Part shown: positions 1 through 64,000 of the stretch, piece by piece
Numbering within the stretch: position 1 is the stretch's first letter
How the letters are laid out: every line of letters begins with the position of its first letter
Origin: Opitutaceae bacterium
GTDB taxonomy: Bacteria > Verrucomicrobiota > Verrucomicrobiia > Opitutales > Opitutaceae
NCBI GenBank assembly: GCA_015075305.1
Contig: JABTUS010000003.1
Coordinates: forward strand, 124,001 to 188,000
Direction of reading: 5' to 3'
DNA: 64,000 nucleotides
Position numbers and translations under genes: made by a program
The notes under the pieces: model-generated
Seen by the model: only the letters and a program-made list of their open reading frames with translations
Told to the model about the DNA's origin: nothing
Databases searched by the model: none

Positions 1-672
1 TATGCGGACGGACAGCATGTCAGCGCCGGCGAAATGCTGCTGCTGGTCGGCCGCATTGCGGAAACGGTTGCCGTGCCGGTGACGGCCGATCTCGAGGCTG
101 GATACGGGCAATCGGCGGGTGAAATCGCGGAGGTCATGCGGCAGGCCATTTCAGCCGGTGTGGTGGGGGTCAATCTTGAGGATGGCCGGGGTGCCGGTCG
201 GCCGCTCGCGAAAACTGCGGATCAGGCCGAGATCATTGGAGCGGTGCGCGAGGTCGCGTTGTCCGCAGGCATTCCTCTCGTGATCAATGCGCGGGTGGAT
301 GTTTTCCTGCGGGCAGCGCCCGGCGATCCCGCAGGCCTGCTTGATCAGGCCGTGGAGCGCGCCCGGGCCTACTGTGGGGCGGGAGCGGACTCGATCTTTC
401 CGATTGGATTGAGAGATTGTGAAACCATCTCGCGATTCGTTCGTGATGTGGGCTGCCCGGTGAACATCATGGCGGGGCACGGGGCTCCGGCGATCGCCGA
501 ACTCGAACGGATCGGTGTGCGACGGGTGACCTTTGGCAGTGCAATGATGCGCGCCACGCTGCCGTTGGTTTGGAGCATGGCAAAGGACATGCGCGCCCGT
601 GGTGAGTCGAGCCCGCTTGAACAAGGCGATTTCACGCATGCTGCCGTGAACGCTCTTTTCAACCGGAAATGA
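1..672 (+). CDS. PEP mutase/isocitrate lyase family protein (5' truncated by window)
   Basis: The frame is open from the first base of the window, so the N-terminus lies outside. The visible ~223 residues match the C-terminal two thirds of the phosphoenolpyruvate mutase/isocitrate lyase TIM-barrel family: PVTADLEAGYG (the strand carrying a metal-binding Asp), GVNLEDG with the conserved Glu-Asp pair, VINARVDVF with the conserved Arg, and GADSIFPIG. Members cleave or form C-C or P-C bonds next to a carboxylate (PEP mutase, methylisocitrate lyase, oxaloacetate decarboxylase-like enzymes). The active-site loop that distinguishes lyase from mutase is upstream or weak here, so the substrate cannot be named. 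The gene ends ATGA and faces the convergent gene at 790-1317. Confidence 0.85.
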   Translation, partial: YADGQHVSAGEMLLLVGRIAETVAVPVTADLEAGYGQSAGEIAEVMRQAISAGVVGVNLEDGRGAGRPLAKTADQAEIIGAVREVALSAGIPLVINARVDVFLRAAPGDPAGLLDQAVERARAYCGAGADSIFPIGLRDCETISRFVRDVGCPVNIMAGHGAPAIAELERIGVRRVTFGSAMMRATLPLVWSMAKDMRARGESSPLEQGDFTHAAVNALFNRK

Positions 673-789
673 GATTGCGCCACAGATGGTGATGCAGACC
701 GGAGAGGAACCACGGATCGAACCGGATGAACGCGGGATGATGCGCGTTCAAAGCGAATTCGCGACGCGCTGACTGGGGAATGGTCGGCG

Positions 790-1317
790 TTACCGGGCCT
801 CACTGGCCCACTCGGAGGCCAGCCGCGCGGCGAAGACGCGATCTCCGATGTACAGCGGGGAAAAATCAAACACGCGATTGAAGCGCTCGATCAGGGGGTG
901 CGCGCGCAGCGCTTTTCTTTTCAACGGCGAGCGCTTGAGTTCATCCGTGAACCGCTTTGTGAGCTTTGTGGCTCCGCTTTCATGGACATCCCGGCGGTTG
1001 TCATATTCGGCCGGAGCGTGCTGTCCCACCGCGGCGATATAAAAGTGCGCCAGCTCATGATAGAAGGCACGCAGAAGGGAATGCTTGCGGTCCGCCAGTC
1101 GATCGATGCGAAGTTGAATGGTGGTGCCGAAACCGGCCATGTAGGTGACATCCGTGGCGAATGCGCCTGGATCTGTCACGATTTTCGGTGCCTCGGCATC
1201 ATACCGTGCCCACCAGCGGCGCAATACATCGCGAACCTCATCCTCCAGCGTGTCAAAAATCAGCCAGAAGAGCGCGTGGATTTCCTCTGGTGTCGGCAAG
1301 TTTGGCGATTCGACCAT
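790..1317 (-). CDS. Hypothetical protein with HExxH zinc-peptidase-like motif
   Basis: A 175-residue soluble protein without signal peptide or membrane segment. Around residues 86-92 it carries YHELAHFY, which fits the HExxH zinc-binding signature in a helix, preceded by a short strand (TTIQLRIDRL) as in minimal metallopeptidase folds. No third ligand can be assigned confidently. The remainder is helical and rich in Arg/Lys. It is convergent with the preceding gene and stands alone on its strand, so context does not suggest a role. It could be a SprT- or ImmA-like minimal metalloprotease or a non-enzymatic relative; the family is not recognised. Confidence 0.6.
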   Translation of the reverse strand: MVESPNLPTPEEIHALFWLIFDTLEDEVRDVLRRWWARYDAEAPKIVTDPGAFATDVTYMAGFGTTIQLRIDRLADRKHSLLRAFYHELAHFYIAAVGQHAPAEYDNRRDVHESGATKLTKRFTDELKRSPLKRKALRAHPLIERFNRVFDFSPLYIGDRVFAARLASEWASEAR

Positions 1318-1700
1318 TGCAAAGTCATTATTCGGCTGGAAAGGGCAGGGGCTGAAGGAGTCAATCCATTGCAGGCTCCGGTCCTAGGGAGTCCTTGGAG
1401 TTTCCTTGGTGCAAGCATGCATGTCTAAGATGAATTACCTACGTTGGACAGCGGATCCTGGTTTGGCCTCATGGAAGGGTCGACTGCGAGATGTCCGGCG
1501 TTGTGAACCAACGCGCGTCCCCTGGGCATGACAAAGCATGCCCCTCGTGCGGAGGGGGGGGATTCCAGCGGGGGGGGGGAATGCAAGCAAAGAGGGAGGA
1601 GAGAGGGTGCAGGCAAAAATGGAGGCTGGCAGGTCGCGGGGCGCGGGAATGCTCACTTTGAGGATTTTCATATGGGGAAACACGCTTCTACTTCTTCGAA
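1318..1700. other. Gene-free 383-bp region with two long G tracts
   Basis: Divergent spacer between the HExxH gene (minus strand) and pdxY (plus strand). No convincing coding frame is seen. The notable content is two guanine homopolymers at 1554-1561 (8 G) and 1570-1579 (10 G), followed by a purine-rich stretch (GGGAGGAGAGAGGG-like) around 1600, about 100-150 bp before the pdxY start. No clear promoter hexamers were identified. Confidence 0.6.
1554..1579. repeat. Paired poly-G tracts (G8 and G10)
   Basis: Read on the plus strand, eight consecutive G at 1554-1561, then an 8-nt interruption, then ten consecutive G at 1570-1579. Such runs are rare even in GC-rich genomes. They are prone to slipped-strand change and to assembly error, and they could form part of a G-quadruplex together with the G-rich sequence just downstream. 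Confidence 0.85.
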
Positions 1701-2549
1701 ATGAACATCCTCTCGATCCAGTCGCATGTTGCGTACGGGCATGTTGGCAATGCATCGGCGGTGTTTCCGATGCAGCGACTCGGACACGAGGTCTGGCCGA
1801 TCCATACCGTCCAGTTCTCCAATCACACCGGATATGGCGCCTGGAAGGGCCGCGTTTTCGATGGAGGCATGATTGAGGAATGCGTCGAAGGCATTGAAAT
1901 GCGCGGCGTGCTGGGCTCCTGCGACGGAGTGCTTTCGGGTTACATGGGGTCATCCGACATCGGAGAGGCGATCCTCGGTTCGGTTGCCAAGGTCAGGGCG
2001 GCCAATCCGCGGGCGCGCTATTGCTGCGATCCCGTCATCGGCGATGTCGGGCGCGGGGTGTTTGTGCGTCCCGGAATCCCCGAGTTCATGAAATCCAGGG
2101 CGGTGCCATCCGCCGATGTGATCACGCCGAACCATTGGGAGCTTGATTTTCTGTCGGGTTTCGAGACGCGAACGCTCGCTGCAACACGAAAGGCGATCGC
2201 TGCGGTGCACGATCTGGGGCCGGGCGTGATTCTCGTGACGTCGCTTCACACCGAGGAGACGCCGGAGGACAGCATCGATCTGGTGGCGTCGGACACCGAA
2301 CGCCTGTTTCGCGTGCGCACACCCCGGCTGCCGGTGTCGGTGAATGGTGCGGGTGATGCGATTGCCGCGCTGTTTTTCGTTCACTGGCTGGGAGGCGGAT
2401 CGGTCGCTGACGCGCTGGCCAGGGCGAGTGCGTCGGTGTACGGTCTTCTCAAACGAACAGCCGCGGCGAACTCGCGGGAGATCCTGACGGTGACGGCCCA
2501 GGATGAATTTGTTTCGCCGACGCATCGCTTCGACGTGGAAGCTCTTTGA
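1701..2549 (+). CDS. pdxY: Pyridoxal kinase PdxY
   Basis: A 282-residue ribokinase-superfamily enzyme that phosphorylates pyridoxal (and probably related B6 vitamers) to pyridoxal 5'-phosphate in the salvage pathway. The N-terminus ILSIQSHVAYGHVGN is the family's substrate-binding segment. YCCDPVIGD lies in the middle, and the C-terminal VNGAGDAIAALFF is the anion-hole motif with the catalytic Asp (GAGD). Length is normal for the family. The ATG at 1701 places the N-terminal motif exactly as in known enzymes. No strong Shine-Dalgarno sequence is seen. The upstream region contains the poly-G tracts. It is a single gene, with a convergent neighbour downstream. Confidence 0.93.
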   Translation: MNILSIQSHVAYGHVGNASAVFPMQRLGHEVWPIHTVQFSNHTGYGAWKGRVFDGGMIEECVEGIEMRGVLGSCDGVLSGYMGSSDIGEAILGSVAKVRAANPRARYCCDPVIGDVGRGVFVRPGIPEFMKSRAVPSADVITPNHWELDFLSGFETRTLAATRKAIAAVHDLGPGVILVTSLHTEETPEDSIDLVASDTERLFRVRTPRLPVSVNGAGDAIAALFFVHWLGGGSVADALARASASVYGLLKRTAAANSREILTVTAQDEFVSPTHRFDVEAL

Positions 2550-2621
2550 ACAACCGGCTTTCCGGACGTGCGCCCCCGCAGGCGCCGCAGTTCGCAGACG
2601 CTACGTGGGTCGCTGGGCGGA

Positions 2622-4901
2622 TCAATGCGATCGAACCCGTCGCTGCCAAAGGTACCAGCCGAGCGGGGCAATCGTGGCGAGTGCCACGATTGTTGAAAGG
2701 ATCAGGGTCTCCGCGGAGAGCGCGCTGGGTCGAAATGAGCGCGAGAAGCAGATCCCGATTGCCCGCAGGGAAAGCGCTTCGACGGTTGTTGCGATGATCA
2801 GCCACTTCCACACGCGATCCTGGACGCCCGGCGCGCACGCGGTGACGACAATCAGCGCGATGGCGATGGATTCCAGTCCGTGCCGGCCCAGTCCGTCCGC
2901 GCTGGTTCCCCAGACGACGATCATCAGGCTGAGAGCCCCCCAGACGAGCCAGCGCCACAGGGACTGCAGGACACCGGTTTTGCGTTCCGCGGCCACCAGG
3001 ACGCAAAGAAGAAAGGCGACAAGGCCGACTCCTCCGGGCAGGGACCGGACATATCCGTCGATCCATCGCAATGGAAAAGACATCAGCAATTCCGGGGGGG
3101 CTGCCGATGACGGGGAGAAGAATGCCGCGGTCGGCATGAGCGTGTACCAGAAGTTGGATACACGCGCCATCAGCCAGGAGCCGGGATCCGCGGCGCGGTT
3201 CATTCCGTGTCCATCGCCGGCAAGGCTGCCAAGGACCTCCGTCATCGCGCTGCCGCGGAACGAGAGCATTATCCATGGTGAGAGCATGAGCAGCACCAGA
3301 AACGGAAGGGCGAGTCCGTACCCCGCGCCGACTCCAACGCGCCGCACGGAACTTCGATCGCGCGGCACGGCGGCATGAAGCATCAGGAACCCGATGATGG
3401 GCGGAAGAAACATGCCCGCCGTCAGATGGGAAAGGACCGCCAGGGCGCAGAAAACGGCGGCGAGAAACACCGAACCTCCGGCGAGGCCGCTGGCGACAGC
3501 GAGCATGGAGAAATACGCCGCCAGCAGCAGTGGAGTGGGAGAGTCGGCATTCAGAAGAACAACGGGAGCCACCGAGAGCCAGGCCATTGAGCGACGCCCG
3601 GCCTCCGGTGCCAGCGACACCGCCAGCCACGCGCCTCCAAGAATGACGAAGGCGTTTGTCAGGATGCCGAAGGCGCGACCAAGAAACCAGCCGCCTGAAT
3701 CGAGCGGCCATCCACCCGCCGTTTGCATGGTTGGCTGCGCGGGATTCACGTGAAAAATCGACAGGAGCGAAACGACTGCGAGGGGAACAAGGGGACTCCT
3801 GAACGCTGGAAGGCTTTCGCCGTTGGGCTGCCTGGCTTGATTCGAATTCAACCGTCCGCCATTGAACAGGTCGCGAGCCGTCAGGAACACGGAAGCGCCC
3901 TCGTGCTCTGAGGTGACGAATCCACCATCGGGCTTGAATACGGGTGAAAACGATTGAGGGATCGACAGGGGAAGACTGGCGAACGCCAGGGATCCCAGGC
4001 AAATGCAGCCGTAGAGCAGGAACAGGGAACGGTCGGCGGAACCAAATGGCGAACCCTTCCTGCACCATCGGACTCCCAATCCCGCGCTTGTGAGAGCGGC
4101 AATTCCGAGAGTCACGACTGAGAAGGCTGCGGAAGAGTGGGGGAGCAGTCCGGCCCAGACTCCCAACCCTGCCAGGACCAGTGCCATCAAGCCTGGCAGG
4201 GGGAGCAGCGCGGCATGCCTGGGAAAGCGGGAGGAACAGGTGATGAGAAGAGCGCCAGGGATGAAGAGCAGACCGATCATTGCGAGAGTTGAGATGAGCA
4301 GCCCGGAAAAGTTTGTGGAGGCATTCGCCAGCCAGAGGTGCCCGGGAAGTGGCGGTCCGGCACCCAGCCAGCCGCGCATGGATGTCAGGCCATCCAACAA
4401 TCGCAAACGCGCCCGGTGCCCGATCCACGCCTTCACGTCGATCGACCAGATTCCAACGGACTCCTTTGGGTTGCGCGCCTGGCATGTGATGGAGTGGACC
4501 ACGTCCCCCTGTGCCCCAAGGATCTCCAGGGCGAGTGAGTTGCCGGGCGAGCTCGGGTATCCGATGATGGGGATGGCGATTTCGGATTCGGAAATTGAAA
4601 ATTCCGTGCTCAGCGCGGTGCCCGTGTAGGCGTCTCCGCCCACATAGGTGCCGAACCAGACTGACCTGTCGCCGGCTTCCAGAAAAACAGCCCCTTTGAA
4701 TTTGGGGTCGGAGGCCCCGGGTGCGGCACTGCCGGTCTCGCTCAAGCCGAACGGCCTTTCAGCCGCCGCCGTGGCTTGTCTTGAACCGGAGTCCGCGGAG
4801 GGCAGCAGTTTCCCCGTGGCGACCAGAGCTGCGGCAAGGGCCAGGGCGGTCGCGAGAACGAAGGCGGTGATGGCGGATGCCGGTAGGCGAAGCATGTTCA
4901 T
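2622..4901 (-). CDS. Large polytopic membrane protein (glycosyltransferase-like architecture)
   Basis: A 759-residue protein. An N-terminal hydrophobic segment (residues about 8-28) is followed by a ~170-residue soluble, probably periplasmic, beta-rich region (FGTYVGGDAYTGTALSTEFSI...). Many hydrophobic spans follow, of the type AMIGLLFIPGALLI, LMALVLAGLGVWAGLL and VFLAAVFCALAVLSHLTAGMF, to the C-terminus. This resembles GT-C-type or PMT-like integral membrane glycosyltransferases, but no DxD/DE catalytic motif in the first loop is convincing, so enzyme activity is not claimed. It is convergent with pdxY. The start at 4901 gives a plausible signal-anchor. Likely an envelope function. Confidence 0.65.
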   Translation of the reverse strand: MNMLRLPASAITAFVLATALALAAALVATGKLLPSADSGSRQATAAAERPFGLSETGSAAPGASDPKFKGAVFLEAGDRSVWFGTYVGGDAYTGTALSTEFSISESEIAIPIIGYPSSPGNSLALEILGAQGDVVHSITCQARNPKESVGIWSIDVKAWIGHRARLRLLDGLTSMRGWLGAGPPLPGHLWLANASTNFSGLLISTLAMIGLLFIPGALLITCSSRFPRHAALLPLPGLMALVLAGLGVWAGLLPHSSAAFSVVTLGIAALTSAGLGVRWCRKGSPFGSADRSLFLLYGCICLGSLAFASLPLSIPQSFSPVFKPDGGFVTSEHEGASVFLTARDLFNGGRLNSNQARQPNGESLPAFRSPLVPLAVVSLLSIFHVNPAQPTMQTAGGWPLDSGGWFLGRAFGILTNAFVILGGAWLAVSLAPEAGRRSMAWLSVAPVVLLNADSPTPLLLAAYFSMLAVASGLAGGSVFLAAVFCALAVLSHLTAGMFLPPIIGFLMLHAAVPRDRSSVRRVGVGAGYGLALPFLVLLMLSPWIMLSFRGSAMTEVLGSLAGDGHGMNRAADPGSWLMARVSNFWYTLMPTAAFFSPSSAAPPELLMSFPLRWIDGYVRSLPGGVGLVAFLLCVLVAAERKTGVLQSLWRWLVWGALSLMIVVWGTSADGLGRHGLESIAIALIVVTACAPGVQDRVWKWLIIATTVEALSLRAIGICFSRSFRPSALSAETLILSTIVALATIAPLGWYLWQRRVRSH

Positions 4902-4991
4902 CGATCCGTAGCATGACGGACGCGATGAATCGACGCGAATTCACCGCGCTCGTTCAACGCGAGCCTGCGGCTGTCCATGCAGGAGACCGCT

Positions 4992-6419
<1,428 letters not shown>

Positions 6420-6444
6420 GCGAATCTTTCCGGAGCGGGGTCGC

Positions 6445-9400
6445 CTAGTTGCGTGTGATGGTTTCGTGAAGGTTGAGCAGGGCGCGTCCGACGGACGTCC
6501 ATGCCGCGAGCTCCACCTTCGGCAGCTTGTAGGGCGGCCGGGTTGCACCGACGCCGAGCAGTTCCTCCGCCGCGTTGGAATCGCTCTGAAAGTGCGCGAG
6601 CTGTCTGACGAAAAACGCGTCCAGAACCGCAAGTTCCCGCGCCGTCGGGGGCCGGGTGAGCGCGTGGTTGAATGCCCAGGTGATGCGTGATGCGGTGTCA
6701 TCTCCGCCCTCGCGCATCATGCGGACACCAAGCGCGCGGGCGGCCTCCACGTAGGTCGGATCATTCAACAGGACCAGCGCCTGAAGGGGCGTGTTCGACG
6801 GCATGCGGTTGGCGGTGCATTCCTCGCGCGAGGGGGCGTCGAACGCCATCAGACTCGGGTGGAGAAACGTGCGCTGCCAGTGGGTGTAGACGCCGCGCCG
6901 ATAAAGGTTTTCACCCTCGTCCTCGACATATTCGCGCGATGGGAAGTTGAGCGCGGCATAATATTCGGCGGGCTGATACGGGAAAACGCTTCTCCCTCCG
7001 ATCGTGGGAACGAGCAGTCCGCTGATCGCGAGCGCATTGTCGCGAACAATTTCCGCGTCGACCCGGAAGCGGGCCTGATGCGAGAGGAGCCGGTTGAGCG
7101 GATCGTGCTCCATGGCAAACGACGATGCGACCGAGGCCTGGCGGTAGGTTCGGGAGTTCACGATCAGGCGCACCATGTGCTTCATGTCCCACCCGCTCTC
7201 GCGAAACTCAACGGCCAGCCAGTCGAGCAGCTCGGGATGCGACGGCCAGGCGCCCTGCGTGCCAAGATCCTCCAGCGTCCTGCAGAGTCCCTCGCCAAAG
7301 AACTGGTGCCAAAGCCGGTTCACGAAGGCGCGCGCCGTGAGCGGATTGTCGGGTGCAACGAGCCAGTCGGCGAAATCGAGTCGCGTCATCGGCTGGCCAT
7401 CCTCGCGTTTGATTTGCCTGAGGAAGGCCGGCACACCGGGCTCAACTATCTCACCGCTGTCATCCATCCAGTTTCCCCGCGGGAGAATGCGCATGGTGCG
7501 GCGTGGAACGCTCTTCGACACCGGCATCGTGGGGATGTCCAGCACAAGCTGGTCGCGCATCGAGGTTGTCGCGAGAAGCTCGGCCTGCTGACGGCCCAGC
7601 ATGGGGCTGACCATGCGATGGTAACCAGCCAGTTCCTTCTTCTGCGCCGGTGTTCGCTCATCCTCCGGAGCCTTGAGCGCCTGCAGCACGCGCGTGGGCA
7701 GACCAGCGGGCGAGGCGTCGATTCCCGGCAGCGCGTGCACGGTGATGCGGAAGCGTCCCAGGTTCTGAAAGGGATGCCGGCCGGAGTGCCTCACCGTGAT
7801 GTTCAGAGAACGACCGGGTCCGCCCGTGTAGGGCTCCGCGAGGTCCATGGCGACAGCGACGCTGGTCCTGCGCGCGAAGGAAAGCGATGTGTCGAAGTTG
7901 CCGTCGATGGCTGCGGAGGCCGGATAACCGGGCTGAATGGAGTTGCTGACCCTCGCGTTGAGGACCTTGAGCCGCCTGCCGGGTTGGTCCTTTGTCGCGG
8001 TTTCCGCCACCTCGATTTCGGAGATGTAGGCTGATGAGCCTGAGCGCGACATTTGGTCGCCTGGGAGACGCAGATCGGGAACACCCTCGACCCTGACGGC
8101 TGCAATCGAGGGCAGGGTGGCCGGGATGGTCAGAATGTAGGTGTCGTTGCGCGGGTTGATGCCACTGACAAAGATCGACTTGTCATCCTCGAGCGTGAGC
8201 GTGCTGCCGTAGGGCGAGTGAAACGATTCAGGGGTCACTTTAGTCCACTTGAGCGCGCCTTCCCTGACATTCTCAGCGGTCCGCTGCTCCCAGGCCACGC
8301 GTTCAGCCGCGAGCTGCTCATCGGTGACCGATGCGATTTCCTGCTTCAGTTGTTCGATGGCGGCATCCAGCTCATGAATTCTTTTCTTCTGGGATTCCGA
8401 CTGGAAGATGAGCTCCTCCGAGATGTTTATCGGCGTGAATCCCGGACTGACGTCGCCCGCGCCCTTTTCCTTGAGGTCGGAGAAGATCGCGGCCAACCGG
8501 TAGAAATCCCTGGCCGTGTAGGGATCGAACTTGTGGTCGTGGCACTCCGCGCAGGCGAGGGTGGCACCCATGAAAACCGTCGCTGTCGTGCGCACACGGT
8601 CGGCCGCATACTTGGCTAGGTACTCCTTGTCCTGGATGCCGCCCTCGACGCTGATGCGGTGAATGCGGTTGTAGCCGGAGGCGACGCGCTGGGTGATGGT
8701 GGAGTTGGGGAGCAGGTCGCCCGCGAGCTGTTCGCGCGTGAACTGGTTGAAGGGCAGATTGCGATTGAAGGCGTCGATCACGTAGTCGCGATACGGCCAG
8801 ACCTGGATGGGAACGTCGCTGTGAAACCCGATCGAATCGGCGTACCTCACGAGATCCAGCCAGGGAATCGCCATGCGTTCGCCGAAGTGAGGGGAGGCGA
8901 GCAGCTTTTCCACGAGTTTTGCGTAGGCGTCCTTGTCGGAACTGGCCAGGAAGGCCTCGACGTCATCCGCATCTGGTGGAAGCCCCTTCAGGTCGAGGCT
9001 GAGGCGGCGGATCAGCGTGCGTTTGTCGGCCTCGGGTGAGAATTGAAATCCCGCTTGTTCAAGTCCCGCGGCAATGAAGGCGTCGATCGGATTCATCCCC
9101 TTGTACCCCGGTGCGTTGGCTGGAGCAGGGGGGCGCACGGGGGGAATGAAGGCCCAGTGCGGCTCGTAGTTTGCGCCCTCGGCGACCCACCGCTTCAACA
9201 TTTCCTTTTGCTTGAGCGTAAGGCTGTGGTTGGAGTCCGGCGGCGGCATGAATTCCTCCGGATCCGTTGAGAATATGCGCGTGATGGCGTCGCTGATGTC
9301 CGGCTGGCCCGGTTCGAACGCACCCTTCTCCAAGGCCACATCGCGGATGTCGAGTCGCAGCTTCGCCTTGCGCGCGGCCTTGTCGGGCCCGTGGCACGCG

Positions 9401-9555
9401 AAACAGTTTTCGGAAAGGATGGGACGGATGTCGCGATTGAACCGCAGGTATTCAGGCGTGCCTGAAACAGCCGTGCCGGCGCAAAGGCGGGCGCTTGCGA
9501 TCAACGCGAGGCAAACTGGGACGGAGAGTACCCGGGGGACGGAACGAAGCGGCAT
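6445..9555 (-). CDS. PSD1 / planctomycete cytochrome c domain protein (DUF1549-DUF1553)
   Basis: A 1036-residue secreted protein. It has a signal peptide (residues 1 to about 27, ending LCAG). A planctomycete-type cytochrome c domain follows with CFACH at residues 51-55. DUF1549 covers roughly residues 140-350 (INPIDAFIAAGLEQAGFQFS-type start, LACAECHDHKFDPYT with a second CXXCH), then a middle beta domain and coiled segment near 390-420 (EIASVTDEQLAAERVAWEQ). DUF1553 runs from about 700 onward (TRLDFADWLVAPDNPLTARAFVNRLW). Such proteins are periplasmic, and their physiological role is not established. It is the promoter-proximal gene of the pair with DUF1501. Length is typical. Confidence 0.92.
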   Translation of the reverse strand: MPLRSVPRVLSVPVCLALIASARLCAGTAVSGTPEYLRFNRDIRPILSENCFACHGPDKAARKAKLRLDIRDVALEKGAFEPGQPDISDAITRIFSTDPEEFMPPPDSNHSLTLKQKEMLKRWVAEGANYEPHWAFIPPVRPPAPANAPGYKGMNPIDAFIAAGLEQAGFQFSPEADKRTLIRRLSLDLKGLPPDADDVEAFLASSDKDAYAKLVEKLLASPHFGERMAIPWLDLVRYADSIGFHSDVPIQVWPYRDYVIDAFNRNLPFNQFTREQLAGDLLPNSTITQRVASGYNRIHRISVEGGIQDKEYLAKYAADRVRTTATVFMGATLACAECHDHKFDPYTARDFYRLAAIFSDLKEKGAGDVSPGFTPINISEELIFQSESQKKRIHELDAAIEQLKQEIASVTDEQLAAERVAWEQRTAENVREGALKWTKVTPESFHSPYGSTLTLEDDKSIFVSGINPRNDTYILTIPATLPSIAAVRVEGVPDLRLPGDQMSRSGSSAYISEIEVAETATKDQPGRRLKVLNARVSNSIQPGYPASAAIDGNFDTSLSFARRTSVAVAMDLAEPYTGGPGRSLNITVRHSGRHPFQNLGRFRITVHALPGIDASPAGLPTRVLQALKAPEDERTPAQKKELAGYHRMVSPMLGRQQAELLATTSMRDQLVLDIPTMPVSKSVPRRTMRILPRGNWMDDSGEIVEPGVPAFLRQIKREDGQPMTRLDFADWLVAPDNPLTARAFVNRLWHQFFGEGLCRTLEDLGTQGAWPSHPELLDWLAVEFRESGWDMKHMVRLIVNSRTYRQASVASSFAMEHDPLNRLLSHQARFRVDAEIVRDNALAISGLLVPTIGGRSVFPYQPAEYYAALNFPSREYVEDEGENLYRRGVYTHWQRTFLHPSLMAFDAPSREECTANRMPSNTPLQALVLLNDPTYVEAARALGVRMMREGGDDTASRITWAFNHALTRPPTARELAVLDAFFVRQLAHFQSDSNAAEELLGVGATRPPYKLPKVELAAWTSVGRALLNLHETITRN

Positions 9556-9624
9556 CGAGACGTGCAGACACGTTGCTGCTCATGAAGCCGCTGGCAAGGG
9601 CGAACGCCTCCCAGGAGACGCCTG

Positions 9625-10146
9625 TCATGGCCTTCGGGAAGGGTGCGCCGCTTGTGTCAGACGGAGTTCAACGCCCTCGAGTTCCAGCAGCCGGGTCTTG
9701 ATGGCGAGTCCCCCGGCGAAACCCGTGAGCGAGCCGTCGGCTCCGATCACGCGGTGGCAGGGAATGAAGATGGAGAGGGGATTCCGGCCGATCGCCGCAC
9801 CCACGGCGCGCACGGCGCGCGGGCGGCCGATCTGTCGCGCGATCTGCGCATAGCTGCGCGTCTCGCCGCAGGGTATTGTCGAAAGCGCACTCCACACCTG
9901 CCGTTGAAAGGGCGTGCCGGACGGCACAAGGGGCACCGAGAACACGCGCCGGCGTCCCGAGAAATACTCGCCGAGCTGACGCTCCGCCGCCTGAAGCACG
10001 GAGCTCCGGCCCCGGGCCGCGGCGCCGCCAGGCGACACGCGATCAGGCCGCTCGTTTTCCCAAAGCACGGCCGTCAGGCCTTCGGCACTGGCAACCAGCG
10101 TCAGCCGGCCCACGGGGGAGGGGATGGATTTTGAATGGAGTTGCAT
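9625..10146 (-). CDS. ogt: Methylated-DNA--protein-cysteine methyltransferase
   Basis: A 173-residue protein that removes alkyl groups from O6-alkylguanine by irreversible transfer to its own cysteine. The active-site motif IPCHRVIG places the nucleophile at Cys130. The preceding GTPFQRQVWSAL and IPCGETRSYAQIA segments form the helix-turn-helix DNA-binding part, and GFAGGLAIKTRLLELEG follows. The ATG at 10146 is chosen because MQLHSKSIPSPVG begins the typical N-terminal ribonuclease-H-like domain. A longer frame upstream would run through the intergenic operator-like repeat. It is divergent from the Ada-AlkA gene. Confidence 0.93.
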   Translation of the reverse strand: MQLHSKSIPSPVGRLTLVASAEGLTAVLWENERPDRVSPGGAAARGRSSVLQAAERQLGEYFSGRRRVFSVPLVPSGTPFQRQVWSALSTIPCGETRSYAQIARQIGRPRAVRAVGAAIGRNPLSIFIPCHRVIGADGSLTGFAGGLAIKTRLLELEGVELRLTQAAHPSRRP

Positions 10147-10237
10147 GGCGTGCCGGCGGTGAGGGATCGATGTGTGGCGCGCGAACGCGCTTCCTGCGAG
10201 GATCATCCTAGCCGGACTGCCGGGAAAATACTCGCCA

Positions 10238-10276
10238 TTTTCGGACATGACCACAATTTGGTTCCATGTCCGAAAA
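10238..10276. promoter_or_regulatory. 12-bp perfect inverted repeat between ogt and ada/alkA
   Basis: TTTTCGGACATG (10238-10249), a 15-nt AT-rich spacer, then CATGTCCGAAAA (10265-10276). It sits 92 bp upstream of the ogt start and 46 bp upstream of the divergent Ada-AlkA start. Because neither gene ends here, a terminator role is unlikely; an operator shared by both promoters is the simplest reading. It does not resemble the E. coli Ada box. The AraC domain of the neighbouring protein is one candidate ligand. Confidence 0.65.
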
Positions 10277-10321
10277 CGGCCGGCGCTGAAGGGAGATTTC
10301 CGGTATTCATGCACAAGCACG

Positions 10322-11779
10322 ATGATTGATCCCAAAGCCGCCCACAAGGCCCTGCTCGCCCGCGACGTCCGGTTTGACGGGGTGTTCTTCGTCGGGGTGA
10401 CATCGACGGGCATCTACTGCCGGCCGGTCTGTCCGGTCAAATCTCCGCGTGCGGGCAACTGCCGGTTCTTCGAAAGCGCCGCGGCGGCGGAGAAGGCCGG
10501 CTTCCGGCCCTGCCTGCGGTGCCGGCCGGAGCTGGCTCCCGGCAATGCGCCGATGGACTCCTCGCGACGCATCGCCCACCAGCTGGTGGAGCAGCTGGAG
10601 GAGGGGCTGTCGGGTGATGGTGTTGACCTTGAGACGATCGCCGCGCGGGTGGGTCTGAGTTCCCGCCAGGTGCGGCGCATCACGGTGAAGGAGCTGGGCG
10701 TGACACCAATCGACCTCATCCAGACGCGCCGCCTGCTGCTGGCAAAGCAGCTCCTGACGGAGACCAGGCTGCCCGTTATCGACGTCGCCTTCGCCAGCGG
10801 ATTTGCCAGCCTGCGCAGGTTCAACGACGCCTTCAGCCGGCAGTATCGCATGCCGCCCACACGATTGCGGCGGGCCGCTGGTGCGGCCGGTGGCGGCACA
10901 GTCGAAACGGATGCAACGACAGCCCTGAAGCTGTCCTATCGGCCGCCCTATGACTGGACGGCCATGCTGGAATTTTTCCGCGCGCGGCAGATTGAGGGCG
11001 TCGAATCGGTGACCCCGGAGGCCTACTCCCGCAGTCTGCGACTGGGTGACAAGGCGGGGTGGCTGCGGGTGACGCATCTTCCGGACGAACGCTCGGTGAG
11101 GCTTGAAGTTCCGCATGTGCTGACCGGCACCCTGCAGGCGCTTTTGGGACTTGTTCGCCGGGCGTTTGATTTGTCGGCGCAGCCCGACTTGATAGCGCGT
11201 CATCTGAGGAAGGATCGACGCCTCCGGGCGAGCCTTGCGCGCAGTCCAGGCCTGCGCACTCCTGGAGCCTTTGATCCGTTTGAGCTGACCTGGCGGGCCA
11301 TCCTTGGCCAGCAGATCACGGTGAAGGCGGCGACCACGCTGGCGGGCCGATTTGCGCGGGCATTTGGGGAGCCACTGAGGCACCCCGTCGGGGAATTGAC
11401 GCACCTCACGCCCAATGCGGAAAGAATCGCGGTAGCCCGCGTGACGGACATTGTCCGTCTGGGAATCACTTCGCCGCGCGCGACCGCGATCCGGAGCATT
11501 GCGCGGGCGCTGCACTCTGGATCCCTGCGGCTGGAGTCGGGCGGCGATCCTGAGGCGGTGATGGCGCAGTTGATGACATTGCCTGGAATCGGACCGTGGA
11601 CCGCCCAGTACATTGCCATGCGCGCCCTGCGCTGGCCCGATGCCTTTCCCTCCGGTGATGTCGCTGTGCTGAAAAGCCTGGGAGGCCTTCGGTCGCGCGA
11701 GGCCGAGGCTCTCTCACAGGCTTGGAGTCCCTGGCGAAGCTACGCGGTGATGCACCTGTGGCGAAGCGGGCGGCCGTGA
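10322..11779 (+). CDS. alkA: Ada metal-binding/AraC regulator fused to AlkA 3-methyladenine DNA glycosylase
   Basis: A 485-residue three-part protein. Residues 1-75 form the Ada N-terminal zinc domain with Cys33, Cys37, Cys64 and Cys67, the same spacing as Cys38/42/69/72 of E. coli Ada; Cys33 aligns with the methylphosphotriester acceptor. Residues about 85-180 are an AraC-type helix-turn-helix domain (VDLETIAARVGLSSRQVRRI; DVAFASGFASLRRFNDAF). Residues about 200-485 are AlkA: an N-terminal AlkA domain, then HhH-GPD with LPGIGPWTAQYIAMRALRW and the catalytic Asp in FPSGDVAVLK. The protein thus combines damage sensing, transcriptional control and base excision. The ATG at 10322 is chosen because it starts just before the Ada domain; upstream frame extension crosses the operator-like repeat. 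Confidence 0.93.
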   Translation: MIDPKAAHKALLARDVRFDGVFFVGVTSTGIYCRPVCPVKSPRAGNCRFFESAAAAEKAGFRPCLRCRPELAPGNAPMDSSRRIAHQLVEQLEEGLSGDGVDLETIAARVGLSSRQVRRITVKELGVTPIDLIQTRRLLLAKQLLTETRLPVIDVAFASGFASLRRFNDAFSRQYRMPPTRLRRAAGAAGGGTVETDATTALKLSYRPPYDWTAMLEFFRARQIEGVESVTPEAYSRSLRLGDKAGWLRVTHLPDERSVRLEVPHVLTGTLQALLGLVRRAFDLSAQPDLIARHLRKDRRLRASLARSPGLRTPGAFDPFELTWRAILGQQITVKAATTLAGRFARAFGEPLRHPVGELTHLTPNAERIAVARVTDIVRLGITSPRATAIRSIARALHSGSLRLESGGDPEAVMAQLMTLPGIGPWTAQYIAMRALRWPDAFPSGDVAVLKSLGGLRSREAEALSQAWSPWRSYAVMHLWRSGRP

Positions 11780-11786
11780 TGGTGGT

Positions 11787-13766
11787 TCAAGCCGGCGCGC
11801 TCTTCGGGCAGCCCGGTCTCGGATCGGGCATGGGGTTTCTGCGCGCAAGAATTGCGATGATGCAGACCAGCGCGAGCAGGCCGAAGGAGAAAACAAGCAG
11901 AATCCTGCCCTGATCGGCGAGCCACAGGCAGAAATACGAGAGCACGGGCATTGTGGCAGGGCGGCTGAACGCCAGCCATGAGCCGGCACCTGAAGCCGTG
12001 GCAACGATCCTGAAGGGCTCGCCAGGACGGCGCACGTAGACGCTGGCGGGACTTTGGGTGGACAGTGTCGGCAGCGCGATGGATTCGAGGCGCGTGCGCA
12101 GATCGGCGGACCAGAGTTCGAGGCTCACCGCGCTCGGTGCTGTTGCCTGGCCGGCGACCTCGAAACGCAGGTAGCCGCCAGCAGGCGGATCGAGAGGATG
12201 GCTGACCCAGCGTCCGGCAGTTTCAGGTGCCGACGTCCAGAAAGTTCCGTACGAGAATGCCGGTGCATGGTTGTCAAGGTGCTCCTCGCTGAATCCTTCG
12301 CTGGTGTCCGCGGTGACGGGAAGCGCGTCGCGAACCGAGACGGGAAGCAGGGCACGCAGCTCGGGGATGTTGGTGTATTCGACCAAGAGTTGGTCGTTGG
12401 GAAAAGGAATGGAACGATTCTGGAGCCAGGTGCGGTCACGCGTCGACATGTAGTGCGCGAGGTTGGTCGTCATCTCCTGAAACCAGCTCCGAATCGGGTA
12501 TGCGGTGTTGCGCAGAAGCTCGTTGGCCTGGTTGGAAAAGCCGACGCAGGCGCAGAGGCACCAGGCTGCGAAAAGCAGCTGCACGCCGAGGCGGGGAAGG
12601 CGCGTTTCACGCCATCGCTTCAGGAGAACAAGGCCGGCGATGAAATTGAGAAACACGCCCACGTTCAGACTGTCCAGGTAGCGCGGAGCTGGAAGCGGGG
12701 CGCCGGCTCCGCGGGCGTAGGCGGTGGCGATCAATTGCGCGACGGTCCAGATTCCTGCGGCGATCACAACAGGATCCCATGAGAAACGGGAATCCTTCGT
12801 TCCGGTTCGCCAGGCATCCCAGGTTAGCAGGGCCAGGGGAAGGTAGCTTAGTACGACGAACGGGGGAAATCCCTGCTGCGGCCACTCCATGAGTCTGAAC
12901 AGCGCGTGCAGAAACTCCACCAGTGAGGACGCCTTGAGCGGCCGATGCGGCGGAAAATCGACGCGCAGCAGGGCTCCCGCCACGACGATGATGGCGCATG
13001 CGACCAGTGTGGGCCAGTGATTGCGCATCAGGCGCCGAAGCGGACGTTCGATCAGGGGCAGTGTCACCAGCACCGCGGCGGCGGCGGCGAAACCCGAACC
13101 CATGGTGAAAATGTCGAGCGCCAGGCAGACCACGCCCAGCCACCAGCCGCCGGAGGGGGCGGGGTGCCTGAGCGCCAGGTTGATGCCGAAAATGGAGAGG
13201 GCGATCAGGTAGAACTGCTGGGAGTGAAAGCCGTTGATGGTGTTCTGCCAGGAGTACGGAACGGCTGTCACGATCGCCAGCGCGAGGGTGACAATCGACA
13301 GTTGGCGGGGCGTGTTGAAACGCTCGCGCAGCCACCACCAGACGACCGTGACGGTGGCGGCGAAGAACACTGCATTGAACACCATCTCGACGCGTGGATC
13401 CCAGACACCGACGAGCGCGGTGAGGGCGAGGGCGGTGATGCGGGTCAGAGCCACGCGGTGTTCGTTGTGCGCGGCGAGGAGGTTGCCGGCGTGGAGCGTT
13501 CCCTGCTGCCAGGGGACCAGGACCTGCGTGCCCTCGGCCTCCCATTGATCCCAGAACGGAACATCGCTCGCCCAGGATGAGATCATCCACAACCGGGCGG
13601 AGACAACGGTGCCAAAGAGCCCGATCGCCGCCAGCACGCTGAAGGCCGTTGCCGATCGCAGCGCTTTCACCGGGGAAGCAGGGAATGACGATTCGAGCGC
13701 AGCCGGTTCGTGGATGCCCGAGCCGGGGACGCCTTCAACCGGCTCAAGGTTTTTTCCCCCAGCCAT
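11787..13766 (-). CDS. Polytopic membrane protein, glycosyltransferase-39-like topology
   Basis: A 659-residue protein. A cytoplasmic N-terminus of ~35 residues leads into TM1 (ATAFSVLAAIGLFGTVVSARLW), then SSWASDVPFWDQWEAEG in the first outer loop, an acidic loop in the place where GT-C enzymes carry their catalytic Asp/Glu. About eight to ten further hydrophobic spans follow. A ~190-residue C-terminal soluble part (RYLDSLN..., RTRLESIALPTLSTQSPASVYV) is followed by one last TM (FCLWLADQGRILLVFSFGLLALVCIIAILARR). Its start overlaps the end of the methyltransferase gene by 23 bp, suggesting co-translation. Probably an envelope glycan or lipid transfer function, not proven. Confidence 0.65.
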   Translation of the reverse strand: MAGGKNLEPVEGVPGSGIHEPAALESSFPASPVKALRSATAFSVLAAIGLFGTVVSARLWMISSWASDVPFWDQWEAEGTQVLVPWQQGTLHAGNLLAAHNEHRVALTRITALALTALVGVWDPRVEMVFNAVFFAATVTVVWWWLRERFNTPRQLSIVTLALAIVTAVPYSWQNTINGFHSQQFYLIALSIFGINLALRHPAPSGGWWLGVVCLALDIFTMGSGFAAAAAVLVTLPLIERPLRRLMRNHWPTLVACAIIVVAGALLRVDFPPHRPLKASSLVEFLHALFRLMEWPQQGFPPFVVLSYLPLALLTWDAWRTGTKDSRFSWDPVVIAAGIWTVAQLIATAYARGAGAPLPAPRYLDSLNVGVFLNFIAGLVLLKRWRETRLPRLGVQLLFAAWCLCACVGFSNQANELLRNTAYPIRSWFQEMTTNLAHYMSTRDRTWLQNRSIPFPNDQLLVEYTNIPELRALLPVSVRDALPVTADTSEGFSEEHLDNHAPAFSYGTFWTSAPETAGRWVSHPLDPPAGGYLRFEVAGQATAPSAVSLELWSADLRTRLESIALPTLSTQSPASVYVRRPGEPFRIVATASGAGSWLAFSRPATMPVLSYFCLWLADQGRILLVFSFGLLALVCIIAILARRNPMPDPRPGCPKSAPA

Positions 13767-14406
13767 AGACCCACATGGGTCGGGTTTTCACCTGGCATTC
13801 CACGAAACCGGCGCGTGTGAGGAAGGTCTCCAGTTCAGGCACGCTGGAGCAGCGCGACGCATGCGCGGGTCGTGATTGGGATGGGAACTCATTGCGCACC
13901 TCCTGGAACATCGCCCAGCCTTCGTCGGACGCGATATTGGCGTTGTCGCAATAAAAGCGCCCCCCCGGGCGCAGCACCCGCATGGCCTCGAGGCAGTAGG
14001 TGTAGCGGTCCCATTCGTCCAGGTGCATGAAGACGACGGTGCAGTACACGACGTCGACGGAGGCGTCGGGAATGGGCGACAGATCGTATCCGGACACCTC
14101 GACCAGGCGGTAGTTGTCGATTCCGGTCAGTTTGCGCGCGGCGATGCGCAGCATTTCGCCGGAGACGTCGCAGCCCACCCATTCGCGGATGAAGGGGGCG
14201 AGGCTCCGGCCCACACGCGCGAGCCCGCAGCCGATTTCGAGAAACGTATCCGTGTCCCGGATACCAACGGTCTCCCGAAGGATCCCGAGCGTGTCATCCG
14301 CGGTGGCGTACATCTTCTCCTCGTCGTCGTAGCCACTGACGTAGGCTGCCGCGCCCTCCGGACTTCGGGCGAGGGACTGCCAGACATGCTTGTAGGTTGA
14401 TTCCAT
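13744..14406 (-). CDS. Class I SAM-dependent methyltransferase
   Basis: A 220-residue protein of the Methyltransf_11/25 type. Motif I is FLEIGCGLARVGRSL (about residues 54-68). The acidic residue after strand beta-2 is in GCDVSGEML, motif post-II is PDASVDVVYCTVVFMHLDEWD, and VLRPGGRFYCDNANI is the usual motif III region. The substrate is unknown. It overlaps the downstream membrane-protein gene by 23 bp on the same strand, so the two are likely co-expressed and act on a common envelope substrate (inference). It is divergent from a second, distinct methyltransferase at 14731. Confidence 0.85.
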   Translation of the reverse strand: MESTYKHVWQSLARSPEGAAAYVSGYDDEEKMYATADDTLGILRETVGIRDTDTFLEIGCGLARVGRSLAPFIREWVGCDVSGEMLRIAARKLTGIDNYRLVEVSGYDLSPIPDASVDVVYCTVVFMHLDEWDRYTYCLEAMRVLRPGGRFYCDNANIASDEGWAMFQEVRNEFPSQSRPAHASRCSSVPELETFLTRAGFVECQVKTRPMWVYGWGKKP

Positions 14407-14730
14407 GGGAGGATGGGACTCATGCGGACGGTTGCGCGGCGCAGGTCCGGCCTTCCAATGAATCGGGGCGTGGACGCGGCATCAAGGACGCAGTTGTGCT
14501 CAACGAGGAACGCGATGTCCAAGGCATCCAGGGTCTGGTCGAGAAATGGGGAGGACATCCCCCGTGGAGGAACCTGACCCGGTTGTGAGGCGGAACCTTG
14601 TGCGTCACCTGGCACCGCACTGCGCGGCGAAAGGCGATTCCAGCAGGACAAATTCGTGTTCGCGAACTGCGGCGGATGTGGAATGCTGCGCCTGCCCTGA
14701 AAATCCAGGGATGAAACAAGACAAGCAGCC
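14407..14730. other. Divergent intergenic region, 324 bp, nothing assigned
   Basis: Lies between two divergently transcribed methyltransferase genes and should contain both promoters. No hexamer pair, inverted repeat or small coding sequence stood out on reading both strands. Open frames here lack start context and overlap one another. Confidence 0.5.
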
Positions 14731-15423
14731 ATGACATTTCTGAACCATCGCGCGCACGCGTACAAGCAGCTCCGGGGGAGAGGCCTTGAGATCGGCGCAT
14801 TGCACGAGCCCTCGCCGATTCCGCCCGGAGCATCAGTCGCCTACTTCGATGCCATCGACCAGATTGAGGCGCGGCGGCTCTTTCCGGAGATCGAGCCCGG
14901 GCGATTTGTTCCCGTGACCTTCAAGGGAGATCTGGACAGGGACGGTCTCGCGCAGTTTTCAGACGGTCAGTTTTCCTTTGTGATCATCACGCATGTGATC
15001 GAGCATCTGTCCAACCCCATCAAGGCCGTCGGGGAAGTCTTTCGAATCACCGCTCCCGGCGGGTGCGTGATCCTTGCGATACCGGACAAGGAGTTCACCT
15101 TTGACCGCCATCGGGAGCCCACTTCATTCGAACACCTTCAGGCTGACCATCGGAACGGCGTGTGCGAGAGTGATGACGCCCACTATCTGGATTTTCTGAA
15201 GAGCGCGGCGCCGCATGTTTTTTCCGAGCCTGCGGAGAATCTGCAGCATCACATCCGCCGCGCCAGGGAGCGGCGCGAGCATGCGCACGTCTGGACAAGC
15301 TCCAGTTTCAAGGACTTTCTCGACCGCACCTTTGAGCTTCTAGGAATCAGGGCGACGCTGGTTCTCGAGAGCCTCGCCGCGGAGAACAGGATCGAATGCT
15401 TCACGATGTGGAGAAAAGGGTGA
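14731..15423 (+). CDS. Class I SAM-dependent methyltransferase
   Basis: A 230-residue protein. GRGLEIGALHEPSPIPPGASVAYFDAID is a variant of motif I in which the glycine loop is followed by a Pro-rich insertion, a form common in cell-surface polysaccharide clusters. SFVIITHVIEHLSNPIKAVGEVFRITAPGGCVILAIPDKEFTFD contains the HVIEHL motif and the motif III PGG. The C-terminal third contains helical segments with several His. The substrate is probably a sugar or a small metabolite and cannot be named. It is convergent with TonB receptor 1. Confidence 0.82.
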   Translation: MTFLNHRAHAYKQLRGRGLEIGALHEPSPIPPGASVAYFDAIDQIEARRLFPEIEPGRFVPVTFKGDLDRDGLAQFSDGQFSFVIITHVIEHLSNPIKAVGEVFRITAPGGCVILAIPDKEFTFDRHREPTSFEHLQADHRNGVCESDDAHYLDFLKSAAPHVFSEPAENLQHHIRRARERREHAHVWTSSSFKDFLDRTFELLGIRATLVLESLAAENRIECFTMWRKG

Positions 15424-15441
15424 AGTCATTGCGGGCTCCGG

Positions 15442-18400
15442 CTAGAACTCAGCGCGCATGGTGAGGGAGACCTCCCGCGGGTCCTCGCGAAAGCCCCGGC
15501 TGGTGTAGCGCGTGCGCGTGATGTCATCGAGCGCCGCCTTCGTGATGTAGATGGTTCGGTCGTCCAGGAGATTCTGGACGTTGACCTGCCAGGTGACAAC
15601 GGCCTTGTCCGCCCACCAGCCAAAGAGTCCGCGGGTGCGGTACTGCAGCATCGCGTCGAAAAGCAGACGATCATTGCCATAGAGGGGAGTGTTGTTCAGC
15701 AGATCGGCTCCCGCGATGTTTCTGCTTTGATAACGCACGCCTCCACCCAGCGTTAGACCGTTGAGCCGGCCGTCGGTGAATCGATAGCGAACCCACGCGT
15801 TGAGCTTGTGCTTCCGGTTTCCGTATCCCTGCTCCTCGGCGAGGCGGATGCTGGCGAGCTCCCTGTCCGAATCGGCGATGCGATCGGCGACGGTTCGCGG
15901 CTGCACGACATTGCCGGCGTTCACGTACGGTTGCTTCAGGACCGAGGGCCGGCCGGTGCGCGCCGTGTAGATCTGGTCGAGGCTCTGCCAGAGCGCGACC
16001 CGTTCCGCCCACCAGGGCACGGCCTCGTTCAGGACGTTCGTCTTCGTCGTCTTGGTGCGGGAGTATCCGAGCCGAATCGCCCAGTTGGGCGTGGGATTCG
16101 CCACGAGTTCGAATTCCTGTCCGCTGCTCTTTCGGTCCGACAGGTAGGAGCCGGCCTGGGAAAAATAGACCGTGCGCAGTTCGTCGACGGATTGTATGGG
16201 ATCGTTCGCGCTGAAGGTCGTGAGGCCCGCCTGCCGGAAGTAGTAGTCGAAGGACGCCATGACGTCGTTGTTGGGCTGAACAAAGGCCGTCGTGACCTGA
16301 CCGTTGGCCTGCTCGCCGAGGAATTTCGTTTCGAAGGCCTTTATGGATCCGGCGATCCTGTCGTTCAGCAGGCTGAAGCTCACGCCGACGTCGATGCTTT
16401 CGCCCCGGTACGGCAGAGGAACCTGCTCGGTGGGAAGGACCGTGCGATTGCGGTCCGGCAGCTCGATGCCGTTCGATGTGTTCGCCGTGAGCGAGAACTG
16501 GTTCGTCAGATGATACACCGCGCCAAGCGATCGACGCCAGCCGCGCTGGTCCACTTCGTCGAACCACCGGGTGTTGGAAGCATCGAAGAACGGCTGATCC
16601 GCGGCGGAGGCCAGGCGAAAGGCCTGGGTGGCGGCATCCAGGAGCTTTTTCGGGCCCCATGTGTTCACCTGGTCGTGGCGGAGCCCCAGCGTGGTCACCA
16701 GCCGCCGGTTGAAAAAGTAACTCTGCATGACCAGGAGCTCCGAGTCCGTGGTGATCTCGTCGTCGAAATCCAGCGCGTTTGTGGGCACCAGACCGCTGTT
16801 GAGCGTGCCGATATTTGCGAACGAGGAGCGGTAGCTTTCCGAGCTGAGCGGCTCCTGGGGAAAGCCGGTTGTGTATTCATCCCAGGGCGAGCCGATCCGG
16901 ATGTAGCGGCGGCGGGCGATCTGGTTCTGCACCGCCGCGGCGGTGCCGCCGAAGGGACGGCCCGCCCACACCTCGCGCAGGCGGTCCCGGCGATAATTGT
17001 TGATGTTGCGCTCGAGCATGGCGGCGATACGGTGCCAGCCCCAGTAGCGACCAAGATTCAGATCGTAGGATGTCGAGGCGCGAAACGTGAGGTTTTCCGT
17101 GAACAATGCCTGCCGGAGGAAACTGGGGGTCTGCATGAAGTAGTATCCCTTTCCGTAGAAGTAGGGATTCAGGCTTCCGTCTGGCAGCCGGTAGTTGAGG
17201 TCCGCCGCGATGGCCGGATCGCCGGCGAGGGTGGCAACGCTTGTCCGGCCGGATTGGTTTGCCGCGAGTTCTGCGTACCAGTGTTCCGCAAGCCGGTGAT
17301 TGAGCGTGGCGGTGAAGACGTGGTAGTCGATTTTTCCATATTCCGATGCGCCTGTTGCCGTGACCTCCCCAAGCGGTGCAATCCATTCAGGCGCGATTGG
17401 CGCCACGCCGGCGGTGAATATGCTGGCGTTGCTCGCAAGCGTCGTTCGATTGGCGGTCGAACTCGCGCCCTCCCAGAGGGCCGGTTCACCGAGCTGCGGG
17501 CCGTATACCAGGAGCGTTCGCGTCGCGACGCTGCCCACGCCCACGGAAGCTCCCGCGGCGACGCCCGCAGGGGTCTCATAGCGCTCGCGCACGGGGTTCC
17601 ACACCACTTCGCCGGAAGCCAGCGCCGCGAGAAACTTCGTGATGTTGTCGAGCGGCCCCCATTTGCGACCCGAGACTCCGGCGAGTCGGGTGTGCTCGTA
17701 CGAGAGCGTCAGGTTGGAGTCGCGGCCGAAGCTGTAATTCGCCGCGAGCGTTGCGCTCTTCTTCCGCAGGAACTGAAATGGCATCGGACTGCCCTCGTTC
17801 TCATACAGCCCCATCACGCGCATGGCAAAGCGGTCCTTCAGGAGCACGTGATTGAAGTCGAACGTCCCCCGATGCGTCTCGTTGGTGCCGATCTTCAGTT
17901 CAATATTGCTCGAGTTGCGCGCGGGATTGGCCCTCTTGGTGCTGAAGTTCAGTGTTCCGCCGGGGGCGCCGGTGCCGAACAGGATCGAATTGGGTCCGCG
18001 GATCGAACCGACGCTCTCCATGTTGTAGGTGTCGAGCCCGCCGACTCCGGTGCGAAAGCCGTCCGTCGAGGTGGAGGATCGGAGGCCGCGCATGCGGAAT
18101 GTCGTCAGCCCGTCCGTGAAACCATTGGCCTCGGCGCCCGCCGCGTTCGCCTGCGCGTCGCCAAAGTTCTCCTCCATGTTGAGATCGTAGCGGATGATGT
18201 CCTTGATGTCGGTGGCGCCGATGTCGTCGAGGAAGTCCCGCGTGAAGATGCTGATCGGGCCGGGAAGGTCCCGCAACGGTGTGTTCAACCGGCTGCCGAG
18301 GAGGCTGCTGGTGGCGCGATAGCCTTCGTCCGGCTCCGCGTTGACCTGGAATGGATTGAGGGTGACAACGCTTTCGGCGGGCGCGGGCTCGGCGGCAAGC

Positions 18401-18453
18401 GCACCCGTGACGAGAAGCCCGAAGGGTGCGAGAAAACAGAGATTTTTCTTCAT
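15442..18453 (-). CDS. TonB-dependent outer membrane receptor 1
   Basis: A 1003-residue outer-membrane transporter. The signal peptide MKKNLCFLAPFGLLVTGALA is cleaved before AEPAPAES. A TonB-box-like stretch (SVVTLNPFQVNA) precedes the plug domain (about 50-190: LRDLPGPISIFTRDFLDDIGATDIKDIIRYD ... MRGLRSS ... VGSIRGPNSILFGTGAPGGTLNFSTKR). A long beta-barrel follows, ending in the aromatic C-terminal residue expected for BAM targeting (SLTMRAEF). The Val-Xaa-Leu-Xaa-Pro-Phe-Xaa-Val motif after the signal peptide is typical of Opitutaceae receptors. The substrate is unknown; no SusD partner is visible, and the upstream divergent genes encode redox-type secreted proteins. GC content is like the neighbours (38 of 60 in the line at 16501). 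Confidence 0.92.
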   Translation of the reverse strand: MKKNLCFLAPFGLLVTGALAAEPAPAESVVTLNPFQVNAEPDEGYRATSSLLGSRLNTPLRDLPGPISIFTRDFLDDIGATDIKDIIRYDLNMEENFGDAQANAAGAEANGFTDGLTTFRMRGLRSSTSTDGFRTGVGGLDTYNMESVGSIRGPNSILFGTGAPGGTLNFSTKRANPARNSSNIELKIGTNETHRGTFDFNHVLLKDRFAMRVMGLYENEGSPMPFQFLRKKSATLAANYSFGRDSNLTLSYEHTRLAGVSGRKWGPLDNITKFLAALASGEVVWNPVRERYETPAGVAAGASVGVGSVATRTLLVYGPQLGEPALWEGASSTANRTTLASNASIFTAGVAPIAPEWIAPLGEVTATGASEYGKIDYHVFTATLNHRLAEHWYAELAANQSGRTSVATLAGDPAIAADLNYRLPDGSLNPYFYGKGYYFMQTPSFLRQALFTENLTFRASTSYDLNLGRYWGWHRIAAMLERNINNYRRDRLREVWAGRPFGGTAAAVQNQIARRRYIRIGSPWDEYTTGFPQEPLSSESYRSSFANIGTLNSGLVPTNALDFDDEITTDSELLVMQSYFFNRRLVTTLGLRHDQVNTWGPKKLLDAATQAFRLASAADQPFFDASNTRWFDEVDQRGWRRSLGAVYHLTNQFSLTANTSNGIELPDRNRTVLPTEQVPLPYRGESIDVGVSFSLLNDRIAGSIKAFETKFLGEQANGQVTTAFVQPNNDVMASFDYYFRQAGLTTFSANDPIQSVDELRTVYFSQAGSYLSDRKSSGQEFELVANPTPNWAIRLGYSRTKTTKTNVLNEAVPWWAERVALWQSLDQIYTARTGRPSVLKQPYVNAGNVVQPRTVADRIADSDRELASIRLAEEQGYGNRKHKLNAWVRYRFTDGRLNGLTLGGGVRYQSRNIAGADLLNNTPLYGNDRLLFDAMLQYRTRGLFGWWADKAVVTWQVNVQNLLDDRTIYITKAALDDITRTRYTSRGFREDPREVSLTMRAEF

Positions 18454-18710
18454 GGTGGGGAGGCGGAAATGACTGCGCGTGGGAGGAGTACGGGGACGCG
18501 GTCAGTATAGGTGGTTTCCCGTGTCGTTGCTTTAACGCGGATGGAAATTGAGGTCGTATCGGTGGAAACCGAATGTCGGCCGAGCGCATCACGGCAACGG
18601 ATGCGATGGCGGACATGGCCGTGGAATTTCTCGTCTCCGCCGCGGAACAGGCCGGGTGAAACGCGAAGAATCGCTTGCCCTCTGTTTGCACGGCGCGGTA
18701 GTTCGGCGTC

Positions 18711-19526
18711 GTGGCACCCCTTTTCTCCCGCCGCCTGGTGTTGCGATCGTTGCGGACCTGGCTGCTCACCCTCATCACCGGTGTGCTGGCCCAGGGCGGG
18801 GCTTCATTGTCGCCCGGCGCACCCTCCGCGGAAAAGCCGCTGGTGATCAATCCCCGGGATCGCGCCATGGTGCTGCGTGCGTTCGTGCCCCTGGAAGGCA
18901 GGCGCCGGCTGCACGCCTGCCTTGTGGGCACGCCCGCAGGGGTGCACTTTGCCTACGATTTCGACACGGGAATGCCGTTTCTCGTGTGGCGCGGTGCGTT
19001 CGCGGACATGTCCGGAATGTGGATCGGCGCCGGTCTCGATCAGGTCGCGCGTCCGGCGGTGCCGGCCACCCTGCTCCCGGTGAAACCGGCGCTTGCCTTT
19101 CTTCCCGGGCACCTGTTTACGCTGCCGTCCTGCTGGCCGGAGCAGCCGGAGGCGTTGTATCGATCGCTTGGATACGAGTTGGAGCGCAACGGCCAGCCGG
19201 TGTTTCTGGCCTCGCTCGAGGCGCTGCGGATCCGGGACCGTATTGCGCCTTCAGCGGATGGACGCGGACTGGATCGGTGTCTGGTGTTCTCCGGGCGGCT
19301 CTCACCATGGGAAACCTGGCTGCTGGTCGGCGAGGCCGGCGGGATTGTCGCCGATGATGAAGGATGGGCGGCGGAAAACGGTGCATGGCGGATCCACTGG
19401 CCGGTAAACGCCGGCTCCAGGCCGGTCGTGCACACGGGCACAGGGAACCGGAACCAGCAGCTCGTGCTCAGGCTTGAGGCGGTCCACCTCGCCGAGCCCG
19501 TGTGCTACACGCTCCACTGGCAATGA
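18711..19526 (+). CDS. Secreted protein of unknown function, coupled to azurin-fusion gene
   Basis: A 271-residue protein with GTG start at 18711. The N-terminal Arg-rich segment and hydrophobic stretch (LRTWLLTLITGVLAQGGASL) look like a signal peptide. The body is beta-rich with HFAYDFDTGMPFLVWRGAFADMSGMW, reminiscent of domains that precede heme or propeller modules in secreted proteins of planctomycetes and verrucomicrobia, but I cannot name the family. It has no CXXCH. Its stop codon overlaps the start of the next gene (ATGA), so the two products are made together and probably act in the same periplasmic process. Confidence 0.7.
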   Translation: MAPLFSRRLVLRSLRTWLLTLITGVLAQGGASLSPGAPSAEKPLVINPRDRAMVLRAFVPLEGRRRLHACLVGTPAGVHFAYDFDTGMPFLVWRGAFADMSGMWIGAGLDQVARPAVPATLLPVKPALAFLPGHLFTLPSCWPEQPEALYRSLGYELERNGQPVFLASLEALRIRDRIAPSADGRGLDRCLVFSGRLSPWETWLLVGEAGGIVADDEGWAAENGAWRIHWPVNAGSRPVVHTGTGNRNQQLVLRLEAVHLAEPVCYTLHWQ

Positions 19527-21550
19527 ATCGCACAGGTTCAAGCTGGGTAGTGTTCATCGCAATGCTCGCGGCCATCCCGCTGGTGGTCCATGCGCAGCGA
19601 CGGATCGAATCCCGCGCCGAGCGTTTCGCCGAGCCTTCCGCGGCGCGCGTTGCCCGGGAGCAGGCGGCCTGGCCGCGGGTCTCCATGGTGCCGCCGGCCG
19701 ATGTGCTGCTGGAGGCCAGCGCGGTTCAGCTCCTGCCGTCGAAACGGCTCCTTGTGACAACCCGGCGCGGTGAACTCTGGTTCGTGGATGGCGCCTATGA
19801 CGATCCACCCGCACTGCGATGCACGCTTTTCGCCGAGGGACTGCACGAACCGCTCGGGGTTTCGCATTGTCCCGATGGTGGGTTCTATGTCGTCCAGCGG
19901 CAGGAGTTGACCCGCCTGGTGGATCGCGATGGAGACGGCCGCGCGGACCTGTTTCAGACCGTGTGCCGGCTTCCCGTGTCGGGCAACTACCATGAATTCG
20001 CCTTCGGTCCGTTTCCGGCCCCGAATGGCGGCGTTCGAGTGACGCTCATGCTCGCCTACAATGCGCCCGCCTATTCCCCCGTGCCCTGGCGCGGATGGAT
20101 GCTCGAGATTGATCGGGCGGGACGGATCACGCCCATTGCGGCGGGATTTCGTGCGGGTGCGGGAGCCGTTTTCTCCTCTCAGGGAATCTGGCTCACCACG
20201 GAGAATCAAGGGGAGTGGATGGGCACGAGCCACGTCACTCAGATTGATCCCGGCGACTTCATCGGCCATCCGAGTTCACTGGTTTGGAGTGCGCTCCCTG
20301 GGTCGCCGATCCATTTGCAGCCGGACGACATCCCCGACAGCGGCGAGCCCATCTTCGATCTGGCCAGACGCATTCCGGGAATCAAGCCACCCACGGTCTG
20401 TCTGCCCTACGCAACGTTTGGAATTGCTCCGACTGACATCGTGGAGGACACGACCAACGGAAAGTTCGGACCCTATGCCGGACATTTTTTTGTCGGTGAC
20501 TCCGGGCAGAGTCGGATACTGCGGGTGTCCCTCGAACGCGTGCGAGGGATCTGGCAGGGGGCGGCCTATGCGTTTCGCGAGGGATTCGAGTCGGGAGTGG
20601 CCCGCCTGCGGTTTGGCGAGGATGGATCGCTGTTTGTCGGTGAAACGGCCCGCGGCTGGGGTTCGGTTGGCGGAAAACCCTTTGCCTTCGAGCGGGTGCG
20701 CTGGAGCGGCGAGACGCCGCTCGACATCAGGGAGGTGCGGATCGCACCTGAAGGGTTCGTCGTCACCTTTACCCGCCCCGTCGATCCCGAGACCGCCGCC
20801 AATCCCGCGAGTTACCGTGTCGGCAGCTTCACCTACCAGCATCACAGCAGTTACGGCAGCGCCCCGATCAACCGCTGGATGTGTCCGGTGAAGCGCGCGC
20901 GACTTTCTCCCGACCTCCTCAGCGTGCATCTCGAGGTGGCCTGTCTGCGGGAGGGGTACATCCACGAGCTGCAGGCTGCGGGTGTGCGCGGCGTCGGACG
21001 CCGGGAGGAACTGCTTCACGACACCATCTACTACACGCTCAATCGGCTGCCGGAGGGCGCTTCGGCCGGCGTCGGCAGCGGCCGCGAAGCTGAAATGTGC
21101 GCCCCGCCTGTTCCGCCCGAAGCGCTCCTGTCGACTGCCAGGCATCCAACATCCGCGCCCCCGGGATGGAAGCGTCCCCAGGGGGATCGGACGATCCTGC
21201 TGGGCACGCAGGCCGGCATGCGATTTGACCAGGCTGAATTGCACGCAAGTCCGGGCGAGGCGGTTCAATTCGTTTTTCGCAATCAAGACGACATGCTGCA
21301 CAATTTCGTCCTTTGCGCGCCGGGTCGCGGCGAGTCGGTGGGTCGCGCGGCGCTTGAACTCGGCCTTGAAGCGGCGGCAAGGAATTACGTGCCCGACAGT
21401 GACGACGTTCTGTTTCACACGGCCGTCGTCATGCCGGGTGCGGTTGACCGCATCTATTTCAACGCGCCGGCGCGACCAGGCCGGTATGATTTCATCTGCA
21501 GCGTGCCCGGGCATTTCATGACGATGAAGGGCGTGCTCGTCGTTGATTGA
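19523..21550 (+). CDS. Secreted beta-propeller dehydrogenase-like protein with C-terminal azurin-type copper domain
   Basis: A 675-residue protein. The start ATG at 19523 overlaps the upstream stop as ATGA. A signal peptide (VVFIAMLAAIPLVVHAQ) is followed by a sorbosone/glucose-dehydrogenase-like propeller (about 60-400: KRLLVTTRRGELWFVDG, GFYVVQRQELTRLVDRDGDGRADLF, PTDIVEDTTNGKFGPYAGHFFVGDS). The last ~110 residues form a cupredoxin: MLHNFVLC supplies the first His, and CSVPGHFMTMKG supplies Cys, His and Met with the same spacing as azurin Cys112/His117/Met121. This predicts a type 1 copper site receiving electrons from, or giving them to, the attached domain. Probably periplasmic redox chemistry; the substrate is unknown. 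Confidence 0.82.
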   Translation: MNRTGSSWVVFIAMLAAIPLVVHAQRRIESRAERFAEPSAARVAREQAAWPRVSMVPPADVLLEASAVQLLPSKRLLVTTRRGELWFVDGAYDDPPALRCTLFAEGLHEPLGVSHCPDGGFYVVQRQELTRLVDRDGDGRADLFQTVCRLPVSGNYHEFAFGPFPAPNGGVRVTLMLAYNAPAYSPVPWRGWMLEIDRAGRITPIAAGFRAGAGAVFSSQGIWLTTENQGEWMGTSHVTQIDPGDFIGHPSSLVWSALPGSPIHLQPDDIPDSGEPIFDLARRIPGIKPPTVCLPYATFGIAPTDIVEDTTNGKFGPYAGHFFVGDSGQSRILRVSLERVRGIWQGAAYAFREGFESGVARLRFGEDGSLFVGETARGWGSVGGKPFAFERVRWSGETPLDIREVRIAPEGFVVTFTRPVDPETAANPASYRVGSFTYQHHSSYGSAPINRWMCPVKRARLSPDLLSVHLEVACLREGYIHELQAAGVRGVGRREELLHDTIYYTLNRLPEGASAGVGSGREAEMCAPPVPPEALLSTARHPTSAPPGWKRPQGDRTILLGTQAGMRFDQAELHASPGEAVQFVFRNQDDMLHNFVLCAPGRGESVGRAALELGLEAAARNYVPDSDDVLFHTAVVMPGAVDRIYFNAPARPGRYDFICSVPGHFMTMKGVLVVD

Positions 21551-21584
21551 AGTTCCCCGGATTCGCTGACGAGGGCCCTGCGGG

Positions 21585-22928
21585 CTACGGCTGCATGTTG
21601 CCCGATTTTTCCAGGAGGCCGGCATAGGTGGGAACCGTTTCCGCCAGGACCTGATGGATGCGCGACTTTTCGTCGTGCGGGATGTAGTCGTAGCGCTTGT
21701 CGGGGTCGATGCCGCTGAGCACTTCGTTGAGGCGATGAAAGACCTGTGACTGCAGTGGCGCGGGCAGCGCGGTGAAGCTTGCCGAGTAGATGAGGTAGCT
21801 GCAGCGCAGGCGGAAAATCCGGTCCTTCAGTTCGAAGTCGCGCAGGGAATCGCCGCTGCGGCTGCGGGTGGCCGCCGCGGTGAAAGCTGCCTTGAATGCG
21901 GCGCCGCCATCGACGCCATCGGGCAGCGGAGCGGCGTTGTGAAACAGCAGGCGGTCGACGATTTCCTGCGTGGCGCTGGCGAAGACGCGCTTCACGCTGT
22001 CGTAGGTCGGAACGTCGGTGAACGGCTCCTTGAACGACTCCTGCAGCGAGCGCTGGTAGGCCATCATCTTCCGGGTGGATTGATTGGCGCGCGTGAGCAC
22101 GTTCTGCATCGTGGTCTGATGCTCGAAGACCAGCAGGGAGACGACGTCGCTGTGGGGGCGCAGGTAGCGCTCGACGTCGAAGTAGGCGTCGAGCTTGTCC
22201 GGGCGCGCCTCCGCGCCGGTGGTCGATGGCCGACCCTTGTCATCGACGAAAATCGAGTTGCCGCGGTGATGGGTGCCTCCGCTGTAGCCCGTGACATACC
22301 AGCCGCCCCAGCGATCGGCGAATGGCGTGTCGTCCTCCACGACCAGCGTGCCCAGTTGGAGCATGGGTTCGCCGGTTGAATCGGGAAAAACGGATCGCGC
22401 GAAGACGGCCGGGATGTCCCTGACGAATGCACCGCCGTGACAGCGCAGGCAGTCGGGATCGCGATGCACGGCGCTCCTTCTGTCGGCTCCGGCGCGCAGG
22501 TCGACCGCATAAAAGACAGGACCGAGGAGCGGGTCGATCGCCGCGACCTCGATCAAGCCGCCAGGCACCCAGCCCACATACACGGAGTCGGAGTAGTAGA
22601 TGGCGCGCGGGCGTTCAGGACGGATCAGGCCGCGCTGCAGGCTCGTCTTGGTGAAGACGAGAAGCTGGCTTTCGACCGGCACGTGCAGGAATGCGAGAAG
22701 CTCGGTCAGCACCCGTCGCTCGTCACCCTCCATGCGCAGCGCGCCGGTGTTGATCCGGTCCTGCAGCACGGCGGCGGCATCCGCGGCGATGCTGGTGCTG
22801 TAGCTGATGGGAGGCTGCTCGAAGTCGGGTGTGCGCTGCGCGGCGACAGGCGGGGATGCGGCGGCGATCAGGAGCAGGGGAAGCAGGGAACGGCGCACTG
22901 GAGGCGGAAAATCAGGGATGAAATTCAC
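21585..22928 (-). CDS. Secreted single-heme (CXXCH) protein of unknown function
   Basis: A 447-residue protein. The N-terminal signal peptide (RRSLLPLLLIAAASPPVAAQ) is followed by a globular region with one c-type heme motif, DCLRCHGGAF, near residue 160. It also has conserved-looking aromatic and Gly-rich segments (GWYVTGYSGGTHHRGNSIF) that place two His after the heme site, one of which could be the distal ligand. The architecture matches large secreted cytochromes of uncharacterised function seen in Verrucomicrobia. It is convergent with the azurin-fusion gene, whose stop is only 34 bp away, so the two redox proteins may be functionally linked (inference). Confidence 0.72.
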   Translation of the reverse strand: MNFIPDFPPPVRRSLLPLLLIAAASPPVAAQRTPDFEQPPISYSTSIAADAAAVLQDRINTGALRMEGDERRVLTELLAFLHVPVESQLLVFTKTSLQRGLIRPERPRAIYYSDSVYVGWVPGGLIEVAAIDPLLGPVFYAVDLRAGADRRSAVHRDPDCLRCHGGAFVRDIPAVFARSVFPDSTGEPMLQLGTLVVEDDTPFADRWGGWYVTGYSGGTHHRGNSIFVDDKGRPSTTGAEARPDKLDAYFDVERYLRPHSDVVSLLVFEHQTTMQNVLTRANQSTRKMMAYQRSLQESFKEPFTDVPTYDSVKRVFASATQEIVDRLLFHNAAPLPDGVDGGAAFKAAFTAAATRSRSGDSLRDFELKDRIFRLRCSYLIYSASFTALPAPLQSQVFHRLNEVLSGIDPDKRYDYIPHDEKSRIHQVLAETVPTYAGLLEKSGNMQP

Positions 22929-23069
22929 GGGCGGCGGGTGTTCCTAACCAGAATTGGACGTACATATCCAGTTTTAAGAATCCATGTCGTGGAGGAATCG
23001 TCTCCGCGGAATGTCACCGCCTGCGATGTCATAACCGGATCGTCGAGGGGCGGCCATCGCTGGGGTGCG

Positions 23070-24065
23070 TCAGGCGAGAACCGTACCATCAAGGAAGGGC
23101 TGGCCCTTAGCCCGATTGACGAGATTCCGGATGGTGACCCGGGCGATCTCGTCCAGGGCCTCCTGGGTGAGAAAGGCCTGGTGGGCGGTGATCAGCACAT
23201 TGGGAAAGGTGAGCAGGCGGGAGAGCACGTCGTCCTGCAGAATCTGGCCGGACAGGTCCTCGAAGAAAACTCCCTCCTCCTCCTCGTAGACATCCATGGC
23301 GACGCCACCGATCCTTCCGCTCTTCAGCGCGGCGACAAGAGCCGTGGTGTCCACGAGTTTACCCCGGCTGGTGTTGAGGATGAACACCCCCGGCTGCATG
23401 CGCGCAAACACCCCCGCGTGCAGCAGATGCCGCGTGGACGATGTCAGGGGCAGGTGAAGCGAAAGGACCTGGCTCTTTGCGATCAATTCGTCGAAGCCAG
23501 CGTAGGTCACCGCATGCGTCGCGGCCCATTCCGTCGAGGGAAACGGGTCGTAGGCGAGCACCTCCATGCCGAAACCGCGCAGGATTTGCGCGGCGATGCG
23601 ACCGATCCTGCCCGTGCCGACGATGCCGACGGTTTTTCCGTGGAGGTCGAAGCCGACCAGGCCGCTCAGGGAGAAGTTGTGCTCGCGCACGCGATTGTAG
23701 GCCCGGTGAATCCTGCGGTTGAGGGCGAGCAGGAGAGCGACCGTGTGTTCGGCCACGGCGAAAGGGGAGTAGGCCGGCACGCGTGTCACAGCCAGGCCAA
23801 GGGAGCGCGCTGCTTCAAGGTCGACCTGGTTGAATCCGGCGCAGCGAAGCGCGACCATGCGAACGCCCGCCGCCTGCAGCCGCTCAAGGCAGGGCCGGTC
23901 GAGCCGGTCGTTGACAAACGCGCAGACGGCCTCGTCGCCGGAGACCGCCATGGCCGTCTCCTGGTTCAGGCGAAAATCGTGAAACCGGAGCCTGAGGGAG
24001 TCGTTCGCGTGCTTTTCAAAAAAAGTCCGGTCGTAGGGCTTGGTGTCGAAAAAGGAGACGTTCAT
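23070..24065 (-). CDS. ldhA: D-lactate dehydrogenase (2-hydroxyacid dehydrogenase family)
   Basis: A 331-residue NAD-dependent enzyme reducing pyruvate to D-lactate. The Rossmann motif is GKTVGIVGTGRIGRIAAQIL. Catalytic residues are in the usual places: Arg in NTSRGKLVD, Glu in GVAMDVYEEEEG, His in NVLITAHQAFLT. The N-terminal SFFDTKPYDRTFFE and the EEEGVFFEDLSGQILQDDVLSRL insert are hallmarks of the fermentative LdhA branch rather than of other 2-hydroxyacid dehydrogenases. The start at 24065 is chosen from the family N-terminus; the frame is open further upstream but without similarity. It lies on the same strand as ung, 97 bp downstream of it. Confidence 0.92.
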   Translation of the reverse strand: MNVSFFDTKPYDRTFFEKHANDSLRLRFHDFRLNQETAMAVSGDEAVCAFVNDRLDRPCLERLQAAGVRMVALRCAGFNQVDLEAARSLGLAVTRVPAYSPFAVAEHTVALLLALNRRIHRAYNRVREHNFSLSGLVGFDLHGKTVGIVGTGRIGRIAAQILRGFGMEVLAYDPFPSTEWAATHAVTYAGFDELIAKSQVLSLHLPLTSSTRHLLHAGVFARMQPGVFILNTSRGKLVDTTALVAALKSGRIGGVAMDVYEEEEGVFFEDLSGQILQDDVLSRLLTFPNVLITAHQAFLTQEALDEIARVTIRNLVNRAKGQPFLDGTVLA

Positions 24066-24162
24066 GGCCGCGCAGGACTGTGACTCGAACAAGCCGGATG
24101 ACAAGTCCCCCGCCGCCCGCACCGGCCCCCGCGCGCGGCATCCGGGCCGGTCCTGCCGGATT

Positions 24163-24825
24163 TCACCAGGCGATCGCCCTGGCACCCAGGGAAACCAAGT
24201 GCTGGTTCACCTTGGAAAAGCACCGGGAGCCGAGGAATTTTCGGGCTGACAGGGGCGAAGGGTGGGCGCACGCGACGACGGGATGGTGGTCCCGCGTGAT
24301 CAGGCTGCGTTTGGTCTGGGCGGCGTTGCCCCAGAGGAGAAATACAATCGGACGCGACTGGGCGGCGAGGTGCCGGATCACCTGGTCGGTGAACGCCTCC
24401 CAGCCCCTGCCCCGGTGGGAGTTCGCCTCACCCGCGCGCACGGTGAGCACTGTATTCAAAAGAAGGATACCCTGGTCCGCCCAATGTTCGAGATTGCCGT
24501 GGTCGGGGGCGACGATGCCGAGATCGCTCAGGAGCTCCTTGTGGATGTTGCGAAGGGAGCGGGGGACGCGCCGGCCCATCCTCACCGAAAAGCAGAGGCC
24601 GTGGGCGTCGCCTGGGGTTGGATACGGATCCTGTCCGAGCAGGACGACCCTCACCGCTTCCGGCGCGCAGCGTTCCAGCGCGGCGAAGATCTGCCCGCGG
24701 GGCGGCAGGACTTCGTGGCCGCCGGAAATCTCCGTGTCCAGAAAAGCGTCAAGCGCCTGATAGCCGGGGTCACGAATCGCGGGCGCGAGGGCCTGTTGCC
24801 AGGAGACGGGAAGGGGAGGGAGCAT
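24163..24825 (-). CDS. ung: Uracil-DNA glycosylase
   Basis: A 220-residue family 1 UDG that excises uracil from DNA. Motif A with the catalytic Asp is VLLGQDPYPTPGDAHGLCFS; the uracil-specific Asn is in GILLLNTVLTVRAG; motif B/Leu loop is HPSPLSARKFLGSRCFS. Length and order are canonical. The start ATG at 24825 is preceded (minus strand) by a purine-rich stretch compatible with ribosome binding (CTCCCTCCCC on the plus strand complement). Upstream lies an AT-rich spacer that also carries the promoter for the divergent TonB-like gene. Confidence 0.95.
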   Translation of the reverse strand: MLPPLPVSWQQALAPAIRDPGYQALDAFLDTEISGGHEVLPPRGQIFAALERCAPEAVRVVLLGQDPYPTPGDAHGLCFSVRMGRRVPRSLRNIHKELLSDLGIVAPDHGNLEHWADQGILLLNTVLTVRAGEANSHRGRGWEAFTDQVIRHLAAQSRPIVFLLWGNAAQTKRSLITRDHHPVVACAHPSPLSARKFLGSRCFSKVNQHLVSLGARAIAW

Positions 24826-25204
24826 GGTACGACACTCAGCCGGAGAGGTCCTGTCGAGGGAGAGTCAGAACCCGCATTCAATGGGCAAGGATCAAACCAT
24901 CGGGACGATGGTCGCGCCGTGATCACTCGAAATGAAGAGTCATCAGGCATGCAGCCTAAACTGAAAATGCATTACAGACGCTAGAGCCATTCAACTGCAT
25001 CGGCTTGTAATTGGAAAAAATCCGAGTATGATGATATGTCTGTTACATGCTTGCTGTCAGTATGTTATACTCAATTCAGAAGAGGACATTAATCTGGAAT
25101 TGGCATGGCGAAACAGGCCGTTTTCGGAGGATTTTTACATCGATTGGTGCGGGTGCGGAGCCGATTTAAAGGGAGCAATATTCTCGAACCTTTTACTCTT
25201 TCGC
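24826..25204. other. AT-rich divergent intergenic region with promoter and long leader
   Basis: A 379-bp spacer between ung (minus) and the TonB-like gene (plus). GC drops to about 37% in the line at 25021 (22 of 60 counted), against 60-67% in surrounding genes. It contains a sigma70-like promoter at 25043-25071. Transcription from there would give a leader of about 125 nt. No recognised riboswitch or small coding gene was seen. Confidence 0.6.
25043..25071 (+). promoter_or_regulatory. Sigma70-type promoter for TonB-like/MCP genes
   Basis: TTACAT (25043-25048), 17-nt spacer, TATACT (25066-25071). Both hexamers match four or five of six consensus positions at the optimal spacing, within an AT-rich island. 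It points toward the TonB-like gene 134 bp downstream. Confidence 0.6.
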
Positions 25205-25579
25205 ATGAACCGGCGTCTCATTTTCGCACTGCTGCTCGCTGCTCTTTCCGCGTTGTTTCCTGCTTCAGGATATTGCGCGCACGAAAGCGACGGGATTTTC
25301 CAGGAAGTCGATGAGCCACCGGTGCCGCTCAAGACGCCGCCACCGATTTATCCCTATGCGCTCCGCCGTGGGGGAATTTCCGGAATCGTCGCGGTTTCCA
25401 TTGTCATTGACGAGAAAGGGTCGGTCATAGACGCCGCCGTCTCAAAATCATCGAACGTTGAGTTTGAGCGGCCGTCACTGGAGGCGCTCCATGGCTGGAA
25501 ATTCAGGCCAGGCCGGGTGGACGGTTCGCCGGTCAAGGTTCGCGTGGTGGTTCCGATGCATTTTCGGGTGCAGGGGTGA
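25205..25579 (+). CDS. Stand-alone TonB C-terminal domain protein
   Basis: A 124-residue protein. The ATG at 25205 gives a signal peptide (MNRRLIFALLLAALSALFPASGYC). A Pro-rich linker (EPPVPLKTPPPIYPYALRRGG) is followed by a TonB_C fold (GIVAVSIVIDEKGSVIDAAVSKSSN ... LEALHGWKFRPGRVDGSPVKVRVVVPMHFRV). The frame extends upstream to 25028 without similarity. Unlike classical TonB it has no obvious uncleaved anchor or long periplasmic spanner, so it may be periplasmic and act on outer-membrane receptors by itself or with other inner-membrane motor parts. It is 33 bp upstream of the chemoreceptor gene, which may be co-transcribed. Confidence 0.8.
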   Translation: MNRRLIFALLLAALSALFPASGYCAHESDGIFQEVDEPPVPLKTPPPIYPYALRRGGISGIVAVSIVIDEKGSVIDAAVSKSSNVEFERPSLEALHGWKFRPGRVDGSPVKVRVVVPMHFRVQG

Positions 25580-25612
25580 CGTTGAAGAGACTTACCACTG
25601 ATCAACAAGAAC

Positions 25613-27610
25613 GTGAAATTCTTCTCCTTCACGATAGGCCGCAAGGTCACCGCGGGGTTTGTGCTGGTTTTCGCACTGTTTGGGGCGGTTGTAGCCACCT
25701 CCTACTACGCCCTGGGTACCGCGGGCAGAGGCATGAATGCGGTGTCGGCGGGAACTGCCGAGGCCAATGCTGCGACCAATCTTGAGACGGCGATGTATGC
25801 GCTTTGCCTCAGCGCGAACCGGTTTCTCGCCTCGGGTCGCACCGCCGACCTTGAGCAGTACAAGTCGACCCAGGCGAACCTCAGGACGACGATTGCGGAT
25901 GCGGTGAAGGAAATCGCCGAGCCATCGCGTGCCAGCAATGTCGCCGGAGCCCGGAGGCTCCTCGATGAATATGACCAGGCGATGCTGAGGATCGTCGATC
26001 TCATGGGTGCGCGTGACCGCATCATGGCTGATGTCATCCGGCCTCACTCAGTCGAGATCAAGACGATGTTGAAGAACCTGCTCGAGACCTCGCGTCTCAG
26101 CGGCGACCAGAACGCCCAGTTCAAGACATCACTGGCGCTCCAGTGTTTTTTTGAGGGAATGGCTGCGGCGAATTCCTTCTTTGCATCGCGCGATGAGACC
26201 GACGCCATCACGGTTCGCCAGGCGTTTGCCTCGATGGACGATGAACTCCAGTCGCTCGTCAAGGATCTGAAGGATGCGGAGGAGCTCGATGTCAGTCTCG
26301 CGGCACCTGGCACGCAGAAGCTGTTGGCGACCCTTCATGCGCACGCAACGGCCTACCTGAATGCCTTTGAACACACGGTCAAGCTCTCGAGCCAGCGCAA
26401 CGCCCTGGTGGTTGGCGACCTCGAACGGCTTGCACCGTTGTTCACGCAGAAGGTGGTCAACATCCGCCTGAGTCTCCGCCAGCTGCAGAATGACCTCGAC
26501 CAGAAGGCGCACAGCCAGCAGGCGCGCCATGAGCTGATTGTTTTCGGATTTTCAGCCGCCGGATTTCTCTGCGGCATCCTCGGCGCGTACCTGATCATTC
26601 GCAGCGTCAACCGGGCGATTCGCCTCATCACGCTTCGCCTTGGTTCCGGTGCGGCGCATACGGCTTCGGCGGCGGCTCAGATGACATCCGCCAGCCAGAT
26701 GATGGCGGAGGGTTCCTCGAGGCAGGCGGGTGCTCTGGAGGAGAGCGCGGCCTCGCTCGAGGAAATGGCGGGCATGACTCGGCGCAATGCCGAGAATGCC
26801 CAGGCCGCGAAACTGCTGGCCAACGAAGCCCGGCGGGTGGCCGATGCCGGCACCGATGAGATGAGGGAGATGAAGGCTGCGATGAATGCAATCCAGGCCT
26901 CCAGCGGCGAGATTTCAAAGATCATCCGGACGATTGATGAAATCGCCTTTCAGACGAATCTGCTGGCATTGAATGCAGCCGTCGAAGCCGCGCGCGCCGG
27001 AGATGCCGGCCTGGGTTTTGCCGTGGTGGCGGATGAGGTCAGGTCACTGGCGCAGCGATCCGTGCGGGCGGCGCATGAGACGACGCAGAAAATTTCGGAT
27101 GCCAGGGACAGGAGCGAACAGGGTGTGAGGATCTGCGAGAAGCTGGCGCGCAATCTGGATGTGATCACGGAGAAGGCCCGAAGCGTGGACGCTCTTGTCG
27201 CGGAGATTGCGCTTGCCTCCCAGGAGCAGAGCCAGGGGATCGGCCAGGTCACGCGCGCCGTTTCCGACATGGACGGCATCACCCAGGCAAATGCCGCCAC
27301 TGCGCAGCAGACATCGGCTGCGGCCGCGGAGCTGGATTCCCAAACCGCGCGGCTTCAGGATGTGATCAGGGAGCTGTCCGCCATGGTTGGTGGCTCGACA
27401 AATGCAGAGGCCGGTGACGGACAGGCGGATGCAGTCAGCGAATCGTTCCCGGATGAAGCGGCCCGGGAGGTGGAGGATCGCAGCCAGGCTCTGATGTCGC
27501 GCGCTGATCGTCCAGGGAGGGTTGCCAGGCCGCCTCGCGCGGTGCGCAAGGCCGGCGTGCCGGTGGTGGCTGCGGACAAGGGCGCGGGACAGTTTTTCAG
27601 GGATGTTTGA
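25613..27610 (+). CDS. Methyl-accepting chemotaxis protein
   Basis: A 665-residue chemoreceptor with GTG start at 25613 ([28 protein letters not shown] is TM1, about 10-35). A ~270-residue helical periplasmic sensor domain is followed by TM2 (about 306-326, [21 protein letters not shown]) and a HAMP-less or very short linker. The signalling domain has the conserved hairpin tip ([21 protein letters not shown] ... [16 protein letters not shown], about 442-482). Gln/Glu-containing segments ([30 protein letters not shown]) are candidate methylation sites and would be substrates of the CheD encoded at 60566-61087. A ~90-residue C-terminal tail is variable. It would report to CheA through CheW. Confidence 0.93.
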
Positions 27611-27677
27611 GTCGGGAGAGGGGTAGCTGGGTCGGGATCAGATGTCAGCGGCCAGGTTGGCGGACAACCGTCCGGAC

Positions 27678-28334
27678 CTACAGCGCGGCCACGCCGATCT
27701 CATTCTCGAAGAGACGAACCGAGCCCACGGGAATGCCTGGTTCGTAGATCGCGTGATCCCAAAGCGCGGAGTGGCGGGTGAGTTTCATTTTCGCGAGCGC
27801 GGAGTTGTGGGTCGGCCAAAGCACCATGCAGGCGCCCTGGGTGTGTCGTGAGATGAAGCGTATCCCGTCGAATCGTTCCGGATGATCGTGAAGCCGCTGC
27901 GCAAACCGCCTGGGTCGCTCGATTTCCCGCGTATAGAGCGTGGCCAGATCCATTCCGATCCGTTTGGCGCTGCCTTCGGTGCTGAGATCGTACACCTTGA
28001 GCGAGAGCCCCGTTGGCGCAGTCGCAAATACGCGGGCGATCAATTCCTGTTTCGAAAGGATGGTTGCGGCTCCGGACTCCTTCGCCACGGCAATGTCATC
28101 CCCATAGATCTCGTGGAAGGACGTCGCCGCTTCGGATGCGAGGTACAGGCACCTTGCCTCGCCGCTTTCCGGCGTGAGACGACCTGTTCTTGAGACGTGG
28201 AAAACGGTCTCCGAGGTGAGGTGCGCCGCCCAGCGGAGATTCCACCATTCCCCGGAAATCGACAGATGATGCACGGGCAGCTTCAGTCTGTTGAATTCGG
28301 CTGCATCGAGCGGCCAGCGGAGGCGGCGCTCCAT
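27678..28334 (-). CDS. RES domain protein, probable toxin
   Basis: A 218-residue protein. The segment VFHVSRTGRLTPESGEARCLYLASEAATSFHEIYGDD carries the Arg...Glu...Ser-type residues of the RES fold: Arg early, the YLASE segment, and the Glu in FHE. RES toxins of characterised RES-Xre systems degrade or modify NAD+; that activity is inferred here only from family and context. The gene begins 7 nt after the end of the antitoxin-like gene on the same strand, the standard antitoxin-first order. Confidence 0.75.
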   Translation of the reverse strand: MERRLRWPLDAAEFNRLKLPVHHLSISGEWWNLRWAAHLTSETVFHVSRTGRLTPESGEARCLYLASEAATSFHEIYGDDIAVAKESGAATILSKQELIARVFATAPTGLSLKVYDLSTEGSAKRIGMDLATLYTREIERPRRFAQRLHDHPERFDGIRFISRHTQGACMVLWPTHNSALAKMKLTRHSALWDHAIYEPGIPVGSVRLFENEIGVAAL

Positions 28335-28341
28335 GGGCTGG

Positions 28342-28890
28342 CTACTCTGCGGACTCTGCGGCCAGATTCAGGACCAGGCGGATATCGTCGTCCCTGGCAC
28401 CGCGCAGAAGATCGATCGGGCGCTTCCCTCCCAGCCTCGCGCTCGGATTAAGGAAAAAGGTGAACGGGAGCAGATCATGGAAGTGGGGATGCTGGCGGAG
28501 AATCCCCACAGCTTCCCTAAGGCCTGGCAGCACTCCTCCCTTCTCCGAGAACTGCCACAGGGGGAAGAGCATGTTGCCACGGCCTTCCTTGACCATGACA
28601 AGCTGGCCGAGTCGCGCCGCTTTCCGAACCGCTTCATCGGTCGCGGGCTTTCGCCCGCCATAAAGTGCCGCAGCCTCTTTTGCGGAGGCCACGCCGCCTT
28701 CCTGGCTGACAAGGTCCGCGAAGCCGATCCTGGCAGAGAAATCCCTTGCGGCTGGCATGCCATACAAGCCAAACATGGCCGCCGCAAAGGCTTCGGAAAG
28801 GGACTCGGGCGTCGCTCCCTTCTCCTTGGCCGCGCGCATCAGCGGTTCGACGGTCTCCGTGAAGACATCCGTAACGATGGAAGCGCTCAT
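28342..28890 (-). CDS. Xre/MbcA/ParS-type antitoxin partner of RES protein
   Basis: A 182-residue protein. The C-terminal ~55 residues (PHFHDLLPFTFFLNPSARLGGKRPIDLLRGARDDDIRLVLNLA) match the pattern of the toxin-binding domain of MbcA/ParS/Xre antitoxins, where Asn-Pro...Leu-Gly-Gly-Xaa-Xaa-Pro-Xaa-Asp-Leu-Leu is diagnostic. The N-terminal part is helical and includes a KEAAALYGGRKPATDEAVRKAARLGQL helix-turn-helix-like segment. It probably neutralises the RES protein and represses its own promoter; a 9-bp inverted repeat lies 31 bp upstream. Confidence 0.75.
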   Translation of the reverse strand: MSASIVTDVFTETVEPLMRAAKEKGATPESLSEAFAAAMFGLYGMPAARDFSARIGFADLVSQEGGVASAKEAAALYGGRKPATDEAVRKAARLGQLVMVKEGRGNMLFPLWQFSEKGGVLPGLREAVGILRQHPHFHDLLPFTFFLNPSARLGGKRPIDLLRGARDDDIRLVLNLAAESAE

Positions 28891-28920
28891 CCGAAAAGGT
28901 TGTTAAGGTTGTGGTCTCTT

Positions 28921-28942
28921 GTTGTTGATCAATATCGACAAC
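28921..28942. promoter_or_regulatory. Operator-like inverted repeat upstream of RES/Xre pair
   Basis: GTTGTTGAT (28921-28929), CAAT, ATCGACAAC (28934-28942): a 9-bp inverted repeat with a single mismatch. It is 31 bp upstream of the antitoxin start, where autorepression of toxin-antitoxin operons usually acts. A direct repeat AAGGTTGT (28896-28903 and 28905-28912) lies between it and the start codon and shares the GTTGT core. Confidence 0.55.
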
Positions 28943-29122
28943 CTGCGTCGGATTTCAAGCCTGATTGACAGCCTTGGGAACGAGTGCGTGTCCAAATGCC
29001 AGGGCTGAGCTTGGCACCCGTCATCCGGTTTTCATCCGGCTCGATCCGTGGTCAATCTCCGAGGTCCATCGGATCTGTGCTGAGGCAGTGCGGACTTGTG
29101 GGGGCGTCCGGCCTTTGCCGTC

Positions 29123-30607
29123 TCAGAATGTCGCGACCAGTTCCCGCTGCCGTCCTGGTTCGAGTGTTAGTGTACCGATCGAGACGCATTCGACCTGGTC
29201 GTTCTTGTAAAGCCGGACGGCGATCGGGCGCTGAACGTCGCTGGCTTCCCACCACCATTTTCCGATGGAAACGAATTGAAGCGGCACCCCTTTTTCCCAG
29301 GAAAGGCCGGCTCCGCTGCCGCGGACGTAGAGTTTGTTTCCGATGCCGATGTAGGCTGTGACCAGCAATCGGGTGGATCCGTCCTCCGTCAACGCGGAGA
29401 TCGACTCCTCTTCTTCAAGCTCATCGTCAAAGGAGTCCTCGTCGAACGGCTCGCGTGGGCTTCGTGGCGATGAAATCACCGTGCTCTGCAGCTCCGGCAG
29501 GTCGGTGTCTGCGTCAGCTGTGGATTCTTCGTCAGATGCGCCGGCGGTCTGGTCGGATTTCCGTGCTGCCATTGGGGCCTGAAACAGCGTGTGCGCTGTG
29601 GTTCGAGACTGGGCCTCGGATGGCGCTCCCGGTTTATGAGTTGGGGGCGATGCGGGTGTGAAAGACTCCGGAGCGGGTGGGCTCGTGCGCGGTTGCTCCT
29701 CGCCCTTGCGTGCAGCCACACCGGTGGACTGGGTCGATGCAGAGGGCCGGATGTCTGGCGCGTCTCCTTCAGCAAGGTCGTGCTGCGCGGATTCGATCCG
29801 GGCGGTCATCCTGCCGAGGAGGGAACCGCAGGTGGTTTCGAGATCGGCGGTTGCCCGCGCGACCAGGGATTCCAAGGCGGCGGCATGCTGGGCTGCGGCC
29901 CCGCTCGCCGTTGTGGCGAACAGACTTCGCTGCTGTGTGAGGAGCGTGTCGATTTCCCGGCGTGCCGAGGCCAGCGACTGGGCCAGACCGTCGGCGGATT
30001 TTCCCACAGCCTGCTCAGCCAGGCGCGGCAGCGCGGCGACGGCATCGGCTGCGCGTGCGGCGTGGGATTGGATGAGCGTCTCCAGACGACCGAGCTCCCT
30101 GGCGGTGGCGGCGAGCTGGTCGATCGCGGTGACGAGGCGATCGGATTCCGCGGATCGCAGCGTCTGCAGCTCCTGCTCGAGTTCCTCGGTGTCTGAGGCG
30201 GTCGCTTCATTCAGCCGCGCATTGAATTCGGCGATCCTTTCCTGGAGTTTCTGTGGCAGACTCTCAATGGCCTTTGCACTTCGCGAAACGCTCTCGCCGA
30301 TGCTGTGAAGGCTCGCCGCGGCGATGCTGATCTGCTCGGCGGAAGCCGCCGTGGATTGAGCGAGTGCGGCAATCTGCTGCTGGCGCTCGGTGAGCGCCGC
30401 CTCGGTCTTTCGTCCGTAGTCGGTAATGAACGGAACGGCCAGGGCGCATGCCCCGAGCGCGACAAGGACGACGACCGCAATCAGCGAGCCGCCGCCGAGT
30501 GGAGCCGGTGCAGTGAGGGCCAGGTAGGCGGCCGCCGCGAGGCAGAGGAGGTCGATCACGACAAAGGGCGGTTTCGGCAGACGAGGGGCTTCTTGGGGAA
30601 GTGACAT
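29123..30607 (-). CDS. Coiled-coil membrane protein with C-terminal beta domain
   Basis: A 494-residue protein from the ATG at 30607 (MSLPQEAPRLPKPP); the frame continues upstream without useful sequence. Two adjacent hydrophobic segments (VVIDLLCLAAAAYLALTA, IAVVVLVALGACALAVPFI; about 18-65) form a hairpin anchor. Residues about 70-270 are Ala/Gln/Glu-rich and predicted coiled coil. About 270-400 is a disordered acidic, Ser/Pro-rich linker ending in a run of Asp/Glu. The last ~80 residues are a compact beta domain with SWEKGVPLQFVSIGKWWWEAS and RLYKNDQVECVSIGTLTLEPG, resembling starch-binding or CBM-like beta sandwiches. The family is not recognised; a structural or signalling role at the membrane is possible. 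Confidence 0.65.
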   Translation of the reverse strand: MSLPQEAPRLPKPPFVVIDLLCLAAAAYLALTAPAPLGGGSLIAVVVLVALGACALAVPFITDYGRKTEAALTERQQQIAALAQSTAASAEQISIAAASLHSIGESVSRSAKAIESLPQKLQERIAEFNARLNEATASDTEELEQELQTLRSAESDRLVTAIDQLAATARELGRLETLIQSHAARAADAVAALPRLAEQAVGKSADGLAQSLASARREIDTLLTQQRSLFATTASGAAAQHAAALESLVARATADLETTCGSLLGRMTARIESAQHDLAEGDAPDIRPSASTQSTGVAARKGEEQPRTSPPAPESFTPASPPTHKPGAPSEAQSRTTAHTLFQAPMAARKSDQTAGASDEESTADADTDLPELQSTVISSPRSPREPFDEDSFDDELEEEESISALTEDGSTRLLVTAYIGIGNKLYVRGSGAGLSWEKGVPLQFVSIGKWWWEASDVQRPIAVRLYKNDQVECVSIGTLTLEPGRQRELVATF

Positions 30608-30750
30608 GTCTAACGCGAGGTCGAGGGTTGGAGGCGGCGCGGGGCGGCCTGGGAAGGGCCTGTCCCGCTGAAAGCAAAGCAGTCTTTTGGTCCGGGGAAA
30701 AGATTGGAGTTCAAATTGCTCCAAGCGCCGTTAGGCTGGCATGCAGACTC

Positions 30751-31035
30751 ATGAGCATCGCGCACTTTCTCCGTATTGAGCGGGAATTGGAGGGTGGTGC
30801 ATCGGCCCATACGGTGATCCACACTCATGACCCGAAGTTTTCCATGGAGCTGGCGCCGGACCGGGATGCGCCGAACAGGATCGGGAGGGGGATCATCAAG
30901 CGCATCCGGGTCCCCAATTCCTGGGCGGGTGACTATGGCCGGTACGGACAGTTCGTCGCGGAGGCGCAGGAATTCTTCACCCGGTCTTTCGCGGATCCTG
31001 TGACCAAGGCCGAGGCGCGCCGGTTTCAGACGTGA
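30751..31035 (+). CDS. Small conserved-looking hypothetical protein
   Basis: A 94-residue protein from ATG 30751; the frame opens further upstream but the AHFLRIERELEGG start looks natural. It is charged, soluble and without signal peptide. FSMELAPDRDAPNRIGRGIIKRIRVPNSWAGDYGRYGQFVAEAQEFF shows the mixed aromatic/charged composition of a folded protein rather than a chance frame. It is divergent from the coiled-coil protein and ends at the base immediately before the stop of the convergent amidase gene, leaving no spacer. No function is assigned. Confidence 0.5.
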   Translation: MSIAHFLRIERELEGGASAHTVIHTHDPKFSMELAPDRDAPNRIGRGIIKRIRVPNSWAGDYGRYGQFVAEAQEFFTRSFADPVTKAEARRFQT

Positions 31036-31515
31036 TCACTCAGGCGCGAAACGCTCCCGGATCTTCTTGATCAGACGCTTCCATTCGACGGGATTCAGGT
31101 CGATTTTGCGCGCGGGCGAGATTTGCCGATGGTCCGTCATGTCGGCGGGCGTCCAGCCGCGATTGCTCCAGCGTTCATTGAGCCATTCGATGGCGCTGGA
31201 GAGTTGATGGTCGGTCAGCGGGGCCAGGTAGGTGTCGCCGGCAAACGCGCAGCCCAGCAGAAAGTCATTGCACTTCGACCGGCCGCCGAACATCGACACG
31301 CCGGCGTGCCACGCGATTTCGTTGTCGGGCACCAGTGTGCAGCGAGTGCCATCGGTTGCGATGATGACGTGATAGCTTACCTGGCTTTCGGGATTCATCG
31401 TGTGGTAAATGGCCTTTTCGTAGGTCATCTCCGTATGATGAAAGCAGACGCCACGCTGCTCGTGGACGGGTATGGGCGAACAGTTTGGGGAGGATCTTCG
31501 GATGGTGAGGGCCAC
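31036..31515 (-). CDS. N-acetylmuramoyl-L-alanine amidase (AmpD-type, Amidase_2)
   Basis: A 159-residue zinc amidase domain without signal peptide. RGVCFHHTEMTYEKAIYHTMNPESQVSYHVIIATDGTRCTLVPD gives the first zinc His (FHHT) and the catalytic Tyr/Glu region. EIAWHAGVSMFGG is the conserved WHAG motif, and the C-terminal DHRQISPARKIDLNPVEWKRL holds the second His and Asp ligand (HRxISPxRKxD). It cleaves the bond between MurNAc and L-Ala of peptidoglycan fragments; lack of an export signal suggests a recycling role in the cytoplasm. It is convergent and abutting with the small gene before it. Confidence 0.88.
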   Translation of the reverse strand: MALTIRRSSPNCSPIPVHEQRGVCFHHTEMTYEKAIYHTMNPESQVSYHVIIATDGTRCTLVPDNEIAWHAGVSMFGGRSKCNDFLLGCAFAGDTYLAPLTDHQLSSAIEWLNERWSNRGWTPADMTDHRQISPARKIDLNPVEWKRLIKKIRERFAPE

Positions 31516-31622
31516 GGTGAATGGGATGATGGCGCAGTGCGGAATCGGCTGATCGGCGACTCAGTGGAGCATGGCGGGCGGGTCGGGTTTTGCAATCGAA
31601 TCGGTCGTGAATGTCCCGCGGA

Positions 31623-33416
31623 TCAGTAACCCACGGCACCGGAGTCCGGACTGCGGAGATCGGAGGCGCCGAATCGGGTTCCGCTTTGAGGATCCACGAG
31701 GATGGACTCGGCGTCGCCCCAGTAGCGCGCCGACGCCTCGGGATCGTTTGGATAGAGCTTTCTGGCCGTCAATGCATGGCCCATCGCCTCAAGCATGCGC
31801 ATTGAGTCGAGGGAGGTCAGGAAGGGTTCGTAGTTGATGGTGTCGGGCATCCATTGGTGATGAAAACGCGGGGCGTCGACCGCTTGGGTCACATTCATCG
31901 AGTGGTCGATGATGTTGGTGATGACCTGCAGGGTGGTCGTGATGATGGTGGGTCCGCCGGGGCTTCCGGTGACGAGGCAGGGGGCGCCGTTCTTCAGGAC
32001 CAGTGTGGGCGTCATTGACGATAGCGGGCGTTTGCCACCGGCGATGGCGTTGGCCTCGCCCTGCATCAGTCCGTACATGTTCTTCACGCCAATCTTGGAA
32101 GTGAAGTCGTCCATCTCATTGTTGAGAAGGAAGCCCGCGCCGGGCACGGTGACGCCATTGCCGAAGAGTCCGTTGAGTGTGTAGGTTACCGCGACCATGC
32201 CGCCCTGGGCGTCGATCACCGAAAAATGGGTCGTCTCGTTGGCTTCCTGCGGAGCCGACGGCTTGCTGCGCGTTGGCGGTGCCCCCCTGAGGCTGCCCGC
32301 AGCCAGGCCCTCGCTGGGAGTTGCGCGCGAGGGATTGAAGTCATCCATGCGGTGCCTCAGGTAGTCGCGGTCGAGAAGGCCGGCCGTGGGAACGACGACA
32401 AAATCCGGATCCCCGAGAAACTCCGCGCGATCGCGAAAAGCCCTTCGCATGATTTCGGCGAAGAGATGGATCTTTGCGGCTGAATTGTGTCCGAGGCTGG
32501 TGACATCATGGGGCTCGAGCATGCCCAGCATCTGAAGCAGGGCGATGCCGCCCGAGCTGGGTGGAGGCATGGTGAGGATTTCGAAGCCGCGGTAGGAGCC
32601 TCGAAGTACATCGCGCTCGATGGCGCGGTAGCTGCGAAGATCGTCCCGGGTGATCAGGCCGCCATTCCCCGCCATGTCATCTTCGATCATGCGTGCTGTC
32701 CGCCCCTCATAGAATTCGCGGGGGCCCTCCTTCTGCAGGCGCTCCAAGGTGTCGGCGAGGTCGGGCTGCATCCAGGTTTCCCCGGCGCGGTAGTGACGTC
32801 CGCCGCGAAGGAAGATGCGGTTTGATTCCGGAAACCGGGAGAGGAACTTGTCGCTGGCAGCAAGATCGCGGGCGAGGGAGGGCGAGACGGTGATGCCGTC
32901 GCGGGCCAGGCGGAGCGCGGGCTCGATGAGATCGGCCCAGCTCATTTTACCGGAGCCGAATTTTTGATGGAGCTCCGCAAAACCCGCGATGGTGCCGGGC
33001 ACACCTGCGGCCAGGTGGCCGACGGTCGAGCGGCCGGGCACGACGACGCCTTGCGCGTCGAGGTACATGTCGCGCGTCGCGGCCGCCGGCGCGCGCTCGC
33101 GGAAATCGATGGCGGCCGCGCGTCCGTCCGCCATGCGAAGCACGGCAAAGCCGCCGCCGCCGATGTTGCCGGCGCGCGGATAGGTGACCGCCAGGGCGAG
33201 GCCGGTCGCGACGGCCGCGTCGACCGCATTGCCGCCCTTCCTCAGGATCGCCACGCCCGCCTCGGAAGCCAGCGCGCTGGCGGAGGCCACCATCCCGTGG
33301 CTGGACTCCACGGGCAGCCGCTGCGCGTGAAGCGCCGCACTGGAGGCGGACAACGCCAGGCAGCCCAGCGCTGAGAACGCGCGCATTCCGACGCGATTGT
33401 GCCAGATCGTCAGCAT
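31623..33416 (-). CDS. ggt: Gamma-glutamyltranspeptidase
   Basis: A ~597-residue secreted N-terminal nucleophile hydrolase that transfers or hydrolyses the gamma-glutamyl group of glutathione and related compounds. The signal peptide is in MRAFSALGCLALSASSAALHA; the ATG at 33416 (ten residues earlier) and that at 33386 are both possible starts and neither has a strong ribosome site. The autoprocessing and nucleophile Thr is the first Thr of the second chain in ANETTHFSVIDAQG. Substrate-binding segments RERAPAAAT, PPPSSGGIALLQMLG and KRPLSSMTPTLVL are intact. Its upstream end overlaps nothing, but the vapC stop lies only ~74 bp upstream. Confidence 0.93.
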   Translation of the reverse strand: MLTIWHNRVGMRAFSALGCLALSASSAALHAQRLPVESSHGMVASASALASEAGVAILRKGGNAVDAAVATGLALAVTYPRAGNIGGGGFAVLRMADGRAAAIDFRERAPAAATRDMYLDAQGVVVPGRSTVGHLAAGVPGTIAGFAELHQKFGSGKMSWADLIEPALRLARDGITVSPSLARDLAASDKFLSRFPESNRIFLRGGRHYRAGETWMQPDLADTLERLQKEGPREFYEGRTARMIEDDMAGNGGLITRDDLRSYRAIERDVLRGSYRGFEILTMPPPSSGGIALLQMLGMLEPHDVTSLGHNSAAKIHLFAEIMRRAFRDRAEFLGDPDFVVVPTAGLLDRDYLRHRMDDFNPSRATPSEGLAAGSLRGAPPTRSKPSAPQEANETTHFSVIDAQGGMVAVTYTLNGLFGNGVTVPGAGFLLNNEMDDFTSKIGVKNMYGLMQGEANAIAGGKRPLSSMTPTLVLKNGAPCLVTGSPGGPTIITTTLQVITNIIDHSMNVTQAVDAPRFHHQWMPDTINYEPFLTSLDSMRMLEAMGHALTARKLYPNDPEASARYWGDAESILVDPQSGTRFGASDLRSPDSGAVGY

Positions 33417-33489
33417 GCGTGCAGATTGCAGGCGGGCATCGGGCGGTGCAACCGTGGAAGGCAGCCGCGCCTCGGGCAGCCGGCGGCGG

Positions 33490-33888
33490 TTAGTTGCGCC
33501 AGTCGGCAAGGCGCAGCGCCGGAATGCGCGCAAACTCGCGGGTATTGTTGCTCACCAGAACCAGGCGGGCACTCAGCGCCTGACCGGCAATCAACAGGTC
33601 GTATGGCCCGATCTTTTGGCCGGTGATTTCCAGTTCGTGGCGCACCCGCGCCGCTTCGTCGGCCGCCGCCGCGCCAAACGGCAGCACGGCGATGACTGAA
33701 AATAGTTTTTCGAGCTTTCTCCGCTCCCGTTCGGGCTGGCTGCAACGGCGGACGCCGGTGACGAGTTCGAAGGCTGTGACGGCGGAAATCGCGCAATCGG
33801 CCGGGCTGATCGCTTCCAACCGGGCGCAGACCAGCGGGTGGCCCTTGAGTACGTCCACGCAGACGTTGGTGTCGAGCAGGTGGCTCAT
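33490..33888 (-). CDS. vapC: VapC PIN-domain ribonuclease toxin
   Basis: A 132-residue PIN-domain endoribonuclease. Acidic metal-binding residues: Asp6 in [12 protein letters not shown], Glu41 in [11 protein letters not shown] and Asp97 in [13 protein letters not shown]. The fourth position, usually Asp in a TNDxxDF-type motif, reads NNTREF here (Glu118), a conservative change. The start codon overlaps the vapB stop by 4 nt (33885-33888), so translation is coupled. Toxin activity on tRNA or rRNA is inferred from the family. Confidence 0.9.
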
Positions 33889-34124
33889 GCGCCCAAATCC
33901 ACTGGCGGCGGCAGATCACCCTGCGCCGGGCGGTTGAAGGACCGGTCAGCGATGCGGATCGACCGGAAAAAATTGCGCGGCCAGCGGGCCCGCACGAGGG
34001 GTTCGAGAATGATCCGTTCACCTTCCCGGTGAACGGCGACCTCCTTTCCCGGCAGACGGAAGGCACGGGGGAGTCGGACGGCCTGGGAGCTGCCGTTCTT
34101 GAAGAGTTTGGCGGTGGCGGGCAT
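33885..34124 (-). CDS. vapB: VapB antitoxin (AbrB/SpoVT-type)
   Basis: A 79-residue antitoxin. [35 protein letters not shown] is the swapped-hairpin AbrB DNA-binding domain in VapB form; the C-terminal ~35 residues ([29 protein letters not shown]) are the toxin-binding tail. It overlaps vapC by 4 nt, which ensures coupled translation and autoregulation. A GTATATAC palindrome lies directly upstream of the start at 34134-34141. Confidence 0.9.
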
Positions 34125-34133
34125 GTCTAGACG

Positions 34134-34141
34134 GTATATAC
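34134..34141. promoter_or_regulatory. GTATATAC palindrome at vapBC promoter
   Basis: A perfect 8-bp palindrome 10 bp upstream of the vapB start. Its TATATAC reads as a -10-like element on the minus strand, so VapB binding here would block transcription; transcript start would be very close to the start codon. Short TATA-type palindromes are common operators of vapBC operons. Confidence 0.4.
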
Positions 34142-34186
34142 TCGAATGTTCCGGTCAAGGGACGATTCGTGCCGGCGCCCCCCGCA

Positions 34187-34217
34187 CCTGGCCCGGACGG
34201 GATCTGCCCGGGCCAGG
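34187..34217 (-). terminator. Perfect 10-bp hairpin downstream of hppA
   Basis: CCTGGCCCGG (34187-34196), 11-nt loop, CCGGGCCAGG (34208-34217), just after the hppA stop and before vapBC on the same strand. There is no T tract, so termination would need to be weak or factor-assisted. The stem is nonetheless perfect and very stable. Confidence 0.5.
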
Positions 34218-34222
34218 CGGAA

Positions 34223-36679
34223 TCAGTTCTCCGTGAGCGTCGCCGAGGCTGCGGCGTTGTCCGCGGGATTGTCGGGGATGCGCATGCCGTAGAAGCTGCG
34301 ATAGACGAACACCAGGCCGATGGCGAGGATCACGCCGCCGATCGTGTATTTCATGGTTGTGTCCGTCATGGTCACCGCGATCTCCACCGCAAGCAGGCCG
34401 AAGAGTGTCGTGAACTTGATCACCGGGTTCAGGGAGACGGATGACGTGTCCTTGAAGGGGTCTCCCACGGTGTCGCCCACGACCGTGGCGGCGTGCAGCG
34501 GCGTGTGCTTCTGCTTCAGCTCGACCTCGACGATCTTTTTCGCGTTGTCCCAGGCGCCGCCGGCGTTGGCCATGAAGATGGCCTGGAAGAGGCCGAAGAA
34601 GGCCATGCCGATCAGGTATCCAATGAAGAAATACGGATTGAAGAACGGCAGGGCGAGGGCGAAGCAGAAGATGACGACGAAGATGTTCACCATGCCGCGC
34701 TGCGCGTACTGGGTGCAGATCCGCACGACCTCCTTGGAGGCGTCGACGGAGGCCGCGGCCGCGTCGAGCTTCATGTTCTGCTTGATGTACACGACGGCGC
34801 GGTAGGCGCCGGTGACAACGGCCTGGATCGACGCGCCCGTGAACCAGTAGATCACGCTGCCGCCCATCAGCAGGCCGAGGATGGCCTCCGGGTGGACGAG
34901 GGAGAGCTTCTCGATCACGCCGCCAAACGCCTGCTCGAGCATGAGGATGATGCCGAACACCATGGTGGTCGCCCCCACGACCGCGGTGCCGATCAGCACC
35001 GGCTTGGCTGTGGCCTTGAACGTGTTGCCCGCGCCGTCGCCCTTTTCCAACTGGTACTTCGCGTTCTCGAAATCCGGGGCGAAGCCGAACTTCGACTTGA
35101 TGGCGGATCCGACATTCGGACGACCCTCGATCTGGGAGAGCTCGTAGACGGACTGCGCGTTGTCGGTCACCGGACCGAAACTGTCGACCGCGATGGTGAC
35201 GGGGCCCATGCCGAGGAATCCGAAGGCGACGAGACCGAAAGCGAAGATGGGCGCGGCGAACTTGATGCCGGCCGGCATCATGGCGAGCACGCTGGCATGC
35301 TGGGAGAAGTGGTACGCCCCGGCCATCAGCAGGAGGATGGTCAGTCCCTTCCAGAATCCGGAGAAGTTTCCGGCCACCAGTCCGCTCAGGATGTTCAGCG
35401 ATGCGCCTCCCTGGCGTGACGACGTGACGATCTCCTTCACGTGACGGCTCTCGGTCGACGTGAAGACTTTTGTAAATTCAGGGATGATGGCTCCCGCGGC
35501 GGTGCCGAGCGAAATGATGGTCGAGAGCACCCACCAGAGACCCTCGTGGTCCGGCAGCGGAGCGAGCAGGAGGTAGCTGGCGAAGTAGGTGACGACGATC
35601 GAGACGAACGACGTGATCCAGACCAGATTCGTGAGAGGCTGCTCGAGATTGAAGTCCTTGCTGCCGCCGTAGAGCAGGCGGCTCACCCACTCGTTCACGA
35701 GGTAGCTCACGAGCGAGGTGAGGATCATCAGGATGCGCATGGCGAAGAGCCAGACGATGAGCGTGCCGCAGAGCACCGGGCTGGTGACCAGGGCGAGGGC
35801 GAGAAACGCGATGAGCGCGACACCCGTGACACCGTAGGTTTCAAAACCGTCGGCGGTGGGTCCGACCGAGTCTCCCGCATTGTCACCCGTGCAGTCGGCG
35901 ATAACGCCCGGATTGCGCGGGTCGTCCTCCGGCAGGTTGAAGACGATCTTCATCAGGTCGGCCCCGATGTCGGCGATCTTTGTGAAGATGCCGCCGCAGA
36001 TGCGCAGGGCGGAGGCGCCCAGCGATTCGCCGATTGCGAAACCGACGAAGCAGGGGCCCGCGAGATTCGACGGCAGGAACGCGAGAATCCCGATCATGAA
36101 GAGCAGTTCGATCGAGACCAGCAGCATGCCGACGCTCATGCCGGAGCGCAGGGGGATGCAGAGCGTGGCGAGCGGGTTGCCCTTCAGGGAGGAGAACGCG
36201 GTGCGTGAGTTGGCGACGGTGTTGATGCGGATGCCGAACCAGGCGACACCGTAGCTGCCGAGGATGCCGAGCACCGAGGAGGCGAGGATGATGAGGATGT
36301 GAGTGAAGGACTCCTTCACGAGCCCGCCGAAATAGTAGGCCATGCACAGGGCGATGAGCACCCAGAGCGCGATGAGAAACTTCCCCTGCTGGGCCAGGTA
36401 GGTCTTGCAGGTTTCCCAGATGATGTTGGAAACCCCGGCCATCGAATCGTGCACGGGCAGCGCCTTGGTCTTCAGGTACTGCCACCAGCCGAAAACTATT
36501 CCGACCAGGCAGACCGCCAGTCCGATCATGAGGATCTGATGTCCGCTGAGGACGCCGTCGAAGAACGAAACGGCATCCAGCCTCGGTATCTTGATGTCCG
36601 CTTCACTGGCTGAAGCCGACGAATTGAATGCGACCCATCCGGCCGCGGTTGCAACACAACGCCACGTTTTTGAAACCAT
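34223..36679 (-). CDS. hppA: Membrane-bound proton/cation-pumping pyrophosphatase
   Basis: An 818-residue integral membrane enzyme with about 16 hydrophobic spans that couples PPi hydrolysis to ion transport. The conserved DNAGDSVGPTADGFETYG motif carries the catalytic Asp cluster; AGNTFKATAKP holds Lys where K+-dependent enzymes have Ala, so it should be K+-independent. The third motif is VDSFGPVTDNAQSVYELS instead of the usual WGPxxDNAGGIAEM, marking a divergent branch of the family. The C-terminal GDTVGDPFKDTSSVSLNPVIK is canonical. The ATG at 36679 is chosen because the frame upstream runs into the neighbouring glycosyltransferase gene. It may spare ATP using PPi from biosynthesis. Confidence 0.93.
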   Translation of the reverse strand: MVSKTWRCVATAAGWVAFNSSASASEADIKIPRLDAVSFFDGVLSGHQILMIGLAVCLVGIVFGWWQYLKTKALPVHDSMAGVSNIIWETCKTYLAQQGKFLIALWVLIALCMAYYFGGLVKESFTHILIILASSVLGILGSYGVAWFGIRINTVANSRTAFSSLKGNPLATLCIPLRSGMSVGMLLVSIELLFMIGILAFLPSNLAGPCFVGFAIGESLGASALRICGGIFTKIADIGADLMKIVFNLPEDDPRNPGVIADCTGDNAGDSVGPTADGFETYGVTGVALIAFLALALVTSPVLCGTLIVWLFAMRILMILTSLVSYLVNEWVSRLLYGGSKDFNLEQPLTNLVWITSFVSIVVTYFASYLLLAPLPDHEGLWWVLSTIISLGTAAGAIIPEFTKVFTSTESRHVKEIVTSSRQGGASLNILSGLVAGNFSGFWKGLTILLLMAGAYHFSQHASVLAMMPAGIKFAAPIFAFGLVAFGFLGMGPVTIAVDSFGPVTDNAQSVYELSQIEGRPNVGSAIKSKFGFAPDFENAKYQLEKGDGAGNTFKATAKPVLIGTAVVGATTMVFGIILMLEQAFGGVIEKLSLVHPEAILGLLMGGSVIYWFTGASIQAVVTGAYRAVVYIKQNMKLDAAAASVDASKEVVRICTQYAQRGMVNIFVVIFCFALALPFFNPYFFIGYLIGMAFFGLFQAIFMANAGGAWDNAKKIVEVELKQKHTPLHAATVVGDTVGDPFKDTSSVSLNPVIKFTTLFGLLAVEIAVTMTDTTMKYTIGGVILAIGLVFVYRSFYGMRIPDNPADNAAASATLTEN

Positions 36680-36694
36680 AAGGGGTGTAACTCT

Positions 36695-36726
36695 GCCCCG
36701 ATGCTGACTGTTGAATGGATCGGGGC
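36695..36726 (-). promoter_or_regulatory. Inverted repeat in hppA leader with alternative pairing
   Basis: GCCCCGAT (36695-36702) and ATCGGGGC (36719-36726) are an 8-bp perfect inverted repeat 16-47 bp upstream of the hppA start. In the transcript the GGGG arm could instead pair with the CCCC next to the start codon (complement of AGGGG at 36680-36685), so two mutually exclusive hairpins are possible. Confidence 0.35.
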
Positions 36727-36819
36727 GAGCCAATTCAGCGCAAGAAGCCCGATCATGAGGACTTTGCGGGAAATCCAGCGACCGCACCCCTGAAATTGTA
36801 ACGAAAAAACAACTACATT

Positions 36820-37569
36820 TTACCTCCGATCGCCTGGTGGTGCGAGCCGCAGCATGCGCCTCAGGACCCAGCAGAAGGCGAGCGTGTCGAGAAAGGGGAG
36901 GACCGCCATCTTCCGGAAAGTGTAGTTGGCGACGCCGGCGGTTCGGGGGCGATGCGCGACGGGAACCTCCCTGACCTTCCAACCGCCCGAAACCGCGCAG
37001 GCGGGAATGAAGGAGTAGAGTGTCCGGAAGGGTGGCAGCGAGCCCAGCACCTCGCGGCGGAAAAGCCGCAGGGCGCAGCCGCTGTCGCTGACACCGTCCG
37101 CCAGCAGGACCCGCCGGACGTTGTTTGCGATGCGCGACATTATTCGGCGCCCGAACGAATCCTGACGTCCCTGACGAGCCCCCACCAGCATGTCGGCAGT
37201 GGCGCGAAGCCCCCACAGCTTCAAGAGCTCGAGCGGCGGATTCTGTCCGTCGCCATCGAGCGTCGCCACCCAGGCGCCCCGCACGCGTTCGAAGCCGCGC
37301 CACAATGCGATGGCCTGGCCCCCATTGACGCCGAGGGGCAGGACGCGGACCGCGTTCCAGGCACCGGCGGCGGTCTGCAGAACCGTCTGCGTTGCGTCGG
37401 TGCTGCCGTCGTCGACGGCTATCACCTCGACTGAAAGCCCCAGCGTCTCAACGGCCTGGCGCAGTTCGGCAAGGAGCGGCGCGATGTTCTCCGCCTCATT
37501 GTAGAAGGGGATGACCACGCTCAGTTCCGGCGCGGCGGATTCGGCTGGGGATGGGGGAAAGACACTCAT
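36820..37569 (-). CDS. Family 2 glycosyltransferase
   Basis: A 249-residue GT-A fold enzyme of the dolichyl-phosphate-mannose-synthase/undecaprenyl-phosphate glycosyltransferase type. LSVVIPFYNEAENIAPLL starts the nucleotide-sugar domain, VIAVDDGSTDATQTVL is the first Asp motif, WVATLDGDGQNPPLELLKLW is the DxD-type metal site, and GARQGRQDSFGRRIMSRIANNVRRVLL is the acceptor-side segment. No C-terminal TM pair is present, so it is peripheral rather than membrane-anchored. The start at 37569 is chosen from the PELSVVIPFYNE start; the frame runs 26 residues further upstream. It is upstream of hppA on the same strand. Confidence 0.88.
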   Translation of the reverse strand: MSVFPPSPAESAAPELSVVIPFYNEAENIAPLLAELRQAVETLGLSVEVIAVDDGSTDATQTVLQTAAGAWNAVRVLPLGVNGGQAIALWRGFERVRGAWVATLDGDGQNPPLELLKLWGLRATADMLVGARQGRQDSFGRRIMSRIANNVRRVLLADGVSDSGCALRLFRREVLGSLPPFRTLYSFIPACAVSGGWKVREVPVAHRPRTAGVANYTFRKMAVLPFLDTLAFCWVLRRMLRLAPPGDRR

Positions 37570-37777
37570 CGGAATTGGATCGCACGGAAGTGGCCGGTGA
37601 GGGTGACAGGAATGCCGGAACAATCCTGCCAGCCTGAAGCTGTTCAACAGGAATCGCAGCCCACCGGCTTGGCAAGCCCGGGAGCCGAATTTGCGGGGGA
37701 ATCAAACCACGATTGGTTCTGGCGTGGTAAACAATTCGCCGGTCGGAAGCGGACCGGCCAGGCCGCAATCTATCCGA

Positions 37778-39010
37778 TCAGGCACGCTTGTCCGAGTCGC
37801 GCGCCGGAGTCTGTTTCGCCTGAAGTTCGTGAGCGAGTTCCGTCACGTCCTTGTGCACGGCCGCATCCTCGGGCTTCCTGGGCGCCTGGGTGTTCGTTGC
37901 ATTGACCGTTGCCACGGCGATTGCTGCGGCAGCAGGAATCACGTGTTTCAGCGGAGAATGACCGTGTTCCTGCCGGGCGAGGACCGATTTGCGGGCGGCC
38001 TCGACGGAATCCCGGTGCTCGGCGCGCGCGCCTTCATCGAGCACGGACTGCGGCACGGCCTTCAGTCCCCAGATGAGCCCGGTCCAGGAAAGCAGCTTGA
38101 GTCCGTAGTAGGTGATGTCGATTTCCCACCAGTAAAAGCCGTTGCGGGTGCTCGACTGATAGCGGTGGTGATTGTTGTGCCAGCCCTCGCCCAGGGTGAT
38201 CAGCGACAGGATGAAGCTGTTGCGCGAATCGTCGTCGGTCTTGAAGCGCCGGCGCCCCATGAGATGGGCCATCGAATTGATGCAGGCGGTGCCGTGAAAC
38301 AGCGCGGTCGTGCTGATGAAAAACGCCCAGACCAGCATCTGGAGTCCATTGGTGCCAAGCTCCGGCGCGTAGCGCTCCATCAGCACGCCGGAAAGAAAGA
38401 TCGATGCGGCGAAGAGGACGGGGACGACGAGGTCGAAGCGATTGAGCCAGACGAGCTCCTTGAATTTCGCGAGATCCCTGATCCTCGAATAATCGGTGGG
38501 AAAATTGCGGCGGCTGGTGATCCAGCCAATGTGCGACCACCAGAACCCGTGGACATGCGGTGAATGCGCATCCTCGGGTGTGTCGGAGTGCTGATGGTGG
38601 TGACGGTGGTGGTAGGCCCACCACAGCGAGCCCCGTTGCACGGTCGTGCCCGCAAAAACAGCGAGAAGGAACTGGCCGACGCGGCTCGTCGCATAGGTCC
38701 GGTGCGAGAAGTACCGGTGATGGACACCCGTGACGGCGAACATCCGAATGAAGTAGAGCGCCACCGCCGACGCCAGTGCGACGGGGCTGACGCCAACCCA
38801 GAAGGCGCCGAAACAGCCCAGGTGCAGGGCGACGAAGGGCATCACGCGCGTCCAGTCCACCCTGTCGGGCTCGTTGCGAATCTTGTCCGCCCCCTGCGGG
38901 CAGTAGTCGGAATCAATCCATTGTATCAACGATGTGATGAGACGTCGGGAAAACGGAGTGCTGGAGATGTTGCGTGCGGTTTCGGACTCGGACATGGAAG
39001 GTTTCACCAT
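37778..39010 (-). CDS. Delta-9-type fatty acid desaturase
   Basis: A ~410-residue membrane di-iron desaturase that introduces a double bond into an acyl chain. All three His boxes are present: HRYFSH, HRHHHQH and GEGWHNNHHRYQSSTRNGFYWWEID. Hydrophobic spans surround them (VALHLGCFGAFWVGVSPVALASAVALYF; LVVPVLFAASIFLSGVL; LQMLVWAFFISTTALFHG). A ~75-residue hydrophilic C-terminal tail (ARAEHRDSVEAARKSVLARQEHG ... HELQAKQTPARDSDKRA) is longer than in most bacterial homologues. Start is uncertain between ATG 39010 and ATG 38995; both lack a clear ribosome site. Confidence 0.92.
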   Translation of the reverse strand: MVKPSMSESETARNISSTPFSRRLITSLIQWIDSDYCPQGADKIRNEPDRVDWTRVMPFVALHLGCFGAFWVGVSPVALASAVALYFIRMFAVTGVHHRYFSHRTYATSRVGQFLLAVFAGTTVQRGSLWWAYHHRHHHQHSDTPEDAHSPHVHGFWWSHIGWITSRRNFPTDYSRIRDLAKFKELVWLNRFDLVVPVLFAASIFLSGVLMERYAPELGTNGLQMLVWAFFISTTALFHGTACINSMAHLMGRRRFKTDDDSRNSFILSLITLGEGWHNNHHRYQSSTRNGFYWWEIDITYYGLKLLSWTGLIWGLKAVPQSVLDEGARAEHRDSVEAARKSVLARQEHGHSPLKHVIPAAAAIAVATVNATNTQAPRKPEDAAVHKDVTELAHELQAKQTPARDSDKRA

Positions 39011-39130
39011 CGGTTCGAACTCGGGCAAGGCAAGCGGCGTTTTCCGCCACCTCCCTACAATCGACCAGGATTATTCCAAGTTGCGGCGAAGTTTAATGCG
39101 GGTCTCTGGCGAGTTCGAGCGGGGGTTGCC

Positions 39131-40147
39131 TCACTTGACGCCGAAAACATACACGACGCCGCTGGCGGCGCCGACGGTGAGGAAGGCGTCGTTGTGCGAC
39201 CAGGCGATGCGGGTGACTTTGGAGGGAAGCTTGATCGTGGCGCGAAGTGGTTTTTCCCGCTCCGGGCTCCAGAGGCGCACCATGCCGTCCTCGCTGCCTG
39301 TGGCGAGGAGTCCGTGAGTGTTTTGAAACGCGACCGCGCAGAGTCTCGCTTCATGGGGAATCATGACCGGCTCGCGGCCCTCGGGGCCGCTGCCCTGGCA
39401 GTCCCAGACGCAGCCTTCGGTGCCGCCGCTCGTTGCGAGCCAGCGTCCGGTGTGATCGAAAGCGACGGCCTCCACCTTGCTCGCATACCCGCTCATGTGA
39501 AACTCGAATCCGGATTCCGGTATCCAGAGATGCACGCTCGGGTCCTGGTTTCCCGACACGAGCCACCTGCCGTCGCCGGACCAGGCGAGCTTGTGGATGC
39601 TGTTCGAATAGCCGAATTCCTTGAACGCCACCAGGTGGTCCGCGTCCCAGAGACACACGCCGCCAAAATACGCCACGGCGAGCAGATGACCCGAGGGAGA
39701 CCAGGCGAGCGATGAAATGGTTTTTGGCGCGATGGGGAACTCGTGGTGCACGGTGGCGTCGGGCCGCAGCAGCTTCAGTTGCCGTCCTGCGGCGGCTGTG
39801 AGCAATCCGGGCCGCCCACCGGCTGGGGATTCCCCCGGGCGCCAGGCGAGATGCTCGACCCAGGCCCGCTCGAATTTGACGGCATGGGACTCCTGGTTCG
39901 CGTGAATGTCCCGAAAGACGACGCGTCCATCCTGTCCGCCGGACACGAAACCCGCCTTTCCCCAGGCGAGCACATTCGTGCCGCCATCGTGCCCTTCAAA
40001 GGAGGCGCGCGTCGCACCGTCGGTTCCGCCGAAGACGACGATCGGTCCTGCAGCTGATGCGACCGCAAGAAAGTCGTCGCCTGGAGACCAGGCGAGATCG
40101 ATCACATAGTCGTCCAACGATGCGGCCCAGTGTTTGACCAGTTCCAT
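39131..40147 (-). CDS. WD40 repeat beta-propeller protein
   Basis: A 338-residue protein, apparently cytoplasmic (no signal peptide). About eight blades can be marked by their strand cores: YVIDLAWSPGDDFLAVAS, TNVLAWGKAGFVSGGQDG, WVEHLAWRPGE, ISSLAWSPSGHLLAVAY, SIHKLAWSGDGRWLVSGNQD, KVEAVAFDHTGRWLATSGG, LCAVAFQNTHGLLATGSEDGMVRLWS and KVTRIAWSHNDAFLTVGA, with terminal Trp-Asp or related dipeptides. It is a scaffold or interaction module; the partner is unknown. It is transcribed with pyruvate kinase (gap 75 bp) and the desaturase on the same strand. Confidence 0.88.
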   Translation of the reverse strand: MELVKHWAASLDDYVIDLAWSPGDDFLAVASAAGPIVVFGGTDGATRASFEGHDGGTNVLAWGKAGFVSGGQDGRVVFRDIHANQESHAVKFERAWVEHLAWRPGESPAGGRPGLLTAAAGRQLKLLRPDATVHHEFPIAPKTISSLAWSPSGHLLAVAYFGGVCLWDADHLVAFKEFGYSNSIHKLAWSGDGRWLVSGNQDPSVHLWIPESGFEFHMSGYASKVEAVAFDHTGRWLATSGGTEGCVWDCQGSGPEGREPVMIPHEARLCAVAFQNTHGLLATGSEDGMVRLWSPEREKPLRATIKLPSKVTRIAWSHNDAFLTVGAASGVVYVFGVK

Positions 40148-40222
40148 GGTTGCCTCAATCAAAGTGCGCGCGGCGGTGCGCGTCAAAGCCCCCTTTGGCA
40201 CCGGGTGGCGTCCGCATCCGGA

Positions 40223-41671
40223 TCATTTCACGGTGCGCAACTGCACGCTGTCGACGAGTCGATTGGCGGAAAGGATGTCGGTCGCGATCACGAGCTTGTC
40301 GCCCGCCTGGATCCGCCCCTCCCGCTGGAGGAAGTCGATCGCCCGGCCGATCGTCAGGTCGGGATCCGAATCGAGCTGGAGGAGGAAGGGCTCGACACCC
40401 CTGAGCAGGCGAAGCTGCCTCAGGGTCTGCACGGATGGAGTGAAGGCGAAGATCGGGGCCAGGTGCGGCCGCATTGCGGCGAGACCGCCGGCCATGAAGC
40501 CGCGGCGGGTGAACGTGAGGATGGCGCATTCGTCGAGCTCGTTCGCGAGCTGCACCGCCGACTGCAGCAGCTTGACCTTGTCTCCGTCGACGCAGGCGGG
40601 CTCCAGGAAAACCCCGGGCGGCAGGCTTTCGATGCGGATGGCGATCCGGTTGAGCACCTCCACGCATTCCGCGGCAAACTTTCCTATCGTGGTCTCACCC
40701 GAAAGCATCACACAGTCCGCCCTTTCGAAGACCGCGTTGGCGACATCGGTGATTTCCGCGCGCGTGGGGACCGGGTTGGCAATCATCGATTCCAGCATGT
40801 GGGTGGCGACGATGACGGGGCGGCCGTAGTTGAAGCAGATCTCGCCCGCGCGCCGCTGGATGATCGGCAGCTCCTCGAGCGGACATTCGATGCCGAGGTC
40901 GCCGCGCGCGATCATCAGCGCATCACTCGCCCGCACGATCTCCTCGAGATTGGCAACCGCCGACTGGTCCTCGATCTTGGCGATGATGTGCGCGGATGAG
41001 TTGTGTGCGCGCAGAAACTCCCGGAGTGTTTCCACGTCATCCGCCTTCCTGACGAACGAAAGCGCGACAAAGTCGATTCCCTCCTCGAGTCCGACCAGAG
41101 TATCCCGGCGGTCCTTCTCGGTGAACGCGGGCAGGTTCACGGTCACGCCGGGAAGATTGATGTGGCGGCGCGACTTCAATTCCCCTGGAACGAGCACGCG
41201 GCATCGGATCTTTGCATCCCGCTTCTCAAGGACCTCGAGCTGGATGAGGCCGTTGTCAACGAGCACGGTGTCGCCCACCTCGATGTCCTTGACGAGGCCC
41301 TTGTAATTGACGTCGACCGAGCGAACCTCCTCGAGGTTCGGCTCACCCGCCCTGGCTCCGGGTTTGACGGTGAAGTCGAACACCTCGCCCGCCTTGAGCT
41401 CGATGGGGTGGTCGAGGTCCCCCGTGCGGATTTCGGGACCCTTGATGTCCATCATGATGGCGACCTCCCTGTCGATGCGCTTCGACAACTCCCGAATCCT
41501 CCGGATCATGGTGCGCGTCCATTCATGCGTGGCGTGGGCCATGTTCAGGCGCATGACATCAGCGCCCGCCCGGATGAGTGTCTCAAGCATCGCCTCGCTT
41601 TCCGTGGCGGGTCCGAGGGTGACAATGATCTTTGTGCGCCGAAATGCCGCGATGGGCCGCGATGAACTCAT
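40223..41671 (-). CDS. pyk: Pyruvate kinase (divergent)
   Basis: A 482-residue enzyme transferring phosphate from PEP to ADP in glycolysis. The barrel motif IMMDIKGPEIRTGDL, the B-domain (VDVNYKGLVKDIEVGDTVLVDNG), VALSFVRKADDV, IIAKIEDQSAVANLEEI with the catalytic Lys, and MIARGDLGIECPLEELPIIQ are all present. Differences from the usual consensus: RLNMAHATHEW replaces RLNFSHG (the K+/substrate loop), and VIVATHMLESM replaces VATQMLESM. The C-terminal allosteric domain is present but short. This divergent form may differ in metal or effector dependence. Confidence 0.93.
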   Translation of the reverse strand: MSSSRPIAAFRRTKIIVTLGPATESEAMLETLIRAGADVMRLNMAHATHEWTRTMIRRIRELSKRIDREVAIMMDIKGPEIRTGDLDHPIELKAGEVFDFTVKPGARAGEPNLEEVRSVDVNYKGLVKDIEVGDTVLVDNGLIQLEVLEKRDAKIRCRVLVPGELKSRRHINLPGVTVNLPAFTEKDRRDTLVGLEEGIDFVALSFVRKADDVETLREFLRAHNSSAHIIAKIEDQSAVANLEEIVRASDALMIARGDLGIECPLEELPIIQRRAGEICFNYGRPVIVATHMLESMIANPVPTRAEITDVANAVFERADCVMLSGETTIGKFAAECVEVLNRIAIRIESLPPGVFLEPACVDGDKVKLLQSAVQLANELDECAILTFTRRGFMAGGLAAMRPHLAPIFAFTPSVQTLRQLRLLRGVEPFLLQLDSDPDLTIGRAIDFLQREGRIQAGDKLVIATDILSANRLVDSVQLRTVK

Positions 41672-41763
41672 GTGTGCATGACCCGTACAGGTTTTTCAGT
41701 CCGGGAGCAAGCGGCGGGAGCGGCGGCCGTGCGGGAGGCGGTCAGCCTCCGCGGGGCCTCAGG

Positions 41764-42555
41764 CTACCATTCGAAGGTGGACGTGCCTCCCCCGGGTGCG
41801 ACGACGCTGAACTCGCATTTCAACCGGGAGCGCAGGGTCGACACCATGGCTTCCACCGCATCGAGGCTGTTGCAGTCGCGTGAAAGATGCGTCAGGAACA
41901 CCCGCTGCCAGCGCGGATTGATGAATCCGGAAAGCAGCTCGCGCACGGTCTCGTTGGAAAGGTGGCCGTGACGTCCGCCGATGCGCTGCTTCGTCGACCA
42001 GGGGCGTGTTGCGCAGGCCTTGAGCATGACCGGGCAGTGGTTGGATTCGATGACGATGGAATCGCAGTCGTTGAGGCGCTCGCGGATGTGCGGCGGGACG
42101 TGCCCGAGGTCGGTCAGCCAGGCCAGGGATTTCCTTGGATGAAAAAGATCGTCGGCGAATCCGGTGGAGAAGCGGAAGCCGACGGGGTCGTGCGCATCGT
42201 GCGGAACGGAGAAGGTGTCGATCTCCAGGTCGAGGAACCGGAAGCGCGAGCCGGTTTCAAATATCTGCCAGGACGGCTGGCGGTCCAGCGTGGCCTGCAC
42301 GGCGCGCATGGTGCCGGCGTTGGCGAAGACCTTGAGATTGGGCAACCTTGCAAGCCCCGAAATGCCAAGGGTGTGGTCGCCGTGGTCATGGGTGACGAAC
42401 AGGGCGTCGATCGACTCCAGTTTCTCCCCGGCCTCGACGAGCAGCGCGCGAATGCGGCGTGCGGAGTAGCCGGCATCGATCAGCACCCGCGCCTGCGCGG
42501 TCTGCAGGAGGGCGCAGTTGCCGGAACTGCCACTGGCGAGTATGCGAAGCTTCAT
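41764..42555 (-). CDS. Metallo-beta-lactamase-fold hydrolase (WalJ/YycJ-like)
   Basis: A 263-residue cytoplasmic MBL hydrolase. MKLRILASGSSGNCALL is a typical start, and FVTHDHGDHTLGISGL carries the HxHxDH di-metal motif. DSIVIESNHCPVML and HGHLSNETVRELLSGF with VFLTHLSRDCNS supply the remaining His and Asp ligands. Members act on nucleic acids or phosphoester substrates; a 5' exonuclease role is assigned to YycJ-type homologues. It is about 90 bp upstream of pyk on the same strand, with its own start at 42555; no operon proof. Confidence 0.87.
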   Translation of the reverse strand: MKLRILASGSSGNCALLQTAQARVLIDAGYSARRIRALLVEAGEKLESIDALFVTHDHGDHTLGISGLARLPNLKVFANAGTMRAVQATLDRQPSWQIFETGSRFRFLDLEIDTFSVPHDAHDPVGFRFSTGFADDLFHPRKSLAWLTDLGHVPPHIRERLNDCDSIVIESNHCPVMLKACATRPWSTKQRIGGRHGHLSNETVRELLSGFINPRWQRVFLTHLSRDCNSLDAVEAMVSTLRSRLKCEFSVVAPGGGTSTFEW

Positions 42556-42714
42556 CGGTCGGACAGACGGGTTGAACGATCGGGAGGCGAAACGCGCAAG
42601 CGCGAACTCGCACCCGCCGCATTTTTGCTCCGCCCGGATCCTGCGCGCAGCGGCGCGGGTGCTCCGGCCTGCGGGTTTGACCTGGCCGCGGAGGGCGCTA
42701 TCCCATGATCCTCC

Positions 42715-43191
42715 ATGCCGCGCATCCGCCGCCAGTCAACCACCGCACCCGTGCCCCGGGCACCGGTTTCGCGCATCGTGCATGTGACGCGGCAGGTGCA
42801 TTTCAATGCGGCCCATCACCTGCACAATCCGGCCCGCTCGGCCGCGTGGAACCGCAGGCGCTTCGGCCTGTGCAACAATGCCGGTGGGCACGGACACAAC
42901 TACGTGCTGGAGGTGACGGTGAGAGGCGAGCCCGACCCGGACAGCGGGTGCGTCATCGAGTTTTCCGAGTTGAAGGCGATCCTCAACAAGGCGGTCGTCG
43001 AACCCTGCGATCACCGGAACCTGAACACGCAGGTGCCTTTTCTCAAGGGGGTCATTCCGTCGACGGAAAACCTGGTGATCGCCTTCTGGAATGAAATCGA
43101 GCCGCTCCTGACGCGAGGCACGCTGCATTGCGTGCGGCTCTATGAAACACCGCGCAATTTCGCGGAATACCGGGGGCCCGCGGTCACCTGA
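42715..43191 (+). CDS. queD: 6-pyruvoyl-tetrahydropterin synthase / QueD family
   Basis: A 158-residue tunnelling-fold pterin enzyme. The zinc ligands are His34 in HFNAAHHL and His59/His61 in GGHGHNY; the catalytic Cys53 lies five residues before the first of them ([13 protein letters not shown]), the spacing of animal PTPS rather than E. coli QueD (CxxxHGH). [15 protein letters not shown] and [14 protein letters not shown] complete the fold, including the substrate-binding Glu. It could make 6-carboxytetrahydropterin for queuosine or a biopterin/folate precursor. It precedes folE2 by 70 bp, consistent with a shared GTP-derived pathway. The start at 42715 includes an extra Arg/Pro-rich ~18-residue N-terminus. 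Confidence 0.88.
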
Positions 43192-43261
43192 GCCGCATGC
43201 CTGCATGGCGGTCCCGGTTGTTATCGTCACCAACCGGCGCCGTTCGAAATCAAAAACGAAC

Positions 43262-44245
43262 ATGACATCAACGTCGAAAAGCAGCCCGTACCTGCATCGC
43301 AAAAAAATGGGCCGTGTGCCGGAGGCGGGGCGGAGGTACGATGCGAAGTTTTCTCCCGGGCGGGAATATCTGGAGTCGCTTCCGGACATGATGGAGGCGC
43401 GGGATCAAATCCAGGGCGCTCCTGTGGAGATCCAGCAGGTGGGGGTCGCCAACTTCAGGCTGCCGCTTCGCCATCGCACGGCTGCAGGGAGGCTGGTGAA
43501 GCTGGAAACATCGGTGACGGGCACGGTGTCGCTCGCCGCTGATCGCAAGGGAATCAACATGAGCCGCATTGTGCGCACGCTCCATGACCTGCGGGAGGAG
43601 GTTGTTGCGCCGGAGCTGCTTCGCCGGGTGCTTTCAGTGTATCGAAGGCGGATGGATTCGAGGACTGCGCGGGTGCGGTTCTCGTTCTCCTATCCGATCC
43701 CGCAGCGCTCGCTGCGCAGCGGCCTCACGGGGTTTCAGTACTATCCGGTTGTGTTTGAAGGGACCGTGGACGAGCGCGGGCGATTCAGGAGGTTTGTGGA
43801 GTTCGACTTCGTGTATTCGAGCGCGTGTCCCTGCAGTGCCGCTTTGTCCGAACACGCGCGGGACATGAGGTCGGCATATGCCATTCCGCACAGCCAGCGG
43901 TCAAAGGCACGCCTCCGGGTTGAAATTGCGCCCCGATCGAAATTGTCGATCGAGGATCTGCATGCACACTGCCTTTCCGCGCTCAAGACGGAGACACAGG
44001 TGATGGTGAAGCGCGAGGACGAGCAGGCCTTTGCGGAGTTGAACGGGGCGAACATCAAGTTTGTCGAGGACGCCGTGCGCCTCCTTTACGCTCAACTGCG
44101 AAAGGATCGTCGCATTGTCGATTTTCAGGCCGCCTGCGCGCACCTGGAATCGCTGCATTCGCATGACGCGGTGAGCGTGATCTGCAAGGGCGTGCGGGGT
44201 GGGATGACAGGCGATTTCAGCGACTTCCGCTCGCTGGTTTGCTGA
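43262..44245 (+). CDS. folE2: GTP cyclohydrolase I, type IB (FolE2)
   Basis: A ~327-residue enzyme converting GTP to dihydroneopterin triphosphate, first step of folate and queuosine synthesis. The family pattern is clear: [55 protein letters not shown] with the catalytic Cys, and [12 protein letters not shown]. The C-terminal domain includes [27 protein letters not shown]. Type IB enzymes can use metals other than zinc. The ATG at 43262 is chosen because it starts the [14 protein letters not shown] segment; an upstream in-frame extension overlaps queD. It is downstream partner of queD. Confidence 0.92.
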
Positions 44246-44472
44246 GGGAGGGCGTGGTGATGGGGAGCGCGCTGCGCCGTGTCCGGCTGAATGAATGACT
44301 GCCCAACCGCCATTCCGCTTCACTTGCAGTCTGCAAGGGGGAGGGGAAAACTGACATGCGAATTGCATGGACAATCCGGCGGCAACCGGATTGCAGCCAG
44401 CCAAAGTGTTTGTGAAACAATTGTTTGAATGGGGCCGATTCCATCTGGCACGCGTCCAGCATCCCGGTGGGC
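44246..44472. other. Intergenic region with two palindromes
   Basis: A 227-bp spacer after folE2, extending to ~660 bp if the small downstream gene is not real. It holds CTTGCAG-T-CTGCAAG (44323-44337) and CATGC-GAATT-GCATG (44355-44369), two perfect short palindromes 17 bp apart. No coding frame stands out within the first 227 bp. Confidence 0.5.
44323..44369. promoter_or_regulatory. Two tandem palindromic sites
   Basis: Arm pairs CTTGCAG/CTGCAAG around a single T, and CATGC/GCATG around GAATT. Both are centred about 32 bp apart (three helical turns), the spacing of paired operator sites. They lie upstream of the small membrane protein gene candidate and the FGGY kinase. Not followed by T tracts. 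Confidence 0.3.
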
Positions 44473-44766
44473 ATGAACACCAGGGATGCTCATGGATTCG
44501 TCGCCGCAGGCATTGTGATGAAATTCCTGCCCGTCTGGTTGCCGTCCGTGCTTGGATCGGCCTCTGCGATGGAGGTGCGGGGCCTGTGGCTCGCCTTCAT
44601 GAGCTGGGTCATGTTTTCGGTGGCGCTGCTTCACTACACTCCGATAGCGGCAAGGTGGAGTGCCGGGCAGATTGCCAGGTACCGGGCCCTGTCGGCTGCC
44701 GCGCTTGCCGCGAGGCGACAGGCTGCCGTTGAAGCGTCGGCCACACGCATACGGGTCTCCGTCTGA
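44473..44766 (+). CDS. Possible small membrane protein
   Basis: A ~97-residue frame from ATG 44473; an ATG at 44518 is an alternative start. Two hydrophobic stretches (AGIVMKFLPVWLPSVLG and LWLAFMSWVMFSVALLHY) would give a helical hairpin, and the C-terminus is Ala/Arg-rich (IARYRALSAAALAARRQAAVEAS), as in many small membrane proteins. No similarity is recognised and no good ribosome site is seen, so it may be a chance frame. Confidence 0.3.
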   Translation: MNTRDAHGFVAAGIVMKFLPVWLPSVLGSASAMEVRGLWLAFMSWVMFSVALLHYTPIAARWSAGQIARYRALSAAALAARRQAAVEASATRIRVSV

Positions 44767-44907
44767 ACGATGCTCTCGCAGCGTCGCTCTGCAGCCTGGG
44801 ATGGCGCATTCGCTTTGGTGCGATGGTTGGAATCGCCCGATCGTGTCCCCAGGTGGCTCGTGGCTTGTGCTTGCTAGCGGTCCGTGTCAGGAATTTTTTG
44901 GCGGTGC

Positions 44908-46224
44908 ATGGGAACCCATCTTGGCCTGGACATTGGTTCGTCGTCGGTCATCGCCGGCATTCTGCAGGGGAGGAGGGTTTCCGCCGTGGCGCCGCGCGTC
45001 TTTTTCAAGACCCGTTACAACACAGGCACGGCGGAGGTGGACCCCGACGATCTCCTCGCGGCCATGGCGAAGGCGGTCGCGAGTCTCGGTGCGAAGGCGC
45101 GGCGGGTAGATGCGGTGGCGCTGGCCACGATGTGTCCGGCGTGGGTGGCCATGGACGCGAAAGGGCGCGCGCTGACGCCGATTGTGACGCATCAGGACCG
45201 GCGCAGTGTCGCCGAGGCGAAGGAGATCGAGGCGCGCATCGGGAAGGAGCGCCATCTCGCCTTGTGCGGATCGCGACCGTTTCCCGGCGGCATCAGCTCC
45301 ACGACGTGGGCGTGGTATCTTGCCCACCGGCCGCAGGCGCTGCGCGGGGTCGATCTCGCCGGGCATTTGAACACCTTTCTGCACCGGCGGATAACCGGCG
45401 CGCGGGTGATCGATCCGTCGAATGCGTCATTCACGGGATTGTACAATACGCTTTCGCAGGACGGGTGGAGTGATGAATTGTGCGCGAACATAGGCGTGGG
45501 CCGTTCGGTGCTTCCGGATGTCGTGGACGCCGATGTGATCGGCGGAGGCGTGACGCGTTCGGCGGCCGCGGCGCTTGGTCTCCGCGAGGGAACTCCCGTG
45601 ATGACGGGCCTGATGGATGGCAGCGCGGGCATGCTGCTCGCGGGTGCAAGGGTCGGGCAGTTGTTCAACGTGGTGGGATCGACGGACGTGCTGGCGCTGT
45701 GCACGAATCGCCCCCGGCCGCACGAACGGCTGCTGACACGCGCGCTGGGGGTTCAGGGAAAATGGCTGCATGTCAGCACGATTGCCGCGATGGCGTCGTC
45801 AATCTACTGGGCGCGCGACCAGTTCTTTCCGGAGATGCCGATCGAGTCGTTTCGCAGGGAGTTTCGGCGTCTCAGTCGCCGCGGCGCCGCGGCCTCCGGA
45901 TCCGTTCGCGTCGAGCCCTACATGGCTGGAACACGCACGGAAATCGAGCAGCGCCAGGGCGCGTTTTCGGGGATCACGCTTGCAACGACACGCACGGAAA
46001 TGCTGTCGGCGATCGTCGAGGCGCTCACCCGCGCGAGCGCCGAACGACTGCCGCTCCTGGAGGCGACGGGCACGCGTCTGCTCCGCACCGTGGCGGTTTC
46101 CGGCGGCTCGGACCGGCTCGATGAACTGATGCACCGCGACTGGCCGGGACGCTGGAAATACAGACCGGTCGAGGATGCGACGATGCGCGGACTGGGTGTG
46201 CTGGAACCGCGCGAGCGGACCTGA
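44908..46224 (+). CDS. FGGY-family carbohydrate kinase
   Basis: A 438-residue sugar kinase of the ASKHA fold. HLGLDIGSSSVIAGIL is the phosphate-1 motif, and GLMDGSAGMLLAGARVGQLFNVVGSTDVLAL the central phosphate-binding region; TVAVSGGSDRLDELMHRDW is near the adenosine site. It is shorter than typical FGGY enzymes (about 480-530 residues). The ATG at 44908 is preferred to the GTG 24 bp before because it begins directly at the phosphate-1 strand. Substrate is unknown; downstream class II aldolases suggest a ketose such as rhamnulose or fuculose (inference). Confidence 0.85.
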   Translation: MGTHLGLDIGSSSVIAGILQGRRVSAVAPRVFFKTRYNTGTAEVDPDDLLAAMAKAVASLGAKARRVDAVALATMCPAWVAMDAKGRALTPIVTHQDRRSVAEAKEIEARIGKERHLALCGSRPFPGGISSTTWAWYLAHRPQALRGVDLAGHLNTFLHRRITGARVIDPSNASFTGLYNTLSQDGWSDELCANIGVGRSVLPDVVDADVIGGGVTRSAAAALGLREGTPVMTGLMDGSAGMLLAGARVGQLFNVVGSTDVLALCTNRPRPHERLLTRALGVQGKWLHVSTIAAMASSIYWARDQFFPEMPIESFRREFRRLSRRGAAASGSVRVEPYMAGTRTEIEQRQGAFSGITLATTRTEMLSAIVEALTRASAERLPLLEATGTRLLRTVAVSGGSDRLDELMHRDWPGRWKYRPVEDATMRGLGVLEPRERT

Positions 46225-46244
46225 AATTTTCCCCTTCTCAAGCC

Positions 46245-46640
46245 ATGAGACTCTATATTCTGGTCGGCCTCGGCGGCGCATTGGGGACGGTGACACGTCT
46301 CTATCTTTCCGACGTCGCAGCGCGTGCGTGGGGTCCCTCGTTTCCCTGGGGAACGTTTTTCATCAATGTGACGGGCTGCCTGCTCATTGGATTCTTTGTG
46401 ACTGCAACCGGATTGGGCGGACGCTGGACATTGCCGGCTGAACTGCGGCTTGCGGTCAGCGCGGGATTCTGCGGCGGCTACACGACATTTTCAGCGTTCA
46501 GTTATCAGACGCTGGAACTTTTCAAGGACGGCGCCTGGGCCCGGGCCGGGACCTATGTTCTCGGCTCGGTGGTGCTATGCCTGGCGGGTGTGGTCCTTGG
46601 GCACTGGTTGGGGATCCTCTTCAACAACCGGGGTGCCTGA
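46245..46640 (+). CDS. crcB: Fluoride ion channel CrcB/Fluc
   Basis: A 131-residue four-helix membrane protein forming a dual-topology dimer that exports F-. Signature elements are LGGALGTVTRLYLSD, WGTFFINVTGCLLIGFF with the conserved Asn, and GFCGGYTTFSAFSYQT with the Thr/Phe track. It starts 20 bp after the FGGY kinase stop and seems part of the same transcript. No fluoride riboswitch fits in that short gap. An odd neighbour for sugar catabolism. Confidence 0.95.
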   Translation: MRLYILVGLGGALGTVTRLYLSDVAARAWGPSFPWGTFFINVTGCLLIGFFVTATGLGGRWTLPAELRLAVSAGFCGGYTTFSAFSYQTLELFKDGAWARAGTYVLGSVVLCLAGVVLGHWLGILFNNRGA

Positions 46641-46688
46641 GGATGATGAAGCCGGGGAAAACATAGGATAGGTAATTGAAAACCAGTT

Positions 46689-46734
46689 AATTGCAATTGT
46701 GATAGTTTTTGATCGAAATCTTTCAAAATCTATC
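46689..46734. promoter_or_regulatory. Operator-like repeats upstream of aldolase operon
   Basis: The 107-bp gap before the aldolase gene is strongly AT-rich (18 G+C of 60 in the line at 46681). It contains a perfect palindrome AATTGCAATT (46689-46698) and a 12-bp inverted repeat with one mismatch, GATAGTTTTTGA (46701-46712) and TCAAAATCTATC (46723-46734), 10 nt apart. This fits a LacI/DeoR/GntR-type operator controlling the two aldolase genes. Confidence 0.55.
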
Positions 46735-46747
46735 AGACGATTGAGGA

Positions 46748-47521
46748 ATGCCCGCGTCAGCCCCTGCCACAGACCTTGTCGATCGACTGCTACACCTTTC
46801 CCACCAACTGGGGAGGGAGGAGCGCAAATTGGCGATTCTGGGCGAGGGAAACACCTCGGCGCGCCGCGATGGGGAAACGTTCTGGGTCAAGGCAAGTGGT
46901 TCCAATCTGGGGTCGCTTTCGCCCGCTGATCTGACGGCCTGCCGTTTTGCCGGACTGCTGCCGCTGCTTGATCGCAAGCGCATGAGTGATCAGGCGATTG
47001 ATGAGGCATTGTTTGCCGCGCGACTGGATGAGTCGGCGCGGAAACCTTCGGTTGAGGCGATTTTTCACGCCTGGCTGCTGACACTTCCGGAGGTGAACTT
47101 TGTGGGGCATTGTCATCCGGTGGCGGTGAATTCGCTCCTGTGCACCGCGATGGGACGCACGTTTGCGCGTCGCCGGGTTTTCCCGGATGAAGTCGTGTGC
47201 TGCGGTGTGGAGAGTGTTTATGTTCCCTACGCTGATCCTGGCTTGAAGCTCGCGCAGGCCATTCGGTTGGCAACGCAGGCGCACATCCGGCGACTCGCCC
47301 GGCCGCCTCGATTGATCCTCCTGGAGAACCACGGATTGATAGCCCTGGGTTCCAGTCCGTCCTCAGTTCTGGCTTCGACCCTCATGGCGGTGAAGGCGGC
47401 GGAGATTTTCGCCTGCGCGCTTGCGACGGGTGCAAAGCCGCGGTTCCTGACGGCGGCGCAGGTCTTGCGCATCGCGGGCCGTCCGGACGAGCATTACCGC
47501 CAGAAGGCGCTTGGCATTTGA
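46748..47521 (+). CDS. Class II aldolase/adducin family protein
   Basis: A 257-residue zinc aldolase-like protein. ILGEGNTSARRDGETFWVKASGSNL is the phosphate/substrate-binding N-terminal motif; FVGHCHPVAVNSLL holds the first pair of metal His, and LILLENHGLIALG the third, all as in fuculose/rhamnulose aldolases. GVESVYVPYADPGLKLAQAI precedes it. It probably cleaves a sugar phosphate or acts as an epimerase/decarboxylase of the same fold. The gene ends 16 bp before the fused aldolase-dehydrogenase, so they form an operon. Confidence 0.88.
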   Translation: MPASAPATDLVDRLLHLSHQLGREERKLAILGEGNTSARRDGETFWVKASGSNLGSLSPADLTACRFAGLLPLLDRKRMSDQAIDEALFAARLDESARKPSVEAIFHAWLLTLPEVNFVGHCHPVAVNSLLCTAMGRTFARRRVFPDEVVCCGVESVYVPYADPGLKLAQAIRLATQAHIRRLARPPRLILLENHGLIALGSSPSSVLASTLMAVKAAEIFACALATGAKPRFLTAAQVLRIAGRPDEHYRQKALGI

Positions 47522-47536
47522 TTCCATTTTTTGCCC

Positions 47537-49729
<2,193 letters not shown>

Positions 49730-49771
49730 TTGCGGTAGGCCCGACAGAAGAGCGGAATTGCAGTTTCAACG

Positions 49772-49809
49772 TGACCCGGCCGGGAGAATTTCCGGCCGGG
49801 TCATTTTTT
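49772..49809 (+). terminator. Strong intrinsic terminator
   Basis: TGACCCGGCCGG (49772-49783), 8-nt loop, CCGGCCGGGTCA (49792-49803), then six T (49804-49809): a perfect 12-bp stem 43 bp after the aldolase-dehydrogenase stop. It ends the sugar operon. Confidence 0.9.
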
Positions 49810-49858
49810 CAGCGGGCACGGTCCGTGACCGGACGTGCGTCCTGTGGAGCCGCGTGGC

Positions 49859-50404
49859 TCAGGGCGCGAGTGGATTGTGGGTGCGTCCGCGGATTTGTGC
49901 GGCGAGCCGGGTCACCACGGGGCGCAGGATGAAATTGAGGGGCAGGACGATGAGGGGCATGCTGATGATCCACGCGGTCAGCGCATGTACGCCCGCCCAT
50001 CCGAAACGGTGAAGAAAATCGAGGAAGGGCTGGTGGCGGAACGTGTCGATCAGGATGGGAATGGAAAAGGGGATGCGTTCCGCGCCCCAGATCGCCTCGC
50101 CGACGCGCACGTAGACGATCACCATGATGAGATGGACCGGACCGAGAAGGTGATTCAATGCCTGCAGTATGGGTTGGTTCAGTCGGAATCGAAATCCCAC
50201 CGCAAAATTGAGCAGGGAGGTGAAGCCGAGAAAGGGAAACATGGAAAGCCATGATCCCAGCGCCAGTGTGAAGGCGATGCGGTCAGGGGCCACTCCCTGG
50301 GTCACCACGGCGATGACCGGATCGACGATGCGCCGCTGCCAGAATGTGCGCGGTCTGGTGGCAGGAACTGCTGACGCGAGAGGAGTGGTTGGCGGATCGA
50401 TCAC
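49859..50404 (-). CDS. DUF2062 membrane protein
   Basis: A 181-residue protein. FWQRRIVDPVIAVVTQGVAPDRIAFTLALGSWLSMFPFLGFTSLLNFAVGFRFRLNQP is the typical DUF2062 segment (a Gly-Pro-rich hydrophobic hairpin). Two further hydrophobic spans (LLGPVHLIMVIVYVRVGEAIWG; LTAWIISMPLIVLPLNFILRPVV) complete about four. In other bacteria the domain occurs with glycosyltransferases or in small envelope proteins; function is unknown. It is convergent with the sugar operon, separated by its terminator. Confidence 0.88.
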   Translation of the reverse strand: MIDPPTTPLASAVPATRPRTFWQRRIVDPVIAVVTQGVAPDRIAFTLALGSWLSMFPFLGFTSLLNFAVGFRFRLNQPILQALNHLLGPVHLIMVIVYVRVGEAIWGAERIPFSIPILIDTFRHQPFLDFLHRFGWAGVHALTAWIISMPLIVLPLNFILRPVVTRLAAQIRGRTHNPLAP

Positions 50405-50576
50405 ACGGTGGAACAGGACATCGGGCTGTGCTTCAGTGAAGCGGCGGCCTCTGTTCAGGAAAAGTGGCGCAAGGCAGGCATGAATCCCGTCAGGATGTCG
50501 AACTGTTGGACAGCAGCAATCCCCAGCTTGGGTGAAAGCTGTCCGAGGGATGTTTCTGACATGGATTCAACAGCAT

Positions 50577-50607
50577 ACAAAAACCACTCTCGTTTCTGAG
50601 AGTGGTT
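50577..50607 (-). terminator. Intrinsic terminator of TonB receptor 2
   Basis: AACCACTCTC (50582-50591), 6-nt loop, GAGAGTGGTT (50598-50607): a perfect 10-bp stem. Read on the minus strand the second arm runs into TTTTTG. It is 26 bp downstream of the receptor stop at 50634. Confidence 0.85.
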
Positions 50608-50633
50608 CTTGAGCGGGAGAGCCTTGATTGGGC

Positions 50634-53258
50634 CTAGAATGTCACGCGAACGCCGCAATTGAAGGTAATCGGCGGCCCAAAAAACACTTCCGCGCGCTGT
50701 GCGCTATGGGACGGCGCCAGATTCAGACCGACGGCCTCGAATTGGCTGTTGTCGGTGGCATCAGAAATATAGACTTTGTCAGTCAAGTTCAGGATGTGAA
50801 GGAACACGCTGATGTCTGCATTCCTGAAACCAAAGGGCAGATCATAGTTCGTATGGAGATCGTAGATGCTGTAGCTGGGAATTTTCCAAGGCTGTGCACG
50901 ATCGTCGGGTCCACCGCGTGATTCGGGAGTGTAGTCTGACCAGTAGCGGTCATACCAGCGCCCCTGCAGCTTGAGCGAAAGGCCACGTGTGGGACGAAAG
51001 GTGACGGCATAGGCAATCTGCGATTGCGGTGCATCGCCGACTTTCAGGTTCTTCGAGTAGACCTTGCCGCTATAGGCAGGATTGGTCGCCTGAGTGCTGA
51101 TGAAGTATTGCTCGCTGTTGAGAACATCGTCTGTGTATATCCAGTCGCCGAACGATGCTGCTGCGTCGAAGCGCAGCCAGCGATTGACCCGGTAGGCCGC
51201 TTCGATTTCCAGGCCAGCGTAGTCGGAGTTCAATCCGTACAGGTAGGTGATGGTATCAGCAGTTTCCGAGGTGATGGATACTGTGCGATCACGCCACTGG
51301 GTAAAATAGTAACCTGCAGAGACATTGAGGTTGCGATTGGGCGAAAGATACCGGAGGCCGGCTTCAACCGATTTGAATTTTTCATTCTGCGGCTTCTTGA
51401 CGAACTGGCCCACGGTATCGTTGATCGCCCCATCAAAAATCGGTGCCTTGGTCACCCAGCCGGCGTTCGCATAAACGCCGAGGTTGGCATTGATCGAATA
51501 TTGGAGACCGCCCTTGGCTTGCTTGCCGTCAAATGTGTTCGAATCCAGCTTGAAGGTTGCATTGGAGCCTGGGGATGCACGCCGGAAAAGGTCTTCATAG
51601 CCAAACTTCACGCTGGAATATCCAACGACGCCAAACGCAGTGATCCGGTCATGTTCGTACTGCCCCTGCAGGAAGAGACCGAGCCAGTCCACGGAATTCG
51701 TGTTGTTGTAGTCAACCCTGTCTCCAAGCCGCAGCTGCGTGTTGGTTCCCGCGTCCCAAAACTGGCTGGCTTGCGGGACGGTAGGCAGATAATATTCTCC
51801 CCCCAGAAGATCGCGGACTTCGCGGAAATGTGTGATTTCCGCAGTGCGCCAATCCGCGCCAGCGGTAAATTTCCATTCATTGCTGAGCTCGTAGGCGAGT
51901 TTGGAGACGATACCGAATTGATCCTGATTGTTTACGCTGTTGCGCAAGATGCCCAAGGAGCGGCCGGGTGTTTTTGCAGAACCATTGGCCGCGACTGCGC
52001 CCGCATTGCTGGCGATGGTCGCATCCCAATTTATGTTGCTGCCGTAGCGCGTATCGGAGTTCGGGTAGCGGCCGAAAGCTGCGGAGCTCGATCCGTTGTT
52101 AAGAGTACCCGAACCGCCGCCCCGGCCGCCGGAATAGTAGATTACGGACGAAAGCTTTAGACGGTCACTGAGAGTCGAGTACCAGTTTAGATTGACCTGC
52201 GGCTTGTGGAAATAATTGACGCTCTCATTGAGAAAATTCCGATCTTTCCGGGCATGGGTGCCGCCCCAGTAATATTGAAGACCGGCGTAGCTGGAGCTGA
52301 CAGGAGCGACATTCTGATTGTAGTCCCTGCCGGCTCCGACTGGTCCTTGACGGAGCGCACCGGCGTTTGCGCCCGATGAGGTACTGTAGATTTGTGCATC
52401 GGTGTAGCCGAGACCGCGGGCGAAATCGATGTCGTAGGCCGCGATGTTCGAAGCAAAGCGTCGCTGCCCGTGTTGTTGCGGCGAGCCGATGGCAAAAAGC
52501 TCCAGGCGATTGCGGGCATTCACCTTCCACGTGGCGCCAAGGTAGTAGCCGTAACCTTCGACCCACGTCCCGCGTGCATAGCCATCGCCTTGTTTTGCGA
52601 CCAATCCAACCGTAAACGCCACCTTGTCTTTCATCAGACCCGTGTTGAACACTGCGTTCGCCTTCATGAAGCTGTCGCTGCCTGCCTCCAACTTCACGGA
52701 GCCACTTCGGCGGGACGCGGCGGGATCTGTAATTATGTTCATCGTTCCGCCGATGGAGGGCATCGGCAGGGTGACGTTGCTCATGCCGCGCTGCACTTGG
52801 ATCGTACTCGTGACATCGCCGAGTGCGTCCCAGTTCGACCAATAGAGCCAGCCGTTTTCTATGTCATTTGTCGGGACGCCGTTGATCAAGATCGCAACGT
52901 TTCGTTGATTGAATCCACGCACATTCACGCGGGCATCTCCGGCGGCACCGCCGTCGGTGGTGGCAAAGACGGACGGTGTCGAGTTGAGCACCAAGGGAAG
53001 GTCCTGTGATGCAAGTTCTCCAGCAATTACCGACTTGGGGACTTCCGTGAAAGCCACTGGAGTTCGACCTTCAATTGCTTGATCGGAAAGGCTTCTCATT
53101 TCGGTCACGTCAAACGCAGGGAGGCTGACGACCTCCTCGGTTGTCTGCGTCTGCTGCGCATGTACGACAACAGGAATCAGCATCGCTGCGAGTATCGCGG
53201 CAATTGCCGACCCGGCGGAAAACAATCTGAGCATTGGACTTCGGTTAGGTTGTTTCAT
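50634..53258 (-). CDS. TonB-dependent outer membrane receptor 2 (lower GC)
   Basis: An 874-residue transporter from ATG 53258 (MKQPNRSPML); the frame opens further upstream. The signal peptide LFSAGSAIAAILAAMLIPVVVHAQ is followed by TTEEVVSLPAFDVTEM, a TonB-box-like stretch. The plug (VPKSVIAGELASQDLPLVLNSTPSVFATTDGGAAGDARVNVRGFNQRNVAILINGVPTNDIENG) has the RGF and NGVP motifs. The barrel ends FNCGVRVTF. GC is lower than in the neighbouring genes (33 and 29 of 60 in lines at 51001 and 51361, against 40 of 60 at 48961), which suggests a different origin. No SusD partner. It has its own terminator. Confidence 0.93.
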   Translation of the reverse strand: MKQPNRSPMLRLFSAGSAIAAILAAMLIPVVVHAQQTQTTEEVVSLPAFDVTEMRSLSDQAIEGRTPVAFTEVPKSVIAGELASQDLPLVLNSTPSVFATTDGGAAGDARVNVRGFNQRNVAILINGVPTNDIENGWLYWSNWDALGDVTSTIQVQRGMSNVTLPMPSIGGTMNIITDPAASRRSGSVKLEAGSDSFMKANAVFNTGLMKDKVAFTVGLVAKQGDGYARGTWVEGYGYYLGATWKVNARNRLELFAIGSPQQHGQRRFASNIAAYDIDFARGLGYTDAQIYSTSSGANAGALRQGPVGAGRDYNQNVAPVSSSYAGLQYYWGGTHARKDRNFLNESVNYFHKPQVNLNWYSTLSDRLKLSSVIYYSGGRGGGSGTLNNGSSSAAFGRYPNSDTRYGSNINWDATIASNAGAVAANGSAKTPGRSLGILRNSVNNQDQFGIVSKLAYELSNEWKFTAGADWRTAEITHFREVRDLLGGEYYLPTVPQASQFWDAGTNTQLRLGDRVDYNNTNSVDWLGLFLQGQYEHDRITAFGVVGYSSVKFGYEDLFRRASPGSNATFKLDSNTFDGKQAKGGLQYSINANLGVYANAGWVTKAPIFDGAINDTVGQFVKKPQNEKFKSVEAGLRYLSPNRNLNVSAGYYFTQWRDRTVSITSETADTITYLYGLNSDYAGLEIEAAYRVNRWLRFDAAASFGDWIYTDDVLNSEQYFISTQATNPAYSGKVYSKNLKVGDAPQSQIAYAVTFRPTRGLSLKLQGRWYDRYWSDYTPESRGGPDDRAQPWKIPSYSIYDLHTNYDLPFGFRNADISVFLHILNLTDKVYISDATDNSQFEAVGLNLAPSHSAQRAEVFFGPPITFNCGVRVTF

Positions 53259-53447
53259 CGGTTTGAAATGATCGTGCGTAGTCTTACGATCTCCCGCTAC
53301 GTGATACGGCTTGGCTGCGTTTGCCAAACCCCTAATTGGGGCAATTTCTGACTTTCCCAATTATCGAGAATTTTCGGCTCAAGGCAGTCGATGCCTTACA
53401 GGTAATTTGCGAAGAATGATCCGCTGTGGCACTACCGAGTTCCGTCT

Positions 53448-54539
53448 CTACAAGGGAGCGGACAACTCGAGCCAGTCCGCATGCTCCCCGGCATGTCTGG
53501 CTATTTCATCGAGGATCGTTTCCGTCGGAGTGACAGGCTTCCATCCCCAGAGTTTGGCGGCTCGTGTCGAATCGAGAACAACCCAGGGAAGATCGAACGG
53601 GCGCGGCTTAGGGTCAGCACCTATCGCATGCTGGCCGAAGCGGGCGCTGCACCAGTCGCTCAATTGTCGAAGGGATCTCGCGGACGCGATTCCTCCGGAA
53701 ACGTTGATCGTCCTGTCAGCCGGGGCGATGGACGGCGCGGCAAACTGCCTAGTGAGGAGCGGTATTAGATCGCGTGGATGCAGACAGTCGCGCACCTGAT
53801 AGCCGTGTCCGCCGAAACCGATGTATTTCAGCGGGCGCCGGCGGAGGTGGCTGTTGATCCAGAACGCGAAGATGCCCTGATCCGCGCGGCCGAACTGGCC
53901 GGCTCCTGCGAGCACGCCGCAGCGATTGATGAACACGGGCAGGTCGAACGCAGCGCCGTATTCGAGGGCAAGCGCCTCGCTCGCCAGTTTCGTGGATCCG
54001 TAAAGTGAAACCGGGGCTGCCGTCGAGAACGATTCGCCAATGCCCTGGGCAGTCACGCCTGGAGGCAGGTTTGACGGGGACGTCCCGTCCCCTGGCGTCT
54101 CGAGATGAAACGCCGAGTCCCTTGCGGTGACCGGAAGCGCCGCCAGCCCTGGAATCGAGTAAACGCGACTCGTGCTCAGGAGAATGAAACCGGCGCGGTG
54201 CTGTTTGCAGAACTCCAGCATGTTGATGGTGCCGCCGAGATTGTGCTCCACCAGTTGGCGCGAGCTTGTTCTGCCATCGACGCCCGCGAGCACGCTCGGA
54301 TTGGCGGCTGCGTCGATCACCCAGTCGAGGGCTGGAATCGATTCGAGATCGCTCGCCGCGCGCAGGTCGCCGTGGAAAAGCTTCACGCCCAGGCGGCGAA
54401 GCTCCTCGCGGTTGCGTTCGCTTCCTGGACGGATAAAATTGTCGACGCCGAGAAGCGTGTGACCCGCGCCGGACTCGGCGAGGGCGCGCGCCAGTGTATT
54501 GCCCACAAAGCCGCAGACACCGGTTATCAGGATGCGCAT
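53448..54539 (-). CDS. NAD-dependent epimerase/dehydratase
   Basis: A 363-residue extended SDR. MRILITGVCGFVGNTLARALAE is the NAD-binding GxxGFxG motif, LLSTSRVYSIPG gives the Ser, and SLYGSTKLASEALALEYG the Tyr-Xaa-Xaa-Xaa-Lys. Overall length and DWVIDAAANPSVLAGVDG...LVEHNLGGTINMLEFCK fit CDP-paratose 2-epimerase-like enzymes that act on nucleotide sugars for surface polysaccharide. The reaction cannot be fixed from sequence. It stands alone on its strand between receptor 2 and cheW; base use is GC-rich again, so the low-GC stretch ends before it. Confidence 0.87.
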   Translation of the reverse strand: MRILITGVCGFVGNTLARALAESGAGHTLLGVDNFIRPGSERNREELRRLGVKLFHGDLRAASDLESIPALDWVIDAAANPSVLAGVDGRTSSRQLVEHNLGGTINMLEFCKQHRAGFILLSTSRVYSIPGLAALPVTARDSAFHLETPGDGTSPSNLPPGVTAQGIGESFSTAAPVSLYGSTKLASEALALEYGAAFDLPVFINRCGVLAGAGQFGRADQGIFAFWINSHLRRRPLKYIGFGGHGYQVRDCLHPRDLIPLLTRQFAAPSIAPADRTINVSGGIASARSLRQLSDWCSARFGQHAIGADPKPRPFDLPWVVLDSTRAAKLWGWKPVTPTETILDEIARHAGEHADWLELSAPL

Positions 54540-54652
54540 GGGGCAATGATTGATTCAATCCATGCGTGCCGGGAAGGCAATTTCCCAGGGAGTGGCCACG
54601 CCGCGCAGCCTGTTCCGTCACAATGCCTGCAAGAGCCCCGGCGCTTCCGGGT

Positions 54653-55153
54653 CTATATGCTCCAGGAGGGATTTTCCGCCGGTTCAGGCGCGACAAGGCG
54701 ATCGATGTCCAGCAGGGGGCACACCTGATCCTTGACCTTGGCCATACCCAGGATGTACCGGGCGTCGATGCTTGATCCAAAATCAGGGGTGGGTTCGATC
54801 TCGGCGTCGGTGAGATTCAAGACGTCACTGACACCGTCCACGATCAGACCCATCTGCACGGTTTGAGCGGTGGGTAGCTTGACCTGGACAACGACAATGC
54901 ACGTGGCGCTGCTGAGGGTGGCGGCCAGGCCGAATCGCACTCGAAGGTCGATGACCGGGATGACGCGCCCGCGCAGGTTGAACACGCCCTTGACGTGACC
55001 GGGCAACCTGGGCACCGGCGTGATTTTCTGCATGCGGATGATCTCGCGGACCTTCATGACGGCGATGCCGTAGGATTCACCGGCGAGCACCATCATGAGG
55101 TATTTGCCCGTGGCTTGCGGTGTCGGCCTTGTGGCTGGAGATTGAGCGGTCAT
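54653..55153 (-). CDS. cheW: Chemotaxis adaptor CheW
   Basis: A 166-residue adaptor linking chemoreceptors to CheA. GKYLMMVLAGESYGIAVMKVREIIRMQKITPVPRLPGHVKGVFNLRGRVIPVIDLRVRFGL is the diagnostic first half with the NLRGxVxPVIDL strand; MGLIVDGVSDVLNLTDAEIEPTPDFGS and LGMAKVKDQVCPLLDIDRLV complete two SH3-like subdomains. The start ATG at 55153 is chosen from the N-terminal linker; the frame extends upstream. It is divergent from cheA across a 157-bp spacer, so one regulator could control both. Confidence 0.95.
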   Translation of the reverse strand: MTAQSPATRPTPQATGKYLMMVLAGESYGIAVMKVREIIRMQKITPVPRLPGHVKGVFNLRGRVIPVIDLRVRFGLAATLSSATCIVVVQVKLPTAQTVQMGLIVDGVSDVLNLTDAEIEPTPDFGSSIDARYILGMAKVKDQVCPLLDIDRLVAPEPAENPSWSI

Positions 55154-55310
55154 CCTGTTCGGAAGTGCAAAGGAGTGGGTGAAAGGATCCAAAACGAGGT
55201 TTCGGCGCGACCGGAGCGCTCTTTAGCGAAAAGCGTGCTGGGATACTGTTTAGGTTTTGCGGAGGAGAGTCCGAATAGAATGGGAGGGGGTCCGCCTCCT
55301 TCGTCGGGCC

Positions 55311-57392
55311 ATGTCTTTCTCTCCATCCATCATCAATGCCCTTGAGGAGGCGATCAACCGCCTCGCGGGCGAACTTGCGCTCGCCAGGCCGGGGCGGGAC
55401 GATGGATTGATCCCGGCCTACAGTCTGCTCGGCGAACTGGCGGACCTGGCTGAGTCCGAACCGACCCTCGGTCAGCCGATTCTGCGCACCCGGGCCGCAC
55501 TGGATGCGCTGCTGGAGCAAGCGCGGCCATTTGACGACCAGGCGTTGGAGGCGCTTTCAAACCTGGTTGACTGGCTTCCCTCCGCGATGGCCGCGATGCA
55601 GGCTGGCGAAAAAGCGGGCGGTTTTGGCGACGATCGAGCCGCACGTGTCGGCGCCCAGTCGCAGGCGGTTCAATCTCCTGAGCGGCCCGGTGGAGACGTC
55701 GTTCCGGCGGACTGTTTGTTGGATCTCAATCTGGACGAGAACCGCGACCTTCTGGAGGAGTTTCATGCCGAGGCGCTGGAGCACTTGAACCAGATCGAGA
55801 TGTCGCTGCTTGTGCTGGACGGGGAGTCGGGAAATCGCGACGCGATCGACCAGATCTTCCGCTCGTTCCACACGATCAAGGGCGTGGCCGGCTTTCTTCA
55901 ACTCAACCCGCTGCAGGCCCTGTCGCACGAGGTGGAGTCGCTCCTGGACAAGGCCAGAAGCGGACGGTCGACGCTGACACCGGCGATGATCACGCTGATT
56001 CTGCATTGCCGGGACGCGATGCTGCGGATGCTGGCGCAGATCGGCGCCGCGCTTCAGCAGGGGGAGCAGCCGAAGGAGCTGGTTCCGGTGGCGCTTCTGA
56101 TCGAAAGGGTGCGGGAACTGGCGGCTTCGTTTGCGGGGGATGATGCCGGCGCCCCGCGGGGTCAGGATCGGCCGCCGGTGGACCGCGCGGAGTTGCGGGC
56201 GCCCGCCGGCGCGGCGGGGGCAGGCGGCGAGGGAGGCTCGTCGCGCACGATCCGGATAAGTACTCAAAAACTGGATACAATGATGGAGGTGGTGGGGGAG
56301 CTTGTGATCGCCCACACCCAGATTGCGGAGGCGTCGCGGGCGGTTGCCGAGGAGGCGTCGCCGCTCGCGGGCGTGGTCGCCCGGCTCGGACGAATCACCC
56401 GGGAGCTTCAGAACACGGCGATGGGCCTGCGCCTGGTGCCGGTCCGGCCGCTGTTTCAGAAGATGGGACGCCTCGTGCGGGATCTCGCGCGGCAGGGGGA
56501 AAAACCGTGCGCGTTTCAGACTTTTGGCGAGGAGACGGAGATCGACCGCGTGGTGGTTGAGGACATCGCGGATCCGCTGGTGCACATGATCCGGAACGCC
56601 GTGGACCATGGACTCGAGTCTCCGGAGGTGCGCGCCGCAGCAGGCAAACCGGCCTCCGGGACCATCACCTTGAAGGCCGTCCAGGAAGGCTCCCATGTCC
56701 GGATCGAGCTCAGTGACGACGGCAGGGGGATCGACGCCGACCGCGTGCATGCGAGGGCCGTGCAGAAGGGACTGGTCTCCGCCCATGCCGTGCTTTCACA
56801 CGAGGAAAAGCTCAATCTGATCATTACGCCCGGATTCTCGACCACTGAAACCGTCACCGCCCTTTCCGGACGCGGTGTCGGCATGGATGTTGTCCTTCGC
56901 AACATCACGCGACTCCGAGGCAGCCTGCGTATCGAGACGGCTCCTGGAAAGGGAACCACGTTCCGCATCACGCTGCCGCTGACCCTCGCGATTGTTGACG
57001 GACTGGTTTTTCGCGTGGGCGGGGACAGGTTCATCCTGCCAAGCACAAGCGTGCGGAAGGTGTTTCGCCCGAGGGCGGGAATGATTTCAACATCGGACGG
57101 CCGCGGTGAAATGCTCGAGCACAAGGGGCGGTCGCTTCAGGTGCAGCGCCTCAGCCGGAAGTTCCAGATACCGGGTGCCGTTGAGGATCCGACGCAGGGC
57201 GTGGCGCTCCTGGTTGAGACGTCGGATCGCGTGACGGCCCTGCTGGTGGATGAAATGGTTGGCAGGCAGGAGGTGGTGATCAAGGACCTCGGCGGTTATC
57301 TTTCGCGGCTTCCCGGAATTTCGGGTGGAGCCATTCTCGGCGATGGCGACATCGCGCTCATCCTGGACCCGGTGTCACTCGTCGCCGCGTAG
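55311..57392 (+). CDS. cheA: Chemotaxis histidine kinase CheA
   Basis: A 693-residue kinase. Residues 1-130 are an extra helical N-terminal region with no His in a phosphotransfer motif. The HPt domain (about 140-250) has the phosphoacceptor His187 in SFHTIKGVAGFL. The dimerisation segment (STQKLDTMMEVVGELVIAHTQIAE) follows, then the ATPase domain with N-box HMIRNAVDHGLE, G1 DDGRGI and G2 GRGVGMD. A C-terminal CheW-like domain (about 555-690, VDGLVFRVGGDRFILPSTSVRKVF) docks receptors. No P2 CheY/CheB-binding domain is obvious. It receives signals from receptors such as the MCP at 25613. The start ATG at 55311 is preferred to an upstream TTG. Confidence 0.93.
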   Translation: MSFSPSIINALEEAINRLAGELALARPGRDDGLIPAYSLLGELADLAESEPTLGQPILRTRAALDALLEQARPFDDQALEALSNLVDWLPSAMAAMQAGEKAGGFGDDRAARVGAQSQAVQSPERPGGDVVPADCLLDLNLDENRDLLEEFHAEALEHLNQIEMSLLVLDGESGNRDAIDQIFRSFHTIKGVAGFLQLNPLQALSHEVESLLDKARSGRSTLTPAMITLILHCRDAMLRMLAQIGAALQQGEQPKELVPVALLIERVRELAASFAGDDAGAPRGQDRPPVDRAELRAPAGAAGAGGEGGSSRTIRISTQKLDTMMEVVGELVIAHTQIAEASRAVAEEASPLAGVVARLGRITRELQNTAMGLRLVPVRPLFQKMGRLVRDLARQGEKPCAFQTFGEETEIDRVVVEDIADPLVHMIRNAVDHGLESPEVRAAAGKPASGTITLKAVQEGSHVRIELSDDGRGIDADRVHARAVQKGLVSAHAVLSHEEKLNLIITPGFSTTETVTALSGRGVGMDVVLRNITRLRGSLRIETAPGKGTTFRITLPLTLAIVDGLVFRVGGDRFILPSTSVRKVFRPRAGMISTSDGRGEMLEHKGRSLQVQRLSRKFQIPGAVEDPTQGVALLVETSDRVTALLVDEMVGRQEVVIKDLGGYLSRLPGISGGAILGDGDIALILDPVSLVAA

Positions 57393-57403
57393 GAGACAAA
57401 CGC

Positions 57404-58279
57404 ATGACCACGATCACGATTGAGGAAGTCTGCCAGAAGGCGCTCCGGCTGCCGTGCTCCCCCGTGCTGCTGCCGCGCATCATTGAGGTGATGGAGCGGG
57501 AGGATGCGTCGATCGCGGAGCTGGAGAAGATCATCTGCATGGATCCGGTTCTCGCCAGTTCCACCCTTCGGCTCGCCAATTCCGCCTACTTTGCCTCGGG
57601 CAGCGCCAGGGTGGACCGGCTGGACGAGGCGATCCACAGGCTGGGGCTCACGGAAATCTACCGGCTGGCGGCGCTTTCGCTCGCGGGCAGATGGATGGCC
57701 CTGGATGCCGATGGTTATCGATGGGAGGCGGGGGACTCCTGCCGGCTGGCGCTGGTGACGGCGGTTGCCGCGGAATACCTGGCCGAGACAATGGGAGCGC
57801 TGGATCCGCGCTCGGCCTACACGGCGGGACTCGTCCACGAGGTGGGGAAACTGGCGGTTGCGTATTCATGTGGTGAATACTTTGGGCGGATTCGTGCGCA
57901 CCAGCAGGAGAAGCGATGCACCTGGCTCAGGGCGGAGAAGGCGGTGCTGGGATTCGACCACGCCGACGTCGGATCGCGGCTGCTCGGGAAGTGGAATTTT
58001 CCGGACAGGCTTGTGGCGGTCGCGACATTCAACCCTCCGACGCATGCGGCGCCGGCGGAGATGCTGCCGCTGATCGTGAATGTGCATGCGGCCAAATACC
58101 TGGCTGTCTCGATGGGCGCGGGAGTTGCGGAGGACGGATTCCTTTTTGAGCTGCATTCGGGCCTGCTGCTGGAATGGGGCTACACGGCGGAGGTTCTCGA
58201 GAAGGCGCTGCCTGAGGTGTTAACCCGATCCAGCCGCCTCCTGCGGGAGAATCTCCTGCACGGTGTATTGAAATTTTGA
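57404..58279 (+). CDS. HDOD domain protein
   Basis: A 291-residue protein starting 11 bp after cheA. The HDOD fold is seen from LPCSPVLLPRIIEVMEREDASIAELEKIICMDPVLASSTLRLANSAYF onward, with AIHRLGLTEIYRLAALSLAG, TAGLVHEVGKLAVAYSCGEYF (the place of the HD pair, here His-Glu), and AVLGFDHADVGSRLLGKWNFPD. HDOD proteins have lost the phosphohydrolase HD residues and act as signalling or regulatory partners. Transcribed with cheA, so it probably takes part in the same circuit. Confidence 0.88.
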   Translation: MTTITIEEVCQKALRLPCSPVLLPRIIEVMEREDASIAELEKIICMDPVLASSTLRLANSAYFASGSARVDRLDEAIHRLGLTEIYRLAALSLAGRWMALDADGYRWEAGDSCRLALVTAVAAEYLAETMGALDPRSAYTAGLVHEVGKLAVAYSCGEYFGRIRAHQQEKRCTWLRAEKAVLGFDHADVGSRLLGKWNFPDRLVAVATFNPPTHAAPAEMLPLIVNVHAAKYLAVSMGAGVAEDGFLFELHSGLLLEWGYTAEVLEKALPEVLTRSSRLLRENLLHGVLKF

Positions 58280-58407
58280 CGCGGGACACGGCTGTGGGCC
58301 GCTCAAGTGAGCGGACAAAATGCCGATAGGAGAATCAACCCACGGGGCTCCGGTTCAGGACCCGGACCACCCCTGCAGGTTGTTTCATAGTGTGTGTTTG
58401 TGTGGCT

Positions 58408-58445
58408 AACCGGCCGGGTGTCTTCATCCGGCCGGTTATTATTTT
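58408..58445 (+). terminator. Intrinsic terminator after cheA/HDOD
   Basis: AACCGGCCGG (58408-58417), 10-nt loop, CCGGCCGGTT (58428-58437), then ATTATTTT. A perfect 10-bp stem 129 bp after the HDOD stop, in the gap before the convergent sensor-kinase gene. Confidence 0.8.
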
Positions 58446-58492
58446 GCAGGCTGGACGCCGCGATGCCCCGTGGGGCGGGCCGGTGGCGGCTG

Positions 58493-60556
58493 TCAGACCA
58501 ACTGGTCCGCGGGCTGCGTCACAGCCCTGCTGTTGCGGCGGATGGCACCGAGCAGTTCGCCGATGCGGATGGGCTTTCGCAGCACCTCGGCGGCGCCGAG
58601 GCTGCGGAGTTCGTCCAGGATGGCTGAGGTGATGTACCCACTGAGCACGACTACGGAAACGCTTATGCCGTCCCTCGCGAGTGCGGCGAGCAGGTCGCGG
58701 CCGCCGAGGTTTGGCATGTTGAGATCGGTGACCACCAGGTCGTAAAGCGTGGGTTCCAGCCGGATCAGTGCGAGCGCGGCCGCACCGTCCGTCGCCACGG
58801 TCACGCGGTGCCCGGAGCGTTCAAGGCCGAGCTTCAGGGCGCTCGCAACCATGTCATCGTCCTCGGCGAGGAGCACGTGCCGGCCGGGGCCCGCGGCCTC
58901 GAGAGCCGACTGGGCGGACGCGGGTTGCGGCGTGTTCACGGGCTTGGGACTCGGCAGGTAGACGCGGAATGTCGTTCCCTCTCCCTGGGTGCTTTCGAAC
59001 TGCATCCAGCCTCCGAGGGCCTGGACGCTTTTGCGCGTGATGGCGAGTCCGAGCCCGGTGGCTTTTCCGTGATTCTTGGTGCTGAAGAAGGGTTCAAAGA
59101 GCCTCTGCTGCACCGCCTCGGACATTCCGGAGCCTGTATCGCTGATTTCGATGCACTGGCATGGCCGCGGCAGGCCGGGAGTCCGGCCACCCAGGCTGCG
59201 GTCCAGAGCCATCAGCGTGGAGGTGCCGATCCGGATCACCGGCCGCCACTCGGCCGGGGCCTTGGGAAGCCTTTCCATCACGGCATCGCGTGCATTGGAA
59301 AGGAGGTTGATGACGATCTGGGTGATCAGGGTCGGCTGCAGCGGCAGGGGAGGGAGGTCGGGGGCGAGGAGGACGATCACGCGGATGCGGGAGTCCAGTG
59401 TACGGCGAAGGAGTTCCACCGTGTCCTGCACATGGGGGTTCAGCGGCTGCCAGACCGCCACCTCCGAGTCGGTGTTTCGACCGAGCGCCAGGATTCTCTG
59501 GCCGAGCCCGATGGCCTGGGTGACGGCACCCCGGATGGGTTTGACCTGATCCCGAAGGCCGGGAAACTCCCGATTGGAATTTTCGAGCAGGTCGAGGTGA
59601 ATGATGGCGGGAGTGAAGAGGTGATTCAGCTCCTGGGCGAGGCCGCAGGCGAGCTGTCCCATGGAGTCCAGTCGCTGAAGCTGGCGCATCTGGGCCTCGA
59701 GATCCGAGCGTGCGGTCATGTCCTGGACAAACGAAGTCATGCCGGTCAGGGATCCTCTCGAATCAAGATCGGCCATCAGCAGCCATTCGCAGACCACCCG
59801 GGTTCCGTCGGTGCGCGTGTGGGCGTGCTGCGCGCGGTGGTGGGTGCGTTCGATCTGAACCTGCCTCCAGTCGGCCTCGATCGCCGCGCGTTCATTGATG
59901 GGGAAGAGCAGATCCAGGCCGTTCTGCCCGATGGCGGCGGAGCCTGGGATGTTGAAGATGGCCTCCGCCGCAGGATTCCAGGAAAGGATTTTGAAGTCAC
60001 TGTCCCATGTGATGAATCCCGCGGGTGACTGGCGGACCTGGAAGGCCAGGTTCCTTTCCGCGTCGCACAGTGCGGATTCCGCCGCGATTTGCGCGGTCAT
60101 GTCGATGGCGCAGCCGAGGAGACCGACGACCTTGTCGCCCGAGCGCACGGGTGTGATTACGGCTTCAAAATGACGCGCGCCCTCGGGCTCGGCGGTGATG
60201 AACCGGTAGCTCACCCGTTCTCCGGAAAAGGCGCGGTGAATGGCGGACTCCCAGACGGCAAACGACTCCGGAGTCTGTATGTGGCTGCATTCGGCCGGCG
60301 TCCTGCCGATGAAGCCGTCGCCGCGTCGCGCTCTGGCGGCGCGATTGAACAGACAGAACCGGCCCGATTCATCGATGGCCCAGCATTCGTAGGGGAGATC
60401 CTCGAGATGGTTCTGGAGATGGAGCTGGCTGGCCAGGCGTGCGGACATGTGCATGTCGATGGCCCGGCGCCGGGCCGCCGACCTCAGCCAGGCCACACCC
60501 GCCGCCAGGATGGCCGCGAAGGAGAAGAGAATCAGGAGGTATGCGTAGGTGGGCAT
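58493..60556 (-). CDS. Membrane PAS hybrid histidine-kinase-like protein lacking the H-box His
   Basis: A 687-residue protein. TM near residues 3-25, then PAS 1 (about 50-155) and PAS 2 (about 165-285). The dimerisation helix reads SMGQLACGLAQELNHLF: the phosphoacceptor His of the usual AHxxNN is Gln308 (CAG codon). The ATPase domain is intact (NLLSNARDAV with Asn421, DTGSGMSE, FFSTK, GLGLAI). The C-terminal receiver has Asp611 (VVTDLNMPN) and Lys661 (LRKP). It may accept phosphate from elsewhere or act by ATP-dependent conformation. It starts 9 bp after cheD on the same strand. Confidence 0.9.
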   Translation of the reverse strand: MPTYAYLLILFSFAAILAAGVAWLRSAARRRAIDMHMSARLASQLHLQNHLEDLPYECWAIDESGRFCLFNRAARARRGDGFIGRTPAECSHIQTPESFAVWESAIHRAFSGERVSYRFITAEPEGARHFEAVITPVRSGDKVVGLLGCAIDMTAQIAAESALCDAERNLAFQVRQSPAGFITWDSDFKILSWNPAAEAIFNIPGSAAIGQNGLDLLFPINERAAIEADWRQVQIERTHHRAQHAHTRTDGTRVVCEWLLMADLDSRGSLTGMTSFVQDMTARSDLEAQMRQLQRLDSMGQLACGLAQELNHLFTPAIIHLDLLENSNREFPGLRDQVKPIRGAVTQAIGLGQRILALGRNTDSEVAVWQPLNPHVQDTVELLRRTLDSRIRVIVLLAPDLPPLPLQPTLITQIVINLLSNARDAVMERLPKAPAEWRPVIRIGTSTLMALDRSLGGRTPGLPRPCQCIEISDTGSGMSEAVQQRLFEPFFSTKNHGKATGLGLAITRKSVQALGGWMQFESTQGEGTTFRVYLPSPKPVNTPQPASAQSALEAAGPGRHVLLAEDDDMVASALKLGLERSGHRVTVATDGAAALALIRLEPTLYDLVVTDLNMPNLGGRDLLAALARDGISVSVVVLSGYITSAILDELRSLGAAEVLRKPIRIGELLGAIRRNSRAVTQPADQLV

Positions 60557-60565
60557 GGTGCGTTC

Positions 60566-61087
60566 TCACGCCAGCGAGTAGAGTTCCGTCCGATCCGGCG
60601 TTTTCAAAGTGAGGTTGCCCGTGGCCAGTTCGAGGTGAACCGTGCGATTGACGTTTCCGCCGAGGTCTTCCCCGCAGATCGCGATCTGGTAGACGCCGAG
60701 GATTTTCCGCACCGACGCCTCGTTGCGCTCTCCAATCCTGAAGGGATCCGTGCCGTTCAGAACACTCGCGCCTCCGGCGAGAAAGGTCCGGATGCGATGG
60801 CGCTCGAGCTTGATTCCCGAAAGGGAGCGGAAGAAAATCGGCAGTCCGGTGTCTGCGAACATCGCCGGCTGTTTCGCCGCCTTGTCCGGCGAAATGAGGG
60901 AATCCGGAAGCATGATGTGCAGAATGCCGCCGGCCTTCACCACCGGATCATAGGAGATGACGCCCACACAGGATCCAAGCGCATAGGTGCTCAGTGTCAC
61001 CTGGGGATTGTTTGAGACCGCAAGGTCGCCGACGCCGATGATGACGCGCTGGGCGAAGAGTGCGGGAATGGAGGGGGCTCCGGCCAT
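60566..61087 (-). CDS. cheD: Chemoreceptor glutamine deamidase CheD
   Basis: A 173-residue enzyme that converts receptor glutamines to glutamates before methylation, and in many species binds CheC. Catalytic residues are intact: Cys40 in YALGSCVGVISYD, His57 in AGGILHIMLPDS, and Thr34, with the same spacings (6 and 17) as Thr21/Cys27/His44 in the Thermotoga enzyme. LAGGASVLNG and RIGERNEASVRKIL complete the fold. No cheC, cheR or cheB was found in the window. Cotranscribed with the hybrid kinase-like gene. Confidence 0.95.
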   Translation of the reverse strand: MAGAPSIPALFAQRVIIGVGDLAVSNNPQVTLSTYALGSCVGVISYDPVVKAGGILHIMLPDSLISPDKAAKQPAMFADTGLPIFFRSLSGIKLERHRIRTFLAGGASVLNGTDPFRIGERNEASVRKILGVYQIAICGEDLGGNVNRTVHLELATGNLTLKTPDRTELYSLA

Positions 61088-61310
61088 CGAAATCTAGCGA
61101 TCCCTGCACCTTGCGTCCCTGGGGAGCGCAGCGCAGCACGAGGCTGAATGTGGAATTGGGACGCAATCGTCCATATCGATATCTACGGTTCCCCAAGGGT
61201 TGAACTTGAGCCACGCCCGGGTATTTCCCCCCGCGTGCGGGTGGATTTCCCGGAGCGGGCATTGCCCGTCGTTTGCGGTGCCGGCCGGAACTGCGTCGGC
61301 ACCGGCTTGA
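61088..61310. other. Intergenic region upstream of cheD
   Basis: A 223-bp gap between the end of the degenerate HD response-regulator gene and the cheD start on the same strand. It holds a short inverted repeat CGGTGCCG/CGGCACCG (61276-61283, 61297-61304) 7 bp after the regulator stop but no T tract. No other feature was seen; the cheD promoter should lie here. Confidence 0.45.
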
Positions 61311-62585
61311 TCAGGAGTAAACCAGCAGACGCTGGCTTATCGGCGTCATGAGATTGTGGTTCCTGATTTTCGAAATCGTGCTCGCATTGAGCGTCTGTCC
61401 CTCGCTGACCAGCAGCAGGCCGTGCGGACTGTAGAGTCCATTCGCGAGGATCATGCCCGGCTGGAGCTCATCGAGCAGGATCTCACTCACCTTGCGGGGC
61501 AGTTGAAGCAGGTGCGTGACCTTGAGAAAGAGCCGCACCGCCTCGGGATCCAATGCCGTTCCCGATTGCGCGAGCACGGCCTCGATGCCCTGATCCTTGG
61601 GCAGGCCGCTTTCGACGAAGCAGACGGCGACGGCGAGACAGCGGGCCGTCCACGGTATGGACTCCCGGGAGAGGCGGTCGGGATAACCGGTTCCGTCAAA
61701 ACGCTCGTGGTGGGCGCGAATCGTCTCGCCGACCTCCGGATGACTGTCGACGTAGGACGCCAGTGTCTGGCTGAAAACCGGGTGGGAGTTGATGGTGAGC
61801 CGGTCGGGCTCGCTCAGCTTCTCAGGATGCGTGCGGAACAGTCTCAGGGTGTCCCGGGGAATGCCTATCAAGCCGAGGTCGCACAACCATGCGCTCGCCT
61901 TCAGGATCCGCTTTTCCCTCTCGTTGAAATGCTCGGTGTCGGCCATCTTTCGCGCGATTTCAACCATCGCCTTGGTCTGGCCCGCTAGATACGGATCGAA
62001 GGTGCTGAGAATGCGGCTGCAGAGTTCGAGCGAGCGATCGTAGCTCGTCGAGAGCTCCCGATTCGCGACCGCAAGCGCCGCCTTCTGCTCCTCCAGATTC
62101 CTGATCTGGCTGGAGAGCGCGGCGTTCGCGATGGTGAGCTGCTCATTGAGGCGGCTGGCTTCGGCGTGAAGCCGTTCATTTTCCGTGACGAGCTGGTGGC
62201 GGGAGATGGCGTTCCTGACCGTGGCGGAAAGTTCCTCCCTGAGCCACGGTTTCGCCACAAAGCGGAAAATCTCACCCTTGTTGATCGCGTCGATGATCGT
62301 CGGCAGCGACAGAACGGCCGTGATGAGAATGCGCGAGGCGAGAGGATTGAATTTCCGGGATTCGATCAGGAAATCGAGTCCGAGCATTTCCGGCATGCGC
62401 TGGTCGGAAATGATGACGGCGAACTGCCGCGTGCGGAGAACCTCGAGCGCCTTCAGTGGATTGTCGCACGCGACCACCTGATACTTCTCGCGCTCGAGCG
62501 TGTCCCGAAGCGCCGCGAGCACTATCGGCTCATCATCGACGATGAGCACGGAGCTGCCGACAGGCGTCGTGGATGGCGGGGTCAT
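61311..62585 (-). CDS. Response regulator with degenerate HD-GYP-type output domain
   Basis: A 424-residue protein. The receiver is intact (Asp61 in IISDQRMPEM, Lys112 in FVAKPW). A coiled linker covers about 125-185. The output domain follows HD-GYP order, but key positions differ: AGQTKAM has Gln203 where a conserved His sits, WLCDLGLIGIP has Cys235 instead of the HD-motif His and Leu239 for Lys, and ARCLAVAVCF has Val where the last Asp is. HHERFDGTGYP (292-302) is kept. c-di-GMP hydrolysis is therefore unlikely. The start overlaps the stop of the upstream kinase-like gene (ATGA at 62582-62585), so the two are coupled. Confidence 0.88.
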   Translation of the reverse strand: MTPPSTTPVGSSVLIVDDEPIVLAALRDTLEREKYQVVACDNPLKALEVLRTRQFAVIISDQRMPEMLGLDFLIESRKFNPLASRILITAVLSLPTIIDAINKGEIFRFVAKPWLREELSATVRNAISRHQLVTENERLHAEASRLNEQLTIANAALSSQIRNLEEQKAALAVANRELSTSYDRSLELCSRILSTFDPYLAGQTKAMVEIARKMADTEHFNEREKRILKASAWLCDLGLIGIPRDTLRLFRTHPEKLSEPDRLTINSHPVFSQTLASYVDSHPEVGETIRAHHERFDGTGYPDRLSRESIPWTARCLAVAVCFVESGLPKDQGIEAVLAQSGTALDPEAVRLFLKVTHLLQLPRKVSEILLDELQPGMILANGLYSPHGLLLVSEGQTLNASTISKIRNHNLMTPISQRLLVYS

Positions 62586-64000
62586 GGAATGCGAAGCAGT
62601 TTTGCGAGCGCGTCCACAGCGTCCGGTTCCCTCGTGCCAGCCGGGAGAAACAGGTCAACCTGCGCCCGCAGGGCGCCCGTCTGCGCGCCGGCCTGGCTCG
62701 AAAGGTGCAGCGCGAGCCGGAGTCCCGGGTGATCACGGCGCAGCTCGGCAAGGAAGACGCGCAGGGAGGTGTCCGGTTCATCCTGGCTCACGAAAACAAA
62801 GTCCAGCCTGGCTCCCTCCTCGCGCAGGTGGCGCCGCGCGTGTTCGAGGGTCGCGATGGTGCGAATCGACCAGTCCCGTGAACGAAGCGCGTCCACCATC
62901 GGGCCTTCGTCAGTCATGTCCCGCTCGAAATACAATCCGCGAATCGTGCGCGGGATGGCGGCCTCGCCTGGGATTGTCGGGGCGGAATGGTCGAGATCGA
63001 CCAGGGGAAGGACGAGCGCGATCTCGGTCCCGCGTCCGGCAGTGCTGCGGGCGGCAATCGTCCCCCCGCAGGATTCGGCAAAGAGCCGCGCGTGATAGAG
63101 TCCGAGTCCGGTGCCGCGCGCGGCATCCTTCGTGGTGAAGAAGGGATCGAAAATGCGCTCCAGGTGCGCCGGGAGGATCCCCATTCCATTGTCCGAAAAG
63201 GTGAGCATCACGGAATGGGTCTGAAGCGGCGGCACCGCGGGACTCGAACCCGGCGCGGGAGTCTGTCCGGCTGCAAGGGCGTGCAGCGCGATCCTGATGT
63301 CACCCGGACCGCGCAGCGCGTCGCGCGCATTCATCGCGAGATTCACCAGGGTCTGGCGGAACGCCGTCTCGTCGATGTAGACCGGCCATTCGCCGTCCTC
63401 CAGCGGACCGGCGAGCTGTGCGCCGCGTGGCAGGATGACCTTGAGCAGGTCGAGCTGCTCGCGCACGATTCGTCCGAGATTGACATACGTTTTTTCCCCG
63501 GAGGATTCACGGTTCAATTCGAGGATCTTCCGAAGCAGGCGCTGGGCCTGGCCGGCGTTCTCCTTGATGAGACCGAGGCCGTCCCGCAGGGGGTGACGGT
63601 TTGGCAGCGTGTTGTGATAGAGTTCACTCAGCGAAAAGATGCCGGTCATCACATTGCTGTAGTCCTGGAGCAGGCCGGTCGTGAGGGTTGAGAGTGACTC
63701 CTTCCATGCCCGGCTGTTCAGCCGGTGCTCGGCGATCTTCTGCCTCGTGATGTCGAGCCAGATGCCCTCGTGTCCCAGAAGGAGGCCGTCAGCGGTCCGC
63801 ACCGGGGTGCGGATGTCGAGCAGGTAGAGATAGGTTCCGGACTGGGGATTCAGGATGCGGTAGACCTGGGAAAAGGGTCGCTGCGCCGTGCGGTTGCGTT
63901 CGAGTTCGGCGTGAAAGGCGCGTTCGTCCGCCTCGTGGATCAGGCGCAGGAATGGCTGGCCGTTCTTCGCCAGAGGCTGTGGATGAATGCCGACGAGCGA
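62582..64000 (-). CDS. PAS histidine-kinase-like protein lacking the H-box His, with pseudo-receiver (5' truncated by window)
   Basis: The frame is open to the window edge, so the N-terminus is missing. Visible: the end of a PAS domain (FPQGNKALPQ-like through YLYLLDIRTPVRTADGLLLGHEG), then the helix STLTTGLLQDYSNVMTGI, in which Gln replaces the phosphoacceptor His of AHDFNN. The ATPase domain is intact (LVNLAMNARDAL, FSDNGMGI, DPFFTTKD, GTGLGLYHA). The C-terminal ~125 residues look like a receiver that has lost the Asp (FVFVSQDEP) and the Lys (LFLPAG). The stop overlaps the next gene's start by 4 nt. Likely a partner of that response regulator. Confidence 0.85.
   Translation of the reverse strand, partial: SLVGIHPQPLAKNGQPFLRLIHEADERAFHAELERNRTAQRPFSQVYRILNPQSGTYLYLLDIRTPVRTADGLLLGHEGIWLDITRQKIAEHRLNSRAWKESLSTLTTGLLQDYSNVMTGIFSLSELYHNTLPNRHPLRDGLGLIKENAGQAQRLLRKILELNRESSGEKTYVNLGRIVREQLDLLKVILPRGAQLAGPLEDGEWPVYIDETAFRQTLVNLAMNARDALRGPGDIRIALHALAAGQTPAPGSSPAVPPLQTHSVMLTFSDNGMGILPAHLERIFDPFFTTKDAARGTGLGLYHARLFAESCGGTIAARSTAGRGTEIALVLPLVDLDHSAPTIPGEAAIPRTIRGLYFERDMTDEGPMVDALRSRDWSIRTIATLEHARRHLREEGARLDFVFVSQDEPDTSLRVFLAELRRDHPGLRLALHLSSQAGAQTGALRAQVDLFLPAGTREPDAVDALAKLLRIP

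Follow-up and report, generated by a model that had tools for sequence, protein, structure and literature searches.

What controls the two divergent genes for the repair of alkylated DNA in this Opitutaceae contig? The window, by which we mean the whole stretch of 64,000 nucleotides analyzed here, contains ogt, an O6-methylguanine-DNA methyltransferase gene (PF01035 and PF02870; 9625–10146, minus strand), and a gene for an Ada-AraC-AlkA fusion of 485 amino acids (10322–11779, plus strand), presumed to combine sensor, regulator, and 3-methyladenine glycosylase. The start codon of ogt was checked, and its ATG starts at 10146, not 10147. A sequence-only reading had reported a perfect 12-bp inverted repeat with a 15-nt spacer between these genes and proposed it as a shared operator of an alkylation-damage regulon. 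We confirmed the repeat at 10238–10276, where TTTTCGGACATG at 10238–10249 and CATGTCCGAAAA at 10265–10276 form the exact arms. With one mismatch the arms lengthen to 16 bp, and the inverted repeat then spans 10234–10280. When the arms were taken as 10 bp and the 15-nt spacer was kept, the repeat matched once in the window at up to three mismatches, compared with 0/100 shuffles, and exact 10-bp arms separated by 5–25 nt occurred at one site in the whole genome (4.87 Mb).

The earlier claim that sensor, DNA-binding, and glycosylase functions lie on a single chain is borne out by the Pfam domains of the fusion, namely Ada_Zn_binding, HTH_18/HTH_AraC, AlkA_N, and HhH-GPD. The closest homologue among the matches listed (64%) comes from an Opitutaceae MAG. 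The fusion has a zinc methyl-acceptor domain (PF02805), with C33 and C37 present in 81 of 82 aligned fusions (the remaining one has a gap) and C64 and C67 in all 82, and an AraC-type double helix-turn-helix (PF12833, residues 106–184). In a PDB sequence search, the sensor domain and first helix-turn-helix aligned with the E. coli N-Ada structures 1wpk, 1u8b, and 1zgw.

The inverted repeat arises from an 18-bp box, ATGTCCGAAAAYGGCNAG, present twice in head-to-head orientation, once for each divergent gene. Box alignment placed the ogt-directed copy, ATGTCCGAAAATGGCGAG, at 10231–10248 on the minus strand and the fusion-directed copy, ATGTCCGAAAACGGCCGG, at 10266–10283 on the plus strand, separated by a gap of 17 nt (10249–10265). 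We scored the 17 informative positions of the box over 350 nt upstream of fusion genes, using the best 80 of at least 550 relatives confirmed in a species-genome collection. The window was added and two loci were dropped for short upstream sequence (L075, with 1 nt, and L114, with 107 nt that start with a box), giving 79 loci. The box is conserved across these loci. Scored with a consensus derived from the same loci, a fusion-facing box matched at 14 or more of 17 positions in 72/79 loci, compared with 12/1301 random windows from the same loci, and an opposite-facing box did so in 27/79. One upstream region (L022) contained a 17/17 box, and fusion-side scores fell below 12 in five of the 79 loci (L059, L091, L104, L116, and L120). 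Phyla carrying the box include Verrucomicrobiota, Pseudomonadota, Gemmatimonadota, Planctomycetota, Spirochaetota, Acidobacteriota, Nitrospirota, Myxococcota, and Bacillota. The sequence-only reading had named absence of the motif upstream of homologous gene pairs as grounds for its own rejection, and the motif is present there as a conserved element. Its proposal of a shared operator survives as a conserved regulatory element, but in place of one operator for both genes there are two separable boxes, one per gene.

Each box stands at a fixed distance from a predicted promoter element. A −10-like hexamer was found at an offset of 37–39 from the box start for 51/73 fusion-side and 21/25 ogt-side boxes, whereas nine other windows of three offsets held only 0–6 and 0–4 such hexamers, respectively. 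TTGACA-like hexamers at the matching −35 place were rare (9/73 fusion-side and 1/25 ogt-side). Within the window, the predicted −10 elements are TAGGAT for ogt (10205–10210, minus strand) and TATTCA, a poor match, for the fusion (10304–10309, plus strand), both placed 38 from the box start. RhaS and similar class II activators of the AraC family recognize a site of about 17–18 bp that overlaps the −35. The boxes share the features of such a site, a fixed distance to the −10 and overlap of a weak −35, with the fusion-side −10 of the window being the poor one, and each box would span about −50 to −33, the class II activator position. An in-frame start codon was observed at box position 49–52, the predicted transcript start, in 38 of 74 box-bearing loci, so that the fusion mRNA is predicted to be leaderless at roughly half of the loci; the ATG of the window fusion is at box position 56.

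The number of boxes tracks gene arrangement. With ogt called by the motif PCHR[VIM] (by eye in L065), it was divergent from the fusion in 25/79 loci, and 22 of these had two boxes. Of the three with one box, two (L072 and L073) had an ogt side that scored one point below the cut-off, and the third (L059) had no recognizable box on the fusion side. When ogt lay downstream of the fusion (46/79 loci), one box was usual (41 loci), with two boxes in three loci and none in two. The three loci with two boxes (L081, L082, and L097) contained another divergent gene, of EamA type. No ogt was found by the motif in 6/79 loci, five with one box and one with none, and two more loci end too early to tell. 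Among single loci, one box precedes an ogt-fusion operon in L193, and L083 has a second box upstream of the fusion. An Akkermansiaceae genome carries an intact ogt with its own box (L185 1580–1597), located 6.5 kb from the box of the fusion and followed by CATAGT at offset 37. The same genome contains an ogt relic that also has its own box (L055 2290–2307). A further box was seen at L055 1901–1917 in this relic region (1888–2307; the intact ogt region is L185 1580–2168). All 25 divergent-ogt loci fall in one clade of 27 rows (SH-aLRT 100, in a tree used only for the placement of box-bearing rows, with rows L031 and L035 disregarded), and a tree rebuilt without the unsound rows gave one independent pair on supported branches for divergent ogt versus two boxes, so the correlation is clear but hardly replicated by descent.

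These patterns bear on whether the two arms could instead form one palindromic operator, with the fusion, or some other regulator, binding both arms as a dimer and controlling the two genes jointly. The symmetry in the window is near-perfect, the start-to-start distance of the boxes is 34–38 nt in 22 of 27 doubled loci (with ogt or an EamA-type gene), which makes some cooperation possible, and inverted half-sites are known for RhaS. In RhaS, however, two half-sites act at one promoter, whereas each 18-bp box here appears to serve its own promoter and has its own −10. Moreover, many fusions have a single box, the gap between paired boxes ranges from 9 to 120 nt, and a distant ogt has its own box. 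Because both arms at a fixed spacing are thus not a general feature, we set aside a single palindromic dimer operator, which we consider improbable, in favor of separate boxes serving separate promoters.

Searches that started from the motif rather than from the fusion led back to the fusion. The exact box was found in 15 of 387 genomes from the window's phylum, at 17 places altogether. Twelve of these places (ten genomes) were upstream of a fusion gene or, in L193, of the ogt-fusion operon. The other five (five genomes) had no fusion or ogt homologue nearby, and a reversed control likewise gave five matches. In 200 genomes from the order of the Pandoraea at L099 (taken to be Burkholderiales), the exact box occurred in 15, once each, compared with one match for the control. 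The fusion is present in 14 of these 15 loci: in 12 it comes immediately after the box, and in two (L226 and L227) an EamA-like gene stands in between; in the fifteenth (L222), the sequence ends soon after the box. At one mismatch, 26 genomes yielded 56 box matches versus 14 in the control. Exact or near-exact boxes away from the fusion locus occurred at about the control rate, and at one such place with an exact 15-mer (L154) no repair gene was recognized among the ORFs. With the window left aside, 29 loci fetched by ogt homology contained a box at two or fewer mismatches only in L238, the sole locus among them with a close (57%), A-type fusion. Carriage of the module by phages was considered and rejected: 14 viral contigs contained the exact 18-mer, yet none of the 14 stretches contained a fusion or ogt homologue.

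A second, paralogous fusion subfamily in the window's family (L023–L044), about 30%–34% identical to the first, has a distinct box. Its box, AATTGCNCCGRAANTNNCCGGACGACA, matched at 19–23 of 23 positions upstream of the fusion in 22/22 loci, the consensus being derived from the same 22 loci, and TAnnnT followed 17–18 nt beyond it in 21/22. All 82 first-subfamily fusions have R115, R118, R119, and R165, whereas the second subfamily has T115, E119, and S165 in 22/22 and F118 in 20/22. A box that differs along with recognition-helix residues is as binding by the fusion predicts, in a comparison of only two clades, so that the association of helix and box is confounded by descent. The helix changes are fixed and each subfamily has a box of its own, which makes the two a clean pair for the study of protein-DNA co-divergence. 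The subfamilies also differ in the sensor domain, where a fifth cysteine, C47 in the window fusion, is present in 81/82 first-subfamily fusions and 0/22 of the second.

Given that binding of the box by the fusion is something we infer, the boxes might instead be bound by an unlinked regulator, acting as repressor or activator, with the fusion merely one of its targets. Three patterns argue against this possibility. The box accompanies the fusion gene across phyla, the exact boxes above the control rate sit at the fusion in both motif-first scans, and the box changes where the recognition helices of the fusion change. We therefore regard an unlinked regulator as quite unlikely and favor the fusion itself as the protein that would bind the boxes.

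The predicted regulon did not extend beyond the gene pair in the window's own genome, as searches with the exact repeat and with the box at one mismatch found no further members. Searching that genome with the 17-letter box at one mismatch returned nothing beyond the two boxes at 10231–10283. Four further exact copies of the 12-mer were present (L001–L004; contigs C1, C7, and C9), but they have one identical flank in common, which marks them as a dispersed repeat, and we rejected them as regulon sites. Transposase-like ORFs, recognized by eye, lie near two copies of this repeat (L001 and L003). Among 16 one-mismatch matches (L005–L020), no regulatory feature was recognized in the flanks viewed. 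A reading of the inverted repeat without operator function, whether as a hairpin or terminator in the leader RNAs or as the relic of a mobile element, is very improbable: a long hairpin could form in the window and the 12-mer also occurs within the dispersed repeat, but single boxes are conserved though unable to form such a hairpin, the dispersed repeat has a non-matching flank, and the boxes are upstream of the predicted −10 and so outside the transcripts.

The reading that we consider likely is that the intergenic region contains two back-to-back promoters, at each of which the methylated fusion binds a box and activates transcription in the manner of a class II activator, raising expression of ogt and of its own gene. 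Each promoter would carry one 18-bp box at about −50 to −33, a −10-like element about 20 nt past the box, and no good −35. An N-terminal cysteine of the fusion would take a methyl group from a methyl phosphotriester in DNA, and the methylated protein would then bind each box through its two AraC-type helix-turn-helices. Bound at the box, the fusion may recruit RNA polymerase, and transcription of the fusion gene and of the divergent ogt would rise. We infer the binding by the fusion, the trigger by methylation, and activation rather than repression from the comparisons above. Under this proposal, the inverted repeat results from the divergent orientation of ogt, which carries a box copy of its own; when ogt instead follows the fusion in the same operon, a single box would usually suffice. 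This rule of one box per gene is directly testable.

The EamA-type genes next to the fusion suggest that the response may reach past repair. They were identified by Pfam in L081 (4023–4874) and L097 (2253–3104), by 68% identity over 47 residues in L082 (3–152), by weaker NCBIfam exporter matches below the cut-off in L226 (1579–2457), and by similarity in L227 (about 1580–2449), L083 (6952–7803), and L106 (6954–7766). Three arrangements were observed, with the EamA-type gene divergent and two boxes present, between the box and the fusion, or downstream past ogt. The EamA-type transporter is thus a candidate new member of the alkylation response. Ada-AlkA fusions are widespread, and the 18-bp box and its fixed promoter geometry make their regulons predictable from sequence.

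Among known systems, the nearest comparison is E. coli Ada, which activates its own gene and repair genes (PMC10957082, PMC3788762). E. coli Ada and the fusion have in common an N-terminal zinc methyl-acceptor domain and AraC-type DNA binding. They differ in the C-terminal domain, which is AlkA in the fusion and a methyltransferase in E. coli Ada, and in the recognition helix (SSRQVRR versus SPFHLHR). The operator of E. coli Ada, the Ada box, combines an A box, AAT, with a B box, GCAA. The sequence-only reading had held that the motif in the window differs from it, and this was right for the patterns we tried at 10147–10321. The pattern (AAT or ATT)N6GCAA was absent from this region and present in 5/79 loci versus 27/346 random windows. 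Caulobacter Cada2, another adaptive-response factor, has an operator of its own, composed of a B box GCAA and an X box CGG (PMC10957082). GCAA and CGG three bases apart were likewise absent from 10147–10321 and, in the two orders, were found in 2/79 and 8/79 loci versus 28/346 and 33/346; no Ada-box or Cada2 pattern rose above background in these loci. Cada2 is described in the same source as lacking the four-cysteine A-box domain and having a methyltransferase domain.

In the open-licence literature, among top-ranked results, we found neither an operator for Ada-AlkA fusions nor a link to EamA. The mycobacterial Ada-AlkA fusion, with Ogt as a separate protein, can be likened to the window fusion by description alone, and the available portion of that report gives the M. 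smegmatis protein non-sequence-specific DNA binding and names no operator (PMC7432924). In Pseudomonas putida, alkA-ada is an adaptive-response operon with predicted, E. coli-like Ada boxes, ATT(N)6GCAA, and AlkA and Ada are separate proteins, unlike the window fusion (PMC3788762). Ada-type factors and their motifs are reported to diverge in step (PMC10957082). We regard the box described here as a probable third class of adaptive-response operator. We are evenly balanced on the wider reading, in which this third class, after the A/B boxes of E. coli and the B/X boxes of Cada2, would form with the fusion a protein-box module that passes between phyla as a unit, with a predicted leaderless mRNA at about half of loci and an EamA-type exporter added in some Betaproteobacteria.
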